From positions 1 through 61,005 of the forward strand of contig CANHKV010000006.1 of assembly GCA_947461445.1 (NCBI GenBank): a stretch of DNA of 61,005 nt, written 5' to 3'. The notes beneath the pieces are model-generated. The model made no database searches. It was not told where the DNA came from and saw nothing but the letters and a program-made list of their open reading frames with translations. Positions 1-61,005 of the stretch are shown piece by piece; positions within the stretch are counted from its first letter, which is position 1, and the number at the start of each line of letters is the position of its first letter. The position numbers and the translations under genes were made by a program. The DNA comes from Holosporales bacterium. Lineage in GTDB: Bacteria > Pseudomonadota > Alphaproteobacteria > Holosporales > Holosporaceae.

Positions 1-700
1 AGAATCCGACCTTGGAGCACTGCTGCCGTAGGCTGGACGGGAACCTGAAGATGAACCATAAGCTGGACGGGGAGAATCCGACCTTGGCGCACTGCTGCCG
101 TAGGCTGGTTTACTCTCGCCAAAGGAGCGAGGCTTGGAACCATACGCTGGACGCGGAGAATCTGATCTTGGAGCACCGCTGCCGTAGGCTGGACGGGAAC
201 CTGAAGATGAACCGTACGCTGGTCTAGGAGAATCCGATCTTGGAGCACCACTGCCGTAGGCTGGACGGGAACCTGAAGATGAACCATAGGCTGGACGGGA
301 ACCTGAAGATGAACCGTAGGCTGGCTTACTCTCGCCAAAGGAGCGAGGCTTGGAACCATAAGCTGGACGGGGAGAATCCGATCTTGGAGCACTGCTGCCG
401 TAGGCTGGACGGGAACCTGAAGATGAACCGTAGGCTGGCTTACCCTCGCCAAAGGAGCGAGGCTTGGAACCATAGGCTGGACGCGGAGAATCTGATCTTG
501 GAGCACCGCTGCCGTAAGCTGGACGGGAACCTGAAGATGAACCATAAGCTGGACGTGGAGAATCCGACCTTGGAGCACTGCTGCCATAGGCTGGACGGGA
601 ACCTGAAGATGAACCATAGGCTGGCTTACTCTCGCCAAAGGAGCGAGGCTTGGAACCATAAGCTGGTCTAGGAGAATCCGACCTTGGAGCACCGCCACTC
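1..700 (-). repeat. Tandem PAYGS-type coding repeats
   Basis: Degenerate 30-39 bp direct repeats, all in frame in the pseudouridine synthase. Read on the minus strand they interleave three modules: APRSDSPRPAYGS, KPRSFGESKPAYGS (or EGKPAYGS) and SSGSRPAYGS. Near-identical DNA between distant modules suggests expansion by recombination or slippage. The array runs off the left edge of the window. Confidence 0.9.
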
Positions 701-1620
701 TCGGCAGTCTGTTCCTCACGCTCTTTGGGCGCACGTTTTTCCCAACGATTCTTTATGGCATTCTTTTTGACTTCTTCATTTCTGCCAGAATATTCACTGC
801 GACCTCCACCACTGCGACCTCCTGGGAATTTGGGGGATAAAACAGATCTAGGCTTGCCGTCTGTTCGGTGCGATATAGACCCAGGTTGCCTCTGAGACAG
901 GCGCTTTTTTTCCTCTTCCACACTGGCCAAAAAGGCGTTCACCGCCTCATCTGCTACGGGGATTACATTACCAGCCACCAGACCACCCAAACGAAATGGA
1001 CCAAAGGAAATGCGCATCAATCGAGTTACATGCTGGTTAACGGCCGACATGAGCACACGAATTTCTCGTTTTTTACCCTCGGTTAATGTCACCAAAACTT
1101 GGCTGCAGCCATCAGATTGACGCTCTACCATGATGCGACAGGGACGATAATAGATGTCTTCTATGGTCATGCCATTTTCCAGAGCCTTAATGCGATCGTC
1201 TGTCAATTGTCCACGCACCCAAACGCGATAGCAGCGATTCAATCGACCCTTTTCCAAAGAGTGCGCCACCGATGGGGCATTGGTTAACAACAGCAACCCC
1301 TCGGATTCATAATCCAAACGCCCGACACAAACCAATGGGCCTTCAGGCAATTGGGGACGCAATGCATCAAAAACTGTTGGCCGACCTTGGGGATCAAAAC
1401 GGGTCACCAATTCGCCGACAGGTTTATAATAAATCCACATTTTTGGCGGAGGTGGCAACAATAAATCCGCACCATCCAACCCAATGGTTGTAAATGATTC
1501 GGCATAAAAATCTGTGGCCACCACGCCGTCCACCGTGATTCGGCCCATTTTGATGGCTTGCTCTGCCTGGCGCCGCGATAAAGGAGCGCGTTGAGCAATA
1601 TAAGGGGCTAATCGAATCAC
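1..1620 (-). CDS. rluB: 23S rRNA pseudouridine synthase, RluB/RsuA family, with long repetitive C-terminal tail (partial)
   Basis: RsuA/RluB-type enzymes isomerise specific rRNA uridines. The reading frame is open from a GTG at 1620 to the window edge, so the C-terminus is missing. Residues 1-50 form the S4 RNA-binding domain. The catalytic motif GRLDYESEGLLLLT lies near residues 100-113, with D103 the expected catalytic Asp, and the conserved TEGKKREIRVL region follows. From about residue 245 the protein becomes disordered, Gly/Arg/Lys-rich and then purely repetitive for over 200 residues, with modules ending in PAYGS. Family members are usually 240-350 residues, so the tail is exceptional. 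No ATG exists upstream before an in-frame TAA, which supports the GTG start. Family is certain; RluB versus another RsuA-type member is inferred. Confidence 0.88.
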   Translation of the reverse strand, partial: MIRLAPYIAQRAPLSRRQAEQAIKMGRITVDGVVATDFYAESFTTIGLDGADLLLPPPPKMWIYYKPVGELVTRFDPQGRPTVFDALRPQLPEGPLVCVGRLDYESEGLLLLTNAPSVAHSLEKGRLNRCYRVWVRGQLTDDRIKALENGMTIEDIYYRPCRIMVERQSDGCSQVLVTLTEGKKREIRVLMSAVNQHVTRLMRISFGPFRLGGLVAGNVIPVADEAVNAFLASVEEEKKRLSQRQPGSISHRTDGKPRSVLSPKFPGGRSGGGRSEYSGRNEEVKKNAIKNRWEKRAPKEREEQTAESGGAPRSDSPRPAYGSKPRSFGESKPAYGSSSGSRPAYGSSAPRSDSPRPAYGSSSGSRPAYGSGAPRSDSPRPAYGSKPRSFGEGKPAYGSSSGSRPAYGSSAPRSDSPRPAYGSKPRSFGESKPAYGSSSGSRPAYGSSSGSRPAYGSGAPRSDSPRPAYGSSSGSRPAYGSGAPRSDSPRPAYGSKPRSFGESKPAYGSSAPRSDSPRPAYGSSSGSRPAYGSSAPRSDS

Positions 1621-1737
1621 AAGAGGACCACTGGAATAAGGAAATGTACACCTTTAGCATGACACAATCCCAGCGCCATGGAAATAGCACACCCCTTCAC
1701 CCCACGTTTTATTCTAAAAAAACGAATAAAAAACCGC

Positions 1738-1789
1738 TTGTCAATTGACAAAAAAAGAGATAAGGTTGAAAAAACTATTGATCGATCAA
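1738..1789. promoter_or_regulatory. Two perfect palindromes upstream of nusA
   Basis: The 1621-1912 intergenic stretch holds a perfect 14-bp palindrome (TTGTCAATTGACAA, 1738-1751) and a perfect 12-bp palindrome (TTGATCGATCAA, 1778-1789), 26 bp apart. A weak sigma70-like pair (TTGTCA at 1738, TAAGGT at 1761, 17-bp spacing) overlaps the first. An operator/promoter role for nusA-infB is only an inference. Confidence 0.3.
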
Positions 1790-1912
1790 ACGGTTTGGGG
1801 ATGTGATCCATGCACTTTTGTAGATCTCGTGAATTAAATAGGGGAAAAGAGCGAGGCTAGCGTGTGCTTTTAATTCTTTTTACCCTCTTGTGTAAAAGGA
1901 GTGATTGTACCT

Positions 1913-3421
1913 ATGGCTACTCGCGGTGTCCCGGAAAACCCAAATTTTGAATCCCTTGGCACTCTGTTAATCAGAGAAGCCGATATTCTGGCTCGGGAAA
2001 AATGCCTTTCTCCTCAGGTCCTTTTTGAATGTTTAGAGCAATCGTTTCAAAAAGTAATGGCTGACATTTATGGACCATCCCACGATATTCGGGTTGCTAT
2101 TCATCGATCCAGTGGCGCCATCACTGTGGCAAGATATATGCATGTTGTCGAGCATGTTCATAATGCATTAAAAGAGGTCTCTGTCACCGAATCTGATGGC
2201 GTTCCCGTCGGGGATTATATTATAGACGAATTGCCTTTGCCTCCTTTTAATCGTGTCACCGTTCAGAATTTGAAAACGGCTCTGGTCAAAAACATTCAAG
2301 AAGTGGAACGCAACCTGCAGTACACGGAGTTCAAAGATCGGGTTGGCCATATTGTTTCAGGCGTCGTCAAGCAAGTCGAAAATGGCAATTTTGTCATGGA
2401 TATTGGTCGTGCAGAAGGGGTTATTTTACGCAACGATATGATCCCGCGCGAGAATTATCGTGTCGGCGACCGAATCAAGGCTTATATTTATGCCGTTAAA
2501 CGCGAAGCGCGTGGACCACAGATTTTTATGTCGCGTACCCATCCTGGGTTTTTAATCAAATTATTCGCCAAAGAAGTTCCAGAAATTTACGATGGCTTGA
2601 TCGAGATCAAAGCCGCGGCGAGAGATCCCGGAAGTCGAGCCAAAGTTGCCATTACATCACGTGACGAGCAACGGTCTTTTGATGCCATTGGGGCGTGTGT
2701 AGGGGTAAGGGGGAATCGGGTGAATGCCGTAAGCCAAGAATTACAGGGTGAAAAAATCGACATTATTCCTTGGTCACCAGAACTGCCCGTTTTTGTGATT
2801 AATGCCCTAACGCCAGCCGAGGCCATCAAGGTTATTGTGGTCAAAGACAACCACATGAAGGTTGTGGTTCCAGACCATCAACAAAGCATTGCCATCGGTC
2901 GACGGGGTCAAAATGTCAAGCTGGCCCACCAATTAACAGGATGCACCATTGAAATTGTGACAGAAAGTGTGGAAAGCCAGCAACGCACCCAATTCCGTCA
3001 AGAGGCCACCGCCCTGTTTATGGATAAATTGGACGTGGATGAATTGATGGCGCATTTTTTGGTTTCCGAGGGTTTTGAAACCATCGAAGACTTGGCCCAA
3101 TCGTCTATGGACGAATTAACGGCCATGCCCGGCATGACCCCAGAAGTGGCCACCGAGTTAAAAGAGCGGGCAATGGAGGCTGTGGATGAAAAAGAAAAGG
3201 CTCTGGCTGCAGAGTTTGTACGTAGTGGCGGAGATGCCGCAATTGTAAAAATTGGGTTTCCTGTGCAAGCTTTGTCTTGCCTATTATCCCATAAGGTGGT
3301 ATCCCTGGAAGATCTAGCTGATTTATCCCTAGATGAGCTGCTGGATATCATCAAGCCAAAAAGCACGATGTTAGAACAAGAGCAATGGGGTGAATTAATT
3401 TTGAGGGCACGATCACTATGA
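1913..3421 (+). CDS. nusA: Transcription termination/antitermination factor NusA
   Basis: NusA binds RNA polymerase and nascent RNA and modulates pausing, termination and rRNA antitermination. The N-terminal domain is followed by an S1 domain (about residues 130-200, GHIVSGVVKQVENGNF), KH domains (about 210-345, including GPQIFMSRTHPGF and IGRRGQNVKLAHQLTGC) and acidic helix-hairpin C-terminal repeats (SSMDELTAMPGM, ADLSLDELLDII), as usual in proteobacteria. About 502 residues. I chose ATG 1913 because AAGGAG (1896-1901) lies 11 nt upstream; a GTG at 1901 overlaps that Shine-Dalgarno. It overlaps infB by 4 nt (ATGA). No rimP precedes it and no ylxR lies between, unlike the common order. Confidence 0.97.
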   Translation: MATRGVPENPNFESLGTLLIREADILAREKCLSPQVLFECLEQSFQKVMADIYGPSHDIRVAIHRSSGAITVARYMHVVEHVHNALKEVSVTESDGVPVGDYIIDELPLPPFNRVTVQNLKTALVKNIQEVERNLQYTEFKDRVGHIVSGVVKQVENGNFVMDIGRAEGVILRNDMIPRENYRVGDRIKAYIYAVKREARGPQIFMSRTHPGFLIKLFAKEVPEIYDGLIEIKAAARDPGSRAKVAITSRDEQRSFDAIGACVGVRGNRVNAVSQELQGEKIDIIPWSPELPVFVINALTPAEAIKVIVVKDNHMKVVVPDHQQSIAIGRRGQNVKLAHQLTGCTIEIVTESVESQQRTQFRQEATALFMDKLDVDELMAHFLVSEGFETIEDLAQSSMDELTAMPGMTPEVATELKERAMEAVDEKEKALAAEFVRSGGDAAIVKIGFPVQALSCLLSHKVVSLEDLADLSLDELLDIIKPKSTMLEQEQWGELILRARSL

Positions 3422-5931
3422 CGGATGAAAAAATGACGGAAGAAAAGAAAAAGCGCAAACCTTTGGGTCTACAAATTCCGTCAACACCACAAGGCCAAGC
3501 GCCCGGCCAAATCAGGCAAAGCTTGTCCCATGGACGGTCCAAGAATGTTACGGTCGAAGTCAAACGCCGTCGTCAATCTGGCGGCAGTGGCAATGATCGT
3601 GACTCTGGAACACGATTAACGGGGCAAGAGCAAACAGTGAGACTAAAAGCACTGCAAGATGCCCTGATTGTCCAAGAGCAGCAAACGGCGCTGCAGGCAG
3701 CCCATGATTTGTTCCAATCATCCCATGCCCAGGTTCATGTGGACTCACAATCAGAACCAACCGAACAATCGGATGCATTAAACACCGTTGGTGCTCTTGG
3801 GGAGAATGTTTTCAACACGGGCAATTCTGGAAGTGTGGGTGAATATTCTGACTCCGGCTCAGCCGCTCTGGCGTCTGAAGAGCCCATTTCTGTCCCTGCT
3901 GCACCAGCGGTTGCATTAACAGCCGAAGAGCGTTTTGCAGAAAACTTGAAAAAACGTCGATCAAACAAAGAAGATCGCCCAGAAATGACCAGTAAAGAAA
4001 AAGAGCCTTATCGCAAAACAGAAGCCATTAAGAAATCACAAAAAGCCGGCAGAAAAAAAGACGTCAAAGTATTCCCCGGCGATTTGGCTGATGCAGAAGA
4101 TTATCACAGACCTGTTTTGGGATTAAAAAAGTTGAGAAAAAACAGCTTTGGTGGATCAAAAAATCGGTCCTCTAAATCCAGCACCACCACCCCATCAGTC
4201 ATCATAAGAGACCGCATCAGCATCGACGATTTGGCCCATCAAATGGGGGAAAAAGTCACTATGGTCATTCGCAGTCTAAATAAAATCGGAATGACGGTTA
4301 CATCTCAAAGCTCTATTGATGGGGACAGCGCGCAGCTTTTTGCAGAAGAACGTGGTTGTATGGTGAAAAGAGACATCAATGAAAATCTAGAGCATAGCCT
4401 GTGGAATCAAGAAGCCTCTGATGCCATTATCCGCCCGCCAGTGGTCACCGTTATGGGCCATGTGGATCACGGAAAAACGTCTCTGTTGGATGCCCTGCGA
4501 AAAACAGACGTGGTCGCCAAGGAATCTGGTGGCATTACCCAGCATATCGGGGCATATCGGGTTCATTTGGCTTCTGGAAAAGTCATTACGTTTATTGATA
4601 CGCCCGGTCACCAAGCCTTTACAAAAATGCGTGCACGTGGGGCAGAAATGACGGATATCGTGATTTTAGTTGTTGCGGCTGATGATGGCATTAATGCCCA
4701 GACCATAGAAGCCATTGCCCACTGTAAAGCGGCAAACGTACCCATGATTGTGGCCATTAACAAAATAGACAAACCCAGCGCTCGGCCAGATTATATCCGC
4801 CAGCAGTTGCTTAGTCATGAAATTGTTGTGGAAAAATTGGGCGGAGATGTCCAAGACGTGGAGGTGTCTGCTCTGCAAGGCATTGGTTTGGATGATTTAG
4901 AAGAAGCCATTGTGTTGCAAGCCGAATTATTAGGATTGGCATCGAGTCAAACCATCCGTGCAAAGGGTGTCATTTTGGAAACCCATGTGAAAAAAGGGTA
5001 TGGCTCTGTGGCCACCTTGATGGTCCAAGAGGGCACATTACGCAAAGGTGATTTATTTGTGGTGGGAACCACATGGGGACGCGTACGCCTCTTATTTGAT
5101 GATGCGGGTAAAACCATATCAGATGCCACAGCATCCCAACCTGTAGAGGTGGTCGGATTTTCTGAATTGCCTCAATCTGGTGATTTATTCATGGTTGTAC
5201 CAACAGAAAGTGCAGCAAAAGAATTTGTATCCTGGAAAAAAGATCATCTGTCTAGCATCAAAGAAGACAGCATCAGCCATCAGTTTTCTCTGGCTGACCA
5301 TTTAAAGAGCCAAAATCAGAAAGAAAAAGCCGTTGTGATCAAAGCCGATGCTCAGGGTTCTTTAGAGGGAATTTTAAACGAATTGGCGAAGATCAATCAT
5401 GATGAAATTCAATTAAAAATCGTTAGTACAGGGGTTGGCGCCATCAACGAGGGGGATGCCTTGTTGGCCATTGCGTCCGGTGCCCTGATTGTTAATTTCA
5501 ATGTCCCTGTTTTACCCGAAGCGCGTAAACTGATTGAAAGCAAAGGCTTGTGCGTCCTGCACCACAAAATCATTTATCGCGTTACCGATGATGTACGGGA
5601 AATTTTATCTGGATTGTTGGCTCCTGTGTATCAAGAAGAATGGTTAGGTCGAGCGCAAGTGATGCAGGTTTTTCATGTGAAAAAAGAATCCGCCATTGCA
5701 GGTTGCTTGATCAAAGAAGGTCTGTTGCGTCGCAGCGAGAGCGTTCGTGTCTTACGTGGTGGAAAAGTGGTTTATGAAGGGTCACTGAAAACCTTGCGAC
5801 ACATCAAAGATGATGTTCGGGAAAAAACCGCTGGCCACGAATGTGGGGTCATGCTGGATGGTTATTCTGATTTTCATGTGGACGACGTGATTGAATGCTT
5901 TACCCGTAAACGTGTAGAGCGATCTGTATAA
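3418..5931 (+). CDS. infB: Translation initiation factor IF-2
   Basis: IF-2 is the GTPase that places fMet-tRNA on the 30S subunit and promotes 50S joining. The product has 837 residues: a low-complexity charged N-terminal region (1-270), an IF2 N-terminal helical module (near 270-320), the G domain with GHVDHGKT (347-354), DTPGHQAF (near 393) and NKID (near 448), then domains II-IV ending in [12 protein letters not shown]. It starts at ATG 3418 inside the nusA stop, so translation is probably coupled. The usual rbfA-truB genes do not follow. Confidence 0.98.
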
Positions 5932-5942
5932 CATAGATGCCA

Positions 5943-5996
5943 TCGATATAATGGTCTATCCAAGATGTTTAAAACCATTTTGGATAGATTTATCGA
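5943..5996 (+). terminator. Stem-loop after infB
   Basis: An inner stem TCTATCCAA (5955-5963) / TTGGATAGA (5980-5988) is enclosed by an outer stem TCGATA (5943-5948) / TATCGA (5991-5996). There is no clean T-run, so it may be a weak terminator or an mRNA 3' stabiliser. Confidence 0.4.
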
Positions 5997-6003
5997 ATAA
6001 TGC

Positions 6004-6337
6004 TTTTTACCCAGTACGTGTAAAGTAAGGGCCACTTTTCCATACTGTGTTCATATTGTGTCCATACTGTGTCCATATTGTGTTTCTATATCCTATTCCT
6101 ATCCTGACATTGGGTGGGCCCATTTAAACAAGAAAACCATCGGACAATAGACTGAGAAAAACCAACACCCCCCTGTTTCTCTTTTACCCAGTACGTGTAA
6201 AGTAAGGGCCACTTTTCCATATTATGTTCATGTTGTGTTTCTATATCCTATTCCTATCGTGGCATTGGGTGGGCCCATTTAAACAAGAAAACCATCGGAC
6301 AATAGACTGAGAAAAAACAACACCCCCCTGTTTCTCC
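6004..6337. repeat. Tandem direct duplication, about 155-175 bp, two copies
   Basis: Copy 1 (about 6004-6179) and copy 2 (about 6181-6337) share almost all their sequence, both starting at TTTTACCCAGTACGTG and ending at CCCCCCTGTTTCTC. Copy 1 is longer because it carries a small internal expansion of CATACTGTGT/CATATTGTGT-like 10-11 bp units. No open reading frame of note lies inside. This fills the 549-bp gap between infB and dsbB. Confidence 0.9.
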
Positions 6338-6480
6338 AACAGTATTTTCTCTGGAATCGAGTGATTATTAATGGATTCTCTTATACCATAAGCATAAAAC
6401 CCTGCAGGCATTGCATATGGTTATGGATATGAAACAAAATAGAGACTATACTGTTATAAGCATCCTGCATTCGTCATTTT

Positions 6481-7032
6481 ATGTCTATACCCCCATTAAT
6501 ATTGCGTATCGTACCGCAATCTGTGCAAAAAAAAATCCATCAGATGGCATTATCTTATTGGTGGATAGGGGTGTGTGTGGTTGGTTTATCGGCTTGGGCA
6601 GGCGCAGAAATGCTGGAAGTTATAGGAAAATGGCCTGCGTGTCGATTGTGTCATATTGAACGCTTGATTTTTCTTGTCATGGGGCTGCTGTCTGCTTTGC
6701 GCATAGGCGCTAAAAAATGGGAATCCCTTCTGGGATCAACCCTGACAACATTCTTATCTTGGTCTGTCATAGGCACCAGTATTCTAGGCTCGTTAATATC
6801 GCTGTACCACACCGCCATTCAATTTCACTGGATTGCATTACCAAGTTTTTGCAAAATCCCAAAAACAGGGACTTTTGAACAGTTTATGGCCTTGCCTAGC
6901 GCCACATGCGATGAATGGACCTTATCTTTTTTATTTATACCCATGCCTGTTTATTTGTTTTTTTTGTTTGAAAACATCGCGATTTATTCCTGGTACTTTT
7001 CAAGAGTGAAAACACCCCCTTCTCCCCATTGA
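6481..7032 (+). CDS. dsbB: Disulfide bond formation protein DsbB family
   Basis: DsbB re-oxidises the periplasmic thiol oxidase DsbA and passes electrons to quinone in the inner membrane. The 183-residue product has four predicted membrane segments. The first periplasmic pair is C54/C57 in the motif ACRLCHIER; the second pair is C124 (PSFCKIP) and C143 (ATCDEW), as in the family. Size fits (family about 170-180). No DsbA gene is in the window. No clear Shine-Dalgarno precedes ATG 6481, so the exact start is less certain than the identity. Confidence 0.9.
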   Translation: MSIPPLILRIVPQSVQKKIHQMALSYWWIGVCVVGLSAWAGAEMLEVIGKWPACRLCHIERLIFLVMGLLSALRIGAKKWESLLGSTLTTFLSWSVIGTSILGSLISLYHTAIQFHWIALPSFCKIPKTGTFEQFMALPSATCDEWTLSFLFIPMPVYLFFLFENIAIYSWYFSRVKTPPSPH

Positions 7033-7096
7033 ATTGGGCAAACAGTAATGATAAGATGTCAGGGTGAACTTTGGAATTAAAATTCCATTCCACAAT

Positions 7097-7167
7097 GCGG
7101 GTATAGCTCAGTGGCAGAGCAGGAGCTTCCCAAGCTTCAGACGAGGGTTCGATTCCCTCTACCCGCT
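7097..7167 (+). tRNA. tRNA-Gly (CCC)
   Basis: A complete cloverleaf: acceptor GCGGGTA/TACCCGC, D-arm GCTC...GAGC, anticodon stem GGAGC/GCTTC with loop TTCCCAA (anticodon CCC), T-arm GAGGG/CCCTC with TTCGATT, discriminator T. CCA is not encoded. A run of six T follows directly (7169 onward), consistent with termination. Confidence 0.96.
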
Positions 7168-7263
7168 CTTTTTTACGATTGCTTTTTTTGTTGCGGCACA
7201 GATCTAGAACCTGCTTGATCTGATATTCTGGATGGGTTAGACATCATTGGTAAGCGCGAGATC

Positions 7264-8761
7264 ATGAATGATTTGTGTCTGCGCTATGCTTTTTTTAGCC
7301 ATTTTTTACGCACCCCATGCTATTCTGTCAGGCTTTGCATCAACGCGTTTAAGAAAAGATTTTCTGTGACCCTGATGGGGCTGGTGTTGTTCGCCCCGTG
7401 TTTTATACCCCTATCAGGCAACAATGATCAAAAAGAACTCAAAAAAGATCAAAAATCCAATGGCAAAAGCAGAACTGGAAAAGGCCGCATCTGGTGATCC
7501 AACAGCCGTGCATCACATTCTGGACTCATTGGTTTTTAACCATAGGTCAGAATATTTTGATGTGGTGTCGGCCATAACCATTTATAAAACCGCGTTAAAA
7601 AACAATCCGGACATTGTCAATTATGCAAAAATCAAACCCATCCTTTTTCTGATTCCTGTTTTGGATATGGCTGGTCAGGCCGAACATTTAGATGTATTTG
7701 CTCTGGCAGCTGGTTTTTCCTTTGACAGCCCATTTCATGGCCGAACATTCTATTCTGATGGTCACATTCCCCTCATTTCTGCAGACAAGATGCACGCAGC
7801 ATGCGCCTATATGGCGGAACGGCCCTCTATGTCCCATGATTTGGGTATTCAGGATCCAAAATTGATTTTTCAATTGATATTTTGATTTTTTATCCATCCT
7901 CTTTGTGAAACGATGGATGCTCCTTCGTGGAAATCAGACCATGAAACCGCCATAAACGTGATCACCTCCTATTACAAGGCATGAAAATCCAAAACAATCA
8001 TTTCTTTTGTTCCCGACGAATACATATGGCCTGTTTTTGGGGAACACTGGATGGTTCCAGCCATACAATCGGAACGTGAAATCAGAGTGCAAAAAACCAT
8101 CACCCAAAATATGCTGGATTAAATCCGATATCTGTTATTCGATTTACACCCTTTATGCCAAGAAGCGTATCAAAAAGCGTTGATATTTTTCAACGCCCGA
8201 GCCTTTGCAGAAAACCTTGAGGGCGTACGCGAAGGCGAAATCCAGGCCGATATTAACAAACAAACCCAGTCATTTTATAATGATTTTTGTCAAAAAATAC
8301 AGCAACTTTCCAATCAATCCCGTGGACAATATGCCACAGAATGGCCTTTTTATACCCCCGAACAGAAAAAGATTGTAAATCCAGTTCAGCGGGACCAGTT
8401 TATGAAAAAAATTGTCTGAATCCGAAAAAGTAATGCATCAAATATTAAAAAATATCATTGATGCCATAAAAAAGGACTTAAGACCACAGATTGGATCTGT
8501 TTCAGCCGTGCACACCGTTCAAATGCGTTTTCTTGCTTTTTCCAATGCCGGTGGTTTTTTGTATGGGCAAATGTATCGCAATCCAGAACAGCCAGATTCT
8601 GGTAAAGTCATTGCCGATCAGGTAGCTCTGAATATGGTGGAACAGCGCATACAACAATTGCTAATATTTTATCAAAGTATGGAAAAACATATAAAATACC
8701 CACAGCCAATGGATTATAACAATGGGATGATTTTTTGCCGATACAATGGGTGTCAACACTG
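7264..8761 (+). pseudogene. Decayed paralogue of the exported protein at 9052-10536
   Basis: Fragments in several frames match the intact neighbour in order. About 7465-7885 resembles its residues 60-200 (shared FDSPFH, SMS.DLGI..PKLIFQL). 7915-8160 resembles the following stretch but carries in-frame stops near 7981 and 8119. 8180-8419 resembles the central part (ALIF...F.E). 8412-8761 resembles the C-terminal helical part. The 5' end (7264 on) retains a possible hydrophobic leader. Several frameshifts plus stops make a functional product unlikely. Function of the family is unknown. Confidence 0.85.
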
Positions 8762-8996
8762 ACGATTTGAATCACTTTTTCTATACCAAAAAACGTATTA
8801 TAAATGTCCCCTTTTTTTAAGGACAGATTTTTATAATAATTTTTTGAAAAAATAAAATATTTTCTAGAACAATCCATCCATCATTATCTGGGTGGTGTTT
8901 TTATACAGCGTAAAATATTACACACATGACAACACACCGCGACGAAAAACATTACAATACAGGTCAGAACAAGAAAACCAAGTGTTGTTATCTATA

Positions 8997-9024
8997 TTGA
9001 CTTTTTTAATTAAATTAGTATAAT
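8997..9024 (+). promoter_or_regulatory. Sigma70-like promoter for the exported protein at 9052
   Basis: TTGACT (8997-9002) and a perfect TATAAT (9019-9024) are separated by 16 bp in very AT-rich DNA, ending 27 bp before the GTG start at 9052. Confidence 0.6.
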
Positions 9025-9051
9025 TAATAAAAAAATATTTGGATTGTTTTT

Positions 9052-10536
9052 GTGCATTTGAATTTAAAAAATGTTGTTAAAGAAAACCTTTGGAAGGGCC
9101 TTCCTTTAATGGCCCTTCTGTTGTTGCCAAGGCATCCATCCTGCAGTGCACCAGAAAACCCGTCAGATAACACAGAAAAAACGGATAAAAAGATCTCTAT
9201 TACAGACCAGCAAAAAAAAGTTTTGATTAAAAAGGCAGAATTGGGAGATGCAAAAGCATTGCGTGAGGTACTGGAGCTGTTATTTTTTAAACATCACCCA
9301 AAACATTTTGATGTGGTATTGGCCATGGAGATTTACACATCTGCCCTAAAAAACAACCCAGAGATTATTAATCATCCTGCCATAAAACCCATTTGTTCAT
9401 CCATTCCTATTTTGCAAATGGCCAGTGAAGCAGGGAACTTGGATGTAACAGCGATGGCCGATGGGTTCTCTTTTGACAGTCCATTTCATTACATATTATA
9501 CTTAAATGTATTTGAAGAACCAAAATTTACTCATTTACCCGAAGATGATCAGAGAGCAGCATTTGGTTATATGGCCAGACAGGCTTCTATGTCTAATGAC
9601 TTAGGCATTTCCAGTCCAAAATTAATCTTTCAATTGGTGCTTCGATTCTTAATCACATCCAAAGATTATGATGATAAACGTCCGGGGTGTGAACATGCTT
9701 TTGATACCGTAAAACAATACTATAACGCTTGGAAAACCAATGTTGTCATTCCATTTTATGCAGAAGAATATTTTTGTATGATGGAGATGCGCCCTATGGA
9801 AGCGCACCTTTTCCCAGGAAAACTTCATGCCATTACTGAAAAATTTGTTGAACTTTCTAAAAAAATGCCATCAAGCACCCATCAATTTCTGCAAGAGGCT
9901 TATCAAAACGCGTTGATTTTTTTAAAGGGAGAAACTTTTGTAGAAACCATTGGCGGCCCCATGCATCCTGAAACTAGACTGAATTGTTTTTTAGGAGAAG
10001 TTGAAAAATTTTATGAAAATTTGCAGGGCAATCTTCAGTGTTTTATTCATAAACCAAAAGGATCTGGAATGGAGACACCCCGTTACTTTTTTATGCCAGA
10101 TGAAAAATATAGCGTGAACTCACAAAAATCCAATCAAAAAACAGAAAAGGTGCTGGTGACAAAAGAGGACGTTCTGACAGCAGAAAACACCATGAATCAG
10201 ATCTTTAAAGAGCTGATCGCTGTACGTCATCGTACGGCGCACCTTGTGTATGATGTGGGTCGAGTGGCTGCATTACAAGAAATGCAAAAACGTTTTAAAA
10301 ATTTAACCGAGTCTTTGTGTGACCTTTACAGAATCCTATCTTTCGTCAGTGGTAACAGCAAAAAAGAGTCAATAGATCTATGGTATCAATGTCGATTTTA
10401 TTTGTTAAAAGAGCGCATTAAAACATTGTATTATTTAAAAAACACTTTTATTGATGCAGAGAAAGAAGAAAAAGAAAGAAAACTTGAAATAAAAAAGGAG
10501 TCAAAATCAAATCATAAAACACCTCACAAACCTTAA
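9052..10536 (+). CDS. Exported protein of unknown function (family shared with the 7264-8761 pseudogene)
   Basis: I do not recognise this 494-residue protein. It begins with a basic N-region and the hydrophobic core LPLMALLLLP, followed by a Ser/Cys/Ala cleavage-like region near residues 30-33, so it is probably secreted to the periplasm or beyond. Residues 60-200 are helical, and KKAELGDAKALREVLELL resembles the start of a Sel1/TPR-like repeat, though no clear series follows. The C-terminus is Lys/Glu-rich. GTG 9052 is used as start: it lies downstream of a strong promoter and no ATG is available nearby. AT-rich composition differs from nearby housekeeping genes. A decayed copy lies directly upstream, pointing to tandem duplication followed by loss. 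Confidence 0.75.
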   Translation: MHLNLKNVVKENLWKGLPLMALLLLPRHPSCSAPENPSDNTEKTDKKISITDQQKKVLIKKAELGDAKALREVLELLFFKHHPKHFDVVLAMEIYTSALKNNPEIINHPAIKPICSSIPILQMASEAGNLDVTAMADGFSFDSPFHYILYLNVFEEPKFTHLPEDDQRAAFGYMARQASMSNDLGISSPKLIFQLVLRFLITSKDYDDKRPGCEHAFDTVKQYYNAWKTNVVIPFYAEEYFCMMEMRPMEAHLFPGKLHAITEKFVELSKKMPSSTHQFLQEAYQNALIFLKGETFVETIGGPMHPETRLNCFLGEVEKFYENLQGNLQCFIHKPKGSGMETPRYFFMPDEKYSVNSQKSNQKTEKVLVTKEDVLTAENTMNQIFKELIAVRHRTAHLVYDVGRVAALQEMQKRFKNLTESLCDLYRILSFVSGNSKKESIDLWYQCRFYLLKERIKTLYYLKNTFIDAEKEEKERKLEIKKESKSNHKTPHKP

Positions 10537-10610
10537 AACTTTTTAACCCATTGAAAATAAAAAATAAATGGCGATCGCATATAATGATTCTTTACAAAAA
10601 AACATCGACA

Positions 10611-11606
10611 ATGCCCTGTAATATTTTATTAAAATGCCTGATAGGCATGGCCCTGTACGCCTGTAATGTGGCGGCCACTCCTCCTCTTGTCATTGAGGAA
10701 AATCCTGACGATGATGATAATCGTTCTAGAAATGAAAATCGTTTTACGGATCCCAATCCGGATATGGTTAGATTTAGAGGCAATAAGTATACCCCTATTA
10801 AAGATGGTCCAAAGATAGGCTTTAAGACGTGGTCGGGGAAAATCGTTATACCTGCCATCTATGATGGGGCAGGGGACTTTAATAAATGGGGTGTTGCCGT
10901 AGTCCAGATTTTCAAAAAAGACTTTCATCGAGAACACGTTAAAAACTATCAAAAGCGTATAGCCTCTTATCCCACATCCTATCCTGTCGTTCATGGAAAC
11001 CCATTGGGTTGGTTCTATATCAATAAAAAAGGGGAAAAAATTGCCGATGCCTATGAAATGGATAATGGTCCAGATTATCCTACAAAAGATGGATATGTAC
11101 GCATTACAAAAAATGGAAAAGTTGGGGCAATGCATCTTTCCGGAAAAATCATTATACCCCCCAAGTATACTGTTCTTGAGAAGATACGATATAGAAAAAC
11201 CCCTTGGATTGCTGGGTATGGACAACGGGAAGTTTTAAAGCACGAGTATCCGGATGAATTTGGTGGAACGGATGGTTTGCTTGATTCTAAAGGAAGAGAA
11301 ATTGCCCCCATTCATTTTTCCAACATAGCGGTATTTTATATGGGTCCTAATAATGAAATTGTAGATGTGGAAAACAATCGGATTTTAAATATGGAAAAAC
11401 AGACATCCTTTAACTATTCTCCAGCGGATGAAAAAAAGTTCATAGACTTAAAAAATCCAAAATATTTGATGGTATTGTACCGTGATAAAAGTGCTTATGT
11501 GTTATACTATAACGCTAAAAAAGAGTTAGCCGTACGCAAAGAGCCCCTTTATGATGATGGCTCTTTTTTGAATGCATCCATCAGGGGTGTTCAAAAATGG
11601 CATTAA
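10611..11606 (+). CDS. Exported WG-repeat (KWG) protein, copy 1
   Basis: About 331 residues with a signal peptide (MPCNILLKCLIGMALYACNV, cleavage near VAA-TPP) and a chain of WG-type beta repeats: GFKTWSGKIVIPAIYD, GWFYINKKGEKIADAYE, GKVGAMHLSGKIIIPPKY and LDSKGREIAPIHFS. Such repeats build beta-propeller-like surfaces of mostly unknown function. ATG 10611 is chosen because the same codon is conserved in copy 2, whereas an earlier in-frame ATG at 10584 is ATC there. A TATAAT lies at 10580-10585 but without a good -35. The last residues (RGVQKWH) differ from copy 2 because of an indel, which truncates this copy's tail. Confidence 0.82.
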   Translation: MPCNILLKCLIGMALYACNVAATPPLVIEENPDDDDNRSRNENRFTDPNPDMVRFRGNKYTPIKDGPKIGFKTWSGKIVIPAIYDGAGDFNKWGVAVVQIFKKDFHREHVKNYQKRIASYPTSYPVVHGNPLGWFYINKKGEKIADAYEMDNGPDYPTKDGYVRITKNGKVGAMHLSGKIIIPPKYTVLEKIRYRKTPWIAGYGQREVLKHEYPDEFGGTDGLLDSKGREIAPIHFSNIAVFYMGPNNEIVDVENNRILNMEKQTSFNYSPADEKKFIDLKNPKYLMVLYRDKSAYVLYYNAKKELAVRKEPLYDDGSFLNASIRGVQKWH

Positions 11607-11700
11607 AAACACCGGAAGATCATTCCCATTAAAAATAAAAAATAAATGGCGATCGCATATAATCATTCTTTACAAAAAACTTTACAAAAAAACATCGACA

Positions 11701-12711
11701 ATGCCCTGTAATATTTTATTAAAATGCCTGATAGGCATGGCCCTATACGCCTGTAATGTGGCGGCCACTCCTCCTCTTGTCATTGAGGAAAGTCCTGGTG
11801 ATAATCGTTATTGTTTTACGGATCCCAATCCGGATCTGGTTATATTTAGAGGCAATAATTACACACCTATTAAAGGCAACGGTCGAAAGAAAGGCTTTAA
11901 GACGTGGTCGGGGAAAATCGTTTTACCTGCCATCTATGATGAAGTGGAGGAGTTTAATAAATGGGGTGTTGCCGCAGTCCAGATTTTCAAAAAAGATTAT
12001 CAAGAACACGTTAAAAACTATCAAAAGTGTATGGCCTCTTATCCCACCGCCTATGCCATAGTTAATGGAAACCCATTGGGTTGGTTCTATATCAATAAAA
12101 AAGGGGAAAAAATTGCCGATGCCTATGAAATAAATAATGGTCCAGATTATCCTACAAAAGATGGATATGTACGCATTACAAAAAATGGAAAAGTTGGATT
12201 AATGCATCTTTCCGGAAAAATCATTATACCCCCCAAGTATACTATTTTTTGGTTGCGATGTGGAAAAACCCCTTGGATTACTGGGCATGGACAAAAGGAA
12301 GTTTTTAAGATCGAGTATCCGGATGAATTTGGTGGAATGTATGGTGTGCTTGATTCTAAAGGAAGGGAAATTGCGCCCATTCATTTTTCTAAAATAGCGT
12401 TATTTTATATGGGTCCTAATAATGAAATTGTGGATGTGAAAAACAATCGGATTTTAAATATGGAAAAACACACGTCCTTTAACTATTCTCCAGCGGATGA
12501 AAAAAAGTTCATAGACTTAAAAAATCGAAAATATTTGATGGTATTGTACCGTAATAAAAGTGCTTATGTGTTATACTATAACGCTAAAAAAGAGTTGGCC
12601 GTACGCAAAGAGCCCCTTTATGATGATGGCTCTTTTTTGAATGCATCCATCGTTAAGGAGTATTTAATCGCAAGAGATACATTAAAAACACCGGAAGGTC
12701 ATTCCCATTAA
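11701..12711 (+). CDS. Exported WG-repeat (KWG) protein, copy 2
   Basis: About 336 residues, nearly identical to the preceding gene through most of its length, with the same signal peptide and WG repeats (GFKTWSGKIVLPAIYD, GWFYINKKGEKIADAYE, GKVGLMHLSGKIIIPPKY). The duplication includes the upstream region, with its GCGATCGC and ATATAAT-like stretch. Differences cluster after the signal peptide (fewer Asp/Asn residues) and at the C-terminus, which here reads on to KTPEGHSH. The stop codon overlaps the end of the convergent suhB-like gene by 4 nt. Confidence 0.82.
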   Translation: MPCNILLKCLIGMALYACNVAATPPLVIEESPGDNRYCFTDPNPDLVIFRGNNYTPIKGNGRKKGFKTWSGKIVLPAIYDEVEEFNKWGVAAVQIFKKDYQEHVKNYQKCMASYPTAYAIVNGNPLGWFYINKKGEKIADAYEINNGPDYPTKDGYVRITKNGKVGLMHLSGKIIIPPKYTIFWLRCGKTPWITGHGQKEVFKIEYPDEFGGMYGVLDSKGREIAPIHFSKIALFYMGPNNEIVDVKNNRILNMEKHTSFNYSPADEKKFIDLKNRKYLMVLYRNKSAYVLYYNAKKELAVRKEPLYDDGSFLNASIVKEYLIARDTLKTPEGHSH

Positions 12712-13514
12712 AGGCTTTGGGGTGATGGTAAGGAACGCCCAGGAAACAGTGTTCTAAGCAACCCATGAATGGTGGGATTCCCTGCGATCAGATCATCACA
12801 TTCCAGAGACGGAAAACGCCCATCGGGTGTACTGACCATACCACCGGCCTCTTTGACCAATAAAATACCCGCGGCGATATCATGGGGAACCGTATCGTAA
12901 TCAAAAAACCCCTCATAGCGACCACTGGCCACATAAGCCAAATCCAATGACCCTACGCCCCAGGATTGTACCCCCACACCGTGAATGGCCAACGATTGCA
13001 TTAATGGTGCCGCCAGCGCCGCTTTTTCGCCTCTGGGCACGCGGGTAGATATCAATGCTTGATTGCTTTTTGTCCGACCCGATACGCGCAACCGTGTTTG
13101 GTTCAAAAATGCACCACCACCACGGCAAGCCCAGAATGTTTCGTAACGTAAAGGATCGTACACCACGGCTGCCATCAACTGGTCGGCTTCTTTTAAGGCC
13201 AAAGACATAGAAAAATGCGGTAATCCATGGGAAAAGTTGCGTTGACCATCCAATGCATTAACAATCCAAACCGGTGCATTTTGACCACCATATTCCATCA
13301 ATCCAGACAGAGGCATCCACAAATTGGCCGTGGGATACAATCGATGTAACGCATCATGAATCATCGCCTCGGTGCGTTTGACCGCCACATCGACAAATGG
13401 ACTGGTGCCTTCTCTTGACGCTTGTAAATTGCCAATTTCTCCAAAATCTCGAATCAAACCTTTGGCAACTTTTTCTAAAAAAGAGGATACTGCATTAATC
13501 ACTGCTGGACGCAT
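12708..13514 (-). CDS. suhB: SuhB-like inositol monophosphatase-family protein, active site degenerate
   Basis: A 268-residue member of the Mg-dependent inositol monophosphatase fold. The family motif W-x-I-D-P-L-D-G-T-x-N-F reads here WIVNALDGQRNF (83-94): the first metal-binding Asp is Asn86 and the Thr is Gln91, while D89 is kept. The upstream G-E-E metal motif is not recognisable (SGLMEYGG instead). The C-terminal WD-x-A-A-G is HDIAAG. Catalysis is therefore doubtful. E. coli SuhB acts with NusA in rRNA antitermination independently of catalysis; a similar structural role is an inference. Convergent with the WG-repeat gene. Confidence 0.85.
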   Translation of the reverse strand: MRPAVINAVSSFLEKVAKGLIRDFGEIGNLQASREGTSPFVDVAVKRTEAMIHDALHRLYPTANLWMPLSGLMEYGGQNAPVWIVNALDGQRNFSHGLPHFSMSLALKEADQLMAAVVYDPLRYETFWACRGGGAFLNQTRLRVSGRTKSNQALISTRVPRGEKAALAAPLMQSLAIHGVGVQSWGVGSLDLAYVASGRYEGFFDYDTVPHDIAAGILLVKEAGGMVSTPDGRFPSLECDDLIAGNPTIHGLLRTLFPGRSLPSPQSL

Positions 13515-13790
13515 AAAACATACTGATCAAAGAACTCTGTACCAGGATACGCCATTGTGCAGTTTTTGCCAAACCCAAATCGGTATTTTCATCCTCATCC
13601 AAAAATCTTTTTCACACAGTCTTAACCCAATTGGCAAATTTTTCTGGGAAATATTTTACAAAAAAATCAAAAAATCGCGCCAAAAAATCAAGGAATTTTC
13701 TGGGCTATAGGCATAAAAACCGACCCTGACCCCTTTGCTTTCAGCCCCAGGTCAGTTAGTCTGTTAATCAAATATTCACGCATTTTTTTG

Positions 13791-16157
13791 ATGTCTCTGT
13801 TTTCCAAAAATAGATTAGCTGTTTTTTCCTCGTTATGCATCATCACCAGTGCACAAATCTGTGGCATACCATCCCTGGATGATCCCTATGCCCTTACGGG
13901 GGGTGATTCAACGAATCAACATCAAAACATAGAGGTGCGTGGCAACCTTCGTATTCAAAAACAAGCCATTTTGGACCGCATTCCATTTAAATGGGACGGG
14001 ATTTATACACAAAAAGATATAGACAATATTACAAGAGAATTGGTAAAAACTGGTTTTTTTCAATATGTTTCCATTACCATGTCTGGTGCTAATTTGGTGA
14101 TCACAGTATCAGAAAATCCATCCATCAGCAGCATTGTCTTCGAGGGCAATACAGAGATGTCGGATCAAGAATTGAATAAAATGATGACCATACGACCAAG
14201 ACAAGTGTTGTCCATGGCCGAAGTGAGAAATACGGAGAACATGATTCGTGAAATCTATAAACTGAAAGGGCTGTATGCGGCATCCGTGGTCACCCAAGTG
14301 GTCAAAGAGAGCAGCAACCGTGTTATTTTGATTTTCAAAATTAAAGAAGGACGAAAAGCCGCCATTACCAAGGTCGTATTCAAGGGCAATATGAAAATAT
14401 CGGGATCATCGTTGTATTCGGTCATCAGCAGCAAAGAAAAACGATGGTATTACGTTTTTGGAGATACTGATGCCATTTACAGCACAGAAAAGATACAAAA
14501 AGATCAAGGATCCTTGCGTGATTATTATCGCAGACAAGGGTACATGGATGCGGTTGTATCGGATGCTTATGCCGAACTGGCCCCTAATCAAACTGATTTT
14601 ATTGTTACGTTTTGTATTCAAGAAGGAAAGAGATACACCTTTGGCACCACCACCGTATGCTCTGAAAAGCCAGACGAGGTGCCACCCAGTTGCGTGAATC
14701 AAGATTTTTCATGGAAAAAGGGCCAATGGTTCGATCAGATCATCGTAGAGGGTAAAGCCAAACAAATGACGGCCCAGTTGAACAAAAAAGGATTGCCATT
14801 TTTTGAAATCGTTCCCGAAACAAACGTACGTGGCACATGCATCGATGTTCGGTTTATTGTGCGCGCCATCGCACCATCCTATGTGGGGGAAATTACGATT
14901 CAGGGAAACATGAAAACAGATGATGCGGTTATTCGCCGAGAACTCACCATCAAAGATGGCGACCCCATTACACCTCTGGCTTTGAAGAGTTCTGAAAATC
15001 GGGTCATGCGTTTGGGGTTTTTTGACACCCTGGAAATCACCTCTTCACCCAATGATCGAAACGATCGAAAAGATTTGGTGGTTAATGTCAAAGAGGTTAA
15101 ATCCACGGGAGAAATGGGGATATCTGCTGGTTATGATACACAAAATGGCCCCTTGGCCAGGGTTAATTTGGGTGAAAGAAACTTTATGGGGCGTGGCCAG
15201 GCCTTGGGACTATCCGGTATGATATCCCAGCGACAAAAAAGCGCCGTTTTGTCTTTACAAAACCCCTATTTTATGGGCCGGCAACTGACTGTGGGTGGAG
15301 ACATTAACATCAACAGCATCAAGGGCTATACCAAAAAAGATTTTCAAAAAGATGGCAGTTACGAGCAAACCAGTTATGGTGGAAGCGTGAACGCCAGTTA
15401 TAATCTGAGCGGTGGATTAATCCAAAAGTGGTCCTATAGCCCCAATGTTCAAACCATACGGTTTCTCAGCAGCCAACGCTCTTATTATTTGTACAACAAC
15501 ATCAAAAATCACAACACACGACTGGTTTCCACTGCTGGACATCAGTTAAGTTATAATAAGAATTTTTACAATGCTTCTGTCCTAAAAGCAGGCTATTTGG
15601 TGGCCACAACCAACAGGTTTACCGGATTGGGTGGTGGTGTTCATCTGTTGACCAACGGCATAGACAATGCATTTTTTTACAATATCGATCAATTCGGGGA
15701 TTACCGCATTCGTTTAGGGGCAAGATATCAAATCATGACCAAAATGGGATATGTTCGATTTTCAGACCAGTTTAATTTGGGTGGATTTGCCTTTCCTGGG
15801 TTCGCAGATTCGGGTATGGGGGCCAGATGTAAACGCAGTGGGGATGCTTTGGGTGGACGTCAAATGTATGTTTTGTCTGCAAAACTGGACTTCCCCATCT
15901 TAAAAACATCCAATGATTTTACCATCAAGGGCTGTTTTCATGCCCATTATGGTTCTTTGTGGAACACCATTTTTGAACAAGAAGAAGGGTATCCCATCAA
16001 TGGATTAAAGTTTTCTAATCGTGCATCTGTGGGGTTTGGTCTCTTTACATCTATTCCTGTGGTGGGTAAAATTGGTATCATCTTTTCAAGGGCAGTAATT
16101 AAGGAATCTTTTGACCAGCTTAGCGGATTTGAAATTGCCATTGGGCGAGATTTTTAA
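13791..16157 (+). CDS. bamA: Outer membrane protein assembly factor BamA
   Basis: BamA inserts beta-barrel proteins into the outer membrane. The product (about 788 residues) has a signal peptide (FSSLCIITSAQICG), five POTRA domains (about residues 45-445, with IEVRGNLRIQ, IVFEGNTEMSD, VVFKGNMKISG and EITIQGNMKTDD marking their first strands) and a C-terminal barrel (GMGARCKRSGDALGG near the conserved loop). It ends in the aromatic beta-signal AIGRDF. ATG 13791 is preferred to the adjacent TTG. It is followed 40 nt later by skp and then lpxD, a conserved proteobacterial cluster. Confidence 0.95.
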   Translation: MSLFSKNRLAVFSSLCIITSAQICGIPSLDDPYALTGGDSTNQHQNIEVRGNLRIQKQAILDRIPFKWDGIYTQKDIDNITRELVKTGFFQYVSITMSGANLVITVSENPSISSIVFEGNTEMSDQELNKMMTIRPRQVLSMAEVRNTENMIREIYKLKGLYAASVVTQVVKESSNRVILIFKIKEGRKAAITKVVFKGNMKISGSSLYSVISSKEKRWYYVFGDTDAIYSTEKIQKDQGSLRDYYRRQGYMDAVVSDAYAELAPNQTDFIVTFCIQEGKRYTFGTTTVCSEKPDEVPPSCVNQDFSWKKGQWFDQIIVEGKAKQMTAQLNKKGLPFFEIVPETNVRGTCIDVRFIVRAIAPSYVGEITIQGNMKTDDAVIRRELTIKDGDPITPLALKSSENRVMRLGFFDTLEITSSPNDRNDRKDLVVNVKEVKSTGEMGISAGYDTQNGPLARVNLGERNFMGRGQALGLSGMISQRQKSAVLSLQNPYFMGRQLTVGGDININSIKGYTKKDFQKDGSYEQTSYGGSVNASYNLSGGLIQKWSYSPNVQTIRFLSSQRSYYLYNNIKNHNTRLVSTAGHQLSYNKNFYNASVLKAGYLVATTNRFTGLGGGVHLLTNGIDNAFFYNIDQFGDYRIRLGARYQIMTKMGYVRFSDQFNLGGFAFPGFADSGMGARCKRSGDALGGRQMYVLSAKLDFPILKTSNDFTIKGCFHAHYGSLWNTIFEQEEGYPINGLKFSNRASVGFGLFTSIPVVGKIGIIFSRAVIKESFDQLSGFEIAIGRDF

Positions 16158-16197
16158 TGCACCAACCCCCTCGACTTTACACAAAGGACACTTTACG

Positions 16198-16866
16198 ATG
16201 ACTTTACGACCTGGGTTTAAATCCCTTTACACAGCATTTTTAGCTCTGCTTTCAATTTTTAGCATCAAAGGTGAGGATTCTTCTCCAAAAGTTCCAACCG
16301 TAATGGACAAGGCAGCATCTGGTTCAGCCCTAAATGGTGGGTTTCAATTTGGTATAGCCCGGATGCAAGAATTGAGTCAATCCAGCCTGTATTTTCAAGA
16401 TCTTCAGGTTTGGGTCATTAAAAAAAGCAAGAATCTAGAAAAAAAATATATTGCTTTTCGTAAATCGCTAGATACAAAGGTTAAAAAAATTCAAGCATTG
16501 GTAAAGTCGGGCGTTAATGCAGAGAAAATCAAAGAAAAACAGTTGGCTCTGCAAAAAGAAGCATCTGCCGAGGAAAAGAAATTTCAACAAGAACAACGAG
16601 AAATTCAAAATTTTCAACAAGGTCACACCATGGAAATTTTGCGTCAATTGCGTTTGATTTTCAAAACCGTTGGTAAAAAACGCAATCTGAACCTGGTTTT
16701 TGATGCGGATGGAGTCTTGTATGTGGATCCAGACCAAGCCGTTGATGTCACTGCAGAGGTTTTGGCTCAGTTGAATGCATCTTATGATAAAAAAGTTTTT
16801 GAAAAAGAAGCAGCAGAAGAAGCCAAGGTAAAACCCGTCAAAGACAGTAAAAAAGTGGTGGGATAA
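16198..16866 (+). CDS. skp: Periplasmic OmpH/Skp-family chaperone
   Basis: Skp trimers hold unfolded outer-membrane proteins in the periplasm for BamA. The 222-residue product has a signal peptide (YTAFLALLSIFS), a first strand IARMQELSQSS, long coiled-coil tentacles rich in Lys/Glu/Gln (about residues 70-150) and the C-terminal strand region KRNLNLVFDADGVLYVDP, typical of OmpH proteins. The tail (180-222) is extra and charged. ATG 16198 follows AAGGA (16184-16188) by 9 nt. Position between bamA and lpxD supports the call. Confidence 0.92.
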   Translation: MTLRPGFKSLYTAFLALLSIFSIKGEDSSPKVPTVMDKAASGSALNGGFQFGIARMQELSQSSLYFQDLQVWVIKKSKNLEKKYIAFRKSLDTKVKKIQALVKSGVNAEKIKEKQLALQKEASAEEKKFQQEQREIQNFQQGHTMEILRQLRLIFKTVGKKRNLNLVFDADGVLYVDPDQAVDVTAEVLAQLNASYDKKVFEKEAAEEAKVKPVKDSKKVVG

Positions 16867-17019
16867 CGGTATAAAGACCGCTGCGGCCGCGGCATTGCCT
16901 TATCCCATTTGAATCCCCAATCCTGTTTTTGGTTTAAATTATTTTTGATTTAAATATATAAACAAGATGGGGGAATTTCAACAGTTTCTATTTTTTTTTG
17001 ATTTCCCTTGGATTTGCCC

Positions 17020-18273
17020 ATGAACCCCGCTTTTTTATCAGAAAAACGCACCACTTCCTCTGGTGAATCCCAGACCTTTTCTCTGGATGATTTGGCTTTG
17101 TGGGGAAATGCGGAACGCGTTGCACCGGCCAATCCTGTACAAACAGATGATACCAATCTTGAAAGACACTGGGCACAAACGGATGAAAAATTAGCACCAT
17201 TTTCTGGATCTGTTGTGGAAAATCTGGATTCTTCTGCTCCAGACTATGACGCAAAAAATCCTGCCTCAATGGCCCAATTGGACAAAAGACCAGGCACAAA
17301 GGCTGAAGAGAAAGTACACATTGAAGCAGGTGTAAAAGGCATCACGGATCTTTCGAGAGATTTCGCAGACGCCCAGCCCCATCAGGTGACTTTTCTTGCC
17401 GATGAATACAGACGCCCTTTGGGCAATAAACCGTTGGTTACATCTGCGGGGGCCTGCTTTGTTAAGCCCCACGATGTCCATCTTTTACCTCCCCATACAG
17501 CCGCACTGATTACGCCCAGACCCTATCGATCTTTTGTGCAAGTATTAAGATTTTTAGATGCCATGGGCACCGACACCTCTCCTTGCGGCATTCACCACAG
17601 CGCGCACATTCATGCAAGCGCCCAAATCGATCCAACGTGCCATATTGGACCAGGGGTTATCATTGAAAAAAACGTGATTATACAGGCGCAGACATGCATC
17701 GGAGCATACACCCATATCGGTGAAGATGTGGTTATTGGGCGTAATGCAACCATTGGTACTCATGTTAACATCGAACACAGCACCATAGGGGACCATGTTC
17801 ATATTCAATCCGGGGCGCGCATAGGTCATATCGGTTTTGGATTTGTGATTGATGATCAGGGGTTTTTAGAAATTCCTCACCAGGGCAAAGTCATTTTGGG
17901 AAACCATGTCCATATCGGTGCAAATACAACCATTTCTAGAGGCAGTTTCACCAACACATTGATCGGTAACCATACACGTATCGATGCCTTAGTGCAAATT
18001 GCACACAATGTGCATATTGGGCAATATGTGGTCATTGCGTCTCAATGTGGCATTGCTGGCAGTTGTCAGTTGGGGGATCGCTGTTTTCTAGGTGGGCAAG
18101 TTGGTCTGGCCAATGGGGTTGTTCTGGCTGCTGGTACAAAAATTGCGGCTAAAAGTGGCGTAATGCACTCTACGCACACTGCAGAAACACTGGCTGGCAT
18201 TCCTGCTGTTCCTGCTCAACAATGGCGACGATCTGTGGTTTTATTGGCCAAATGGTGTAAAAAAAATGGGTGA
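17020..18273 (+). CDS. lpxD: UDP-3-O-acylglucosamine N-acyltransferase LpxD
   Basis: LpxD adds the second, N-linked acyl chain in lipid A synthesis. The 417-residue product has the uridine-binding N-terminal part, split by an insertion, and a left-handed beta-helix of hexapeptide repeats (about 195-375; IGAYTHIGEDVVIG, IGHIGFGFVIDD). The IAHNVHIG segment carries the catalytic-His region of the family, and the C-terminal helix includes GIPAVPAQQWRR. The usual FSL...LA start (residues 15-25) is separated from its continuation (VKGITDLSRDFADAQ) by roughly 70 unexpected residues, so the protein is longer than the usual 340. fabZ-lpxA-lpxB, which normally follow, are absent. Confidence 0.93.
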   Translation: MNPAFLSEKRTTSSGESQTFSLDDLALWGNAERVAPANPVQTDDTNLERHWAQTDEKLAPFSGSVVENLDSSAPDYDAKNPASMAQLDKRPGTKAEEKVHIEAGVKGITDLSRDFADAQPHQVTFLADEYRRPLGNKPLVTSAGACFVKPHDVHLLPPHTAALITPRPYRSFVQVLRFLDAMGTDTSPCGIHHSAHIHASAQIDPTCHIGPGVIIEKNVIIQAQTCIGAYTHIGEDVVIGRNATIGTHVNIEHSTIGDHVHIQSGARIGHIGFGFVIDDQGFLEIPHQGKVILGNHVHIGANTTISRGSFTNTLIGNHTRIDALVQIAHNVHIGQYVVIASQCGIAGSCQLGDRCFLGGQVGLANGVVLAAGTKIAAKSGVMHSTHTAETLAGIPAVPAQQWRRSVVLLAKWCKKNG

Positions 18274-18704
18274 TGAAATGAGAAACTGTTGAGTAATCAA
18301 AGGAAAAATCTGGTGGAGGCCATGCAAAGCTGAGTTTTTCATGATCCATATGTTCATATTTAATGATCAAGCTGTGATGGCAGACATAATGGTGAACGGT
18401 GTGATGGAGGAAGAAGTCTAAAGGCCTGTCCTACGACAATATCTATCTACTGTCAATCGGGCAAGAACAGTCTTAAAAAATGGGCCAGATAAGGCATTGC
18501 GCTCATACTCGTGTACAAACAGGACACCACCTGAGAAACAAAAAATGCCTACTTTGACTCCCGCCCCATACCATGGTGTACCCTTCCCACCATAAATGTG
18601 AACTGCTTATATTACGCGGTTTCAGCAGGAAAAAACACCTGAACCAGATGTACCAACGATGGTCATCCCCACTGAATCGATGGAATCAAAGAAATGATTT
18701 TCTG
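18274..18704. other. Intergenic stretch without a recognisable gene
   Basis: 431 bp between convergent lpxD (+) and secB (-). I found no reading frame with recognisable sequence, no tRNA and no strong hairpin with a T-run. It sits where fabZ/lpxA would be expected, but no remnant of either was detected by eye. Confidence 0.5.
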
Positions 18705-19199
18705 TTAACTTTCTAATTTTTCACCCGATTGGGCCATCTTGCCCGATTGTTCCTTCATCTTTTTCTGAAACATATCCATAAAATTAATGGGCTGCATATG
18801 AAATGGGGGCAATCCACTGTTTTGCGTCAATGTTGTCACAATATGGCGCACGCTGGGGAATAAGAAGCGTGGGCATTCCACAAACAAAACAACAGGCAGA
18901 ATGGATTCTGTGACCTCTGATACAAAAAACAAGCCTTCGTAATCCAAATCAATAGAAAAATTAGGACTTTTTCCTGCCCCAACCTGAATACGAACCTGTA
19001 ACACAATGCGATACGTATCATTTCCCGCTGCATGGGCATTCACGTTCAGTGACAATTGCGTATCTGCTTCACCATTGGAATCCCGCAATAAGGTCAAAAG
19101 ATCTGGGTTTTTAATGCGTAAATTAGAAATATATTCTGCATCCACACGAATAGAAGGGACGGGCGCACTGTTTGCAGCCGGTTTATCAAAAATAGCCAT
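18705..19199 (-). CDS. secB: Protein-export chaperone SecB
   Basis: SecB keeps preproteins unfolded and delivers them to SecA. The 164-residue product matches family length and motifs: VDAEYISNLRIKNPD near the start, FSIDLDYEGLFFV in the middle, and the hallmark ECPRFLFPSVRHIVTTLTQN plus GLPPFHMQPINFM near the end. ATG at 19199 gives the standard N-terminus; the frame is open farther upstream but that part is not SecB-like. Divergent from the exported protein at 19382. Confidence 0.95.
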   Translation of the reverse strand: MAIFDKPAANSAPVPSIRVDAEYISNLRIKNPDLLTLLRDSNGEADTQLSLNVNAHAAGNDTYRIVLQVRIQVGAGKSPNFSIDLDYEGLFFVSEVTESILPVVLFVECPRFLFPSVRHIVTTLTQNSGLPPFHMQPINFMDMFQKKMKEQSGKMAQSGEKLES

Positions 19200-19381
19200 A
19201 CGATATACCGTTAAAAAATCACTTAATGAAATTATAAACCATTTGCCGTGATTAGAACATGCTTTTTGAAACAGCATGATAACAAGATGACTAAAAAATG
19301 CGAAGATGTAACGGATTGATTTTTTGTAGAAAAGTTCTTTTTTGTGTATGATATGTGGGTCTAATTTTTTAGAAAAAACCA

Positions 19382-21001
19382 ATGATTACAAAAAGAAAAA
19401 CACTGTCCACAGCGTTGTTATGGATGGCGGCGGGTATTCCATGGGCTGGTGTATATGCCATGAATAAGCAAATACCATCAACAGGTGTATCAAATAATTA
19501 CCATAAATCCGTGACTTTATTAGACATTCTCAAGAAGTATGACGAACATGAGTTCTGGAAAACAAAAGTAGACATTTTTTTTAAAAAATATCCAGAGTTA
19601 AAGGAAGACAAAAAATTTCTATCTCAATTGCTTATCGATGTGCTCTATCTACCACTTTACATGCATCAACGTTTTGATATATTTGAATATCTACTCTCTC
19701 TTATTAAAAAACCTATGGATTTATCCAGTGACGAATTAAACAATTTTATTGGGTGTTTATTTAGAGAAGAATTTAATAAAGATGAGGTATTGAAAAAACA
19801 ATGTAAGAAATTTTTTTCATTTATTCTTAATAAGGCGGACGTGCTTATATACGATTATAATAATTTTGGTATTTTATGGGACAAACTAGATCTTGAGGAT
19901 CAAGATGTTAACATTGATGAAAAAATAGACATGTTGGAATCTATGTTAGAATTGGATTCTAAATTTCCACAATGTAATTTTGGAGTACTCGAAGTATTTT
20001 TATTTCATGCATTTCATTGGAAAAATGAGCGCTTACTTTCTGCAATCATCGAAGCAAAGGACTCACGTATAAGCAACAGTGAAAAAATGCATCGGATATG
20101 CAAAATTCTTGGTAAGAGGATTGGAGATTTTGTGGGTAGTAGAAAAAAAATAAAAATGCTAAGATCCATATATTCAACAGATTCTAAACATCCAGATTTT
20201 GACTTTAAATCAAATGAAATTTTTGTACAAACAATTTATGATTATGCATTTAAAAGGTTGTCAGATATAGAAATAGGATCAGAGGAAAAACAGACCATCT
20301 ATACGTTCATTAACGAACTTAATCTTCCAGCAAAAGATCTGGAATATGTCAACGTTCCAAAAGAATACGCTGAAAAACTGATTCAAAATATGTCAAATTG
20401 TTCAGACAATACAAAATACGATAATACTATTGCCAGTTTATTGTTTATGAACATTTCAGAAAACGATATTAAAAGCAGTGATATAATACAAAATTATATC
20501 AATAATATGTCCGGAAAAGAGGTGTTAAAATTTATTTTGTTGCAAAAAAATCGCATTAATGAAGAAAAATCTTATAAAGAATCTGCTTTTTTTAATGCCA
20601 TAGTAGATATGCTTTGTGATTCAGAACGATCAAATGATCAAGAAAAAATTGATCTATGGGCTATGAAAGAAATAATGGATACGGATAATGAACGCCATGC
20701 TCAAGCTTTGCGTTCAGAAGGTGTTTTAGGGCTTTTCGGAGAAATTAAAAAGTATTTATATCCTGTTAACAAATCACGGCAAGATAAATTGAGACTTAGA
20801 ATCAATAAAATAGAAAAAAAGCCAATAGAAAGCCCAAATAACGATGGTCACCATTCTGTGATAAATCTGAAAGACGTTCTTGCAAACATGGAGGCTCTGG
20901 AAACAGAAAAGCAAAATCGTGAAGAAAAGATAGAGGAAACCAAAGAGGATCACACGACAAAGAAAAAGATCTCACAACAAGAAGAACAAAAAGATCAATA
21001 G
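19382..21001 (+). CDS. Large exported protein of unknown function
   Basis: I do not recognise this 539-residue protein. It has a clear signal peptide (basic MITKRK, core ALLWMAAGIPWAGVYA, cleavage after AYA/YAM). The mature part is alpha-helical and charged, without obvious repeats or cysteine motifs. The last 60 residues are Lys/Glu/Gln-rich, coiled-coil-like or disordered. Codon use is markedly AT-rich compared with neighbouring housekeeping genes. A weak TATGAT box lies at 19347-19352. The exported, AT-rich, orphan profile resembles the protein at 9052, but no sequence relation is visible. Confidence 0.72.
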   Translation: MITKRKTLSTALLWMAAGIPWAGVYAMNKQIPSTGVSNNYHKSVTLLDILKKYDEHEFWKTKVDIFFKKYPELKEDKKFLSQLLIDVLYLPLYMHQRFDIFEYLLSLIKKPMDLSSDELNNFIGCLFREEFNKDEVLKKQCKKFFSFILNKADVLIYDYNNFGILWDKLDLEDQDVNIDEKIDMLESMLELDSKFPQCNFGVLEVFLFHAFHWKNERLLSAIIEAKDSRISNSEKMHRICKILGKRIGDFVGSRKKIKMLRSIYSTDSKHPDFDFKSNEIFVQTIYDYAFKRLSDIEIGSEEKQTIYTFINELNLPAKDLEYVNVPKEYAEKLIQNMSNCSDNTKYDNTIASLLFMNISENDIKSSDIIQNYINNMSGKEVLKFILLQKNRINEEKSYKESAFFNAIVDMLCDSERSNDQEKIDLWAMKEIMDTDNERHAQALRSEGVLGLFGEIKKYLYPVNKSRQDKLRLRINKIEKKPIESPNNDGHHSVINLKDVLANMEALETEKQNREEKIEETKEDHTTKKKISQQEEQKDQ

Positions 21002-21193
21002 CATCTTCTTTTGATATGGGGGCATTGGTGTGGTGACCCCCACAATCAGCGCTATAAAGCTTTTGGGCTCTGATTTCACCATCAACACGTCATGTGTTAT
21101 GAGCCATCGGATAAAAATGCATACATATCTTTAAAAAATAAATCTAGATGTTGATTGATGGTAGATTATTTGAAAAAACCATGTAAAAGCAAT

Positions 21194-21225
21194 AAAAAAA
21201 AGAGATTTCATATAGAAACCTCTTT
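21194..21225 (-). terminator. Rho-independent terminator downstream of rpsP
   Basis: Hairpin AAAGAGATTTC (21199-21209) / GAAACCTCTTT (21215-21225), 5-nt loop, one mismatch. On the minus strand it is followed by a run of seven or eight T (A-run 21194-21201 on the plus strand). It lies about 70 nt past the rpsP stop and may also act on the opposite gene. Confidence 0.7.
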
Positions 21226-21296
21226 AATAAGCGTGCAAAGCAGATTTTTAAAGGGTTTTAGACATGAGTTACTCTAAAAACCCCATTCCAAGGGCT

Positions 21297-21590
21297 TTAT
21301 TTTTGAACAGCCTCTTTTTTAGATGGACCAACGGGTTTTGGTGCCAAAATGGATGCTTTTTCAAGAAAGGTGCGCACACGATCTGTGGGTTGAGCCCCAC
21401 AAGACAACCAATACCGAATGCGCTCTTCTTTTAACTGAATGCGCAATGGATCGTCTTTTGCCAACAATGGATTATAGGTACCCAGTTTTTCCTTTCCTGT
21501 TTCCCGTGGTGAACGGGCATCAGCAGCCATAATCCAGTAAAATGGGCGTTTTTTTGCGCCATGACGCGCCAAACGTAATTTAAAAGCCAT
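21297..21590 (-). CDS. rpsP: 30S ribosomal protein S16
   Basis: S16 is a small primary 30S-binding protein. The 97-residue product begins [19 protein letters not shown] and contains the family signature ([20 protein letters not shown]), then [15 protein letters not shown] at 21590 is the canonical start; upstream in-frame codons are not S16-like. It stands alone, although in many bacteria it is followed by rimM-trmD-rplS; trmD is at 52409 here. Confidence 0.96.
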
Positions 21591-21747
21591 ATTTAATTGC
21601 GGTATAAAATTCAATGCCCTGTTAGGATAAATGATTTTACATCTTTTGAAAAGAGTCTAATGGGGGAAAAAATACTCTAGGGCAGAAACATGAAAAAACC
21701 GCCCTAAAAAGGAGACCATCTCTTGAAAAAACAAAAAAAGATGATGA

Positions 21748-21822
21748 TGGCTCCCCGGGCCGGATTCGAACCAGCGACCAAGTGGTTAACAGCCACTTGC
21801 TCTACCACTGAGCTACCGAGGA
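21748..21822 (-). tRNA. tRNA-Asn (GTT)
   Basis: Minus-strand cloverleaf: acceptor TCCTCGG/CCGGGGA, D-arm GCTC...GAGC, anticodon stem AGTGG/CCACT with loop CTGTTAA (anticodon GTT), TTCGAAT T-loop, discriminator G. A CCA is encoded at 21750-21748. Confidence 0.96.
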
Positions 21823-22073
21823 ACATCCATCTCATCCTATCACAAAGAAAAAAGCAAAGCTAGTGGGTCTGTGTAATAAAAACATGAATTTTTTGCCCTT
21901 TGTTACTCAAAAGGTTCACCAATCAAAGAAGCCCCCGGTGGAACACAGCCCATTGCCCAGGCCCTGGGGAATCATGACCAATCTAAAGAAGGCCGCAGCC
22001 AAACAAAAAAGAGGGCCAGCCATCGGACAAGATTCCGCCGACCGCGCCAGAACCCCCATGATCCATATTTGCC

Positions 22074-23051
22074 CTAATCCTGTGGCTCTGTATCCTCGTC
22101 TTCTTCCTCAGCATCATCAACCCCGCCATCATCAACCCCGCCATCATCAACCCCGCCATCATCAACCCCGCCATCATCAACCCCGCCATCATCAACGGAT
22201 TTCTTCCCATCCCAAGGATTGTTTTTCGCCTCTTCCCAATCGTTGGTCGTATCTACACTGTCGCCGTCAAGCTGAAAATCGTTCACTCTGAAATCTGCAT
22301 CATCCTCAAGGCTGTATTCGACATCCATCTCTTCACTAAGGGAGTCCCCCTCTTCATATTCATCGCCTGCGCTGGAATCGTATCCGTAATCATCCAGCAG
22401 ACTGTAATCTTTTTTAGAGTATTTTTTCTTTTTCAATTTTTTATCAAAAACTTTTTCTATTTTTTTCAAAGTTTTACCTTGCTTCACTTCTTTCAACATT
22501 GCATCCAGTGCCGCCCTGGCGCTGGCCATCTGTTTGGCTTTACCACCAGCAATTTTATCCAGAAATTCCTTGTCTAAATCCACGCAATGACTATTTTTAT
22601 AGCCCCGCTGATTTGTGGCACCAATCTCTTCCTCATCTATATTATCCTCGTCCTCCTGTGTCGTCTGTTTTTTGATCTCTGCCTTATCTTTTTCCTCAAT
22701 GTCCTTCCACCAGCGTAAACTTTCTAGCGTTGTTTTTAAAAATTGAAGCATCTCTTTTTCTGAACATTTCTTTAACCCTGTGTGATAAGCCTTTTTGGCT
22801 TTTTCCATTTTCACCTCTGGCATACGATTTAACAAATCTTCGATGCCTGCTTTTTCCGCATCGTACTGTGGCTTTTCTGTCTTTTTAACCGGCTCTGCTC
22901 CATCTGCTGCATCAGACATGCTGGGCTGAACGGGCCCCCCAGGCGCCTGATCATGGGAAGATGCCTCCTCTTGGGGCTGCACACCCATTTGTGTTGCCAT
23001 ACAAGGACCCGAAACAAGCATCAAAGCAGCAAAAACAAAAGAATATTGCAT
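22074..23051 (-). CDS. Acidic exported protein with VDDGG repeats, function unknown
   Basis: A 325-residue protein that I do not recognise. ATG at 23051 gives a clean signal peptide (MQYSFVFAALMLVSGPCMAT). The mature part starts Gln/Pro/Ala-rich, has a Lys-rich helical middle, then a strongly acidic last third with five full VDDGG repeats and an all-acidic end. Cysteines are few. An upstream in-frame ATG (23084) would bury the signal peptide. Low-complexity acidic tails suggest binding of cations or basic proteins, but no function can be assigned. It is divergent from mreB. Confidence 0.75.
   Translation of the reverse strand: MQYSFVFAALMLVSGPCMATQMGVQPQEEASSHDQAPGGPVQPSMSDAADGAEPVKKTEKPQYDAEKAGIEDLLNRMPEVKMEKAKKAYHTGLKKCSEKEMLQFLKTTLESLRWWKDIEEKDKAEIKKQTTQEDEDNIDEEEIGATNQRGYKNSHCVDLDKEFLDKIAGGKAKQMASARAALDAMLKEVKQGKTLKKIEKVFDKKLKKKKYSKKDYSLLDDYGYDSSAGDEYEEGDSLSEEMDVEYSLEDDADFRVNDFQLDGDSVDTTNDWEEAKNNPWDGKKSVDDGGVDDGGVDDGGVDDGGVDDGGVDDAEEEDEDTEPQD
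22110..22196 (-). repeat. 15-bp tandem repeat encoding VDDGG
   Basis: Five perfect or near-perfect 15-bp units plus a partial sixth (plus-strand unit CATCATCAACCCCGC). The unit is a multiple of three, so copy number can vary without breaking the frame. Confidence 0.93.
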
Positions 23052-23229
23052 AATCAAAATAACTCCAAAATCTGTTTTAAACATTATGGACATTAAATCA
23101 TAAAAAAATATGGATATACCGAATATAAAAAAACACAAGGAATTCTGCACCTTTGCCACAGAAATTCCTTTCTATTTTTTCAAAAACAAAAAAATCGTGG
23201 TATTATACAGATACTGTTCATCAAAATAG

Positions 23230-24276
<1,047 letters not shown>

Positions 24277-24396
24277 GGGGCAAAACAAACGTAAAAAATA
24301 GGAGGGGGGATTTTTATGCCCCCCAGCGCCCTATACCCCCAAAAACCATCAGGATTTTTCAGTCCACTTTTTAGGCAAAAAACAGAAAAAACCCAA

Positions 24397-24855
24397 TCAA
24401 CGCATAACAGCCATGCGGGCCAGCGCATCCACCCGCTCGTTTTCAGGGTGCCCATTGTGCCCACGCACCCACTGCCAGGTAATGCCAGACTGATTTTTAC
24501 ATAAATCCCACAGACGTTGCCATAAATCTTGATTTTCCACAGGTTTATTAGCACTGGTTTTCCAGCCATTGCGCATCCACCCAGTAATCCATTGGGTAAT
24601 CCCCTTGATGACATACTGACTGTCAGAGGTAATGGTCATAGGACCTTGAATCCTGTTGTTCTGAGCCCACTCCAGAGCACAAATAACGGCCAGCATTTCC
24701 ATGCGATTATTGGTGGTATGATTTTCACCGCCGGATAATTCAAAAATGTTTTGCTCTTGGCGAATTAAAACACCCCATCCACCAGGACCAGGGTTGCCAG
24801 AACATGCCCCATCGGTAAAAATCCATATTTGATCGGATGAATCGTGGGATGTCAT
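24397..24855 (-). CDS. rnhA: Ribonuclease HI
   Basis: RNase HI cuts RNA in RNA-DNA hybrids. The product shows all catalytic positions: Asp in FTDGACSGNPGPGGWG, Glu in NNRMEMLAV, Asp in TSDSQYVIKG, His in RGHNGHPENE and Asp in RVDALA. ATG at 24855 gives 152 residues, the family size; the frame stays open to ATG 24930 (177 residues), so a longer N-terminus cannot be excluded. It lies convergent to mreB. Confidence 0.94.
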   Translation of the reverse strand: MTSHDSSDQIWIFTDGACSGNPGPGGWGVLIRQEQNIFELSGGENHTTNNRMEMLAVICALEWAQNNRIQGPMTITSDSQYVIKGITQWITGWMRNGWKTSANKPVENQDLWQRLWDLCKNQSGITWQWVRGHNGHPENERVDALARMAVMR

Positions 24856-25067
24856 ACAAGGTGCATTCGGGGATACAGAGCAGCCATTTTTCGCATGACC
24901 AAACAGAGAAAAAAGTGACATTGCCCCCATGAACCCAAAATATTTTCCGGATTATACATCGTTTTTATCATCATTGAACATGTATCAATTGTGAGCAGGT
25001 GCATCATTGCCCTTGACGAAACCCCGAAACCAGATCTATACATACAAAAATAGGCTGGGATTAAATC

Positions 25068-25736
25068 ATGAATTTTCCTGATCTGCGGGTACGTCTGATA
25101 ACGGGCATGATGTTGTGGGCGGTTCTGGGATTGTGGATCTATTGTTCTATGAAAAATCCCATGGTGTTTCCCGTTGGCCTGGTAATCATGGCCAGCATCT
25201 GTTTATACGAATGGTTTCGTATGGGGGCAGGAAAATCCATTCCATTACGCATGGCGGGGACAGCCATCATTGGATTCGGGTTTTGGACATGCTATGATCT
25301 GGCCAATGTTCATTCTCAACACTATCCCACCACGCTGGCCATGATGATATGCATTTTATCATTGGGGCCCATAACGGATATGGCGGCCTATTTTGGGGGT
25401 CGCCTAATGGGGGGGCCAAAGTTATGTCCAGCCATCAGTCCATCCAAAACCTGGGCTGGGTTTTTATCGGCTGTCATTGGTGTACCCATGCTTGCGTTCC
25501 TGTACTTGATTTCTTACACGTTTTTTGGATTATCCGATATCCTATACTATACACTGGCCATCAGCCTTTTATGCTTGGCGGCACAAACAGGCGATTTACT
25601 GGAATCTTGGGCCAAACGACAATTTGGCGTCAAGGATTCTGGATCCTGGTTGCCCGGGCATGGTGGCTTGCTGGACCGTTTAGACAGCATACTGGCCATT
25701 TCCATTGCCATGTTTTTTCTATCCTATTTATTATGA
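25068..25736 (+). CDS. cdsA: Phosphatidate cytidylyltransferase CdsA
   Basis: CdsA makes CDP-diacylglycerol, the precursor of membrane phospholipids. The 222-residue inner-membrane protein has several hydrophobic segments and the complete signature [20 protein letters not shown] followed by GGLLDRLDS (about residues 182-210). It is shorter than many CdsA proteins (260-285). Its stop overlaps the ATG of a second, frameshifted copy (ATGA). Confidence 0.92.
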   Translation: MNFPDLRVRLITGMMLWAVLGLWIYCSMKNPMVFPVGLVIMASICLYEWFRMGAGKSIPLRMAGTAIIGFGFWTCYDLANVHSQHYPTTLAMMICILSLGPITDMAAYFGGRLMGGPKLCPAISPSKTWAGFLSAVIGVPMLAFLYLISYTFFGLSDILYYTLAISLLCLAAQTGDLLESWAKRQFGVKDSGSWLPGHGGLLDRLDSILAISIAMFFLSYLL

Positions 25737-26390
25737 ATTTTTCTGATCTGTCCACACGTCTAGAAAAGGGAATTATCGTCTGGATAACTCTGGGCTTTTG
25801 GATCTATTTATCCGTGAAAAATCCCATTGTATTCCCCATTGGCCTTGTGGTCATGGCCAGCATCTGTTTGTACGAATGGTTTCTTATGGGGGTTGGAAAA
25901 TCCACCCCATTACGCATGGCGGGGGCAGCCATCATTGGATTCGGGTTTTGGACATGCTATGATCTGGCCCATAGAGAGCCGGGAGTGGCTTTTATTTGCT
26001 TATTGGTGCCTATTACGGATACGGTTGCGTATTTTGGAGGTCGCCTAATGGGGGGACCAAAATTATGTCCGGCCATCAGTTCATCTAAAAACTGGGCTGG
26101 GTTTTTATCGGTCGTCATTGGTGTACCCTTTCTGGCGTTCCTGTACATACTCCCTTCTCTACATGGAAATGGGGCCAAGGCCGATCCTCAGCTTTCTTGG
26201 TCTGATTACACAAGCTGGGAATTTGCCGGGATCTTGGGCCAAACGACAATTTGGCGTCAAGGATTCTGGATCCTGGTTGCCCGGGCATGGTGGCTTGCTG
26301 GACCGTTTAGATAGCACACTGTTTATCTCCATTGTCATGTTTTTCCTATTCGTACTTATGAATTATTTATTACAACGACGTATTCGTTAA
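25733..26390 (+). pseudogene. Tandem cdsA copy with frameshift
   Basis: The first 130-140 codons from ATG 25733 mirror cdsA ([35 protein letters not shown]). The frame is then lost between about 26150 and 26220, and the signature region ([20 protein letters not shown]) continues in another frame to 26390. DNA around the signature is almost identical to cdsA, suggesting a recent duplication or gene conversion. A region around residues 90-100 is also deleted. Its 3' end overlaps the convergent mechanosensitive channel gene by about 20 bp. Probably not functional. Confidence 0.85.
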
Positions 26391-28556
26391 GGATGAAATG
26401 GATTTAGAAAAGGAGGCCGGTGGCACAGGAACAATAATACCGGCTTCGTCAAACAGTTGCTTTAACTGTCGATTATAGGCTCTGCGAATCACATCTTGCA
26501 TATTGGGTGCGGTGGTAATTTTGACTTGTAAAATCACGGAATAGCTGGTCACCTCGTTCACGCCACGAATTTCCAAAGGCCCCAAAATCCGTCGTCCAAA
26601 TATGGGAACACGCTTGACCAAGGTAAAGGCTTTTTCAATCAAAATTTGAACCCGATCAAGGTTTTCAGAATAACCAACAGAAATATTCATCAAAACGGCT
26701 GAAAACAAACGATTCTTGTTTCCGATCACCTGGATGCCACCAAAAGGAATGGTCAACAGCACGCCTTGATCAGAGCGTATTTTTAAGGTGCGAATGGTGA
26801 TGGATTCCACTTTTCCCGTTCTAGAATCCACTTCCACCTCATCCCCCACCATCAGGTTGTTTTCCAAAATAATAAAAAATCCTGTAATAAAATCTCGCAC
26901 AATGTTTTGCACACCAAAAGACAAACCAAAGCTGGCCGCCCCGATGCTGGTAACCCAAGTCCCCACATTCACATCGGCAAATTGACTGACGGCCAAAATA
27001 ACCGCAGGCGTCCACACCACCACACGCAACGATGTACGCAACATGGCCATCAGTGTTTTTAATCGACTGGCGAGAAAGTTGTTTTCCAGAGAATCACTGG
27101 TGTATTTTTCTTCTACGTAATAGCGTAAAATACGATCCCCGACCTTGATGATAAAGTACGCAAAACTGACAATCAAAAATGCATTGAATAGTCCAGAAAA
27201 AACAAAGCTCCTTACAGAGGTTAAAAATGTCCAATATCCCGCACCAATCCACATTTCGATATAGGGATACCAACACGATAATATCAACCCATAGGCAAAA
27301 GTATCCACCGCATAGGGCAATATTTTTTCAGAAAGCAACAGCGGTTTTAACAAAAAATCTTTGTGCCGCCTCTTCCATAAAAAACGCAATCGATAATATC
27401 GAAACATTTCTTTTGTTGGAAACAGAAAAATCCATACCATGGCTGTCATGACCACAGGAAATAAAAAATACAGGAACCATTGTCTTTCCATCACGAACAG
27501 TACTGTCATTCCCGAAAAAAGCCAGCGAACGGCTGTGATGACCCGTAAAATCTTTTTAGGATCCGAATTCAATTCTAATGCAGAAGCATCCAAAGACAAC
27601 CCTTTGTACCCGCACCAACACGACGCCATCACCGCCACATCCACAATGGTTCGAACAACCGCATTTTTTTCACTTGATTCCATAAAAATCAAGCCAACAA
27701 TGCCCAAAATCGCCACAGATCCCGCATAAATCGCAATCAACATGCGCAACCAAAATGCCGTTCTGTGGGCATCCTCTGGTCGCATAACCACAAATCCCTG
27801 GGATGGTCGATTGGGCATCCACGTCATTCCAATCCAGGTGTACATGGCCCAAATGCAATAAAAATGCAGAGGAAAAAGAGCGCATGTGTTCAAACTCCAC
27901 CCATCTAGCGGTTTGACGTCCCAAATACGCATGGTAAACCCTAAAATCAAACTGATACAGGCATAAATGGGCACAGGAAAAAGCAACAACGAATTCAAGC
28001 GACCCAAATGCAACAGGGACTTGAATTTCAATCGAAATAAAGATTTTTCTATGCGATGCTGCAGAAACCTGCCCCCCAACCCCACGCTGAATACACTGAC
28101 GAAACAAGATGCCAACAAAAACAACAGATGCAATTGAATAGGTTTTTTCAGAACGGGATGTTCACCCAACATTCGTGTGGTCAAACTGAAATCGGATAAA
28201 AAATCCGATAGACGTTGGCGAAAATGCTGACTGATGTGCTCTAAATGACCCGTCACCACGGTGGCCGCTGGCGATTCGTGCGGTCTGCCAGAAGATTCGC
28301 TTATACCCAATTGATTCAGTATAACGGGCAAACGTTTTTGTACTTTTTCCAACTGCACTTGCAAAGCTTTGACTTCGGCAACAGCATTTTTCAGTGACAG
28401 AGCCCTGACGTCTTGGTTTTTTTTAGGTGTCGTTTTTATTGCCATAATGCTTGACCCACAAGCAATCACCACCCAAAACATCATGCCACGCAAAATCCAC
28501 AGACTGTGGACGCGAAACATGTTAAAAGAATGGATCAACGATAAAAGCATAGACAC
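26370..28556 (-). CDS. Large MscS-family mechanosensitive channel
   Basis: MscS-type channels open under membrane tension to release osmolytes. The 728-residue protein has a hydrophobic start, a coiled-coil-like periplasmic segment (about 50-130), multiple transmembrane helices and the conserved C-terminal pore/beta module: [34 protein letters not shown] and [16 protein letters not shown]. It belongs with large members such as MscK/YbiO/YnaI; an exact subfamily is not assigned. The extra helices before the pore are poorly conserved. Confidence 0.9.
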
Positions 28557-28676
28557 CCCACTTTGAAAAAGTAAAAGAGTTCTTGTGATCGAGCGAATAG
28601 AAAAATATCAAAAAATGAATTTTTCAGACGGATTACCCTCAACAATAAATAAAAAACCACCCAACAGCAATGGCCT

Positions 28677-29396
28677 TTACGCCTCCTTCTGATGAGAAAT
28701 GATGCTGTACGGTATGGATTGTTCTAAAACCCCCCTCAACCCCAGTTCATGATTCAGGGAAAATACAATAATGGATTTTTGATGGGATTTTGCCAAAACA
28801 AGGGCCGTCATATCCACAACACCAAGGCGCTGGATGATGGCTTGATCACAGGAAATCGTTTGATAAAACACCGCATCGGGGTGGGTTTTTGGGTCATGAC
28901 TGTATACCCCATTAACCGATGTGCCCTTGATCACACAGCATGCATCCAATTCACAAGCACGCACCACAGCCGCCGTATCGGTTGTCATGGCCCCATGACC
29001 TAAACCACCTGTGCACACCAAAATTGTTCCTGCCTTTAGCATCCTGTCGGCATTCATTACATGAAACGGTTCGCCCATACCATCTACCATGCGCGCCGTC
29101 ATTACAGAAACACAGGCGCCCAATGCATTTAATCCCGCACTGATTGCCAAGCCATTAAAATGGGTGGCCATCATGCCCATGGTATCTGCCACACCTTGCC
29201 CACAATACTCTGCGCCCTGTTTTCCACGAAAAAAGTTGCCACCACCCACCACCACAATCCATTGATACTGGGGCAATTCCACCAGCATGCGGCACACACG
29301 GTCCAGGGTATCCCAACACAATCCGTGGGTTTGTGCACCTTGCAAAAATTCACCTGACAGCTTTAAAACAATGCGTTGGCCTGGCTGAATAAACAT
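28677..29396 (-). CDS. pyrH: UMP kinase PyrH
   Basis: PyrH phosphorylates UMP to UDP; it is an amino-acid-kinase-fold enzyme unrelated to eukaryotic UMP kinase. The 239-residue product has KLSGEFLQG (near 12-20), VVVGGGNFFRG (near 49), MGMMATHFNGLAI, the CTGGLGHGAMTTDTAAVVRA loop and VNGVYSHDPKTHP. Here the usual GGTGNPFF loop reads GGLGHGAM, a modest deviation. frr and tsf, frequent neighbours, are absent. Confidence 0.95.
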   Translation of the reverse strand: MFIQPGQRIVLKLSGEFLQGAQTHGLCWDTLDRVCRMLVELPQYQWIVVVGGGNFFRGKQGAEYCGQGVADTMGMMATHFNGLAISAGLNALGACVSVMTARMVDGMGEPFHVMNADRMLKAGTILVCTGGLGHGAMTTDTAAVVRACELDACCVIKGTSVNGVYSHDPKTHPDAVFYQTISCDQAIIQRLGVVDMTALVLAKSHQKSIIVFSLNHELGLRGVLEQSIPYSIISHQKEA

Positions 29397-29636
29397 AAAA
29401 ATAGATTTCCTTGACGATGAACGTTACGGACCTCGCTTTGATCTAAACTCTTTTAATCAAAAACAAAGACCCGATACAGTATAGCCAAAACCGCTTTGTT
29501 GTCCCACCCCCCCCTTGTTTACCCCAATGGTTTGTGTACTAGAAAACGATTTGAATGCCATTTTTTACATACCCATCTTTTTCCGTGAAAAAGCATGGTA
29601 CAATGACAGCAATGCTTTTGTGCGGCTTTTGGGATT

Positions 29637-30365
29637 ATGGTTGGAATTTTGGCACGCAACTTAGCGCTCTGTTTAGGGAAAAACCAGGTTTTACGGGATG
29701 TTTCCTTAACGGTAAATCCAGGAAAATCTTTGGTTTTAATGGGCCAGTCTGGGGTTGGAAAATCTGTTCTGGTTCGCGCATTATTGGGTTTGCTGCCCAG
29801 AGAAAAGGGGACGGTGGAATTGGGAGATTTCATCACAACACCTGATTCTGTGTTGCTGCCTGTGGCTTTTTTTGAACAAACTGGCGTGGTTTTTCAATCT
29901 TATGCCTTGTTTGATAGTTTACGCGTTTGGGAAAACGTGGCGTTTCGCATCAAAGGATCCGATCGTACACGCAGAGAGCGCGCAGCACGCCTGTTGCACC
30001 AAGTCGAATTATCCGATGCCACGTTGGATCTTTATCCCAACACCCTCTCTGGCGGCATGAAACGTCGGGTCAGCATTGCACGATCGATTGCATTGTCCCC
30101 AAAATTTCTGTTTTTTGATGAACCCACCGAAGGGCTGGACCCCATTTTATCCCACACCATTTCCCTCCTTATTCGAAAAGTCATCACCCAATTACAAGCT
30201 ACTGCCATTACCATTTCCCATGACATTCACAGCGCCACACACATCGGTGATCACATTGCGCTGTTACACGATGGCGTATTGGGATGGCAGGGAAAATCCA
30301 ATGAATTGCATCGCACAACCCACCCCATCATGCGACGTTTTATAGAATGCAGCATGGGATCATGA
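29637..30365 (+). CDS. mlaF: ABC transporter ATP-binding protein, MlaF type
   Basis: MlaF powers phospholipid transport between the inner and outer membranes. The 242-residue ATPase has Walker A GQSGVGKS (36-43), a Q-loop FQSYALFDSLRVWENVAF, signature LSGGMKRRVSIARSIA, Walker B FLFFDEPTEGLDP and an H-loop SHD. The GGMKRRV form of the signature and the LFDSLRVWENV segment are typical of MlaF/Ttg2A. The permease and MCE partners (mlaE, mlaD) are not adjacent, so partner assignment is inferred. Confidence 0.88.
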   Translation: MVGILARNLALCLGKNQVLRDVSLTVNPGKSLVLMGQSGVGKSVLVRALLGLLPREKGTVELGDFITTPDSVLLPVAFFEQTGVVFQSYALFDSLRVWENVAFRIKGSDRTRRERAARLLHQVELSDATLDLYPNTLSGGMKRRVSIARSIALSPKFLFFDEPTEGLDPILSHTISLLIRKVITQLQATAITISHDIHSATHIGDHIALLHDGVLGWQGKSNELHRTTHPIMRRFIECSMGS

Positions 30366-30481
30366 TGTCCGAATTTTAACAACGTGATTATTTCACAACT
30401 GATTTTCACAGTCTGGGATTTTACAGAAAAATTAACCCACATTTTGCTATTCTTTTGATCACACCATAAAAACCACCAGTC

Positions 30482-31852
30482 ATGAAAGTTCTGATCTGTG
30501 GCATTGGATCCATTGGATCCAGTTTGATCCATTATTTATCATTATATTATGAAATTGTCGCTATTGATCAGGATGCAGAAGCTCTGGAACGCATTTCCTC
30601 TGTATACGATGTGCAAACCATCCGTGGAAGCGCCTCTGATCCACGCATTTTGGAACAAGCAGACCTGAACACCCATTCCTATGTACTGGGAGTAACCCAA
30701 TGGGATGAGGTTAATTTGGTTGCGTGTTACCTCAGTCATCTTTTTGGTGGGGTTACCACTATGGCACGATTGGAAAACAAGGCTTATTTTCAAGATACGT
30801 TTTCCTCGTCTTTGTCCAAATATTTTGAACTCAATTACTCTTTTTCATCCCACCTGGTTTCAACCTCATGCATTTTGGCAAGCTTGGATTACCCGTATTG
30901 CTTTGATGCGTTCCCGGTTTTTAACGGAGCGGCCATGGTTCTGGGCATTAAAATGACGCCTTCTCATCCTTGGGTGGGAAAAACCGTGGCGGATGTTAAA
31001 CATTCTTCTGGCGTGCAATTGATTCGAATCATGGCACACCATAACCACTGGATTCCAAGTTTGACCGATGTTTTGGGGGCTGATGATGCCGTCTATGGGG
31101 TTGTGGGTGTGGCCGATATCCCCTCATTAAATGCCCTTCATGATTTTTCTAATCAGAAAAAAGCAATCCTGTGTTTGGGGTCTTCACCCATTTTATTTTC
31201 CTTTTTACCTTATGCCGTGAGTAGGGGGCTGAGCATAACCCTGTTATCAGACAATGAGGAGGATTTATTGGCGGCATCCCAGCGTTTTCCAGGAATCCAA
31301 TTGATTCAAGGTCCTTATAACGATCCAAAATTATTGAAAACGGCATTAAAAGACCAGGATACGGTGATCAGCATGGGGCCAAGCGATGAACATAATATTC
31401 TTGCGGCCGTCATGGCCCACAGTTATGGAATAAAGCACACCATGGCGTGTATCAAAAATCTGCACTATTTGTCCCCACTTTGCGTTCGTGGCGTGAATCA
31501 AATGATTCATTCGGGACCACGCATTGTGATGGAAATTCTGAAAAAGATCACCCAACAAGAGGACGCCTGGGTTTATCCCCTGCAAGGCATGGCCACAGGT
31601 ATGGTGATCCAAGCTTATGTCCGACCAGCATCAAAAATGGCTGGAACATTATGCCAAGATTGGCAAGAAGATCGTTGGCGTATTATGGCGCTGTATCGAA
31701 ATGACACTCTGATTTGGAATCCAGACACCATTGATGCAGGCGATCATATTCTGGCCACGGCATTGCCCGAAGGGTACGAAGTTTTTCAACATGCTCTGGT
31801 TGTTCCACCATCAAAAAACGAGCCAGTGTCGGCCTTTCCCGATTCAAAATAA
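30482..31852 (+). CDS. trkA: TrkA potassium-uptake regulatory subunit
   Basis: TrkA is the cytoplasmic NAD-binding subunit that gates TrkH/TrkG potassium channels. The 456-residue product has two RCK units: a first Rossmann fold (MKVLICGIGSIGSSL, then D29) with its TrkA-C domain (GIKMTPSHPWVGKTVADV), and a second fold (ILCLGSSPILFSFL) with a second C domain. The second nucleotide motif lacks the full GxGxxG. The channel subunit is not in this window. Confidence 0.92.
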   Translation: MKVLICGIGSIGSSLIHYLSLYYEIVAIDQDAEALERISSVYDVQTIRGSASDPRILEQADLNTHSYVLGVTQWDEVNLVACYLSHLFGGVTTMARLENKAYFQDTFSSSLSKYFELNYSFSSHLVSTSCILASLDYPYCFDAFPVFNGAAMVLGIKMTPSHPWVGKTVADVKHSSGVQLIRIMAHHNHWIPSLTDVLGADDAVYGVVGVADIPSLNALHDFSNQKKAILCLGSSPILFSFLPYAVSRGLSITLLSDNEEDLLAASQRFPGIQLIQGPYNDPKLLKTALKDQDTVISMGPSDEHNILAAVMAHSYGIKHTMACIKNLHYLSPLCVRGVNQMIHSGPRIVMEILKKITQQEDAWVYPLQGMATGMVIQAYVRPASKMAGTLCQDWQEDRWRIMALYRNDTLIWNPDTIDAGDHILATALPEGYEVFQHALVVPPSKNEPVSAFPDSK

Positions 31853-31923
31853 TTTTTTAAAATAATTTTAAAAAAAGCCTTGGAAGGGGTTGTGCCCACG
31901 GCAAAAAGTACGTATATTAATAA

Positions 31924-32000
<77 letters not shown>

Positions 32001-32471
32001 AGAAAAACATGTTATAAACAAGATTCTATATCCATAATTAATTCTTATATGGGTTTTGGAATGGATATTTTTAGGGGCGGGTTTTGTCTTAAAAAAAGCC
32101 CCATTTCCATCAGGCTGATTCTGGGCTGTTTGGGTAAAAAAATCGCCTAACCAAACGTCGATATCATGGAAAATATTGTCTCCAAAGACATACCACTGGG
32201 GTAACGCCCATCCCTGGAATTCTGTACCCTTAAGCAAGATGGCCACCCATCGGATTGGCATTCATCCTGATTCGTGAGGATGCCAGATTGCCATTGATTT
32301 TTGAATGCTTAATATGGATATGTATCCATTTTCAATGTCAAGAGCATATTTAAACACCCGAAAAAATACCGCGTTTACAACATACGTTTGAAGGGTATCA
32401 GGGGGCGGAAATTAGGGAGTCAGTTTAAGTCCACCTAAATGGGTTAAAAACTGGAGTAATCAATAAGGGTG
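32001..32471. other. Intergenic stretch between two tRNA genes
   Basis: About 470 bp without a supportable gene. A minus-strand open frame here runs into the tRNA-Met complement and ends in the well-known artefact peptide; its upstream part is not recognised. Confidence 0.5.
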
Positions 32472-32543
32472 CTGGGGTGCTAGGATTCGAACCTAGGGAT
32501 GACGGTACCAAAAACCGTTGCCTTACCGCTTGGCTACACCCCA
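32472..32543 (-). tRNA. tRNA-Gln (TTG)
   Basis: Minus-strand cloverleaf: acceptor TGGGGTG/CACCCCA, D-arm GCC...GGC, anticodon stem ACGGT/ACCGT with loop TTTTGGT (anticodon TTG), T-arm CTAGG/CCTAG with TTCGAAT, discriminator G. CCA is not encoded. Confidence 0.96.
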
Positions 32544-32717
32544 ATGCTTTTTTATTGTATCAAAACCCGTGACGCACAACAAGTCCCAGCACAGAGTTTT
32601 TTTAATCCAAGATTGTCATAACCAAAGAAAAACAGGCAAAAAAAATGCCCGTTTAGAAGAATATTCTGTCAGGGCAATACAAAAAATCGATCAACAGACC
32701 GATTGAACAATGGCAAA

Positions 32718-32855
32718 TTACGAAGAAGCGGATTCTTCTTTTTCGACTTCTTCTGTTGCTGGTGCCTCTTCTGTGGCATGTGTCGTTTCTGTGTTTGCAG
32801 TTTCAGCAGAAACAACAGAAACCAACAATGCCAACATTAATGCATATCTTGTCAT
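32718..32855 (-). CDS. Small acidic exported peptide (45 residues)
   Basis: ATG at 32855 opens a 45-residue frame ending in TAA at 32718. It has a textbook signal peptide (MTRYALMLALLVSVVSAE, cleavage after VSA) followed by a Thr/Glu/Ala-rich acidic mature peptide of about 28 residues without cysteine. GGAG stands 8 nt before the ATG, one of the better Shine-Dalgarno sequences here. Too short to recognise. The acidic low-complexity style resembles the tails of other exported proteins in this window. Confidence 0.65.
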   Translation of the reverse strand: MTRYALMLALLVSVVSAETANTETTHATEEAPATEEVEKEESASS

Positions 32856-33026
32856 TTTATTTTCTCCGTTTTCATAGGTTTTACAGGATCACCATAACCT
32901 TGTTTTAACCTCTGTGGCAATAGGGTTAAAAAAAATAGTCTAAAATTTGCAAAAAGATCGTTTCAGCGTTGATTTTTTTACCCCGCAGACGTATGATAAG
33001 ACTAATCATTTTATAGGATTCCATCA

Positions 33027-33248
33027 ATGGCCGTCCCAAAAAAGAAAACGAGCCCCTCTCGACAAGGGATGCGCAGCTCTGGTAAGCATGTTCACGTTGA
33101 CAATATGGTATTATGCAACAACTGTGACGATTTTCGTAGGCCCCATCATATGTGCTTGCATTGTGGTCATTACAATGACCGTCATGTGATGACCACCAAG
33201 TCTCAAAAACGTGCCCAAAGAGCACTGGATGGCACAGAGAGTACATGA
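33027..33248 (+). CDS. rpmF: 50S ribosomal protein L32
   Basis: The 73-residue product starts [18 protein letters not shown], the invariant L32 N-terminus, and carries a zinc-ribbon-like CNNC...CLHC (near residues 30-46). Its stop overlaps the plsX start (ATGA at 33245), the classic rpmF-plsX pairing. Confidence 0.96.
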
Positions 33249-34276
33249 CTTTACTCGCTGTTGATGTTATGGGGGGGGACGATGCACCGCATGTGTGCAT
33301 CGAAGGAATATCTATATTTCACAAGAAATATCCTGATGCTCAATTTTTACTCTTTGGGGATCAGGCAGTTATCGCCCCTCTTTTAAATGCATACAAAAAC
33401 GTGGAACCCGTTTGTACCATTGTTCACACGGATGAATGCATTTCGTCCACAGCCAAACCATCTGCCGTATTGCGTCAATGGCCACGTTCCAGTATGCGTT
33501 TGGCTCTGGAGGCGGTATCCAGTAAAACGGCGAATGCCGCGGTTTCAGCAGGAAACACGGGGGCTTATTTGGCATTGGCCAAGAATATTTTAAGAACGCT
33601 GGGTAGCATTGACCGACCCGCCATTGCATCCCAATTTCCCAGCAACAATGGTCATCTGATTATTTTATTAGATTTAGGGGGCACTCTGGATGCCTCTTCT
33701 CGAAACCTGATTGAATATGCTCAGATGGGCAGCATTTTTGCAGAAAAGGTTTTAAAGATTTCTCGACCCAGCATCGGTCTGTTGAATGTTGGAAAAGAAG
33801 ATACCAAAGGCAGTGACACTTTACAACAAGCGTTCTTAAGCTTGAAATCATCCGGTCTGAATTTTCAGGGTTTTGTGGAAGGTCACGACATTGCCATGGG
33901 CACCGTTTCCGTGGTGGTGACCGATGGATTTTCTGGAAACATTGCATTAAAAACAGCCGAAGGCATTGCCAAATTATGCTTTTCATCGTTAAAAAACAGC
34001 TTTTCATCCCACTGGTGGGGTAAAGTTGTGGGCATATTGGCCAGACCTTTTTTAAAGGATCTTCATAACCGTTTTGATCCACGAATTTACAATGGCGCCA
34101 TATGGCTGGGCCTGAATGGGATTGCCGTTAAAAGTCATGGTGGAACCGATGCTGTGGGTTTTTCTCATGCTTTGCAAATGGCTTATGACATGGTTCAGGC
34201 CAATATTGTTTCAGAAATTGAAAAATCCTTAAATGTCAAGGACGATGATGCCAAAGGCTCCCCCATCTTGACTTGA
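33245..34276 (+). CDS. plsX: Phosphate acyltransferase PlsX
   Basis: PlsX converts acyl-ACP to acyl-phosphate for phospholipid synthesis. The 343-residue product begins [19 protein letters not shown] and includes [40 protein letters not shown] and [17 protein letters not shown], all typical. It is translationally coupled to rpmF. fabH, often third in this operon, is absent. Confidence 0.96.
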
Positions 34277-34897
34277 TACCCTTTCATACCCTGATTCAAT
34301 ACTCGATTTTCCATACTGTATCTTTCCTAGGGAATTTTACGAGAGCATTGCGTGCTTTTCACAGCATTTTTTGGTTTATACCTTGTCCAACAGTTTTGAT
34401 TATTTTTCATCCCTTTTAGAGTTATTGGGATACAAGGCACAGCCTGTTGTAAGGACAAAGATGGCATAAACTTGACGTCTTTTTCAAAGATAACAGGGCC
34501 AAAAAACTAAAAAAATGAGTGTTCTAGATATGAATAAAAATCGTTTAAAAATTTTGTAAAAACCACCATTTAAAATTTAAAAATTTTATACACAATCTCT
34601 GATTAATTCATTTTAATGCAATTTATTTTGAAAAAACCATCGACAAATTAGGTATATTCAGCGCTGTTTTTTATCGTCAATCCTGTAATAGAGGGCGGAA
34701 GAAGAGGCAGAACGAATCACCTGAATCAGAAAAGAAACCTGAAAATAGGCAGAATGAGAGTAATAAGGGGGGGGGGAACTGCCTAAACCTCGGACAGAAG
34801 ACCCGAGCATTACACGTCACAAAGTGAAGAAACTTCGGACAGAATCCATACACACCGCACGTCACCAGGTCAATGAACGCCCCCTCATACTGGCCCC
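34277..34897. other. Long intergenic stretch with degenerate direct repeat
   Basis: About 620 bp, the first half AT-rich. A plus-strand frame (about 34604-34830) reads a charged Lys/Glu/Asn-rich stretch but has no start codon after its upstream stop, so it may be a gene remnant. At about 34789-34868 two degenerate about 40-bp copies share CTCGGACAGAA/TTCGGACAGAA and CACGTCAC. A run of nine or ten G lies near 34770. No gene can be supported. Confidence 0.45.
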
Positions 34898-36439
34898 CTA
34901 GGATACCAAAAATAGGGGGTTTTCAATCAAGTTTTGAAATGTGGTTAAAAATTCTGCTGCCACCGAACCATCAATGACCCGATGATCGGCCGCAATGGTG
35001 GCCTGCATGACTTTACCTACCACCACAGCGCCATCCTGCACCAGGGCACCTTCTTTTGTCGCGCCGATGGCCAAAATACCTGTATGTCCAGGATTGATAA
35101 TGGGGTTAAACTGGTCGATCCCCATCATACCCAAATTGGTCAAGGTGAACAGGCCCCCCTGATATTCATTGGGAAATAATTTCCCATCACGCGCACGCCC
35201 AATCAATGATTTTAATTCTAGAGCCAGAATACGCAATGGTTTTGTATCGGCAAAACGCACAATGGGCGTGATTAATCCTCCGGTAATGGATACGGCTATG
35301 GCCAAATCCACATGATCGTGTTGCACCGCATGGTGGTCATCGCCCCACATTAAACGCATTTCTGGTACTTTTCTTAAGGCTACGGCACATGCTCTGACCA
35401 TAAAATCATTGACAGAAAGGTCTTTGCTGTCGCCATTCATTCCATGACGTAACGCCAACAACCCATCCATACGGCATTGCACCGTCAGATAAAAATGCGG
35501 CACTGTCTGTTTCGACAAGGTTAAACGCTGAGCAATGGTTTTACGCATACCAGACAGAGGCACGGGCGTGGTGGACGCCACAGTAGGATCGAGGACCACA
35601 GAAGCAAGAGGCTTTTGACCAGTCGCCCCAGAACCAGCAGAACCGTTACCCTGATTTTCCCCAGATATAATGGGCATTAATGCATGGTGTTGCAAAAATT
35701 CAGACGATGATTGGGATGCCCCACCCACTGGCAGTACAGGGCCATGATTGAGGGCAGAAACCACATCATCCTTGATAATACGGCCTCTGGGGCCCGTACC
35801 GTGCACATGATGCAGAGAAATGCCGTGAATCTCTGCCCATTTCCGTGCTAATGGTGAAGCCATAACGCGATGGCCATCCTGTGGCATCTGGGACTGTTCC
35901 AAAGCTGAATTTTTACCCACAGAACCATTTTGCCTATTGAACCCGTGGGCGTTGGTGTGGGCGCTTGGGTTCAAATGGGCATGGGATGGAGATGATTTTT
36001 CACCCACAACAGATTGTATGGGGGCAAGAGGCAACGATGGTCCCGTTGGTTGTGTCGATGAAGCTTGAGGGGGCTGTGCAGAGGGATATTCTGGCGGCGA
36101 TGCAGGAACAGGTGTAGCGACCGCAACGGGGACCTCAGCATTTCCAAGACCTTGCTCTAATAACCAGGTTTTTGCCATACCTTCTAACTCTGTTTTATGG
36201 CGTAAAACAGCAATGATTGTGCCCACAGCCACATCGTTTGTTCCCCCAGGAACCGCCAAATAATCCAAAACACCCGATTGGGTGGCTTCGACCTCCATCA
36301 CGGCTTTGTCCGTTTCAATTTCCAGCAATAAATCACCGGTATTGACCATGTCATTAACTTTTTTATGCCAAACAATCAGATGTCCTGTGGTCATGGTCGG
36401 TGACAGGGCGGGCATTGTAATGGGTATGGGCATAGGCAA
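34898..36439 (-). CDS. pdhC: Pyruvate dehydrogenase E2 (dihydrolipoyl acetyltransferase)
   Basis: E2 transfers acetyl groups from E1 to CoA in the pyruvate dehydrogenase complex. The 513-residue product has one lipoyl domain (lipoyl-Lys K45 in EIETDKAVMEVE), a long Pro/Ala/Ser-rich linker, an E3/E1-binding domain (ASPLARKWAEIHGISLHHV, then GTGPRGRIIKDDV) and a catalytic domain ending with ADHRVIDGSVAAEFL, which holds the HxxxDG active site. The PALSPTM start is typical of the alphaproteobacterial/mitochondrial type. E1 and E3 genes are not nearby. Confidence 0.94.
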   Translation of the reverse strand: MPMPIPITMPALSPTMTTGHLIVWHKKVNDMVNTGDLLLEIETDKAVMEVEATQSGVLDYLAVPGGTNDVAVGTIIAVLRHKTELEGMAKTWLLEQGLGNAEVPVAVATPVPASPPEYPSAQPPQASSTQPTGPSLPLAPIQSVVGEKSSPSHAHLNPSAHTNAHGFNRQNGSVGKNSALEQSQMPQDGHRVMASPLARKWAEIHGISLHHVHGTGPRGRIIKDDVVSALNHGPVLPVGGASQSSSEFLQHHALMPIISGENQGNGSAGSGATGQKPLASVVLDPTVASTTPVPLSGMRKTIAQRLTLSKQTVPHFYLTVQCRMDGLLALRHGMNGDSKDLSVNDFMVRACAVALRKVPEMRLMWGDDHHAVQHDHVDLAIAVSITGGLITPIVRFADTKPLRILALELKSLIGRARDGKLFPNEYQGGLFTLTNLGMMGIDQFNPIINPGHTGILAIGATKEGALVQDGAVVVGKVMQATIAADHRVIDGSVAAEFLTTFQNLIENPLFLVS

Positions 36440-36607
36440 TCCTGGTTACAGAGAACAATTCTCTTGAAAAATCCTGAAATATAGATTGAATATACCACAC
36501 AGAACAGTATCAGGAAAACTCTGATGCCAGAATTTTATCGTGGCAACGGTATGATGGAATGGTGTGTGATATAGTTCAAGGTACAGAAGGGTTTGTATCC
36601 AACAATT

Positions 36608-37561
36608 ATGAGCAGTATCCTAGATTGTCCGCCTTTTTCACAGAAAAGAAAGCTCATAAATTTTGAAAAAAAGACCCATTGTTTTCAAAAAGAATGGCAA
36701 AACCCCCTGCTGGTACAGGGCCTGGTGTCCACAAAAACCATGGTTTCTCTGGCAAAGCATCTGGATTTCCCTTGGGCACCCTGTCCACTGATGGCTTTTT
36801 CTTGTGGAGAGTGGGGGTGTTCTGTTTTACCCGACATGCATAAAACATCTGTCATTGTGATCCACGAATTTCATCAAACATCAGACCCTTTGATGGCATT
36901 GGGCTTGTTATGTGCCCATTTAAAACAGGCAAAAGCAGAACGAATCGTACTGATCACACCCTATTTGCCCTATGCCCGTAATCCACAGGCAGTGGATGTG
37001 TTGGGAGGAATTCTGGAATCTTTTGGCATCCAATGCCTGATCACCCTAGATCCCCATGGTTCAGACTTGATGCCCCACGTATCTTTTGATATCCGTGTTT
37101 TTTCGGGAATGTCCATTTTTCTTCCTGCATTAAAAAACATCCCCATCGGACGCATTATATCCCCTGATTTAGGCGGAAAAGATCGCGCAAAAGCATGGGC
37201 CCATCGCCTGGGATGCCCGTGGTCTTGTTTATCTAAAAAACGTACGCCCGAAGGGACGGAAATCTGGCATCCCAAACCCGATTGGGTGGGTGAAACCTGT
37301 TTAATCGTGGATGACTTGGTGGATACGGGTGGCACTTTATTCCAAGCCTGCGCTTATCTATTGAATCAGGGTGCCCGGCGTATCATGGCCGCCATTACCC
37401 ATGGTGTATTATCCAAATCCTGTTTGAATCAGATGCAAGCCCATGGACTAGAATCCCTGTGGATCAGTGACAGCATACCTCAATCCATTCCTCAATTGCT
37501 AGGTTCTGACCAAGGACGCTTACACATTCTGCCTTGGACGGAGGTCTTTTCAACCTCTTGA
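36608..37561 (+). CDS. prs: Divergent ribose-phosphate pyrophosphokinase
   Basis: PRPP synthetase makes PRPP from ribose-5-phosphate and ATP. The 317-residue product has the PRPP-binding loop (CLIVDDLVDTGGTL), the ITLDPHGSD segment aligning with the conserved DLH motif and SPDLGGKDRAKAWA aligning with SPDxGG. The flexible-loop region that normally reads YARQDRK is YARNPQAVDVLGG here, losing the catalytic Arg/Lys residues and shortened. It could be an altered Prs or a regulatory-type homologue. ATG 36608 is preferred to the TTG at 36593. Confidence 0.8.
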   Translation: MSSILDCPPFSQKRKLINFEKKTHCFQKEWQNPLLVQGLVSTKTMVSLAKHLDFPWAPCPLMAFSCGEWGCSVLPDMHKTSVIVIHEFHQTSDPLMALGLLCAHLKQAKAERIVLITPYLPYARNPQAVDVLGGILESFGIQCLITLDPHGSDLMPHVSFDIRVFSGMSIFLPALKNIPIGRIISPDLGGKDRAKAWAHRLGCPWSCLSKKRTPEGTEIWHPKPDWVGETCLIVDDLVDTGGTLFQACAYLLNQGARRIMAAITHGVLSKSCLNQMQAHGLESLWISDSIPQSIPQLLGSDQGRLHILPWTEVFSTS

Positions 37562-37581
37562 CCGTCACCCTGTATGCGCCG

Positions 37582-38172
37582 TTAAATGGGCGACAACAGG
37601 GGCAAGCAGCGGGTAATCATTTGCTCTAGTGTATGGGGTTTAGATTCCGACAAAACACGTAAAATAGCGGATTCTGCATCGGCTTTTCGGTATCCCAACG
37701 TCATTAACGCCACAAGGGCATCCTGATGCACATCTTCTGCGCTGCCCACAGACAAAGCCCTTGTTTTTGCCCAACTTTGTGCCTTGTCTTTTAATTCCGT
37801 CATTAATCGATTGGCCAATTTTGGGCCCACACCATCAATGCTGCGCAACACTGCTAGCTGATTTTCTGAAATGGACGCGGCCAAAGCATCCGGTTCTAAA
37901 TCGGACAAAATGGCCACAGCCAAGCGTCCCCCCACACCAGAAACGGCTGTTAGAAACTGGAACCACGATTGCTCTTGCTGTGTTTTAAATCCGAATAAAT
38001 GGCCCTGTCCATCATACACCACCGTTTCAATCCACAAAGAAACACTGTGTTGTACGGATAACTGGGATGCTAACCTGGTCCCCACAGATACAATGTATCC
38101 CAATCCGGAAACAAAAATCCAACAGCGATCGGCCTGAATGCGCAGGATCACCCCCTCTAAAAACCCAATCAC
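37582..38172 (-). CDS. ruvA: Holliday junction branch-migration protein RuvA
   Basis: RuvA binds four-way junctions and loads RuvB. The 196-residue product has the N-terminal OB fold (MIGFLEGVI, ETVVYDGQGHLFGF), helix-hairpin-helix motifs (LTAVSGVGGRLAVAIL and LRSIDGVGPKLANRLMTELK) and a C-terminal RuvB-binding three-helix domain (DALVALMTLGYRKADAE). ruvC and ruvB are not adjacent, unlike in most proteobacteria. Confidence 0.95.
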   Translation of the reverse strand: MIGFLEGVILRIQADRCWIFVSGLGYIVSVGTRLASQLSVQHSVSLWIETVVYDGQGHLFGFKTQQEQSWFQFLTAVSGVGGRLAVAILSDLEPDALAASISENQLAVLRSIDGVGPKLANRLMTELKDKAQSWAKTRALSVGSAEDVHQDALVALMTLGYRKADAESAILRVLSESKPHTLEQMITRCLPLLSPI

Positions 38173-38268
38173 AGAGCCATCCCATCGTTAATATGATGTC
38201 TTGAAAAATCCATTGATAAACAGAAAGTAATAATGGTATGGTCACAGTATACCCTATGACTGGATCAT

Positions 38269-39591
38269 ATGATGCGTGCCTCTGCCTCTTTTTTAGCCCT
38301 TTTAAGGGACAATCCACAGGAATCCCATATTGCATCCCATCAATGGATGTTGCGCTCTGGAATGATTCAACCCATTGCATCGGGTATTTATGCCTGGCTG
38401 CCTTTGGGTTTGCGTGTTTTGAATAAAATTTCAGACATTGTACGGCAAGAACAAAACAGAATTGGTGCCCAAGAAGCCTTGGCTCCCACGTTACAGCCTG
38501 CATCCTTGTGGAAACAAAGCGGTCGTTATTCTGATTACGGAAAGGAAATGTTACGCATTGTGGATCGCCATGACCATGATTTATTATACGGACCAACGGC
38601 CGAAGAAGTGTTTACCTTGCTGTTTCGAACCCACATCCACAGTTATAAACAATTGCCCCAATGTTTGTACAACATTCAGTGGAAATTCAGAGATGAAATT
38701 CGACCACGTTTTGGCGTCATGCGTGGACGAGAATTTTTGATGAAGGATGCCTATTCCTTTGATTTAACGGCCGAGGGTGCAAAAGCCACTTATGCCAAAA
38801 TGTTCCAGTCCTATATGCGCATATTTCATCGTTTGGGTCTGACCGCCATACCCGTACGTGCGAGTACTGGACCCATTGGTGGTGACCTGAGTCACGAATT
38901 TCACATCGTGGCCAATACGGGAGAAAGCGAAATTTTCTATGATGCAGCCCTGGATTCGCCTATGACTGATGGGAGAATTCGTGAATGCATGAGTGATTTT
39001 AATGGGCTTTATGCCTGTGCTGATGATCAACATAGCCCAGAGGCTTGCCCCCTGTCAGGCGAACAATTGCGCACCAAGCGTGGCATCGAGGTTGGTCATA
39101 TTTTTTACTTTGGTACCAAATATTCTGAACCACTGGATGCCTTTGTGATGGATCAGCAAGGAAACCGCGTTCCTGTGGAAATGGGCTCTTATGGTGTGGG
39201 CGTTTCGCGTTTGGTTGGTGCATTAATCGAGGCCAATCATGATGAAAAGGGCATAAAATGGCCTTTATCCGTGGCACCCTTTGCTGTGGCCATTGCTGGA
39301 TTGGGCAAAGGTACAGAAGATATGGCCGAAACCATGTACCAATCCCTGCTCTATCAAGGGATTACAGCTTTTCTGATGGATGTGGATCAAAGTGCGGGGA
39401 AAAAATTCGCCGACATGGATATGATGGGCTTTCCCTATCAAATTCTGATTGGATCCAAATGGCTAGGCCAAGGTCTGGTGGATATTAAAATCCGTGCCAC
39501 TGGGGAAATGATCTCATGCACGCAAACGGAGGCCCTTTCTTGGGTTATGGACCGGTGTGCCCCTGAGGCCAGTGAACCATTGATGGGTTAA
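38269..39591 (+). CDS. proS: Prolyl-tRNA synthetase (short alphaproteobacterial type)
   Basis: A class II synthetase. The 440-residue product has motif 1 (WLPLGLRVLNKISDIVRQEQ), the LAPTLQPASLWKQSGR and GPTAEEVFTLL regions, motif 2 (FRDEIRPRFGVMRGREFLMKD), motif 3 (GSYGVGVSRLVGAL) and an anticodon-binding domain. It lacks the inserted editing domain of the 570-residue form, as in other alphaproteobacteria. ATG codons at 38269 and 38272 are both possible. Confidence 0.96.
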   Translation: MMRASASFLALLRDNPQESHIASHQWMLRSGMIQPIASGIYAWLPLGLRVLNKISDIVRQEQNRIGAQEALAPTLQPASLWKQSGRYSDYGKEMLRIVDRHDHDLLYGPTAEEVFTLLFRTHIHSYKQLPQCLYNIQWKFRDEIRPRFGVMRGREFLMKDAYSFDLTAEGAKATYAKMFQSYMRIFHRLGLTAIPVRASTGPIGGDLSHEFHIVANTGESEIFYDAALDSPMTDGRIRECMSDFNGLYACADDQHSPEACPLSGEQLRTKRGIEVGHIFYFGTKYSEPLDAFVMDQQGNRVPVEMGSYGVGVSRLVGALIEANHDEKGIKWPLSVAPFAVAIAGLGKGTEDMAETMYQSLLYQGITAFLMDVDQSAGKKFADMDMMGFPYQILIGSKWLGQGLVDIKIRATGEMISCTQTEALSWVMDRCAPEASEPLMG

Positions 39592-39705
39592 CGGAAAAAA
39601 CAGTGTTGGTTTTGTGATAAAATTGGGATAAACAGGAGCAAAAAAAGCATTCAGGTGTCTAAAAACATGGTATTATTGAGAAATGAATAATTCTCTTTGT
39701 GCGTT

Positions 39706-41496
39706 GTGAGCCAGCTGTATAAATTTTTTGTTTCTGTAACCCGCCCTCTGAAAATTTACATCATCGGATTTTTAGGTATTTCTCTGGGCAGAGCGGTTGT
39801 GGTCAATGTACAAGCCAGAATGATCAAGAACATTACCGATACGGTGGCATCCTCCCCCTCGTCGCAATTGGCGGAACACTTGTATCCCTTGTTTACGTCA
39901 TTTTTGTGTGTAGGGCTAAGTTTTATCACGTTATTTCGTATTTATGATGCCTTGATTGCCCGATTTGTACCCCGACAAAAAGAACTGATCATGTTAACGT
40001 TAACCAAACGCATGCTCAGCCACTCTGCATCCTTTTATCAAAAGCATTTTGCTGGAAATTTAACCAATAAAATGAACGATTTGACCGTGCAAACGCCAGA
40101 AATCATCAAAATCATTACCGATCATTTTGCTACATGTACGTTGACTCTGATTTTAGTGTTTATCAATATGGCCTCTGTGGATATTGGTTTTGCCTATGTC
40201 TTGTTGATATGGTTGTCTATTTTTATGACTGGATCTTTGATCTTGTTGTTTTGTCACACCAAATATGCCTATGCCGCGGCCGAAGCCCGCTCTCAGGTCA
40301 TTGGTCGGGTTGTGGATATTTTAATGAACATATCCAGTATTCGCCTATTTGGTCGATCAAGGCATGAGCACAACTTGTTAAAAACAGCCACCAACGAAGC
40401 GGCCTCACGAGAACAACAGCGTGATTACTTTTTTATGAAGTTACACCTGTTTCAAGGCACCAGCTTTTGGATTTTTGAAGCATGGTGCTGTTGGCGATTG
40501 TATAAAGGGTTGGTGGCGGGAACCATTACACCTGGTGGATTTATTCTGATTTTTACGCTGAACCTGCAAATATTGGATCAATTTTGGAATTTAGGCAAAG
40601 ATGTACGAAATTTTTGGGAAAAAATTGGACAAATGAAACAGGCATTAAAAGTGATTGACAGCGATTCTGATGTGGTTCAAGATCCAAATTCGGCAGACCT
40701 GGTGGTATCAAACGGAACCATTCAGTTTAATCAAGTGTATTTCGGTTATGAACATCACGAACCGTTGTTTTGCAATAAAACCGTGACGATCCCTGGTGGA
40801 CAAAAAGTCGGTCTGGTGGGGTATTCTGGCAGCGGAAAATCCACTTTTATCAACTTGATTTTGCGCCTATACGATGTTCAGTCGGGTCAGATTTTAATTG
40901 ATGGTCACGATATTTCCAGTGTGCGAAAAGACAGCTTATATCAATCGGTGGCGGTTATTCCTCAAGATTGCTATTTATTTAACCGTTCGATTATGGACAA
41001 TATTCGTTATGGCCGTTTGGATGCCACGGATGCTGAAATTTATGAATCTGCCCAGAAGGCTGAAATTCACGATGTTATCCAATCCTTGCCCCAAGGATAC
41101 CAAACCATGGCTGGGGAAAAGGGCATGCGTTTATCTGGTGGTCAACGTCAACGTGTTGCCATTGCCAGAGCCATCTTAAAAAATGCGCCCATTGTGCTGC
41201 TGGACGAAGCCACGAGCAATTTAGATGCCATAACCGAAGAGCGTGTTCAGGCGGCATTAAACGCTTTGTTTCACAATAAAACGGTGCTGATTGTGGCCCA
41301 CAGGTTGGCAACGTTGCAAACGGCGGATCGTTTGTGTGTTTTTGATCGTGGTGCCATTATTCAAGATGGTGCCCACGAAGAGTTGGTAAAACAGGATGGA
41401 TTATATCGAAAACTTTGGAATACTCAATCCAATGGAATGATTATGAACCATTCTCCTGGTAGCAATGATTTTTCAGATGACTCTGAATCGGTCTAA
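39706..41496 (+). CDS. ABC exporter, fused permease and ATPase
   Basis: A type I exporter of about 596 residues: six transmembrane helices (about 15-330) then an ATPase domain with Walker A GYSGSGKST, Q-loop VIPQDCYLF, signature LSGGQRQRVAIARAIL, Walker B PIVLLDEATSNLDA and H-loop AHRLATLQ. Substrate cannot be read from sequence; MsbA-like lipid or drug exporters are alternatives. Start is uncertain: GTG 39706 is used, and TTG 39697 is also in frame. It stands alone. Confidence 0.88.
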   Translation: MSQLYKFFVSVTRPLKIYIIGFLGISLGRAVVVNVQARMIKNITDTVASSPSSQLAEHLYPLFTSFLCVGLSFITLFRIYDALIARFVPRQKELIMLTLTKRMLSHSASFYQKHFAGNLTNKMNDLTVQTPEIIKIITDHFATCTLTLILVFINMASVDIGFAYVLLIWLSIFMTGSLILLFCHTKYAYAAAEARSQVIGRVVDILMNISSIRLFGRSRHEHNLLKTATNEAASREQQRDYFFMKLHLFQGTSFWIFEAWCCWRLYKGLVAGTITPGGFILIFTLNLQILDQFWNLGKDVRNFWEKIGQMKQALKVIDSDSDVVQDPNSADLVVSNGTIQFNQVYFGYEHHEPLFCNKTVTIPGGQKVGLVGYSGSGKSTFINLILRLYDVQSGQILIDGHDISSVRKDSLYQSVAVIPQDCYLFNRSIMDNIRYGRLDATDAEIYESAQKAEIHDVIQSLPQGYQTMAGEKGMRLSGGQRQRVAIARAILKNAPIVLLDEATSNLDAITEERVQAALNALFHNKTVLIVAHRLATLQTADRLCVFDRGAIIQDGAHEELVKQDGLYRKLWNTQSNGMIMNHSPGSNDFSDDSESV

Positions 41497-42129
41497 AGTC
41501 AGGATACAGGGCCATAGACCATGTTGAGGGTAAGCACATAAAAAGACGAGAAGCGAATGAATGATGGACCTGTGGAGCAAGAAAAAAGTGATGTGATAAC
41601 CACCACCCATGTGAGATCCATGGCATCGTATCCAAGTCCATAAGAGATGGCCCATTTCGGAGTAGGGTGTGTGTTTTGTGAGTGGCGCTCTTCTCTGCGC
41701 AAAAATATCCGGACAGCTTTTGGGCAGATGGGGGTGGGGTTAATCCGATGGGATTTATGAACAAATCAGGAGATTGGCACGACTTTATTGCAAGGCCAGG
41801 TATGACAGATGAAAAGTAGTACGGTTACTCTGTTTTTGAGGGGTATGTTCTCTATGGGTGGCCTGTGGATATGTAATGCAGATCTCTTCACCACTTGCCA
41901 AAAAAGTTATTACAAAACATCCAATAAAAATGCGGGATCTTTGCATTAACAAGATAACGGTGGCCACAGTTCGGATCTGTGAATACACCAACATCCAGTA
42001 GGAACAAAGCAAGGGAATATGCCCCACCATAAGTAAAAAAAGAAAAATCACTGGAAGGAGAATGCAGATTCATAACTTCTGAATAAAACTGAACGCCGTT
42101 TCGATCATACGAAACACTGGTCCAGTTTG
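41497..42129. other. Intergenic stretch, possibly a decayed minus-strand gene
   Basis: Minus-strand frames here (about 42073-41888, then other frames down to 41499) read aromatic-rich, protein-like segments such as SSDFSFFTYGGAYSLALF and AISYGLGYDAMDLTW, interrupted by stops. This suggests an eroded membrane or barrel gene, but no family is recognised. Confidence 0.3.
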
Positions 42130-42153
42130 AAAAAAGGGGGACCCGCAGCCCCC
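42130..42153 (-). terminator. Rho-independent terminator of rplY
   Basis: On the minus strand GGGGG (42153-42149) and CCCCC (42140-42136) enclose an 8-nt loop and are followed by TTTTTT (42135-42130), 32 nt past the rplY stop. A second hairpin TAACGCTT/AAGCGTTA overlaps the stop codon. Confidence 0.82.
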
Positions 42154-42185
42154 AAACAAAACCCTGTATTAACGCTTAAAAAGCG

Positions 42186-42758
42186 TTATGCTTTGGTGGC
42201 TTCTGCCAAACCAGCAGGTGCGACCAAACTGACAATAGAGCTGTCTTTTGTCAAATGCAAAACACGCATATCTTCTGGTAAATTCAAATCTTTCAAGTGA
42301 ATGGTATGCCCCATTTCAATACCAGCCAAATCCACAGGAATATCATGAGGAATGTGATGAGATGACACCGATACCTCTAGAGCATAGTGAATAACGTTTA
42401 ATGCGCCACCTTTTTTGATACCAGGAGACAAATCCTCGTTCACAAAACGCAGTGGAATAGAAATGGTTACGCGATCGCCCAAACGAATCCAGTCAATATG
42501 AATGGGGGTGTCTTTTGTTGGTGGAAATTGCATGTTTTTTACCAATGCCACACCAAAGGAACCCAATTTAAACACACGGGTATAAATACCGGGATTGTTC
42601 AATTCTTTTAAAAAACTTTTAGCAAAAACACTTAGTTTGACAGGGTCTGATTTGTTCCCATAAAGAATGCATGGTATCCAACCCTGCTGACGTTGTGTAC
42701 GAATGGCGCCTTTTGTTTGGTTGATGGGGCGCGTCTGGACCTCAATGGATATGGACAT
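42186..42758 (-). CDS. rplY: 50S ribosomal protein L25, general stress (CTC) type
   Basis: L25 binds 5S rRNA. The 190-residue product has the N-terminal L25 domain (RTQRQQGWIPCILYGN, HIDWIRL) and a C-terminal TL5/CTC domain (IPLRFVNEDLSPGIKKGGALN, DIPVDLAGIEMGHTIHLKDL). The short acidic tail of many CTC proteins is lacking. pth, its common neighbour, is absent. Confidence 0.94.
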   Translation of the reverse strand: MSISIEVQTRPINQTKGAIRTQRQQGWIPCILYGNKSDPVKLSVFAKSFLKELNNPGIYTRVFKLGSFGVALVKNMQFPPTKDTPIHIDWIRLGDRVTISIPLRFVNEDLSPGIKKGGALNVIHYALEVSVSSHHIPHDIPVDLAGIEMGHTIHLKDLNLPEDMRVLHLTKDSSIVSLVAPAGLAEATKA

Positions 42759-42823
42759 ATGATTGAAAATTGATCATGATGTACCATTATATGCTGAAAA
42801 ACCACCCTTAAACAAGACTTCTT

Positions 42824-43858
42824 ATGTTATTTCTGGGTATTGAATCCAGTTGCGATGAAACCGCCGCCGCCCTGGTGTGCAATGGTCGCATTGTGGGTCA
42901 TCAGATTCATCGACAAGATCATCGGGCATTTGGTGGAGTGATCCCTCAGGTTGCCGCCAGAGAACACCTGATTTTCTTACCCCATGTCATGGATGCATTG
43001 TGGGCCGAATCGGGGTGTTGTGCCCAGGACTTGGATGGCATTGGCGTCACAGCGGGTCCTGGTCTGGTGGGAGGATTGCTGGTGGGTATTTTGTGGGCAA
43101 AAGGCATGGCGTGCCGTTGGAATAAACCCCTGTGGCCCGTCCATCATCTAGAAGCCCATGCCCTAATGGTGCGATACGACCACGATGTGCCTTTTCCCTA
43201 TGGATTATTGCTGCTTTCTGGTGGGCATTGTCTGATGGCCATTGTATCTGGTGTGCATCAATACCGTATTTTAGGTCAAACCTATGACGATGCAGCCGGT
43301 GAATGCATCGACAAAGTGGCTCGCGCGCTGGGTGGCCCCTATCCTGGTGGGCCATTTATTCAGCAATACGCCGAACAAGGAGACCCCTTTGCCATTACCC
43401 TGCCCATTCCTCTGCAAAAAGAACGCTCGTGCTCTTTTTCCTTTTCTGGATTAAAAACAGCCTGCATTCAATGGATTGCTAAAAATCAATCCCAAGGCCC
43501 ATTGTCCCAATCCACAAAAGCCGATTTTTGTGCCAGTTTTCAACGTACCATTGCAGAAACCCTATGCCAGCGCCTGCAATACGCCATGGTGGATGGTGCT
43601 GTAAAACATTGGGTTATTTCAGGTGGCGTGGCATCAAACACCTATTTCAGGGCGCGATTACAGGATACATGCCAAAATAATGGTGGCCATCTGACTGCCC
43701 CCGCACCGGAACATTGCACTGACAATGGCGCCATGATTGCTTGGGCAGCCGCAGAATACTATGCCGCTGGACAAAAACCTGATCTATTTTTTCCCGTCAG
43801 AGCCCACTGGCCTCTGGATCAGCTGGAACCCAGTCAACCCCGCATTTATGGCCTATAA
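42824..43858 (+). CDS. tsaD: tRNA N6-threonylcarbamoyladenosine transferase TsaD
   Basis: TsaD transfers threonylcarbamoyl to A37 of ANN-decoding tRNAs with TsaB/E. The 344-residue product has the ASKHA start MLFLGIESSCDETAAAL, the metal motif HHLEAH, LLLLSGGHC, DDAAGECIDKVARALG and the C-terminal ISGGVASN. Family length is standard. The start is ATG 42824. It is divergent from rplY with a 65-bp gap. Confidence 0.96.
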   Translation: MLFLGIESSCDETAAALVCNGRIVGHQIHRQDHRAFGGVIPQVAAREHLIFLPHVMDALWAESGCCAQDLDGIGVTAGPGLVGGLLVGILWAKGMACRWNKPLWPVHHLEAHALMVRYDHDVPFPYGLLLLSGGHCLMAIVSGVHQYRILGQTYDDAAGECIDKVARALGGPYPGGPFIQQYAEQGDPFAITLPIPLQKERSCSFSFSGLKTACIQWIAKNQSQGPLSQSTKADFCASFQRTIAETLCQRLQYAMVDGAVKHWVISGGVASNTYFRARLQDTCQNNGGHLTAPAPEHCTDNGAMIAWAAAEYYAAGQKPDLFFPVRAHWPLDQLEPSQPRIYGL

Positions 43859-43911
43859 AACTCATGGATAGGAACCCAGTGCCCTTGGACCAACAAACCA
43901 TACACTCTTGA

Positions 43912-44418
43912 TTAGTGCATTCCTGTGGATCCAAATCCACCCTGGTTGCGCTCTGAGGCATCCAAATTCTGGACCACCTGGAAATTCACACGTGCTATGG
44001 GTGCGAAAATACATTGGGCTACGCGAGCGCCAGGTTCGATCACAAAAGATTCTTGCCCCAAATTGATCAGCAACACCTTGATTTCTCCACGATATCCCGC
44101 ATCAATGGTCCCTGGACTGTTCAGCACCACAACCCCATGGTTTAATGCCATACCCGATCTGGAACGAATTTGCGCCTCGTATCCTGCTGGAATGGCCATT
44201 AATACACCCGTGGGCACCAAATGGCGTTGCCCCACAGGCAAAACAACAGGCTCATCCAATGCGGCACATAAATCCACGCCAGAACAATCGGCAAGGGCAT
44301 ACGACGGCATTTTTGACCCGGTTTTTAACAGAATATTTACGGGCAAATCGGAATGTTTCCCCACAGATTCTGATGCATTTTGGGCTGCCTGTTTAGATGG
44401 TTTTATGTTAAAATTCAT
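43912..44418 (-). CDS. dut: Deoxyuridine triphosphatase (dUTPase)
   Basis: Dut hydrolyses dUTP to dUMP, keeping uracil out of DNA. The 168-residue trimeric-type enzyme shows motif 1 (SGVDLCAAL, with A-x-A-G-x-D altered to CSGVDL), motif 2 (RSRSGMAL), motif 3 (SPGTIDAGYRGEI), motif 4 (RVAQCIFAP) and motif 5 (RNQGGFGSTG). An extra 30-residue N-terminus precedes the fold. It is divergent from rsmD; their starts are 24 bp apart. Confidence 0.95.
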   Translation of the reverse strand: MNFNIKPSKQAAQNASESVGKHSDLPVNILLKTGSKMPSYALADCSGVDLCAALDEPVVLPVGQRHLVPTGVLMAIPAGYEAQIRSRSGMALNHGVVVLNSPGTIDAGYRGEIKVLLINLGQESFVIEPGARVAQCIFAPIARVNFQVVQNLDASERNQGGFGSTGMH

Positions 44419-44442
44419 GAACCATAATGAAAAGGAAAATCT

Positions 44443-45093
44443 GTGCCCAGTATACGAATTTTAGGTGGAATTCACAAGCAACGCACCATCACCATACCCC
44501 ATTGCCCAGGATTGCGACCCACCGCGCACCGGTTACGCCAGAGTGCCTTTGATATTTTTGTTCATCGATTTCATACCAATCGCATTGGGCAAGATCATCC
44601 CTGGCCGGGATTACGCGTTCTGGATGTTTGCGCCGGTTTGGGCGGTTATGGATTCGAAGCCCTGTCTCGTGGGGCTGACCATGTAACGTTTATTGAACAA
44701 ACACCTGCTTTGGCCAAGCAAATATCTGTTGTGGCAAAATCGTGGAACGTTCATGATCGTGTGCTCGTTTTAAATCGCCATTGGCCCATGGACGTACTGG
44801 CTGAACACCCATTATATGATGTCATTTTTCTCGATCCGCCCTATGATCAGTCCCATAGCGTGATGTCGGCCATGATTTCTGCATGCGCAACATGGATAAA
44901 CCCAGAGGGTGTTTTATTGGTTGAATCGGACAAAATGTTTGAAAACATTTCAGATTTTACTTGTGTTTTTCATCGTGCTATGGGAAAAAAACACCTATCT
45001 TTTTGGCAAAAATCAGGAACATATTCACAAAGAGAAATCACGCCAGATTTTACAGATATAATCAAAGAAAACGATACGTCAACTGACGCGTAA
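44443..45093 (+). CDS. rsmD: 16S rRNA (guanine966-N2)-methyltransferase RsmD
   Basis: A 216-residue SAM-dependent methyltransferase. It begins MPSIRILGGIHKQRTI, has RPTAHRLRQSAFDIF (family R-P-T-x-x-R-V-R-E), the SAM motif VLDVCAGLGGYGFEALSRGA and the catalytic DPPYD. The family SG-G in motif I reads AGLGGYG. GTG 44443 follows AAGGA by 7-8 nt. The 3' end overlaps the start region of the BPL_N pseudogene. Confidence 0.92.
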   Translation: MPSIRILGGIHKQRTITIPHCPGLRPTAHRLRQSAFDIFVHRFHTNRIGQDHPWPGLRVLDVCAGLGGYGFEALSRGADHVTFIEQTPALAKQISVVAKSWNVHDRVLVLNRHWPMDVLAEHPLYDVIFLDPPYDQSHSVMSAMISACATWINPEGVLLVESDKMFENISDFTCVFHRAMGKKHLSFWQKSGTYSQREITPDFTDIIKENDTSTDA

Positions 45094-45865
45094 TACTGTT
45101 TATATTTACAAAGATAGAGGCGTTTCTTTAACAGGTGTGTGGCAATTACAACAATGCTTGTCAGAAATAGCCCATCAACGGATTTTGACGCTGTCCGCAT
45201 CAGAATTACTGGCATCGTCTTGGCAAAAAAATGCTTTTTGCCTGATCATACCAGGGGGTGAAGACACGGCTTATGCTGAAAAATTAAATAGGGCGGGTAA
45301 CCGTATTATTCGTGAGTATGTGGAAAATGGGGGGATTTTTCTGGGCATTTGTGCAGGCACCTATTATGCGGCCCGTCGCATTGTATTTGATCCAAAGGGC
45401 CCTGATGACATTAAGGCAGAAAGAGAATTGGGATTTTTTCCTGGAACGGTGGTGGGTCCTCATTGAGCACCCTATGTCAAAGGCCATCATTGTGGGGCCA
45501 GAGCTGTAAAAATTCGCTGTGCGGATCATTTTAACACACCTCCATGGCATACATATATCAATGGCGGTGGACGATTAAGGGTGGATACAGGATGGGAATC
45601 GGATGTGACCATATTAGCCCAAGATGATGCAGGCATAGATGTCATGGCCTGTATGCCCATAGGAGAAGGTATGGCGTATGTGTCTTCGGCCCATTGGGAA
45701 TACGATCCCCATCAATTATTTCAATGCTGTGGTGTAGATGAAAAAAAGGGGTGTTGGAGTATATCGGATTATGGATTGTGGGTGGCTGATAACCCCCATC
45801 GATGTGGTTTTGCCAAACGGTTTTGGCACACCATTGTGAAAAACGGTATGGATCACCCCATATAG
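45083..45865 (+). pseudogene. BPL_N-domain (biotin-protein-ligase N-terminal-like) gene with in-frame TGA
   Basis: The frame reads TVYIYKDRGVSLTGVWQL from about 45095, then the glutamine-amidotransferase-like LIIPGGEDTAYAEKL and GGIFLGICAGTYYAARR, ELGFFPGTVVGPH. A TGA (45464-45466) follows, after which the same frame continues APYVKGHHCGARAVKI, TYINGGGRL and VSSAHWEYDP to TAG at 45865. This matches BPL_N proteins, whose G-I-C-A-G nucleophile segment is present. There is also no ATG, GTG or TTG before the first strand; the earliest GTG (45137) would delete it. A single nonsense mutation plus lost start makes it a young pseudogene. Cellular role of the family is unclear. Confidence 0.8.
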
Positions 45866-45892
45866 GCCCAAGCATCGTCTGGATTGTCTGTC

Positions 45893-47116
45893 TTATATCA
45901 CCAAAATCAAACTGTTTTCTGCCCCCCAATGCAAAAACACCTCACTGTCCCAGGTGACGGGTCGTTCTGCCAAACGGACCACATTCGTCTCGGTTACCAT
46001 CACCCTTTTTCCGGATTTCAATTGCACATAATACACAGATACATCTCCTAAATAGGCGATATCCTTGACAACGCCCATGGCAGTATTATGCTCTTTTGGA
46101 AAAGGGTTTTGAGACATCACCATCTTTTCAGGCCTTACAGCCACAGAAACCTGTACACCCAAAGGAACGGATGCCGTATATCCCACAGACAAGGGGGTAT
46201 CCGTATCTGCACATTGAATCAAGGCGTAATCGCCATCGATACCAGAAATGGAACCTTCGAAAATATTCACCGATCCAATAAAACGAGCCACTGAAAGGGA
46301 GTTGGGATACTCGTATACTTCGCCAGGGGTTCCAATTTGTCGAATAACACCATGATCCATAACCCCCAAACGCGATGACATGGTCATGGCCTCTTCTTGA
46401 TCATGGGTCACCATGATGAATGTCGCCCCAACTTTTTCCTGAATATTGACCAATTCAAACTGGGTTTTTTCACGCAACCCCTTGTCCAGCGCCCCCAAGG
46501 GTTCATCCAACAGCAATACTTTTGGTTCATTGGCCAGTGCTCGGGCCAATGCCACACGTTGACACTGACCACCAGATAACTGCTGGGGTTTTCGTGTTTC
46601 AAACCCGGTTAATTGAACCAAATCCAACATTTCCGCCACACGATCCCGTATTTGCTGACGAGACCATTTTCCCGATTGTTGTAATTCAAAGGCGATGTTG
46701 CTCTCTACACTCATATGGGGAAATAGAGCATAGGATTGAAAAACCATGTTGACAGGCAATCCATAGGGTGGCGTTTGACTGACATCAATATTATCGATAA
46801 AAATTTTTCCTGTATCTGGGCTCTCGAACCCACCCAGCAGACGCAACAGCGTGGTTTTTCCGCATCCTGATGGCCCCAAGAGCGAGAAAAACTCTTGTCG
46901 ATAAATGGACAAACTCACGTTGTCCAATGCCTTGGTGCTTCCAAAAGATTTACTGACCCCTTCTATACGAATCAGTGGTTTTTCATGGGGATTATTCCAT
47001 GGATCTTCTAATCGACGCTCTAGGGGAAAGCGCTCGGAAGCATTGATCGTCCACGAATCATCTACCCGACGATCGATAGGAAAGCGCTCGGAAGAATTCA
47101 CCATTCCATCCCCCAA
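45893..47116 (-). CDS. potA: PotA/PotG-type polyamine ABC transporter ATPase
   Basis: This ATPase drives spermidine/putrescine import. The 407-residue product has Walker A GPSGCGKTT, Q-loop FQSYALFPHM, signature LSGGQCQRVALARALA, Walker B LLLDEPLGALD, THDQEEAMT and a C-terminal TOBE domain (VRPEKM...). The N-terminus carries a duplicated 17-residue unit, SERFPIDRRVDDSW / SERFPLERRLEDPW, ahead of the ATPase domain. No permease or binding-protein genes lie nearby. Start ATG 47116 or 47104. Confidence 0.9.
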   Translation of the reverse strand: MGDGMVNSSERFPIDRRVDDSWTINASERFPLERRLEDPWNNPHEKPLIRIEGVSKSFGSTKALDNVSLSIYRQEFFSLLGPSGCGKTTLLRLLGGFESPDTGKIFIDNIDVSQTPPYGLPVNMVFQSYALFPHMSVESNIAFELQQSGKWSRQQIRDRVAEMLDLVQLTGFETRKPQQLSGGQCQRVALARALANEPKVLLLDEPLGALDKGLREKTQFELVNIQEKVGATFIMVTHDQEEAMTMSSRLGVMDHGVIRQIGTPGEVYEYPNSLSVARFIGSVNIFEGSISGIDGDYALIQCADTDTPLSVGYTASVPLGVQVSVAVRPEKMVMSQNPFPKEHNTAMGVVKDIAYLGDVSVYYVQLKSGKRVMVTETNVVRLAERPVTWDSEVFLHWGAENSLILVI

Positions 47117-47244
47117 AATCTAAATAATTGTGATAAATTATACCCCAAAGTGGGACAATAGACCAGTTCTTGAACCCCTTTAATTTAAAAAATTTCAAAA
47201 AAATTAATCAAAATAGTTCAAGATTATATAAAAACAAGATTTTT

Positions 47245-47412
47245 ATGCGCACCTGTATTGTTATTCGGACTTTGTATCTTCTGGCTTTGTTGTCCGTAAA
47301 ACCCTCTTCTTCAGATCAGCCCTTATGGTTGCTGTACCCCCAATTGATGGATAATGGGGAACTGGATCAGGCCAAAACCAACGCGGCAACGATCAATATC
47401 GATATCCATTAA
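47245..47412 (+). CDS. Possible small exported protein (55 residues)
   Basis: ATG 47245 opens a frame with a signal-like N-terminus (MRTCIVIRTLYLLALLSVKP) followed by a short polar part ending in NIDIH. Shine-Dalgarno evidence is weak and the stop abuts the convergent barrel pseudogene. It could be a chance frame or a truncated exported protein. Confidence 0.35.
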   Translation: MRTCIVIRTLYLLALLSVKPSSSDQPLWLLYPQLMDNGELDQAKTNAATINIDIH

Positions 47413-49243
47413 AATGACTTGTTCACACAGAACCACACGGACCATGTACGGACAGAGGCGCCATTCTTGGCCGAATAACCCAGGGCTTTTTGCATGCTCG
47501 CGCCCATATGAAGGCGCCATGTATTGCGAAAATGCCAGGCCAACCCCACAGCTGGAGAACAATACACAGAATCTGTTTTTTCAGGGTTGATCTGGAAAAA
47601 TGGAGAAAAATCTACAAAACCACCTGAACCATGCTTTGCCCCAAGGATTGAATATGTCCTAAACCCCCAGAAAACCAACCATGCAATCTGTCGTCTGCCC
47701 ATGATTTTTTTACCAAAACCCCCCATTCTTGAAGGATGCATGATGTAAAATTTTTGTTAAACTGCAGGGCTGAATTCTGGGCCAATACCCGTGTTGCTTC
47801 ATTGGCATCGGCATTGATAAACATGGTTTCCTGAAACGCTTTGCGCCGTTGCCAGGCGTATGCCACACGGCAATACGGTGTAATACGCCAACCTGAATCC
47901 AGCTGAAAACCCCACTGTAATTGGGTTAAACCAGAACCTGTATATCCGGAATAGTCTTGCTGTGCTTGCATTTGAAACAAGGGCAATGCTCTTGTGTTCA
48001 GAAAACGATTTCGAGCATATAAAATGTGTTGTACCCAAGACAGTCCCAAGCCATCAGCCCGTTGCCTTTTTACATGCAATCCAGTCCATCGATATTGGGT
48101 GGATTGCGTATTGTAAACCGATTCCCCACGATCTTGACTGTACCCACCCAAAACACCAGCAGACCAATTTTTAAAGAATTCCCGACGCCACATCACCCAG
48201 AGTCCTTTTAACCCTGATTTTACCCCCCCACCGGATTGCCCAATGCCCACCGTGTGAAGGGTAACGGCATTGGATTTGTGGGCGGCTGGGTGCTGTGGGT
48301 CTTGGTCTTGATGACACAAAGAAAACAATGATCTGGGATCCAAGCCCAAAGAAATTTGACTGTTTTGCTGGATGCAATCTAGACCTAAAAATTGATTGGC
48401 AGCCAAGGATTGTTCCCCATTTCCAGCAACGGCAGAATAGACATACGTGTTGCCCAAAATGGTTTGGATTTGATCACTGGGAAACCCAGGCAAATTTACA
48501 AGAACGTTCTGGGTACTGAGCAAGATTAACCCCCCAGCATACAGGTTGTTTTTTAAAAGATATTGGCTGTCAAAGCCTATGGAAAGACGATCAAAGGGCA
48601 CAGAACATGCCGTGGTTAAATAGCCATATCCCCCTGTTTTTCCCTTGCCTGGCTCTGGCCAATCGGATTTTGAAATCAGAGTCGCCACATCCACAAGCAC
48701 GGATTGTCCGTTGGTTAGATCCAGTTTTATCCACAAAACCTGAGGGTAGGACGCATGTGGTCCTGCGTAAATCTGCATACCCACATTTTGAAATGACGAT
48801 TGTGTTGCATCAAAAATCAAGCACCCCCTATTCGTCGGCCACTTTTTCCCCTGTAACGCAACCCCTTGGCCCATAGGCAAGCCCACACTTTTCAACGAAC
48901 TCGCACCTGACATCTCTGCCCCAGAAGCCAATGCTCGATCTTGGGTTTCTTTTTCCACAGAAATGGCATAAGCCCCGCGATCCATCACATCATTAGGGGC
49001 ATTGTCTTGAAACGTTCCCTGTAAACCTGATAAAGCGTCCACAAATACTGGTGTATTTTCATTTACCATGTTTGACACCCCCAAAACAGAGGGATAAAAC
49101 GTATTTTCTATGGTTATGGTTTCACCAGAAGACGTAACGGCGCTGTGTTGCGTAGAATACCCCTTGGCCTTTACGGTACAGGCCAAAAGCATCAAACAGC
49201 CTGAAAAACAGGTCTTTAAAAGGGAGTCAAACTGTCCAATCAA
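47409..49243 (-). pseudogene. Autotransporter-like outer-membrane beta-barrel gene, frameshifted near its 3' end
   Basis: From 49243 a 543-codon frame has a signal sequence (CLMLLACTVKAKG; LLAC also resembles a lipobox), a passenger-like N-terminal half and a C-terminal barrel with alternating strands (LWVMWRREFFKNWSAGVLGG, LTQLQWGFQLDSGWRITPYC). The frame stops at 47612, but the barrel continues in another frame to 47409 (VDFSPFFQINPEK, AVGLAWHFRNTWRL), ending with Phe as barrel proteins do. A single indel at about 47615-47670 explains both. Autotransporter family membership is inferred from layout. Confidence 0.72.
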
Positions 49244-49270
49244 TGGGGGATGTCTTTGAAAAATCCTGTT

Positions 49271-49951
49271 TTATTCTCCCATCATGCCCTGTTCGCGAAA
49301 TGAAAAATAGCCTTTTTTTCCAATGATGAAATGGTCTAAAACCCGAATATTAAAAGGCAACAAGCTGGATTTTAAATGAGCCGTCAACTCAATATCTGCC
49401 CGGGATGGTGTGGGATCACCCGACGGATGGTTGTGCACCATAATCAACGAGGCCGCATTAACGGCTAATGCCTGTTTGACCACCTCTCTAGGATATAAGG
49501 CCACCTGATCCAATGTTCCACCGCTGTGAACATCTTCGCTGATCAAAAAATATTTTCGATCCAGAAAAAAGAGTCGAAATTGCTCGACATCGCTTTGCGC
49601 CATCAACACGTGACAATAATCGATTACCCGTTGAGAATTATTCAACAATGTCCCTTGTTTCATATCATGGAATAAAATACGTCGGGATACTTCGCCCATC
49701 AGACGCAACATCACATGCAAAGAAGGAGGACAATTGGCATTAGGAGCATGAATCAGGCGGTGTAAATTACCATGTTGCAGCAACAAGGTTTTGGCGAGCG
49801 CCTTGACATCTCTTCGGGGATAAATCCCATACAACACCAGCTCTACCAACTCATAATCGGGCATGCTGATGGAGTCTTTTAAAAAGCGTTCTTTCAGGCG
49901 TTGTCGATGCCCATGATAATGAGGTTTCGTTGTAATATGTTCGGCAAGCAT
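49271..49951 (-). CDS. radC: RadC (JAB/MPN domain) protein
   Basis: RadC/YeeS proteins have an N-terminal helix-hairpin-helix region and a JAMM metalloprotease-like domain of uncertain cellular role. The 226-residue product has the metal motif HNHPSGDPTPSRADIE and LYPREVVKQALAVNAASLIM. Its ATG overlaps the map stop (TGATG at 49951), so it is the third gene of sfsA-map-radC. Confidence 0.94.
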   Translation of the reverse strand: MLAEHITTKPHYHGHRQRLKERFLKDSISMPDYELVELVLYGIYPRRDVKALAKTLLLQHGNLHRLIHAPNANCPPSLHVMLRLMGEVSRRILFHDMKQGTLLNNSQRVIDYCHVLMAQSDVEQFRLFFLDRKYFLISEDVHSGGTLDQVALYPREVVKQALAVNAASLIMVHNHPSGDPTPSRADIELTAHLKSSLLPFNIRVLDHFIIGKKGYFSFREQGMMGE

Positions 49952-50721
49952 CAGTCCTCTAATCGTGTAAAAATTTCACATCCCATAGCCGTTACCCCCA
50001 CGGTATGCTCGTATTGAGCAGAACGTTTTCCATCGCGTGTTTCCGCTGTCCATCCATCTTTTAAAATGCGAATCTCTGAACTGCCCATATTAATCATGGG
50101 CTCAATGGTAAAAAAATGCCCTTCTCGTAAACACAACCCTGTTCCTTTTTTGCCATAATGCAATACCTCTGGCGCATCATGAAACATGCGCCCGATGCCA
50201 TGACCACAGAAATCACGCACAACGGAATATCCTTTGGGCTCTACAATGGATTGTATGGCATGCCCAATGTCGCCCAAAAAACAACCAGGTCTAACCAAAG
50301 AAATGGCCATATCCAATGCCTGTTTGGTGGTGTCCATCAATTTTTGATGCTGGGGCGCAATGGGACCAATGGCAAACATGGTGCTGGTGTCCCCATGCCA
50401 ACCATCCACAATCACCGTGACATCGATATTCAGAATATCCCCTTTTTTCAACCGCTTTGACCCCGGTATACCATGACAGACCACCTGGTTGACGGATGTA
50501 CAAATGGATTTTGGAAATCCACGATAATGCAATGGCGCAGGCACAGCCCCATGATCGACAATGTATTGGTGACATAACGTATTTAATTCATCCGTGGATG
50601 TGCCCTCTGTAACAAAGGGGGCAATATATTCCAAAACCTGAGCGGCTAATTTTCCAGCTTTACGCATACCAATAAAGGCAGAGGCATCATGAATAATTGG
50701 TTTTTGCAGAACACTAGACAT
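49951..50721 (-). CDS. map: Methionine aminopeptidase, type I
   Basis: Map removes initiator Met from nascent proteins. The 256-residue product has the metal ligands in DVTVIVDGWHGDTSTMF (two Asp), GHGIGRMFHDAPEV (His), FFTIEPMIN (Glu) and YEHTVGVT (Glu). Its ATG overlaps the sfsA stop (TAATG at 50721), indicating translational coupling. Confidence 0.96.
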   Translation of the reverse strand: MSSVLQKPIIHDASAFIGMRKAGKLAAQVLEYIAPFVTEGTSTDELNTLCHQYIVDHGAVPAPLHYRGFPKSICTSVNQVVCHGIPGSKRLKKGDILNIDVTVIVDGWHGDTSTMFAIGPIAPQHQKLMDTTKQALDMAISLVRPGCFLGDIGHAIQSIVEPKGYSVVRDFCGHGIGRMFHDAPEVLHYGKKGTGLCLREGHFFTIEPMINMGSSEIRILKDGWTAETRDGKRSAQYEHTVGVTAMGCEIFTRLED

Positions 50722-51434
50722 TAAAAGGAATCCTGTATGGGTAGTCTTTGTGACAGACTAATCCCTATGGGAGAAACGTTACAAGCATAGGCCAACATGG
50801 TGACTCCAGATTGTATGGCTTGATGAAACGCCTTTGCGTAATCAGGATCCTTGTCATGGGCCACAGAAAAGGCATTACAATCATTGCGTTGCACAACATA
50901 AACCATCGCCGCATGATACCCAAGCTGAACCAAATCCATCAAAAGATGCAAATGCTTTGTTCCACGTGTTGTAACCGTATCAGGAAAAAATGCACCCGAT
51001 CCACGACGCCAATGGACATTTTTAACCTCAACGTACACCCCTTTTGCATGGTCATTCGGTCCAGCATCGGCATAAAAATCCAATCGAGAATGCCCCCCCA
51101 CTGGCACCTCGCTGCGCCAATTTTTGTACGATGACAGGGGCTCTATCTGACCAGAATCCAGGGCAAAACGTATCAATTTATTGGGTGTTTGTGTATTAAC
51201 CCCAACCCATGTATCATCGACCCAAGCCATTTCCCAGGTATAGGGATACTTTCTGTTTGTACCATCCTGATGGCTGTACGCCACCAGCGAACCGGGATGA
51301 ATTAAATCCGTCATGGGCCCTGTATTGGGACAGTGGGCCGTAATGAGTTTTTGATCTGGGGTCGTGATGTCGGCCATAAATCGTTTATACCGCTGCGCCA
51401 AATGACCCATCTGCAAATCAGAAACAAACTTCAT
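50721..51434 (-). CDS. sfsA: SfsA family protein
   Basis: SfsA is a nuclease-fold, DNA-binding protein first linked to sugar-fermentation genes in E. coli. The 237-residue product has YKRFMADI, HCPNTGPMTDLIHPG, GVNTQTPNKLI, SRLDFYADA and VYVEVKNVHW, all family landmarks including the nuclease-like D...EVK. ATG 51434 gives the usual N-terminus; ATG 51458 is an alternative. First gene of the sfsA-map-radC operon. Confidence 0.93.
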   Translation of the reverse strand: MKFVSDLQMGHLAQRYKRFMADITTPDQKLITAHCPNTGPMTDLIHPGSLVAYSHQDGTNRKYPYTWEMAWVDDTWVGVNTQTPNKLIRFALDSGQIEPLSSYKNWRSEVPVGGHSRLDFYADAGPNDHAKGVYVEVKNVHWRRGSGAFFPDTVTTRGTKHLHLLMDLVQLGYHAAMVYVVQRNDCNAFSVAHDKDPDYAKAFHQAIQSGVTMLAYACNVSPIGISLSQRLPIQDSF

Positions 51435-51602
51435 AAAATTTTCATAAAATTGAAGCATTTAGCTGATCTCAGCATACCCGCCTTCTGGCTATACATTCAA
51501 GGGCTGATGGGAATCAGACGGGTGGTTACAGCTTGCCTAAGCCCACGGTGCGGGATTAGACTGGGTACAGACTTATTATCCATTTTTTCATGCCATTTCA
51601 TC

Positions 51603-52412
51603 ATGTCTGAATCATCATCGACCCATTGGGCGCCTGTCTGGTCGAAACAAATGATGGAAACCCGCGGTTTGTTTCTTGTGTCTACCCCCATTGGGCATTA
51701 CGAGGATATTACCCTGCGTGCATTGCAAACCTTACGCCAGGTAGACGGTATTTTATGTGAAGATACACGAACCACACGCCAATTATTGAATCATTATGGC
51801 CTTTCCAAACCTTGTTACAGTTATCATGCCCATAATGAACGGGAAAAGTTAAATGGCATTATGGCCCGCTTGGCCAAAGGAGATCGTCTGGCCCTTGTCA
51901 GTGACCGTGGAACGCCTCTGATTTCTGACCCGGGGTTGCTGCTCGTTCAACGCTGTCATACAGATTCCATACCTGTACATATGATAGGTGGGGTCAGCTC
52001 TGTCATTCATGCTGTGGTTTTGTCTGGTTTTGCCAGTGGTCCGTTTTATTTTCAAGGATTTATGCCGATTAAAAAGACAGGGGAAACGTGGAATTTTCTG
52101 GCCAACCTGTCTGCACCCGTGGTGTTTTTTGTTGCTCCCCATGATTTATCACGTCTTATTAAGGATGCCTATGGTGCTTTTGGCGATCGTGATGCCTGTT
52201 TGCTGAGAGAAATGACAAAAAAGTTTGAACAACGCGTCATTTTGCCCCTGTCCCAATTGGGTCAATGGGTTCAGCAGGCCGATCATTTAGGCGAATGCGT
52301 TCTGGTGATATCGGGCAAACCACCGGTCATACGCATTAAACAATCAAAATATGTCAAAGACGCCCCAATCCAGTATGTGGATTCCATGGATCAGGCACAG
52401 GTGAATGTATGA
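51603..52412 (+). CDS. rsmI: 16S rRNA (cytidine1402-2'-O)-methyltransferase RsmI
   Basis: RsmI methylates ribose of C1402 in the decoding centre. The 269-residue product has the tetrapyrrole-methylase fold: GLFLVSTPIGHYEDITLRAL, CEDTRTTRQLLNHYG, LVSDRGTPLISDPG (family S-D-A-G-T-P), GGVSSVIHAVVLSG and FYFQGFMP. The frame is open well upstream, but ATG 51603 suits family length. It overlaps trmD by ATGA. Confidence 0.94.
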   Translation: MSESSSTHWAPVWSKQMMETRGLFLVSTPIGHYEDITLRALQTLRQVDGILCEDTRTTRQLLNHYGLSKPCYSYHAHNEREKLNGIMARLAKGDRLALVSDRGTPLISDPGLLLVQRCHTDSIPVHMIGGVSSVIHAVVLSGFASGPFYFQGFMPIKKTGETWNFLANLSAPVVFFVAPHDLSRLIKDAYGAFGDRDACLLREMTKKFEQRVILPLSQLGQWVQQADHLGECVLVISGKPPVIRIKQSKYVKDAPIQYVDSMDQAQVNV

Positions 52413-53104
52413 GCCTGTCCTTTACCATCATTACCCTATTTCCAGACATGTATCCTGGTCCATTGGGGTGCTCTTTGCTGGGAAAAGCTTTGGCATCGGG
52501 GTTGTGGCGATTAAAAACTGTGGATTTGCGCACCTATGGTCTGGGCCGTTATGGATCTGTGGATGATACCTGTTATGGTGGTGGGGCCGGCATGGTTATA
52601 CGTCCCGACGTGGTGGATGCCGCAGTACGCGCCGCCATGATTGGTCTGAACAATCCAAAAATGATTTATATGACGCCTCGTGGTCGGGTCATGACTCAGA
52701 GTGATTTTCAAACATACAGTCAATATAGCCATGATGTGGTGGTTTTGTGTGGCCGTTACGAAGGGGTGGACCAACGGGTATTAGATTCTTGGGATTTTCA
52801 GGAATTGTGCCTAGGTGATTTTGTATTGTGCGGTGGAGACATTCCCGCTATGGCATTCATCGAGGGCTGTATCCGCCTATTACCTGGCGTTTTACACAAT
52901 CCCGATTCATGCATCAGCGAGAGCTTTCAAAGTCCACTGTTGGAACACCCCTTGTACACTCGGCCAGCCACATGGAATGACAGGTCTGTTCCTGAGGTGT
53001 TGCTGTCTGGACACCATGGTCAAATCAAGGCCTGGCAACAGGAGCAATCCAAGGCTCACACCAAAAAAGTACGTCCCGATTTGTGGCAAAAATATACAGA
53101 ATAA
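52409..53104 (+). CDS. trmD: tRNA (guanine37-N1)-methyltransferase TrmD
   Basis: TrmD forms m1G37, preventing frameshifting. The 231-residue trefoil-knot enzyme has ITLFPDMYPG, YGGGAGMVIRPDVV, VVLCGRYEGVDQRVLD, EELCLGDFVLCGGDIPAM-type knot sequence (here ELCLGDFVLCGGDIPAMA) and the C-terminal RPDLWQKY. It is coupled to rsmI, not to the usual rpsP/rimM/rplS partners. Confidence 0.96.
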   Translation: MSLSFTIITLFPDMYPGPLGCSLLGKALASGLWRLKTVDLRTYGLGRYGSVDDTCYGGGAGMVIRPDVVDAAVRAAMIGLNNPKMIYMTPRGRVMTQSDFQTYSQYSHDVVVLCGRYEGVDQRVLDSWDFQELCLGDFVLCGGDIPAMAFIEGCIRLLPGVLHNPDSCISESFQSPLLEHPLYTRPATWNDRSVPEVLLSGHHGQIKAWQQEQSKAHTKKVRPDLWQKYTE

Positions 53105-53270
53105 TGCTCTGGTAACGGGTGCATTGAGGATGAGACCTCGCCCCCATAGATGGACAAAATATGTCGTCACTGGTCTTACCCGTATGGATTGCACATCAAT
53201 TAAATTTATTTACATACATTTTTGCAACAATAAAGTTGTAGGAAAAACAAAAATAAAAAAGGATAAAAAA

Positions 53271-53594
53271 ATGAAAAAAATATTAATGTGTGCATTACTG
53301 GCATTCTCATTGACATCCATCAACGGTGTGCAAGCTGGTAATAAAAGAGCTTTGACGACAAAAGGTGAGGCATACTTTTCAGAAAAAACATTAGATGAAT
53401 TAATAGAAATTTTTAAGGGTGATCCTATGATAAAGAAGGATCCTAAGAATGGCAAAGATCTGATTGACAAAACAAGAACAATTTTAGAAAAGTACGTAGG
53501 TAAAACATGGAAAGACTTATTGTCAGAAAATCCTGGTATTCATCCTAATCTTTACAATTACGTACGCGCTTTAATGACTAATACTAATAAATAA
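53271..53594 (+). CDS. Small exported protein (107 residues), unknown
   Basis: ATG 53271 follows AAGGAT by about 7 nt and encodes a clear signal peptide (MKKILMCALLAFSLTSINGV, cleavage after VQA). The mature 84 residues are Lys-rich and helical with no cysteine. I recognise no family. AT-rich. It precedes a tRNA-Leu, as does the next small exported gene at 54013; the two proteins share layout but no evident sequence. Confidence 0.72.
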   Translation: MKKILMCALLAFSLTSINGVQAGNKRALTTKGEAYFSEKTLDELIEIFKGDPMIKKDPKNGKDLIDKTRTILEKYVGKTWKDLLSENPGIHPNLYNYVRALMTNTNK

Positions 53595-53665
53595 TGCTTA
53601 TTAGCCATGAACGAGTAGGAGGACGCTTGGCGGCCGTATAAAAGTAGGATGAATTCTTGAAAACG

Positions 53666-53749
53666 GCCCGCTTGGCGGAATGGTAGACGCAGCAGACTTA
53701 AAATCTGCCGACAGCATCTGTCGTGCCAGTTCGAGTCTGGCAGCGGGCA
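53666..53749 (+). tRNA. tRNA-Leu (TAA), copy 1
   Basis: Type II cloverleaf with acceptor GCCCGCT/AGCGGGC, anticodon loop CTTAAAA (anticodon TAA), long variable arm (CGACAGCATCTGTCG) and discriminator A. CCA is not encoded. It differs from copy 2 by one base in the variable-arm loop. Confidence 0.96.
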
Positions 53750-53797
53750 CGTGATATGCAAGAAACGCTAATGGCAATTTAGAAGCCATTTTTTCCA

Positions 53798-53939
53798 GAT
53801 AAAATCTGCATTCAACAACAAGAGGCCTTCTTATGGCCGCATATTTGACGCCCAAAACCCACATCCAGATTTATGGGAAACGAATGGAGATGCAGAACCA
53901 AAATTGGCTAATCGCATAGAAAAAAACAATAGAATATGA
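53798..53939 (+). pseudogene. Remnant of the prfB 5' end
   Basis: Downstream of tRNA-Leu copy 1 the DNA parallels prfB: CCTTCTTATGGCCGCATATT followed by TGACGCCCAAAA aligns with the prfB frameshift site, and the +1 frame reads FDAQN, then PHPDLWE (prfB: FDAQN ... EDPRLWED) and stops at 53939. About 40 bp between the two blocks are missing. CTT before TGA has become ATT. Confidence 0.8.
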
Positions 53940-54012
53940 CCCTAAAAATTAACATTTTAATCAATTTTTTTGATAAGTTTATATATAAATTCAATAACAA
54001 TCAAAAGAAACA

Positions 54013-54273
54013 ATGAATAAAATTTTAACTATTTTGCTGGTGCTCGGTGCCGTTACCACAACACAAGCAAGACTACTCGATGATCACAAAATTGAGAGAT
54101 CAGACCACTGTATGGATGCACTGGGTAAAGATTATGCAGATCTAGATGACGATCGCCGTCATCGTCATTGCGATAATGCAGTTGATAAAAAGACATGGGG
54201 TGATCTAAAAGGCGAAATGAACGAGCCACGTCACAAAGACGCTATTGAGCACTACATGAGCACTCACGGTTGA
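54013..54273 (+). CDS. Small exported protein (86 residues), unknown
   Basis: Signal peptide MNKILTILLVLGAVTTTQA then a 67-residue mature protein rich in Asp, His and Arg (YADLDDDRRHRHCDNAVD), with two cysteines (near 33 and 53) that could form one disulfide. No family recognised. Upstream DNA is very AT-rich, and the start lacks a strong Shine-Dalgarno. It precedes tRNA-Leu copy 2. Confidence 0.7.
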   Translation: MNKILTILLVLGAVTTTQARLLDDHKIERSDHCMDALGKDYADLDDDRRHRHCDNAVDKKTWGDLKGEMNEPRHKDAIEHYMSTHG

Positions 54274-54393
54274 TTCCATTCACAATCAATCAAATATCTG
54301 AAACAGGTTTTGCAAGATTAGTGCAATAAGGATGTTTTTGGAAACAAGGCATCTTGACCACGAGATAAAAACCTTTTAGGATAATAGATAACG

Positions 54394-54477
54394 GCCCGCT
54401 TGGCGGAATGGTAGACGCAGCAGACTTAAAATCTGCCGACAGTATCTGTCGTGCCAGTTCGAGTCTGGCAGCGGGCA
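54394..54477 (+). tRNA. tRNA-Leu (TAA), copy 2
   Basis: Same structure as copy 1: acceptor GCCCGCT/AGCGGGC, anticodon TAA, variable arm CGACAGTATCTGTCG, discriminator A, no encoded CCA. Followed 32 nt later by prfB. Confidence 0.96.
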
Positions 54478-54509
54478 CGTTATTTAAAACCCTCAATCGA
54501 TGACAAAAC

Positions 54510-55629
54510 ATGGATGATTTAGGCGAAAAAATACAACGCATTGAAGAAGGTTTGGTCTTCTTACGGGGGCATCTTTGACGCCCAAAATGCAACCGAAATT
54601 TTAGCACAATTAGACCTGGAAATCGAGGATCCACGATTGTGGGAAGACCCGAAAAAAGCAGGCATTTTGTTAAAACAACGGGAATATTTAAAAGATTCTG
54701 TGGATACGCAAAATCGCCTGGAAAATGGATTTTCTGATCAAAAAGAGTTGTGGGATTTGGCATGTTCAGAAGATGATGAGTGTCTGAAAAAAGAAGTTTA
54801 TGCCGATATCAAAGCGCTGGATAAGCACGTGCAGCACGCACGATTAGAATTATTATTTTCAAAACCCGAAGATCGCCGTCCATGTTTTGTATCCATTCAG
54901 GCTGGTTCTGGTGGAACCGAAGCCCAAGATTGGGCCAGCATGTTGTTGCGCATGTATACCCGTTGGGCAGAACAAAACAAATACTCTGTGGAATTGCTGG
55001 AAGACAGCGCCGGCGAAGAAGCTGGATTAAAATCAGCCACCATAAAAATTAGTGGTCAAAAATTTCCCTATGGGTGGTTGCAAGGCGAAACGGGTGTCCA
55101 TCGATTGGTGCGCATTTCTCCCTTTGATTCCAATGCCCGGCGTCACACGAGTTTCGCATCCATTTCCGTTACGGCGGAATTAGACGACACCACCGTTATT
55201 GAGATTTTAGACAAAGATTTACGCATTGACACTTATCGCGCATCAGGCGCTGGTGGCCAGCACGTGAACAAAACGGACAGTGCCGTACGCATCACCCATT
55301 TGCCCACAGGAACGGTGGTCCAGTGTCAAAACGATCGATCACAGCATCGCAATCGTGCCATGGCCTTTGCCATGTTAAAGGCAAAATTGTACCAACTGTC
55401 CTTACAAAGACAAGAAGACGATCTGGCCAAAGGTCGCCAAGAAGAACATGGCATTACATGGGGCCAACAAATTCGATCCTATGTTTTGCAACCTTATCAA
55501 ATGGTTAAAGATCTGCGCACTGGCATAGAGGTCGGCAATCCCTATGGGGTTTTGGACGGCGAATTAGACGACTTTTTATTGGGATTTTTGACCAACAAGG
55601 CCTGTCCTGTCCGCGATGACGAGGATTAG
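54510..55629 (+). CDS. prfB: Peptide chain release factor 2 with programmed +1 frameshift
   Basis: RF2 releases peptides at UGA and UAA. ATG 54510 opens a 22-codon frame (MDDLGEKIQRIEEGLVFLRG, then HL) ending in CTT TGA (54573-54578). The +1 frame continues GAC (54577) to 55629, giving about 372 residues. GGGGG (54564-54568) just upstream acts as the internal Shine-Dalgarno, so the classic autoregulated site is intact. The SPF tripeptide position is ISPFDSNARRHTSF, and the GGQ loop is RASGAGGQHVNKTDSAVR. TGA itself sets the level of readthrough when RF2 is scarce. Confidence 0.95.
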
Positions 55630-55842
55630 ATTCCCCTCAATGGGATGACAATGCTTTACCAGGCATGATGTGGTCGGCTTTATCAAGCATATCTGGTGCT
55701 CTAGGGATGGTGATGGCAATCCCATTCTGCCAAGGGGCCATACAATATGCAGAGCAGGGGATGAAAATTAATAAAAATTGGCCCTGTGGTCCAAAATAGA
55801 TCTTTACAGATGCGGTCCAATCATTGCATAATAATAATGCAT

Positions 55843-55916
55843 TGGGAAATAGTTTAGCGGTAGAACTCTCGGCTCTGGACCGAGCAACCTTGGTTCGAAT
55901 CCAGGTTTCCCAGCCA
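55843..55916 (+). tRNA. tRNA-Gln (CTG)
   Basis: Acceptor TGGGAAA/TTTCCCA (perfect), short D-stem GTT/AAC, anticodon stem CTCGG/CCGAG with loop CTCTGGA (anticodon CTG), T-loop TTCGAAT, discriminator G and encoded CCA. Together with the TTG species at 32472 both Gln codons are read. Confidence 0.94.
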
Positions 55917-55990
55917 TGTTGTATGAATAAACAACAACACTGTTTCATTCCTTGCCACTTTTTGTGGTCTTTTGTCCAAAAGGAGAATTT

Positions 55991-56386
55991 ATGTTTTACG
56001 AATGCATATTGCTCATTCGTCCGGATGTTTCTGCCAAGCATGTGGCCGAAGTCACCCGCACCATTGAAGGCATTATAGAGAAAAATGGCGGTCAAGTGAT
56101 CGGCAGCGAATATTGGGGATTTAAAACCTTGGCTTATCGCATTGAAAAACGTGCAAAAGCCCATTACGTTTGTCTGGGATTTTCCTTGTCTTGTCTGGAC
56201 CCCATTTACGCCCATTTAAAATTTCACAAGGACGTTTTACGCCACTTGTTCATCAAAAAACCAAAGGGATTGCTGTTCCCAACGGTGCAAATGCAATCCT
56301 CTTTGGGGGATTTAGAAAATCAGGACATTCTTCCTGATCTGGCACAAGAAGCTGAAACTGCCGAACATACAGGAGTCGAATCATGA
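55991..56386 (+). CDS. rpsF: 30S ribosomal protein S6
   Basis: S6 pairs with S18 on the 30S platform. The 131-residue product begins [18 protein letters not shown] and has the family core [32 protein letters not shown] (split here by family convention). The C-terminal 25 residues are an acidic tail. AGGAG stands 6 nt before ATG 55991. It overlaps rpsR by ATGA. Confidence 0.95.
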
Positions 56387-56574
56387 GTCGTTTTAACGTA
56401 GAAGACATCGATATTGATTACAAGAATATCAAATTGCTGAAACGATGCTTGACCGAAAATGGCAAGATCATTCCCGCACGTTTAACCCGTTTAAATTGCT
56501 GTCAGCAACGCAGTATGGCCATGGCCGTTAAGCGTGCTCGATTTTTGGCGCTGATTCCTTACACGGTCAGCTGA
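56383..56574 (+). CDS. rpsR: 30S ribosomal protein S18
   Basis: A 63-residue S18 with [36 protein letters not shown] and [12 protein letters not shown], all conserved. Translationally coupled to rpsF. rplI, which usually follows, is absent. The very short N-terminus lacks the zinc-binding Cys of some S18 proteins. Confidence 0.95.
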
Positions 56575-56674
56575 TCTCTTAGCAATGATGGGTGTTAGGC
56601 TGTCAAAAGCTTCCAATACGTCATTTATGGCGAACAAGCCCTGAAGATTTTGCTTTTGTTCTTCTCCCCCAAAT

Positions 56675-57103
56675 TCATGAAAATGTAAACACATGATACG
56701 GGGGATTTTCATCGGCCCAAGTTGTCGTTTTTTTCCATCCATTCCGCTGGTAAAACAAGCAAGCTGACCGGTTCCAGGTTACACATTTTAATGTCATGGG
56801 TTTTGGAAACCATTGCAATGCATGACAGAGTAATGCCGATCCGATGCCCAAACGACCATATTCATGTTGTACAAACAGATGGTGGATAAAAGAATCTGGG
56901 GTATAAACAGATATAAAACCCACCACAGTCCCCGAATATTCTGCCACAAACAGAGTTTCGCCTTCTATTTGTCGATAAAAATCATGAATTTCTCCAGCCT
57001 CTGGCCAAGGGAATCTCTGTTTTTCTGCGCACCAAATCCGGGCACACAGTGGCATGTCTTTGGGGCAGGCACCCCGAATGGTGAAAAGGCCTTGCTTGGT
57101 CAT
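56675..57103 (-). CDS. GNAT-family N-acetyltransferase
   Basis: A 142-residue acetyl-CoA-dependent transferase. It shows FTIRGACPKDMPLCARIW (beta1-alpha1), FVAEYSGTVVGFISVYTPDSFIHHLFVQHEYG, the acetyl-CoA loop RLGIGSALL (Q/R-x-x-G-x-G/A) and LFYQRNGW near the end. The substrate is unknown. It is convergent with rpsF-rpsR. Confidence 0.88.
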   Translation of the reverse strand: MTKQGLFTIRGACPKDMPLCARIWCAEKQRFPWPEAGEIHDFYRQIEGETLFVAEYSGTVVGFISVYTPDSFIHHLFVQHEYGRLGIGSALLCHALQWFPKPMTLKCVTWNRSACLFYQRNGWKKTTTWADENPPYHVFTFS

Positions 57104-57156
57104 GAATAGATCTCCTTTAGCAGGTTAAGTACTTGCGGGTCGGCATTGCCAGTTCT

Positions 57157-57542
57157 TTTGGCAGTGTTTTTGATCGAGTGCTAATCCATCTTCTGTCTTT
57201 TGGCACTATTTTTGATCGACTGCCAACCGCTTCACAGTCCATTGGCACTGTTTTTAGTCGACTGCTAATCCATCTTCTGTCTTTTGGCAGTGTTTTTGAT
57301 CGAGTGCTAACCGCTTCACACCCCATTGGCAGTGTTTTTAGTCGACTGCCAACCGCTTCACAGTCCATTGGCACTGTTTTTAGTCGACTGCTAATCCATC
57401 TTCTGTCTTTTGGCAGTGTTTTTGATCGAGTGCTAACCGCTTCACACCCCATTGGCAGTGTTTTTGATCGAGTGCTAACCCATCTTCTGTCTTTTGGCAC
57501 TATTTTTGGTCGACTGCTAACCGCTTCACACCCCATTGGCAC
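57157..57542. repeat. 42-bp tandem repeat array between glmU and the GNAT gene
   Basis: Nine consecutive 42-bp units from 57157 to about 57534, plus a partial tenth that reaches the glmU stop. Units start with (T/A)TTGGCA(G/C)T, contain GATCGAGTGC or GTCGACTGC, and end in one of two versions: CATCTTCTGTCT or CGCTTCACA(GT/CC)CC. Units 3-4 equal units 6-7, a higher-order repeat. 42 is divisible by three, so both strands stay open (14-residue unit on the minus strand such as LPKDRRWISTRSKT), but no independent sign of translation is seen. Confidence 0.95.
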
Positions 57543-58910
57543 TTATTCAGGTAAATTGCCAACAGGTGCCTCTGGTGCCCCTTTTTTAACACGATTCAGG
57601 TGCCTGCTATTGGCGCGCAAAGGGATGGCCTTTTGCTCTGCACGCGACAGAGCCAACGTTTCACATTCAACGGATTTTGTAATGACACTGCCCGCCCCAA
57701 TGGTGGCATTTTTCCCAACATGAATAGGCGCAATAAAGATAGAATGAGACCCCACAAACACGCCGTCATCCAACTGGGTGATTTTCTTAGAGTGCCCATC
57801 ATAATTGCAAGTAATCACTCCGGCCCCGATATTGACATGATCCCCAATCACCGCATCACCAATATAACTGAGGTGTTTGGCCTGACTGTATGCCCCAAAG
57901 GTAGCATTTTTTGTTTCCATAAAATTACCAATCTGACCAAAAGGCCCCAAAACCGTACCTGCTCTGATGCGCGCAAAAGGCCCAATCGATGCATTATGCT
58001 GAATAGAACAGTGTTCCAACACAGAATTTGAGTAAATGGTGACGTCAGAATCCAGAACCACACCGGGCCCAAAACAAACCATGGGGTGCACCACAACGCC
58101 CGGGGAAACCACGGTATCATAAGAGAAAAATGTGGTTTCTGGTGAAATCAAATAGGCCCCCTGATCAAAGGCTTTGGCACGCAATCGCTCTTGCATGGCG
58201 CGCTCTGCCTGCATTAATTCTTGCCTGGTATTGACCCCCATAAAATGGGTCCATGGCCCTTGGCAATAGGTCGCACGCTGTGCCAAACGCACCAAATCCG
58301 TTAAATACAACTCTCCTGTTACGGGGCTGGGCACCAATTGGGGAATGGCTTTTTGTGCAAATTCTCCATCCATACACATGATGCCGGTATGGCATAAATC
58401 AATGGATTTTTCAGCATCTGTGGCATCTTTGCTTTCGACAATGCGGATCAAGCGGTCATTTTGAACGCACAATCGGCCATATCCCTCGGCACAAGGCGGA
58501 CGCATTCCAATGACACTTAATGGTGCATTATGGCTGCTGGCCAGCAAAATAGACAGGTCAGAGCTCGTCAGCAAAGGCATATCGCCTAACAACACAATGA
58601 TCTTTTTTGATGCCATGTGCGGGTCTTTGTTCATGATTTCATCCAGGGCCAATGCAAAGGCATGCCCTGTACCTCTGGGGTCTTGTTGCACGATTGTGTG
58701 CACGTTTTCCGCAGCCAAAGCATCATTTACGTCTGGAGAAACCACCATATACACTGAATTTTTCCCATATTCATGGGCAATATCCAGCACACCACACACC
58801 ATGGGCCTGCCTGCAACGGGAAAAAGTACTTTAGAGGTTTTCAACCCCATACGCGATGATTTTCCAGCGGCCAGAATGACCACAATGATCTCTTTTGAAA
58901 ACGGGTTCAC
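57543..58910 (-). CDS. glmU: Bifunctional UDP-N-acetylglucosamine pyrophosphorylase / glucosamine-1-phosphate acetyltransferase GlmU
   Basis: GlmU makes UDP-GlcNAc for peptidoglycan and LPS. The 455-residue product has the uridyltransferase start VVILAAGKSSRMGLKTSKVL, QQDPRGTGHA and GDMPLL, then a left-handed beta-helix acetyltransferase half (ARIRAGTVLG, GNFMETKNATFG, NIGAGVITCNYDGHSKKIT, GSVITKSVE). Length is standard. The stop codon lies in the first partial unit of a 42-bp repeat array. Confidence 0.96.
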   Translation of the reverse strand: MNPFSKEIIVVILAAGKSSRMGLKTSKVLFPVAGRPMVCGVLDIAHEYGKNSVYMVVSPDVNDALAAENVHTIVQQDPRGTGHAFALALDEIMNKDPHMASKKIIVLLGDMPLLTSSDLSILLASSHNAPLSVIGMRPPCAEGYGRLCVQNDRLIRIVESKDATDAEKSIDLCHTGIMCMDGEFAQKAIPQLVPSPVTGELYLTDLVRLAQRATYCQGPWTHFMGVNTRQELMQAERAMQERLRAKAFDQGAYLISPETTFFSYDTVVSPGVVVHPMVCFGPGVVLDSDVTIYSNSVLEHCSIQHNASIGPFARIRAGTVLGPFGQIGNFMETKNATFGAYSQAKHLSYIGDAVIGDHVNIGAGVITCNYDGHSKKITQLDDGVFVGSHSIFIAPIHVGKNATIGAGSVITKSVECETLALSRAEQKAIPLRANSRHLNRVKKGAPEAPVGNLPE

Positions 58911-59012
58911 AGTACAGTCTTTTCAGGATTTTAACGTCTATTTTACGTCCATTTTTGCTAAAAAACTATGGTTTTATCGGCGATTTTTGTGTCATCAGTC
59001 ATGGCATAAAAG

Positions 59013-59208
59013 TTATCCACACCCCTGTGGATAAACCTGTGGATAACCCTGTGGATAAAATGTGGATAACTCAAAAGTTGTCCACACCGTTAGGGGGGGG
59101 CTGTGGATAAAATGTGGATAACTTTAGCCCCCCCTGTGGATAACTTTTTCCATACTGGGTAAGGCTTTTTCGACCTTTTTTCAAAGTTATCCACAGATTT
59201 TATCCACT
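59013..59208. other. Dense DnaA-box cluster, candidate chromosomal origin oriC
   Basis: Nine perfect TTATCCACA boxes lie in 196 bp: plus strand at 59013 and 59187; minus strand at 59026, 59038, 59050, 59061, 59102, 59113 and 59135. Two one-mismatch boxes lie at 59078 and 59200 (plus). Several minus-strand boxes are spaced 11-12 bp apart, about one helical turn. AT-rich DNA flanks the cluster on both sides (58918-59010 and 59209-59239). It lies between divergent glmU (-) and fabI (+). Such density is characteristic of oriC; a DnaA-titrating locus is the alternative. Confidence 0.82.
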
Positions 59209-59239
59209 ACAACTATTAACAACTCCTTATAGATATATT

Positions 59240-60145
59240 ATGATGGGCTTTACAAAATCGAAACGAAGTGACATGAGCAAGCATGCGTATCCTGACCACG
59301 ATCAAACTCCTTTTGGTTTGATGACTGGAAAACGAGGAATTATTTTGGGTGTAGCCAACAACCATTCGTTGGCTTGGGGCATTGCAGAACATTTATCCAG
59401 AAATGGCGCAGAAATTGCCTTTACGTACCCCTCTGAAATCATGAAAAAACGGGTGGAACCGTTGGCAAAATCTATTGGTTCAGAGTTGATTTTTCCCTGT
59501 GATGTCAGCCAAGAAGGGGATGTCGAACGCACCTTCCAGGCATTAAAACAGCATTGGCCAACGATTGATTTTGTGGTGCATTCTATTTCCTTTTCTGATA
59601 AAAACGAATTGCGTGGTGATTTCCTGGATTTATCACGGGAAAACTTTTTAAACACCATGCTGGTTTCTTGCTATTCCTTTATTGACGTGGCCAAACATGC
59701 CAAACCCATGATGGGTTCAGGCGCCAGCATCGTTACGTTGAGTTATTACGGTGCAGAAAAAGTGATTCCCCACTATAACGCCATGGCACTGGCCAAATCA
59801 GCGCTGGAAACATCGGTGCAATATGCCGCAGAGGATTTAGGAAAACAGGGCATCAGAGTCAATACCCTGTCTTGTGGTCCCATCAAAACTTTAGCCGCAT
59901 CCGGCATTGGTGATTTTCATTACATCCTGCAGTGGAACCAAAGCAACGCCCCATTACGACGCAGCATCACCCTGGATGATGTAGGAAAATCAGCCCTGTA
60001 TATCCTTAGCGATTTATCCAGCGGCGTAACGGGTGAAACCCTGCATGTGGATGCGGGATATCACGTCGTGGGCATGAAGGCCAAGGATGCCAAGGACATC
60101 GTTCTGGCGCCAAAGGATGGGGCGGATGCTGTGGTAAGCGGTTAG
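59240..60145 (+). CDS. fabI: Enoyl-ACP reductase FabI
   Basis: FabI performs the last reduction of fatty-acid elongation. The 301-residue short-chain-dehydrogenase product has LMTGKRGIILGVANNHSLAW (NAD-binding, G-V-A-N), DVSQEGDV, VHSISFSD and the catalytic Y-x6-K as YNAMALAK. SYYGAEKVIPHYN carries the second tyrosine. GPIKTLAASGI follows. ATG 59240 is the first start; ATG 59273 would suit family length better. The C-terminal 20 residues are extra and Lys/Asp-rich. Confidence 0.95.
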   Translation: MMGFTKSKRSDMSKHAYPDHDQTPFGLMTGKRGIILGVANNHSLAWGIAEHLSRNGAEIAFTYPSEIMKKRVEPLAKSIGSELIFPCDVSQEGDVERTFQALKQHWPTIDFVVHSISFSDKNELRGDFLDLSRENFLNTMLVSCYSFIDVAKHAKPMMGSGASIVTLSYYGAEKVIPHYNAMALAKSALETSVQYAAEDLGKQGIRVNTLSCGPIKTLAASGIGDFHYILQWNQSNAPLRRSITLDDVGKSALYILSDLSSGVTGETLHVDAGYHVVGMKAKDAKDIVLAPKDGADAVVSG

Positions 60146-60151
60146 CCTGTT

Positions 60152-61005
60152 ATGAGGTTGTCCTTGCCTGGGTTTATCAGCGCATTAGAGAAAAAAAGCA
60201 GCTCGGCTTATGTTCTGTATGGGTCAAACAGCCTTTTAATCCAAGGGGTTTTGCAAGAAATTAATGCCAGTTTTTCCCATGAAACCATCGGCATCAATGA
60301 TCTCGGTGCCTATGCCAACGATTTGGATACGCCTTTGTTGTTTGGATGCAAGCCCTATGTGGTTCATGGAGAGGGGACCATTCAATGGCCCAAGGTTGGC
60401 CCTATATTGAGCGCCTGGCCACGAAACCATGCTGTCGTGGTTCATGTGCCATCTATTCCGTTACCATGGTCCAAGAGCCCAGAAATCGCGATTCTGCCCT
60501 GTTACGATTTTACGTTAGATGATTCTAAATTTATGGTCGCTCGGGCTGCCAAACGTGAAAACATCCTTTTAAATGGTCAGACCTTGCGTCTATGTGCGGA
60601 ATTAACCCAGTCCGGACAATGGCACAGCGTGATGTCCGTGTTGTCGTTGGCGGCTTTACAAGATGGCACACTTCACATGGATGATGTGGGGGATCTGTTT
60701 CCCCAATCTTGGGATGAGACCGCATTGGTCATTTTGGATACGGGGCGTGCAGCTTGTTGGAGCGGCCCGGTTTCTGATCCCATACCCATGATTCGTTCCT
60801 GGCAACGCATAATGGTACAATTGCTGCAATATCAATATTTTTTACCCCAGCTGGGTTCAGAAAAAGCCATGGATGCCCTACGCCCCAGCGTCTTTTTTAA
60901 GCACAAAATCCCATTGATCAAAGCATCCCAAGCATGGTCAAAAGCCCGTATTATTCGATGCTTGAGTCAATTGATGATTGGTGAAATGGCTGTTAAGAAA
61001 AACCA
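60152..61005 (+). CDS. holA: DNA polymerase III delta subunit HolA (partial)
   Basis: HolA opens the sliding clamp within the clamp loader. A frame from ATG 60152 stays open to the window end (284 codons; C-terminus missing). It starts MRLSLPGFISALEKKSSSAY and reads VLYGSNSLLIQGVLQEI (family start). It later has VARAAKRENILLNGQTLRLC, ETALVILDTGRAACW and, near the end, DALRPSVFFKHKIPLIKASQ followed by AWSKARIIRCLSQLMIGEMA, which matches the R-P-x-V-F-F...W motif of bacterial delta subunits. It starts 6 nt after fabI and may be co-transcribed with it. Confidence 0.85.
   Translation, partial: MRLSLPGFISALEKKSSSAYVLYGSNSLLIQGVLQEINASFSHETIGINDLGAYANDLDTPLLFGCKPYVVHGEGTIQWPKVGPILSAWPRNHAVVVHVPSIPLPWSKSPEIAILPCYDFTLDDSKFMVARAAKRENILLNGQTLRLCAELTQSGQWHSVMSVLSLAALQDGTLHMDDVGDLFPQSWDETALVILDTGRAACWSGPVSDPIPMIRSWQRIMVQLLQYQYFLPQLGSEKAMDALRPSVFFKHKIPLIKASQAWSKARIIRCLSQLMIGEMAVKKN

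Follow-up and report, generated by a model that had tools for sequence, protein, structure and literature searches.

We propose that a Holosporales-related alphaproteobacterium with a reduced genome very probably has its chromosomal replication origin (oriC) in the cluster of DnaA boxes between glmU and fabI, a reading based on sequence, conservation and GC skew. The host is probably protist-associated. The cluster lies at positions 59013–59208 of the window, i.e. the whole stretch of 61,005 nucleotides analysed here, which comprises all of contig C6 in a genome (G000) of 835,192 bases, 18 contigs and 97.8% completeness. The initial annotation had flagged it as a candidate replication origin, and this proposal is supported by the skew in the relative G002, by conservation, by a module resembling an unwinding element and by a counterpart in a sister genus. 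We infer that DnaA binding, melting and initiation take place at the cluster. DnaA would load on the array at 59013–59143, and a filament of DnaA-ATP starting at the box pair (59187/59200) would grow along one strand of the sequence CTA-CAA-CTA-TTA, thereby melting the unstable DNA at about 59210–59240, where the helicase would be loaded.

The DnaA-box cluster

The features of the region are as follows.

57543–58910 (-): glmU, divergent flank of the cluster
59013–59143: DnaA-box array, eight exact TTATCCACA boxes plus TTGTCCACA (59078, +); kept in two same-genus genomes with gain and loss of boxes
59013 (+), 59026 (-), 59038 (-), 59050 (-), 59061 (-), 59102 (-), 59113 (-), 59135 (-), 59187 (+): exact TTATCCACA boxes
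59078 (+), 59200 (+): one-mismatch boxes, TTGTCCACA and TTATCCACT, respectively
59094–59134: perfect G-run/C-run inverted repeat, GGGGGGGCT ... AGCCCCCCC, arms of 9 bp, 23 nt apart, two boxes inside
59144–59182: spacer between array and unwinding element, 80% invariant within the genus
59187–59208 (+): tandem DnaA-box pair of the putative unwinding element, TTATCCACA (59187–59195) and TTATCCACT (59200–59208); counterpart in G004 TTATGCACA-GTTTGCACA
59207–59218 (+): DnaA-trio-like repeat CTA CAA CTA TTA (other strand 3'-GAT GTT GAT AAT-5'), starting 11 nt past the exact box
59210–59240: predicted DNA unwinding element, among the least stable 1.5–2% of 50-bp windows in the window
59216–59244 (+): sigma-70-like promoter match TTAACA-17-TATGAT, possibly that of fabI, overlying the unwinding element; one found, 1.2 expected by chance
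59240 (or later)–60145 (+): fabI, flanking gene

The nine exact and two near-match boxes initially reported were all found in place, and the helical-turn spacing noted for several of them is seen in start-to-start distances of 13, 12, 12, 11, 17, 24, 11, 22, 52 and 13, where values of 11–13 are near one turn. The entire genome of 835,192 bases holds 31 exact boxes, nine of them in this intergenic cluster, which is unique in the genome: the other 22 are scattered, with the tightest pair 76 bp apart on contig C7, and a second dense cluster of exact boxes was not found. The density of these 22 boxes predicts 0.005 boxes per 200 bp, and the occurrence of at least nine per 200 bp by chance would be about 7e-21 genome-wide according to a crude Poisson estimate, in keeping with the original impression of a density far above chance. 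The array at 59013–59143 may represent the DnaA loading platform.

The closest relatives by FabI are found in VGCF01000021.1 and CAMCZV010000001.1 (93–95% identical). In both same-genus genomes, G001 and G002, the box cluster is present at the same glmU-fabI site, and the gene order matches that of G002 over nearly the whole window. The array itself differs among these genomes by gain and loss of boxes, G002 having a 43-column insertion with extra boxes, and the C-rich arm of the inverted repeat at 59094–59134 reads ACCCCACCC in both relatives, giving an imperfect match there. Every position of a 50-bp block on the fabI side (59183–59232) is the same in all three genomes, whereas the share of invariant positions is 84.7% in the array, 75.5% in the spacer towards glmU and 61.5% among third codon positions of fabI. 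The block contains the boxes at 59187 and 59200, the CTA-CAA-CTA-TTA repeat and the onset of the least stable DNA in the vicinity.

An unwinding-type module on the fabI side

In the layout described for origin unwinding elements, a better box lies upstream of a poorer second one, spacer lengths peak at 10–13 bp, and the trios read 3'-GAT-5' (PMC8287927), which corresponds to 5'-CTA-3' on the complementary strand (PMC8235120). The tandem boxes, spacer and repeat found here follow this layout, which is common to two genera, and three of the four units conform to the DnaA-trio rule; the second unit (CAA) is devoid of the conserved middle A. The repeat is adjoined by strongly unstable DNA, which extends over about 59190–59240 and falls among the least stable 1.5–2% of 50-bp windows. 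The flanking AT-rich DNA noted initially is confirmed for the fabI side only, with just a milder stretch of instability (58930–58980) towards glmU. The box pair is located upstream of the sigma-70-like promoter match, and since this match overlaps the invariant block, part of the block's conservation may serve fabI expression.

GC skew in a same-genus relative

The window contig extends 1.8 kb beyond the cluster, too short a flank for a switch to appear in the skew of this genome. Skew was examined at the orthologous cluster of G002, and was computed on sampled stretches of the relatives' contigs. On the 220-kb contig C1 of G002, negative skew prevails over about 190 kb and positive skew follows beyond the cluster: 30 of 38 5-kb bins are negative to its left and all five are positive to its right, with mean skews of -0.060 and +0.070, respectively. 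The change-point plateau (183.2–195.2 kb) encloses the cluster (191.69–191.92 kb); the low point at 183.9 kb is off the exact cluster position, the plateau being 12 kb wide. The other seven contigs of G002, which were nearly completely sampled, showed one sign overall and no comparable sustained switch; on C2 the skew is noisy, with a few isolated negative 10-kb bins. A skew minimum elsewhere had been named at the outset as the finding that would speak against an origin, as had a second, denser cluster. The only lasting change from negative to positive found in G002 occurs at the cluster, which places the orthologous cluster at the GC-skew minimum. No comparable second cluster was detected in the sampled sequence of G002 or, for exact boxes, in the present genome: G002 revealed no other site where E. 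coli-consensus boxes exceed three per 250 bp, its sole other box group being a small one of three boxes at C1:99168.

A counterpart in a sister genus

G004 belongs to another genus (FabI 72% identical), and here fabI is adjoined by an array of TTATGCACA copies. Fifteen copies run to the end of contig C4 (50934–51165) and 11 copies open contig C28 (5–123), followed by a gph-like gene, which suggests that the two contig ends join, with the assembly breaking within an array of at least 26 copies, mostly at 11-bp pitch. Every box of this array has G at position 5 in place of C. The associated module, TTATGCACA-GTTTGCACA-GGCC-CTA-CAA-CTA-CTA, has the same orientation relative to fabI as in this genome, and its trio repeat CTA CAA CTA CTA begins 13 nt past the box.

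The helix-turn-helix of G004 DnaA reads GGRNHTT versus GGRDHTT, corresponding to D433N in E. coli numbering; D is retained in the nine remaining genomes of the order. In E. coli, residue D433 makes contact with box position 7, and the consensus has N at position 5 (PMC8235120, PMC7561715). Because of this mismatch between contacted and altered position, a causal link between D433N and the box change in G004 is unproven, and we did not uphold the substitution as its cause. It is a rather doubtful, if conceivable, scenario that the family's origin moved beside fabI with the loss of hemE and that DnaA and its boxes diverged together, as the at least 26 uniform TTATGCACA copies and the GGRNHTT motif of G004 might suggest; G004 would then provide a case of an initiator and its origin altered together in nature. 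Taken as a series, the window, G002 and G004 point to arrays that grow and homogenise around a fixed unwinding module, possibly with a matching change in DnaA.

Gene setting and comparison with known origins

The cluster is flanked by divergent genes as initially described, with glmU on the minus and fabI on the plus strand. The true start of fabI may lie 3' of 59240, since FabI homology begins at residue 26, and a weak holA match follows the gene up to the contig end. Overlapping ORFs encoding short peptide repeats (e.g. TASHPIGSVFDR / MGCEAVSTRSKTLP) were seen at 57117–57723, reflecting a tandem repeat at and beyond the glmU 3' end. The dnaA gene is encoded in the genome, away from the cluster (on contig C3 here and 172 kb away in G002).

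The classical neighbour of the origin in alphaproteobacteria is hemE, which flanks the oriC of the Caulobacter/Rickettsia type. In line with the earlier remark that glmU-fabI is not a position often cited for oriC, hemE was not found in any of the eight family genomes; G008 alone yielded it, with none found in G000–G007 or G009, and a hemE-flanked origin was rejected on this basis. The present locus resembles the Caulobacter/Rickettsia type in being a single chromosomal DnaA-dependent candidate origin away from dnaA in an alphaproteobacterial host, but differs in its glmU/fabI flanks and its many strong TTATCCACA boxes. A further difference is that CtrA-type TTAA-N7-TTAA motifs are no commoner than chance across the window (51 matches versus 47 expected); CtrA sites were rejected on these grounds, and the match at 59216 is uninformative alone. 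A single OmpR-type regulator is encoded in this genome. A parS site near the origin, as in parS/ParB-linked origin regions, was not seen either: G000–G002 yielded no parS-like site with up to two mismatches.

In E. coli oriC, TTATCCACA boxes adjoin an unstable unwinding element. The same neighbourhood is found here, with the difference that the boxes are uniform, strong and mostly in one orientation. A close parallel in layout is B. subtilis oriC with its DnaA-box#6/#7 and DnaA-trios (PMC8287927), which shares the tandem pair, an 11-nt spacer, CTA-type repeats and unstable DNA, all in one direction. Unlike in B. subtilis, one of the four trio units is without the middle A, the GGCC spacer is missing (it is present in G004), and dnaA is not adjacent. 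The type of origin is ordinary, and it is the glmU/fabI setting for which no report was found in the open-access literature. Nor did we find there a description of any Holosporales origin, although such absence argues only weakly for novelty. None of the few papers found on these reduced, protist-associated alphaproteobacteria describes an origin, and the locus provides the group with a concrete candidate that permits genome orientation and growth estimates from read-coverage ratios.

Alternative explanations

Many strong boxes can also be used for titration, and dnaA lies elsewhere in both this genome and G002, as would suit a datA- or DARS-like locus that titrates or recycles DnaA rather than initiating replication. 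We nevertheless regard such a locus as quite improbable in view of the skew switch in G002, the conserved module of unwinding type and the failure to find other candidate origin clusters in this genome or in the sampled sequence of G002. An integrated plasmid or phage origin, brought to mind by the iteron-like 11-bp tandem array of G004, is hardly credible: the flanking genes are housekeeping genes in an order common to G002 over the window, the repeats are canonical DnaA boxes, and a replication-initiator gene was not seen among the immediate neighbours.

The divergent genes and the promoter-like sequence at 59216–59244 would also be compatible with a promoter under DnaA control that serves fabI and/or glmU. 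This we consider very unlikely as the sole function, for eleven boxes go far beyond what such a promoter needs, as had been recognised from the box density in the initial annotation; moreover, the skew switches at the cluster in G002, and the far end of the array in G004 appears to face another gene (the gph-like gene on C28). The proposed origin may nonetheless have a dual role and include the fabI promoter.

Distribution in the order

A three-box pattern was found in four of ten genomes of the order, representing two genera, and the combined box and trio pattern occurs once each in this genome, G001, G002 and G004, and in two of 57 other genomes. In G009, of the same order, the skew minimum (608.0 kb) is only 2.6 kb from fabI and has no box cluster; likewise, the regions adjoining fabI in G005–G008 are without one. 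In G003, of the same family, the minimum is near 791 kb, again with no box cluster, while fabI is at 75 kb, about 270 kb off on the circular map. Since the minima of G003 and G009 are both without a box cluster, the fabI-linked cluster is shown for two genera only. Genes that, by sequence recognition, we take to be parA-, parB- and maf-like lie up to about 20 kb from the G003 minimum, and others resembling rnpA and yidC up to about 30 kb from it. The minimum region (C1, about 772–820 kb) also contains a parS-like site at 782674, and the origin of G003 looks differently built.

Outside the origin candidate, a small box pair on contig C7 of this genome (35770–35854) is conserved, with three boxes at C1:99168–99264 in G002. 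Both groups precede, at a distance of a few hundred bases, genes that, judged by sequence, are presumably rsmH-ftsL-ftsI-like, which suggests that DnaA may possibly control this division cluster.
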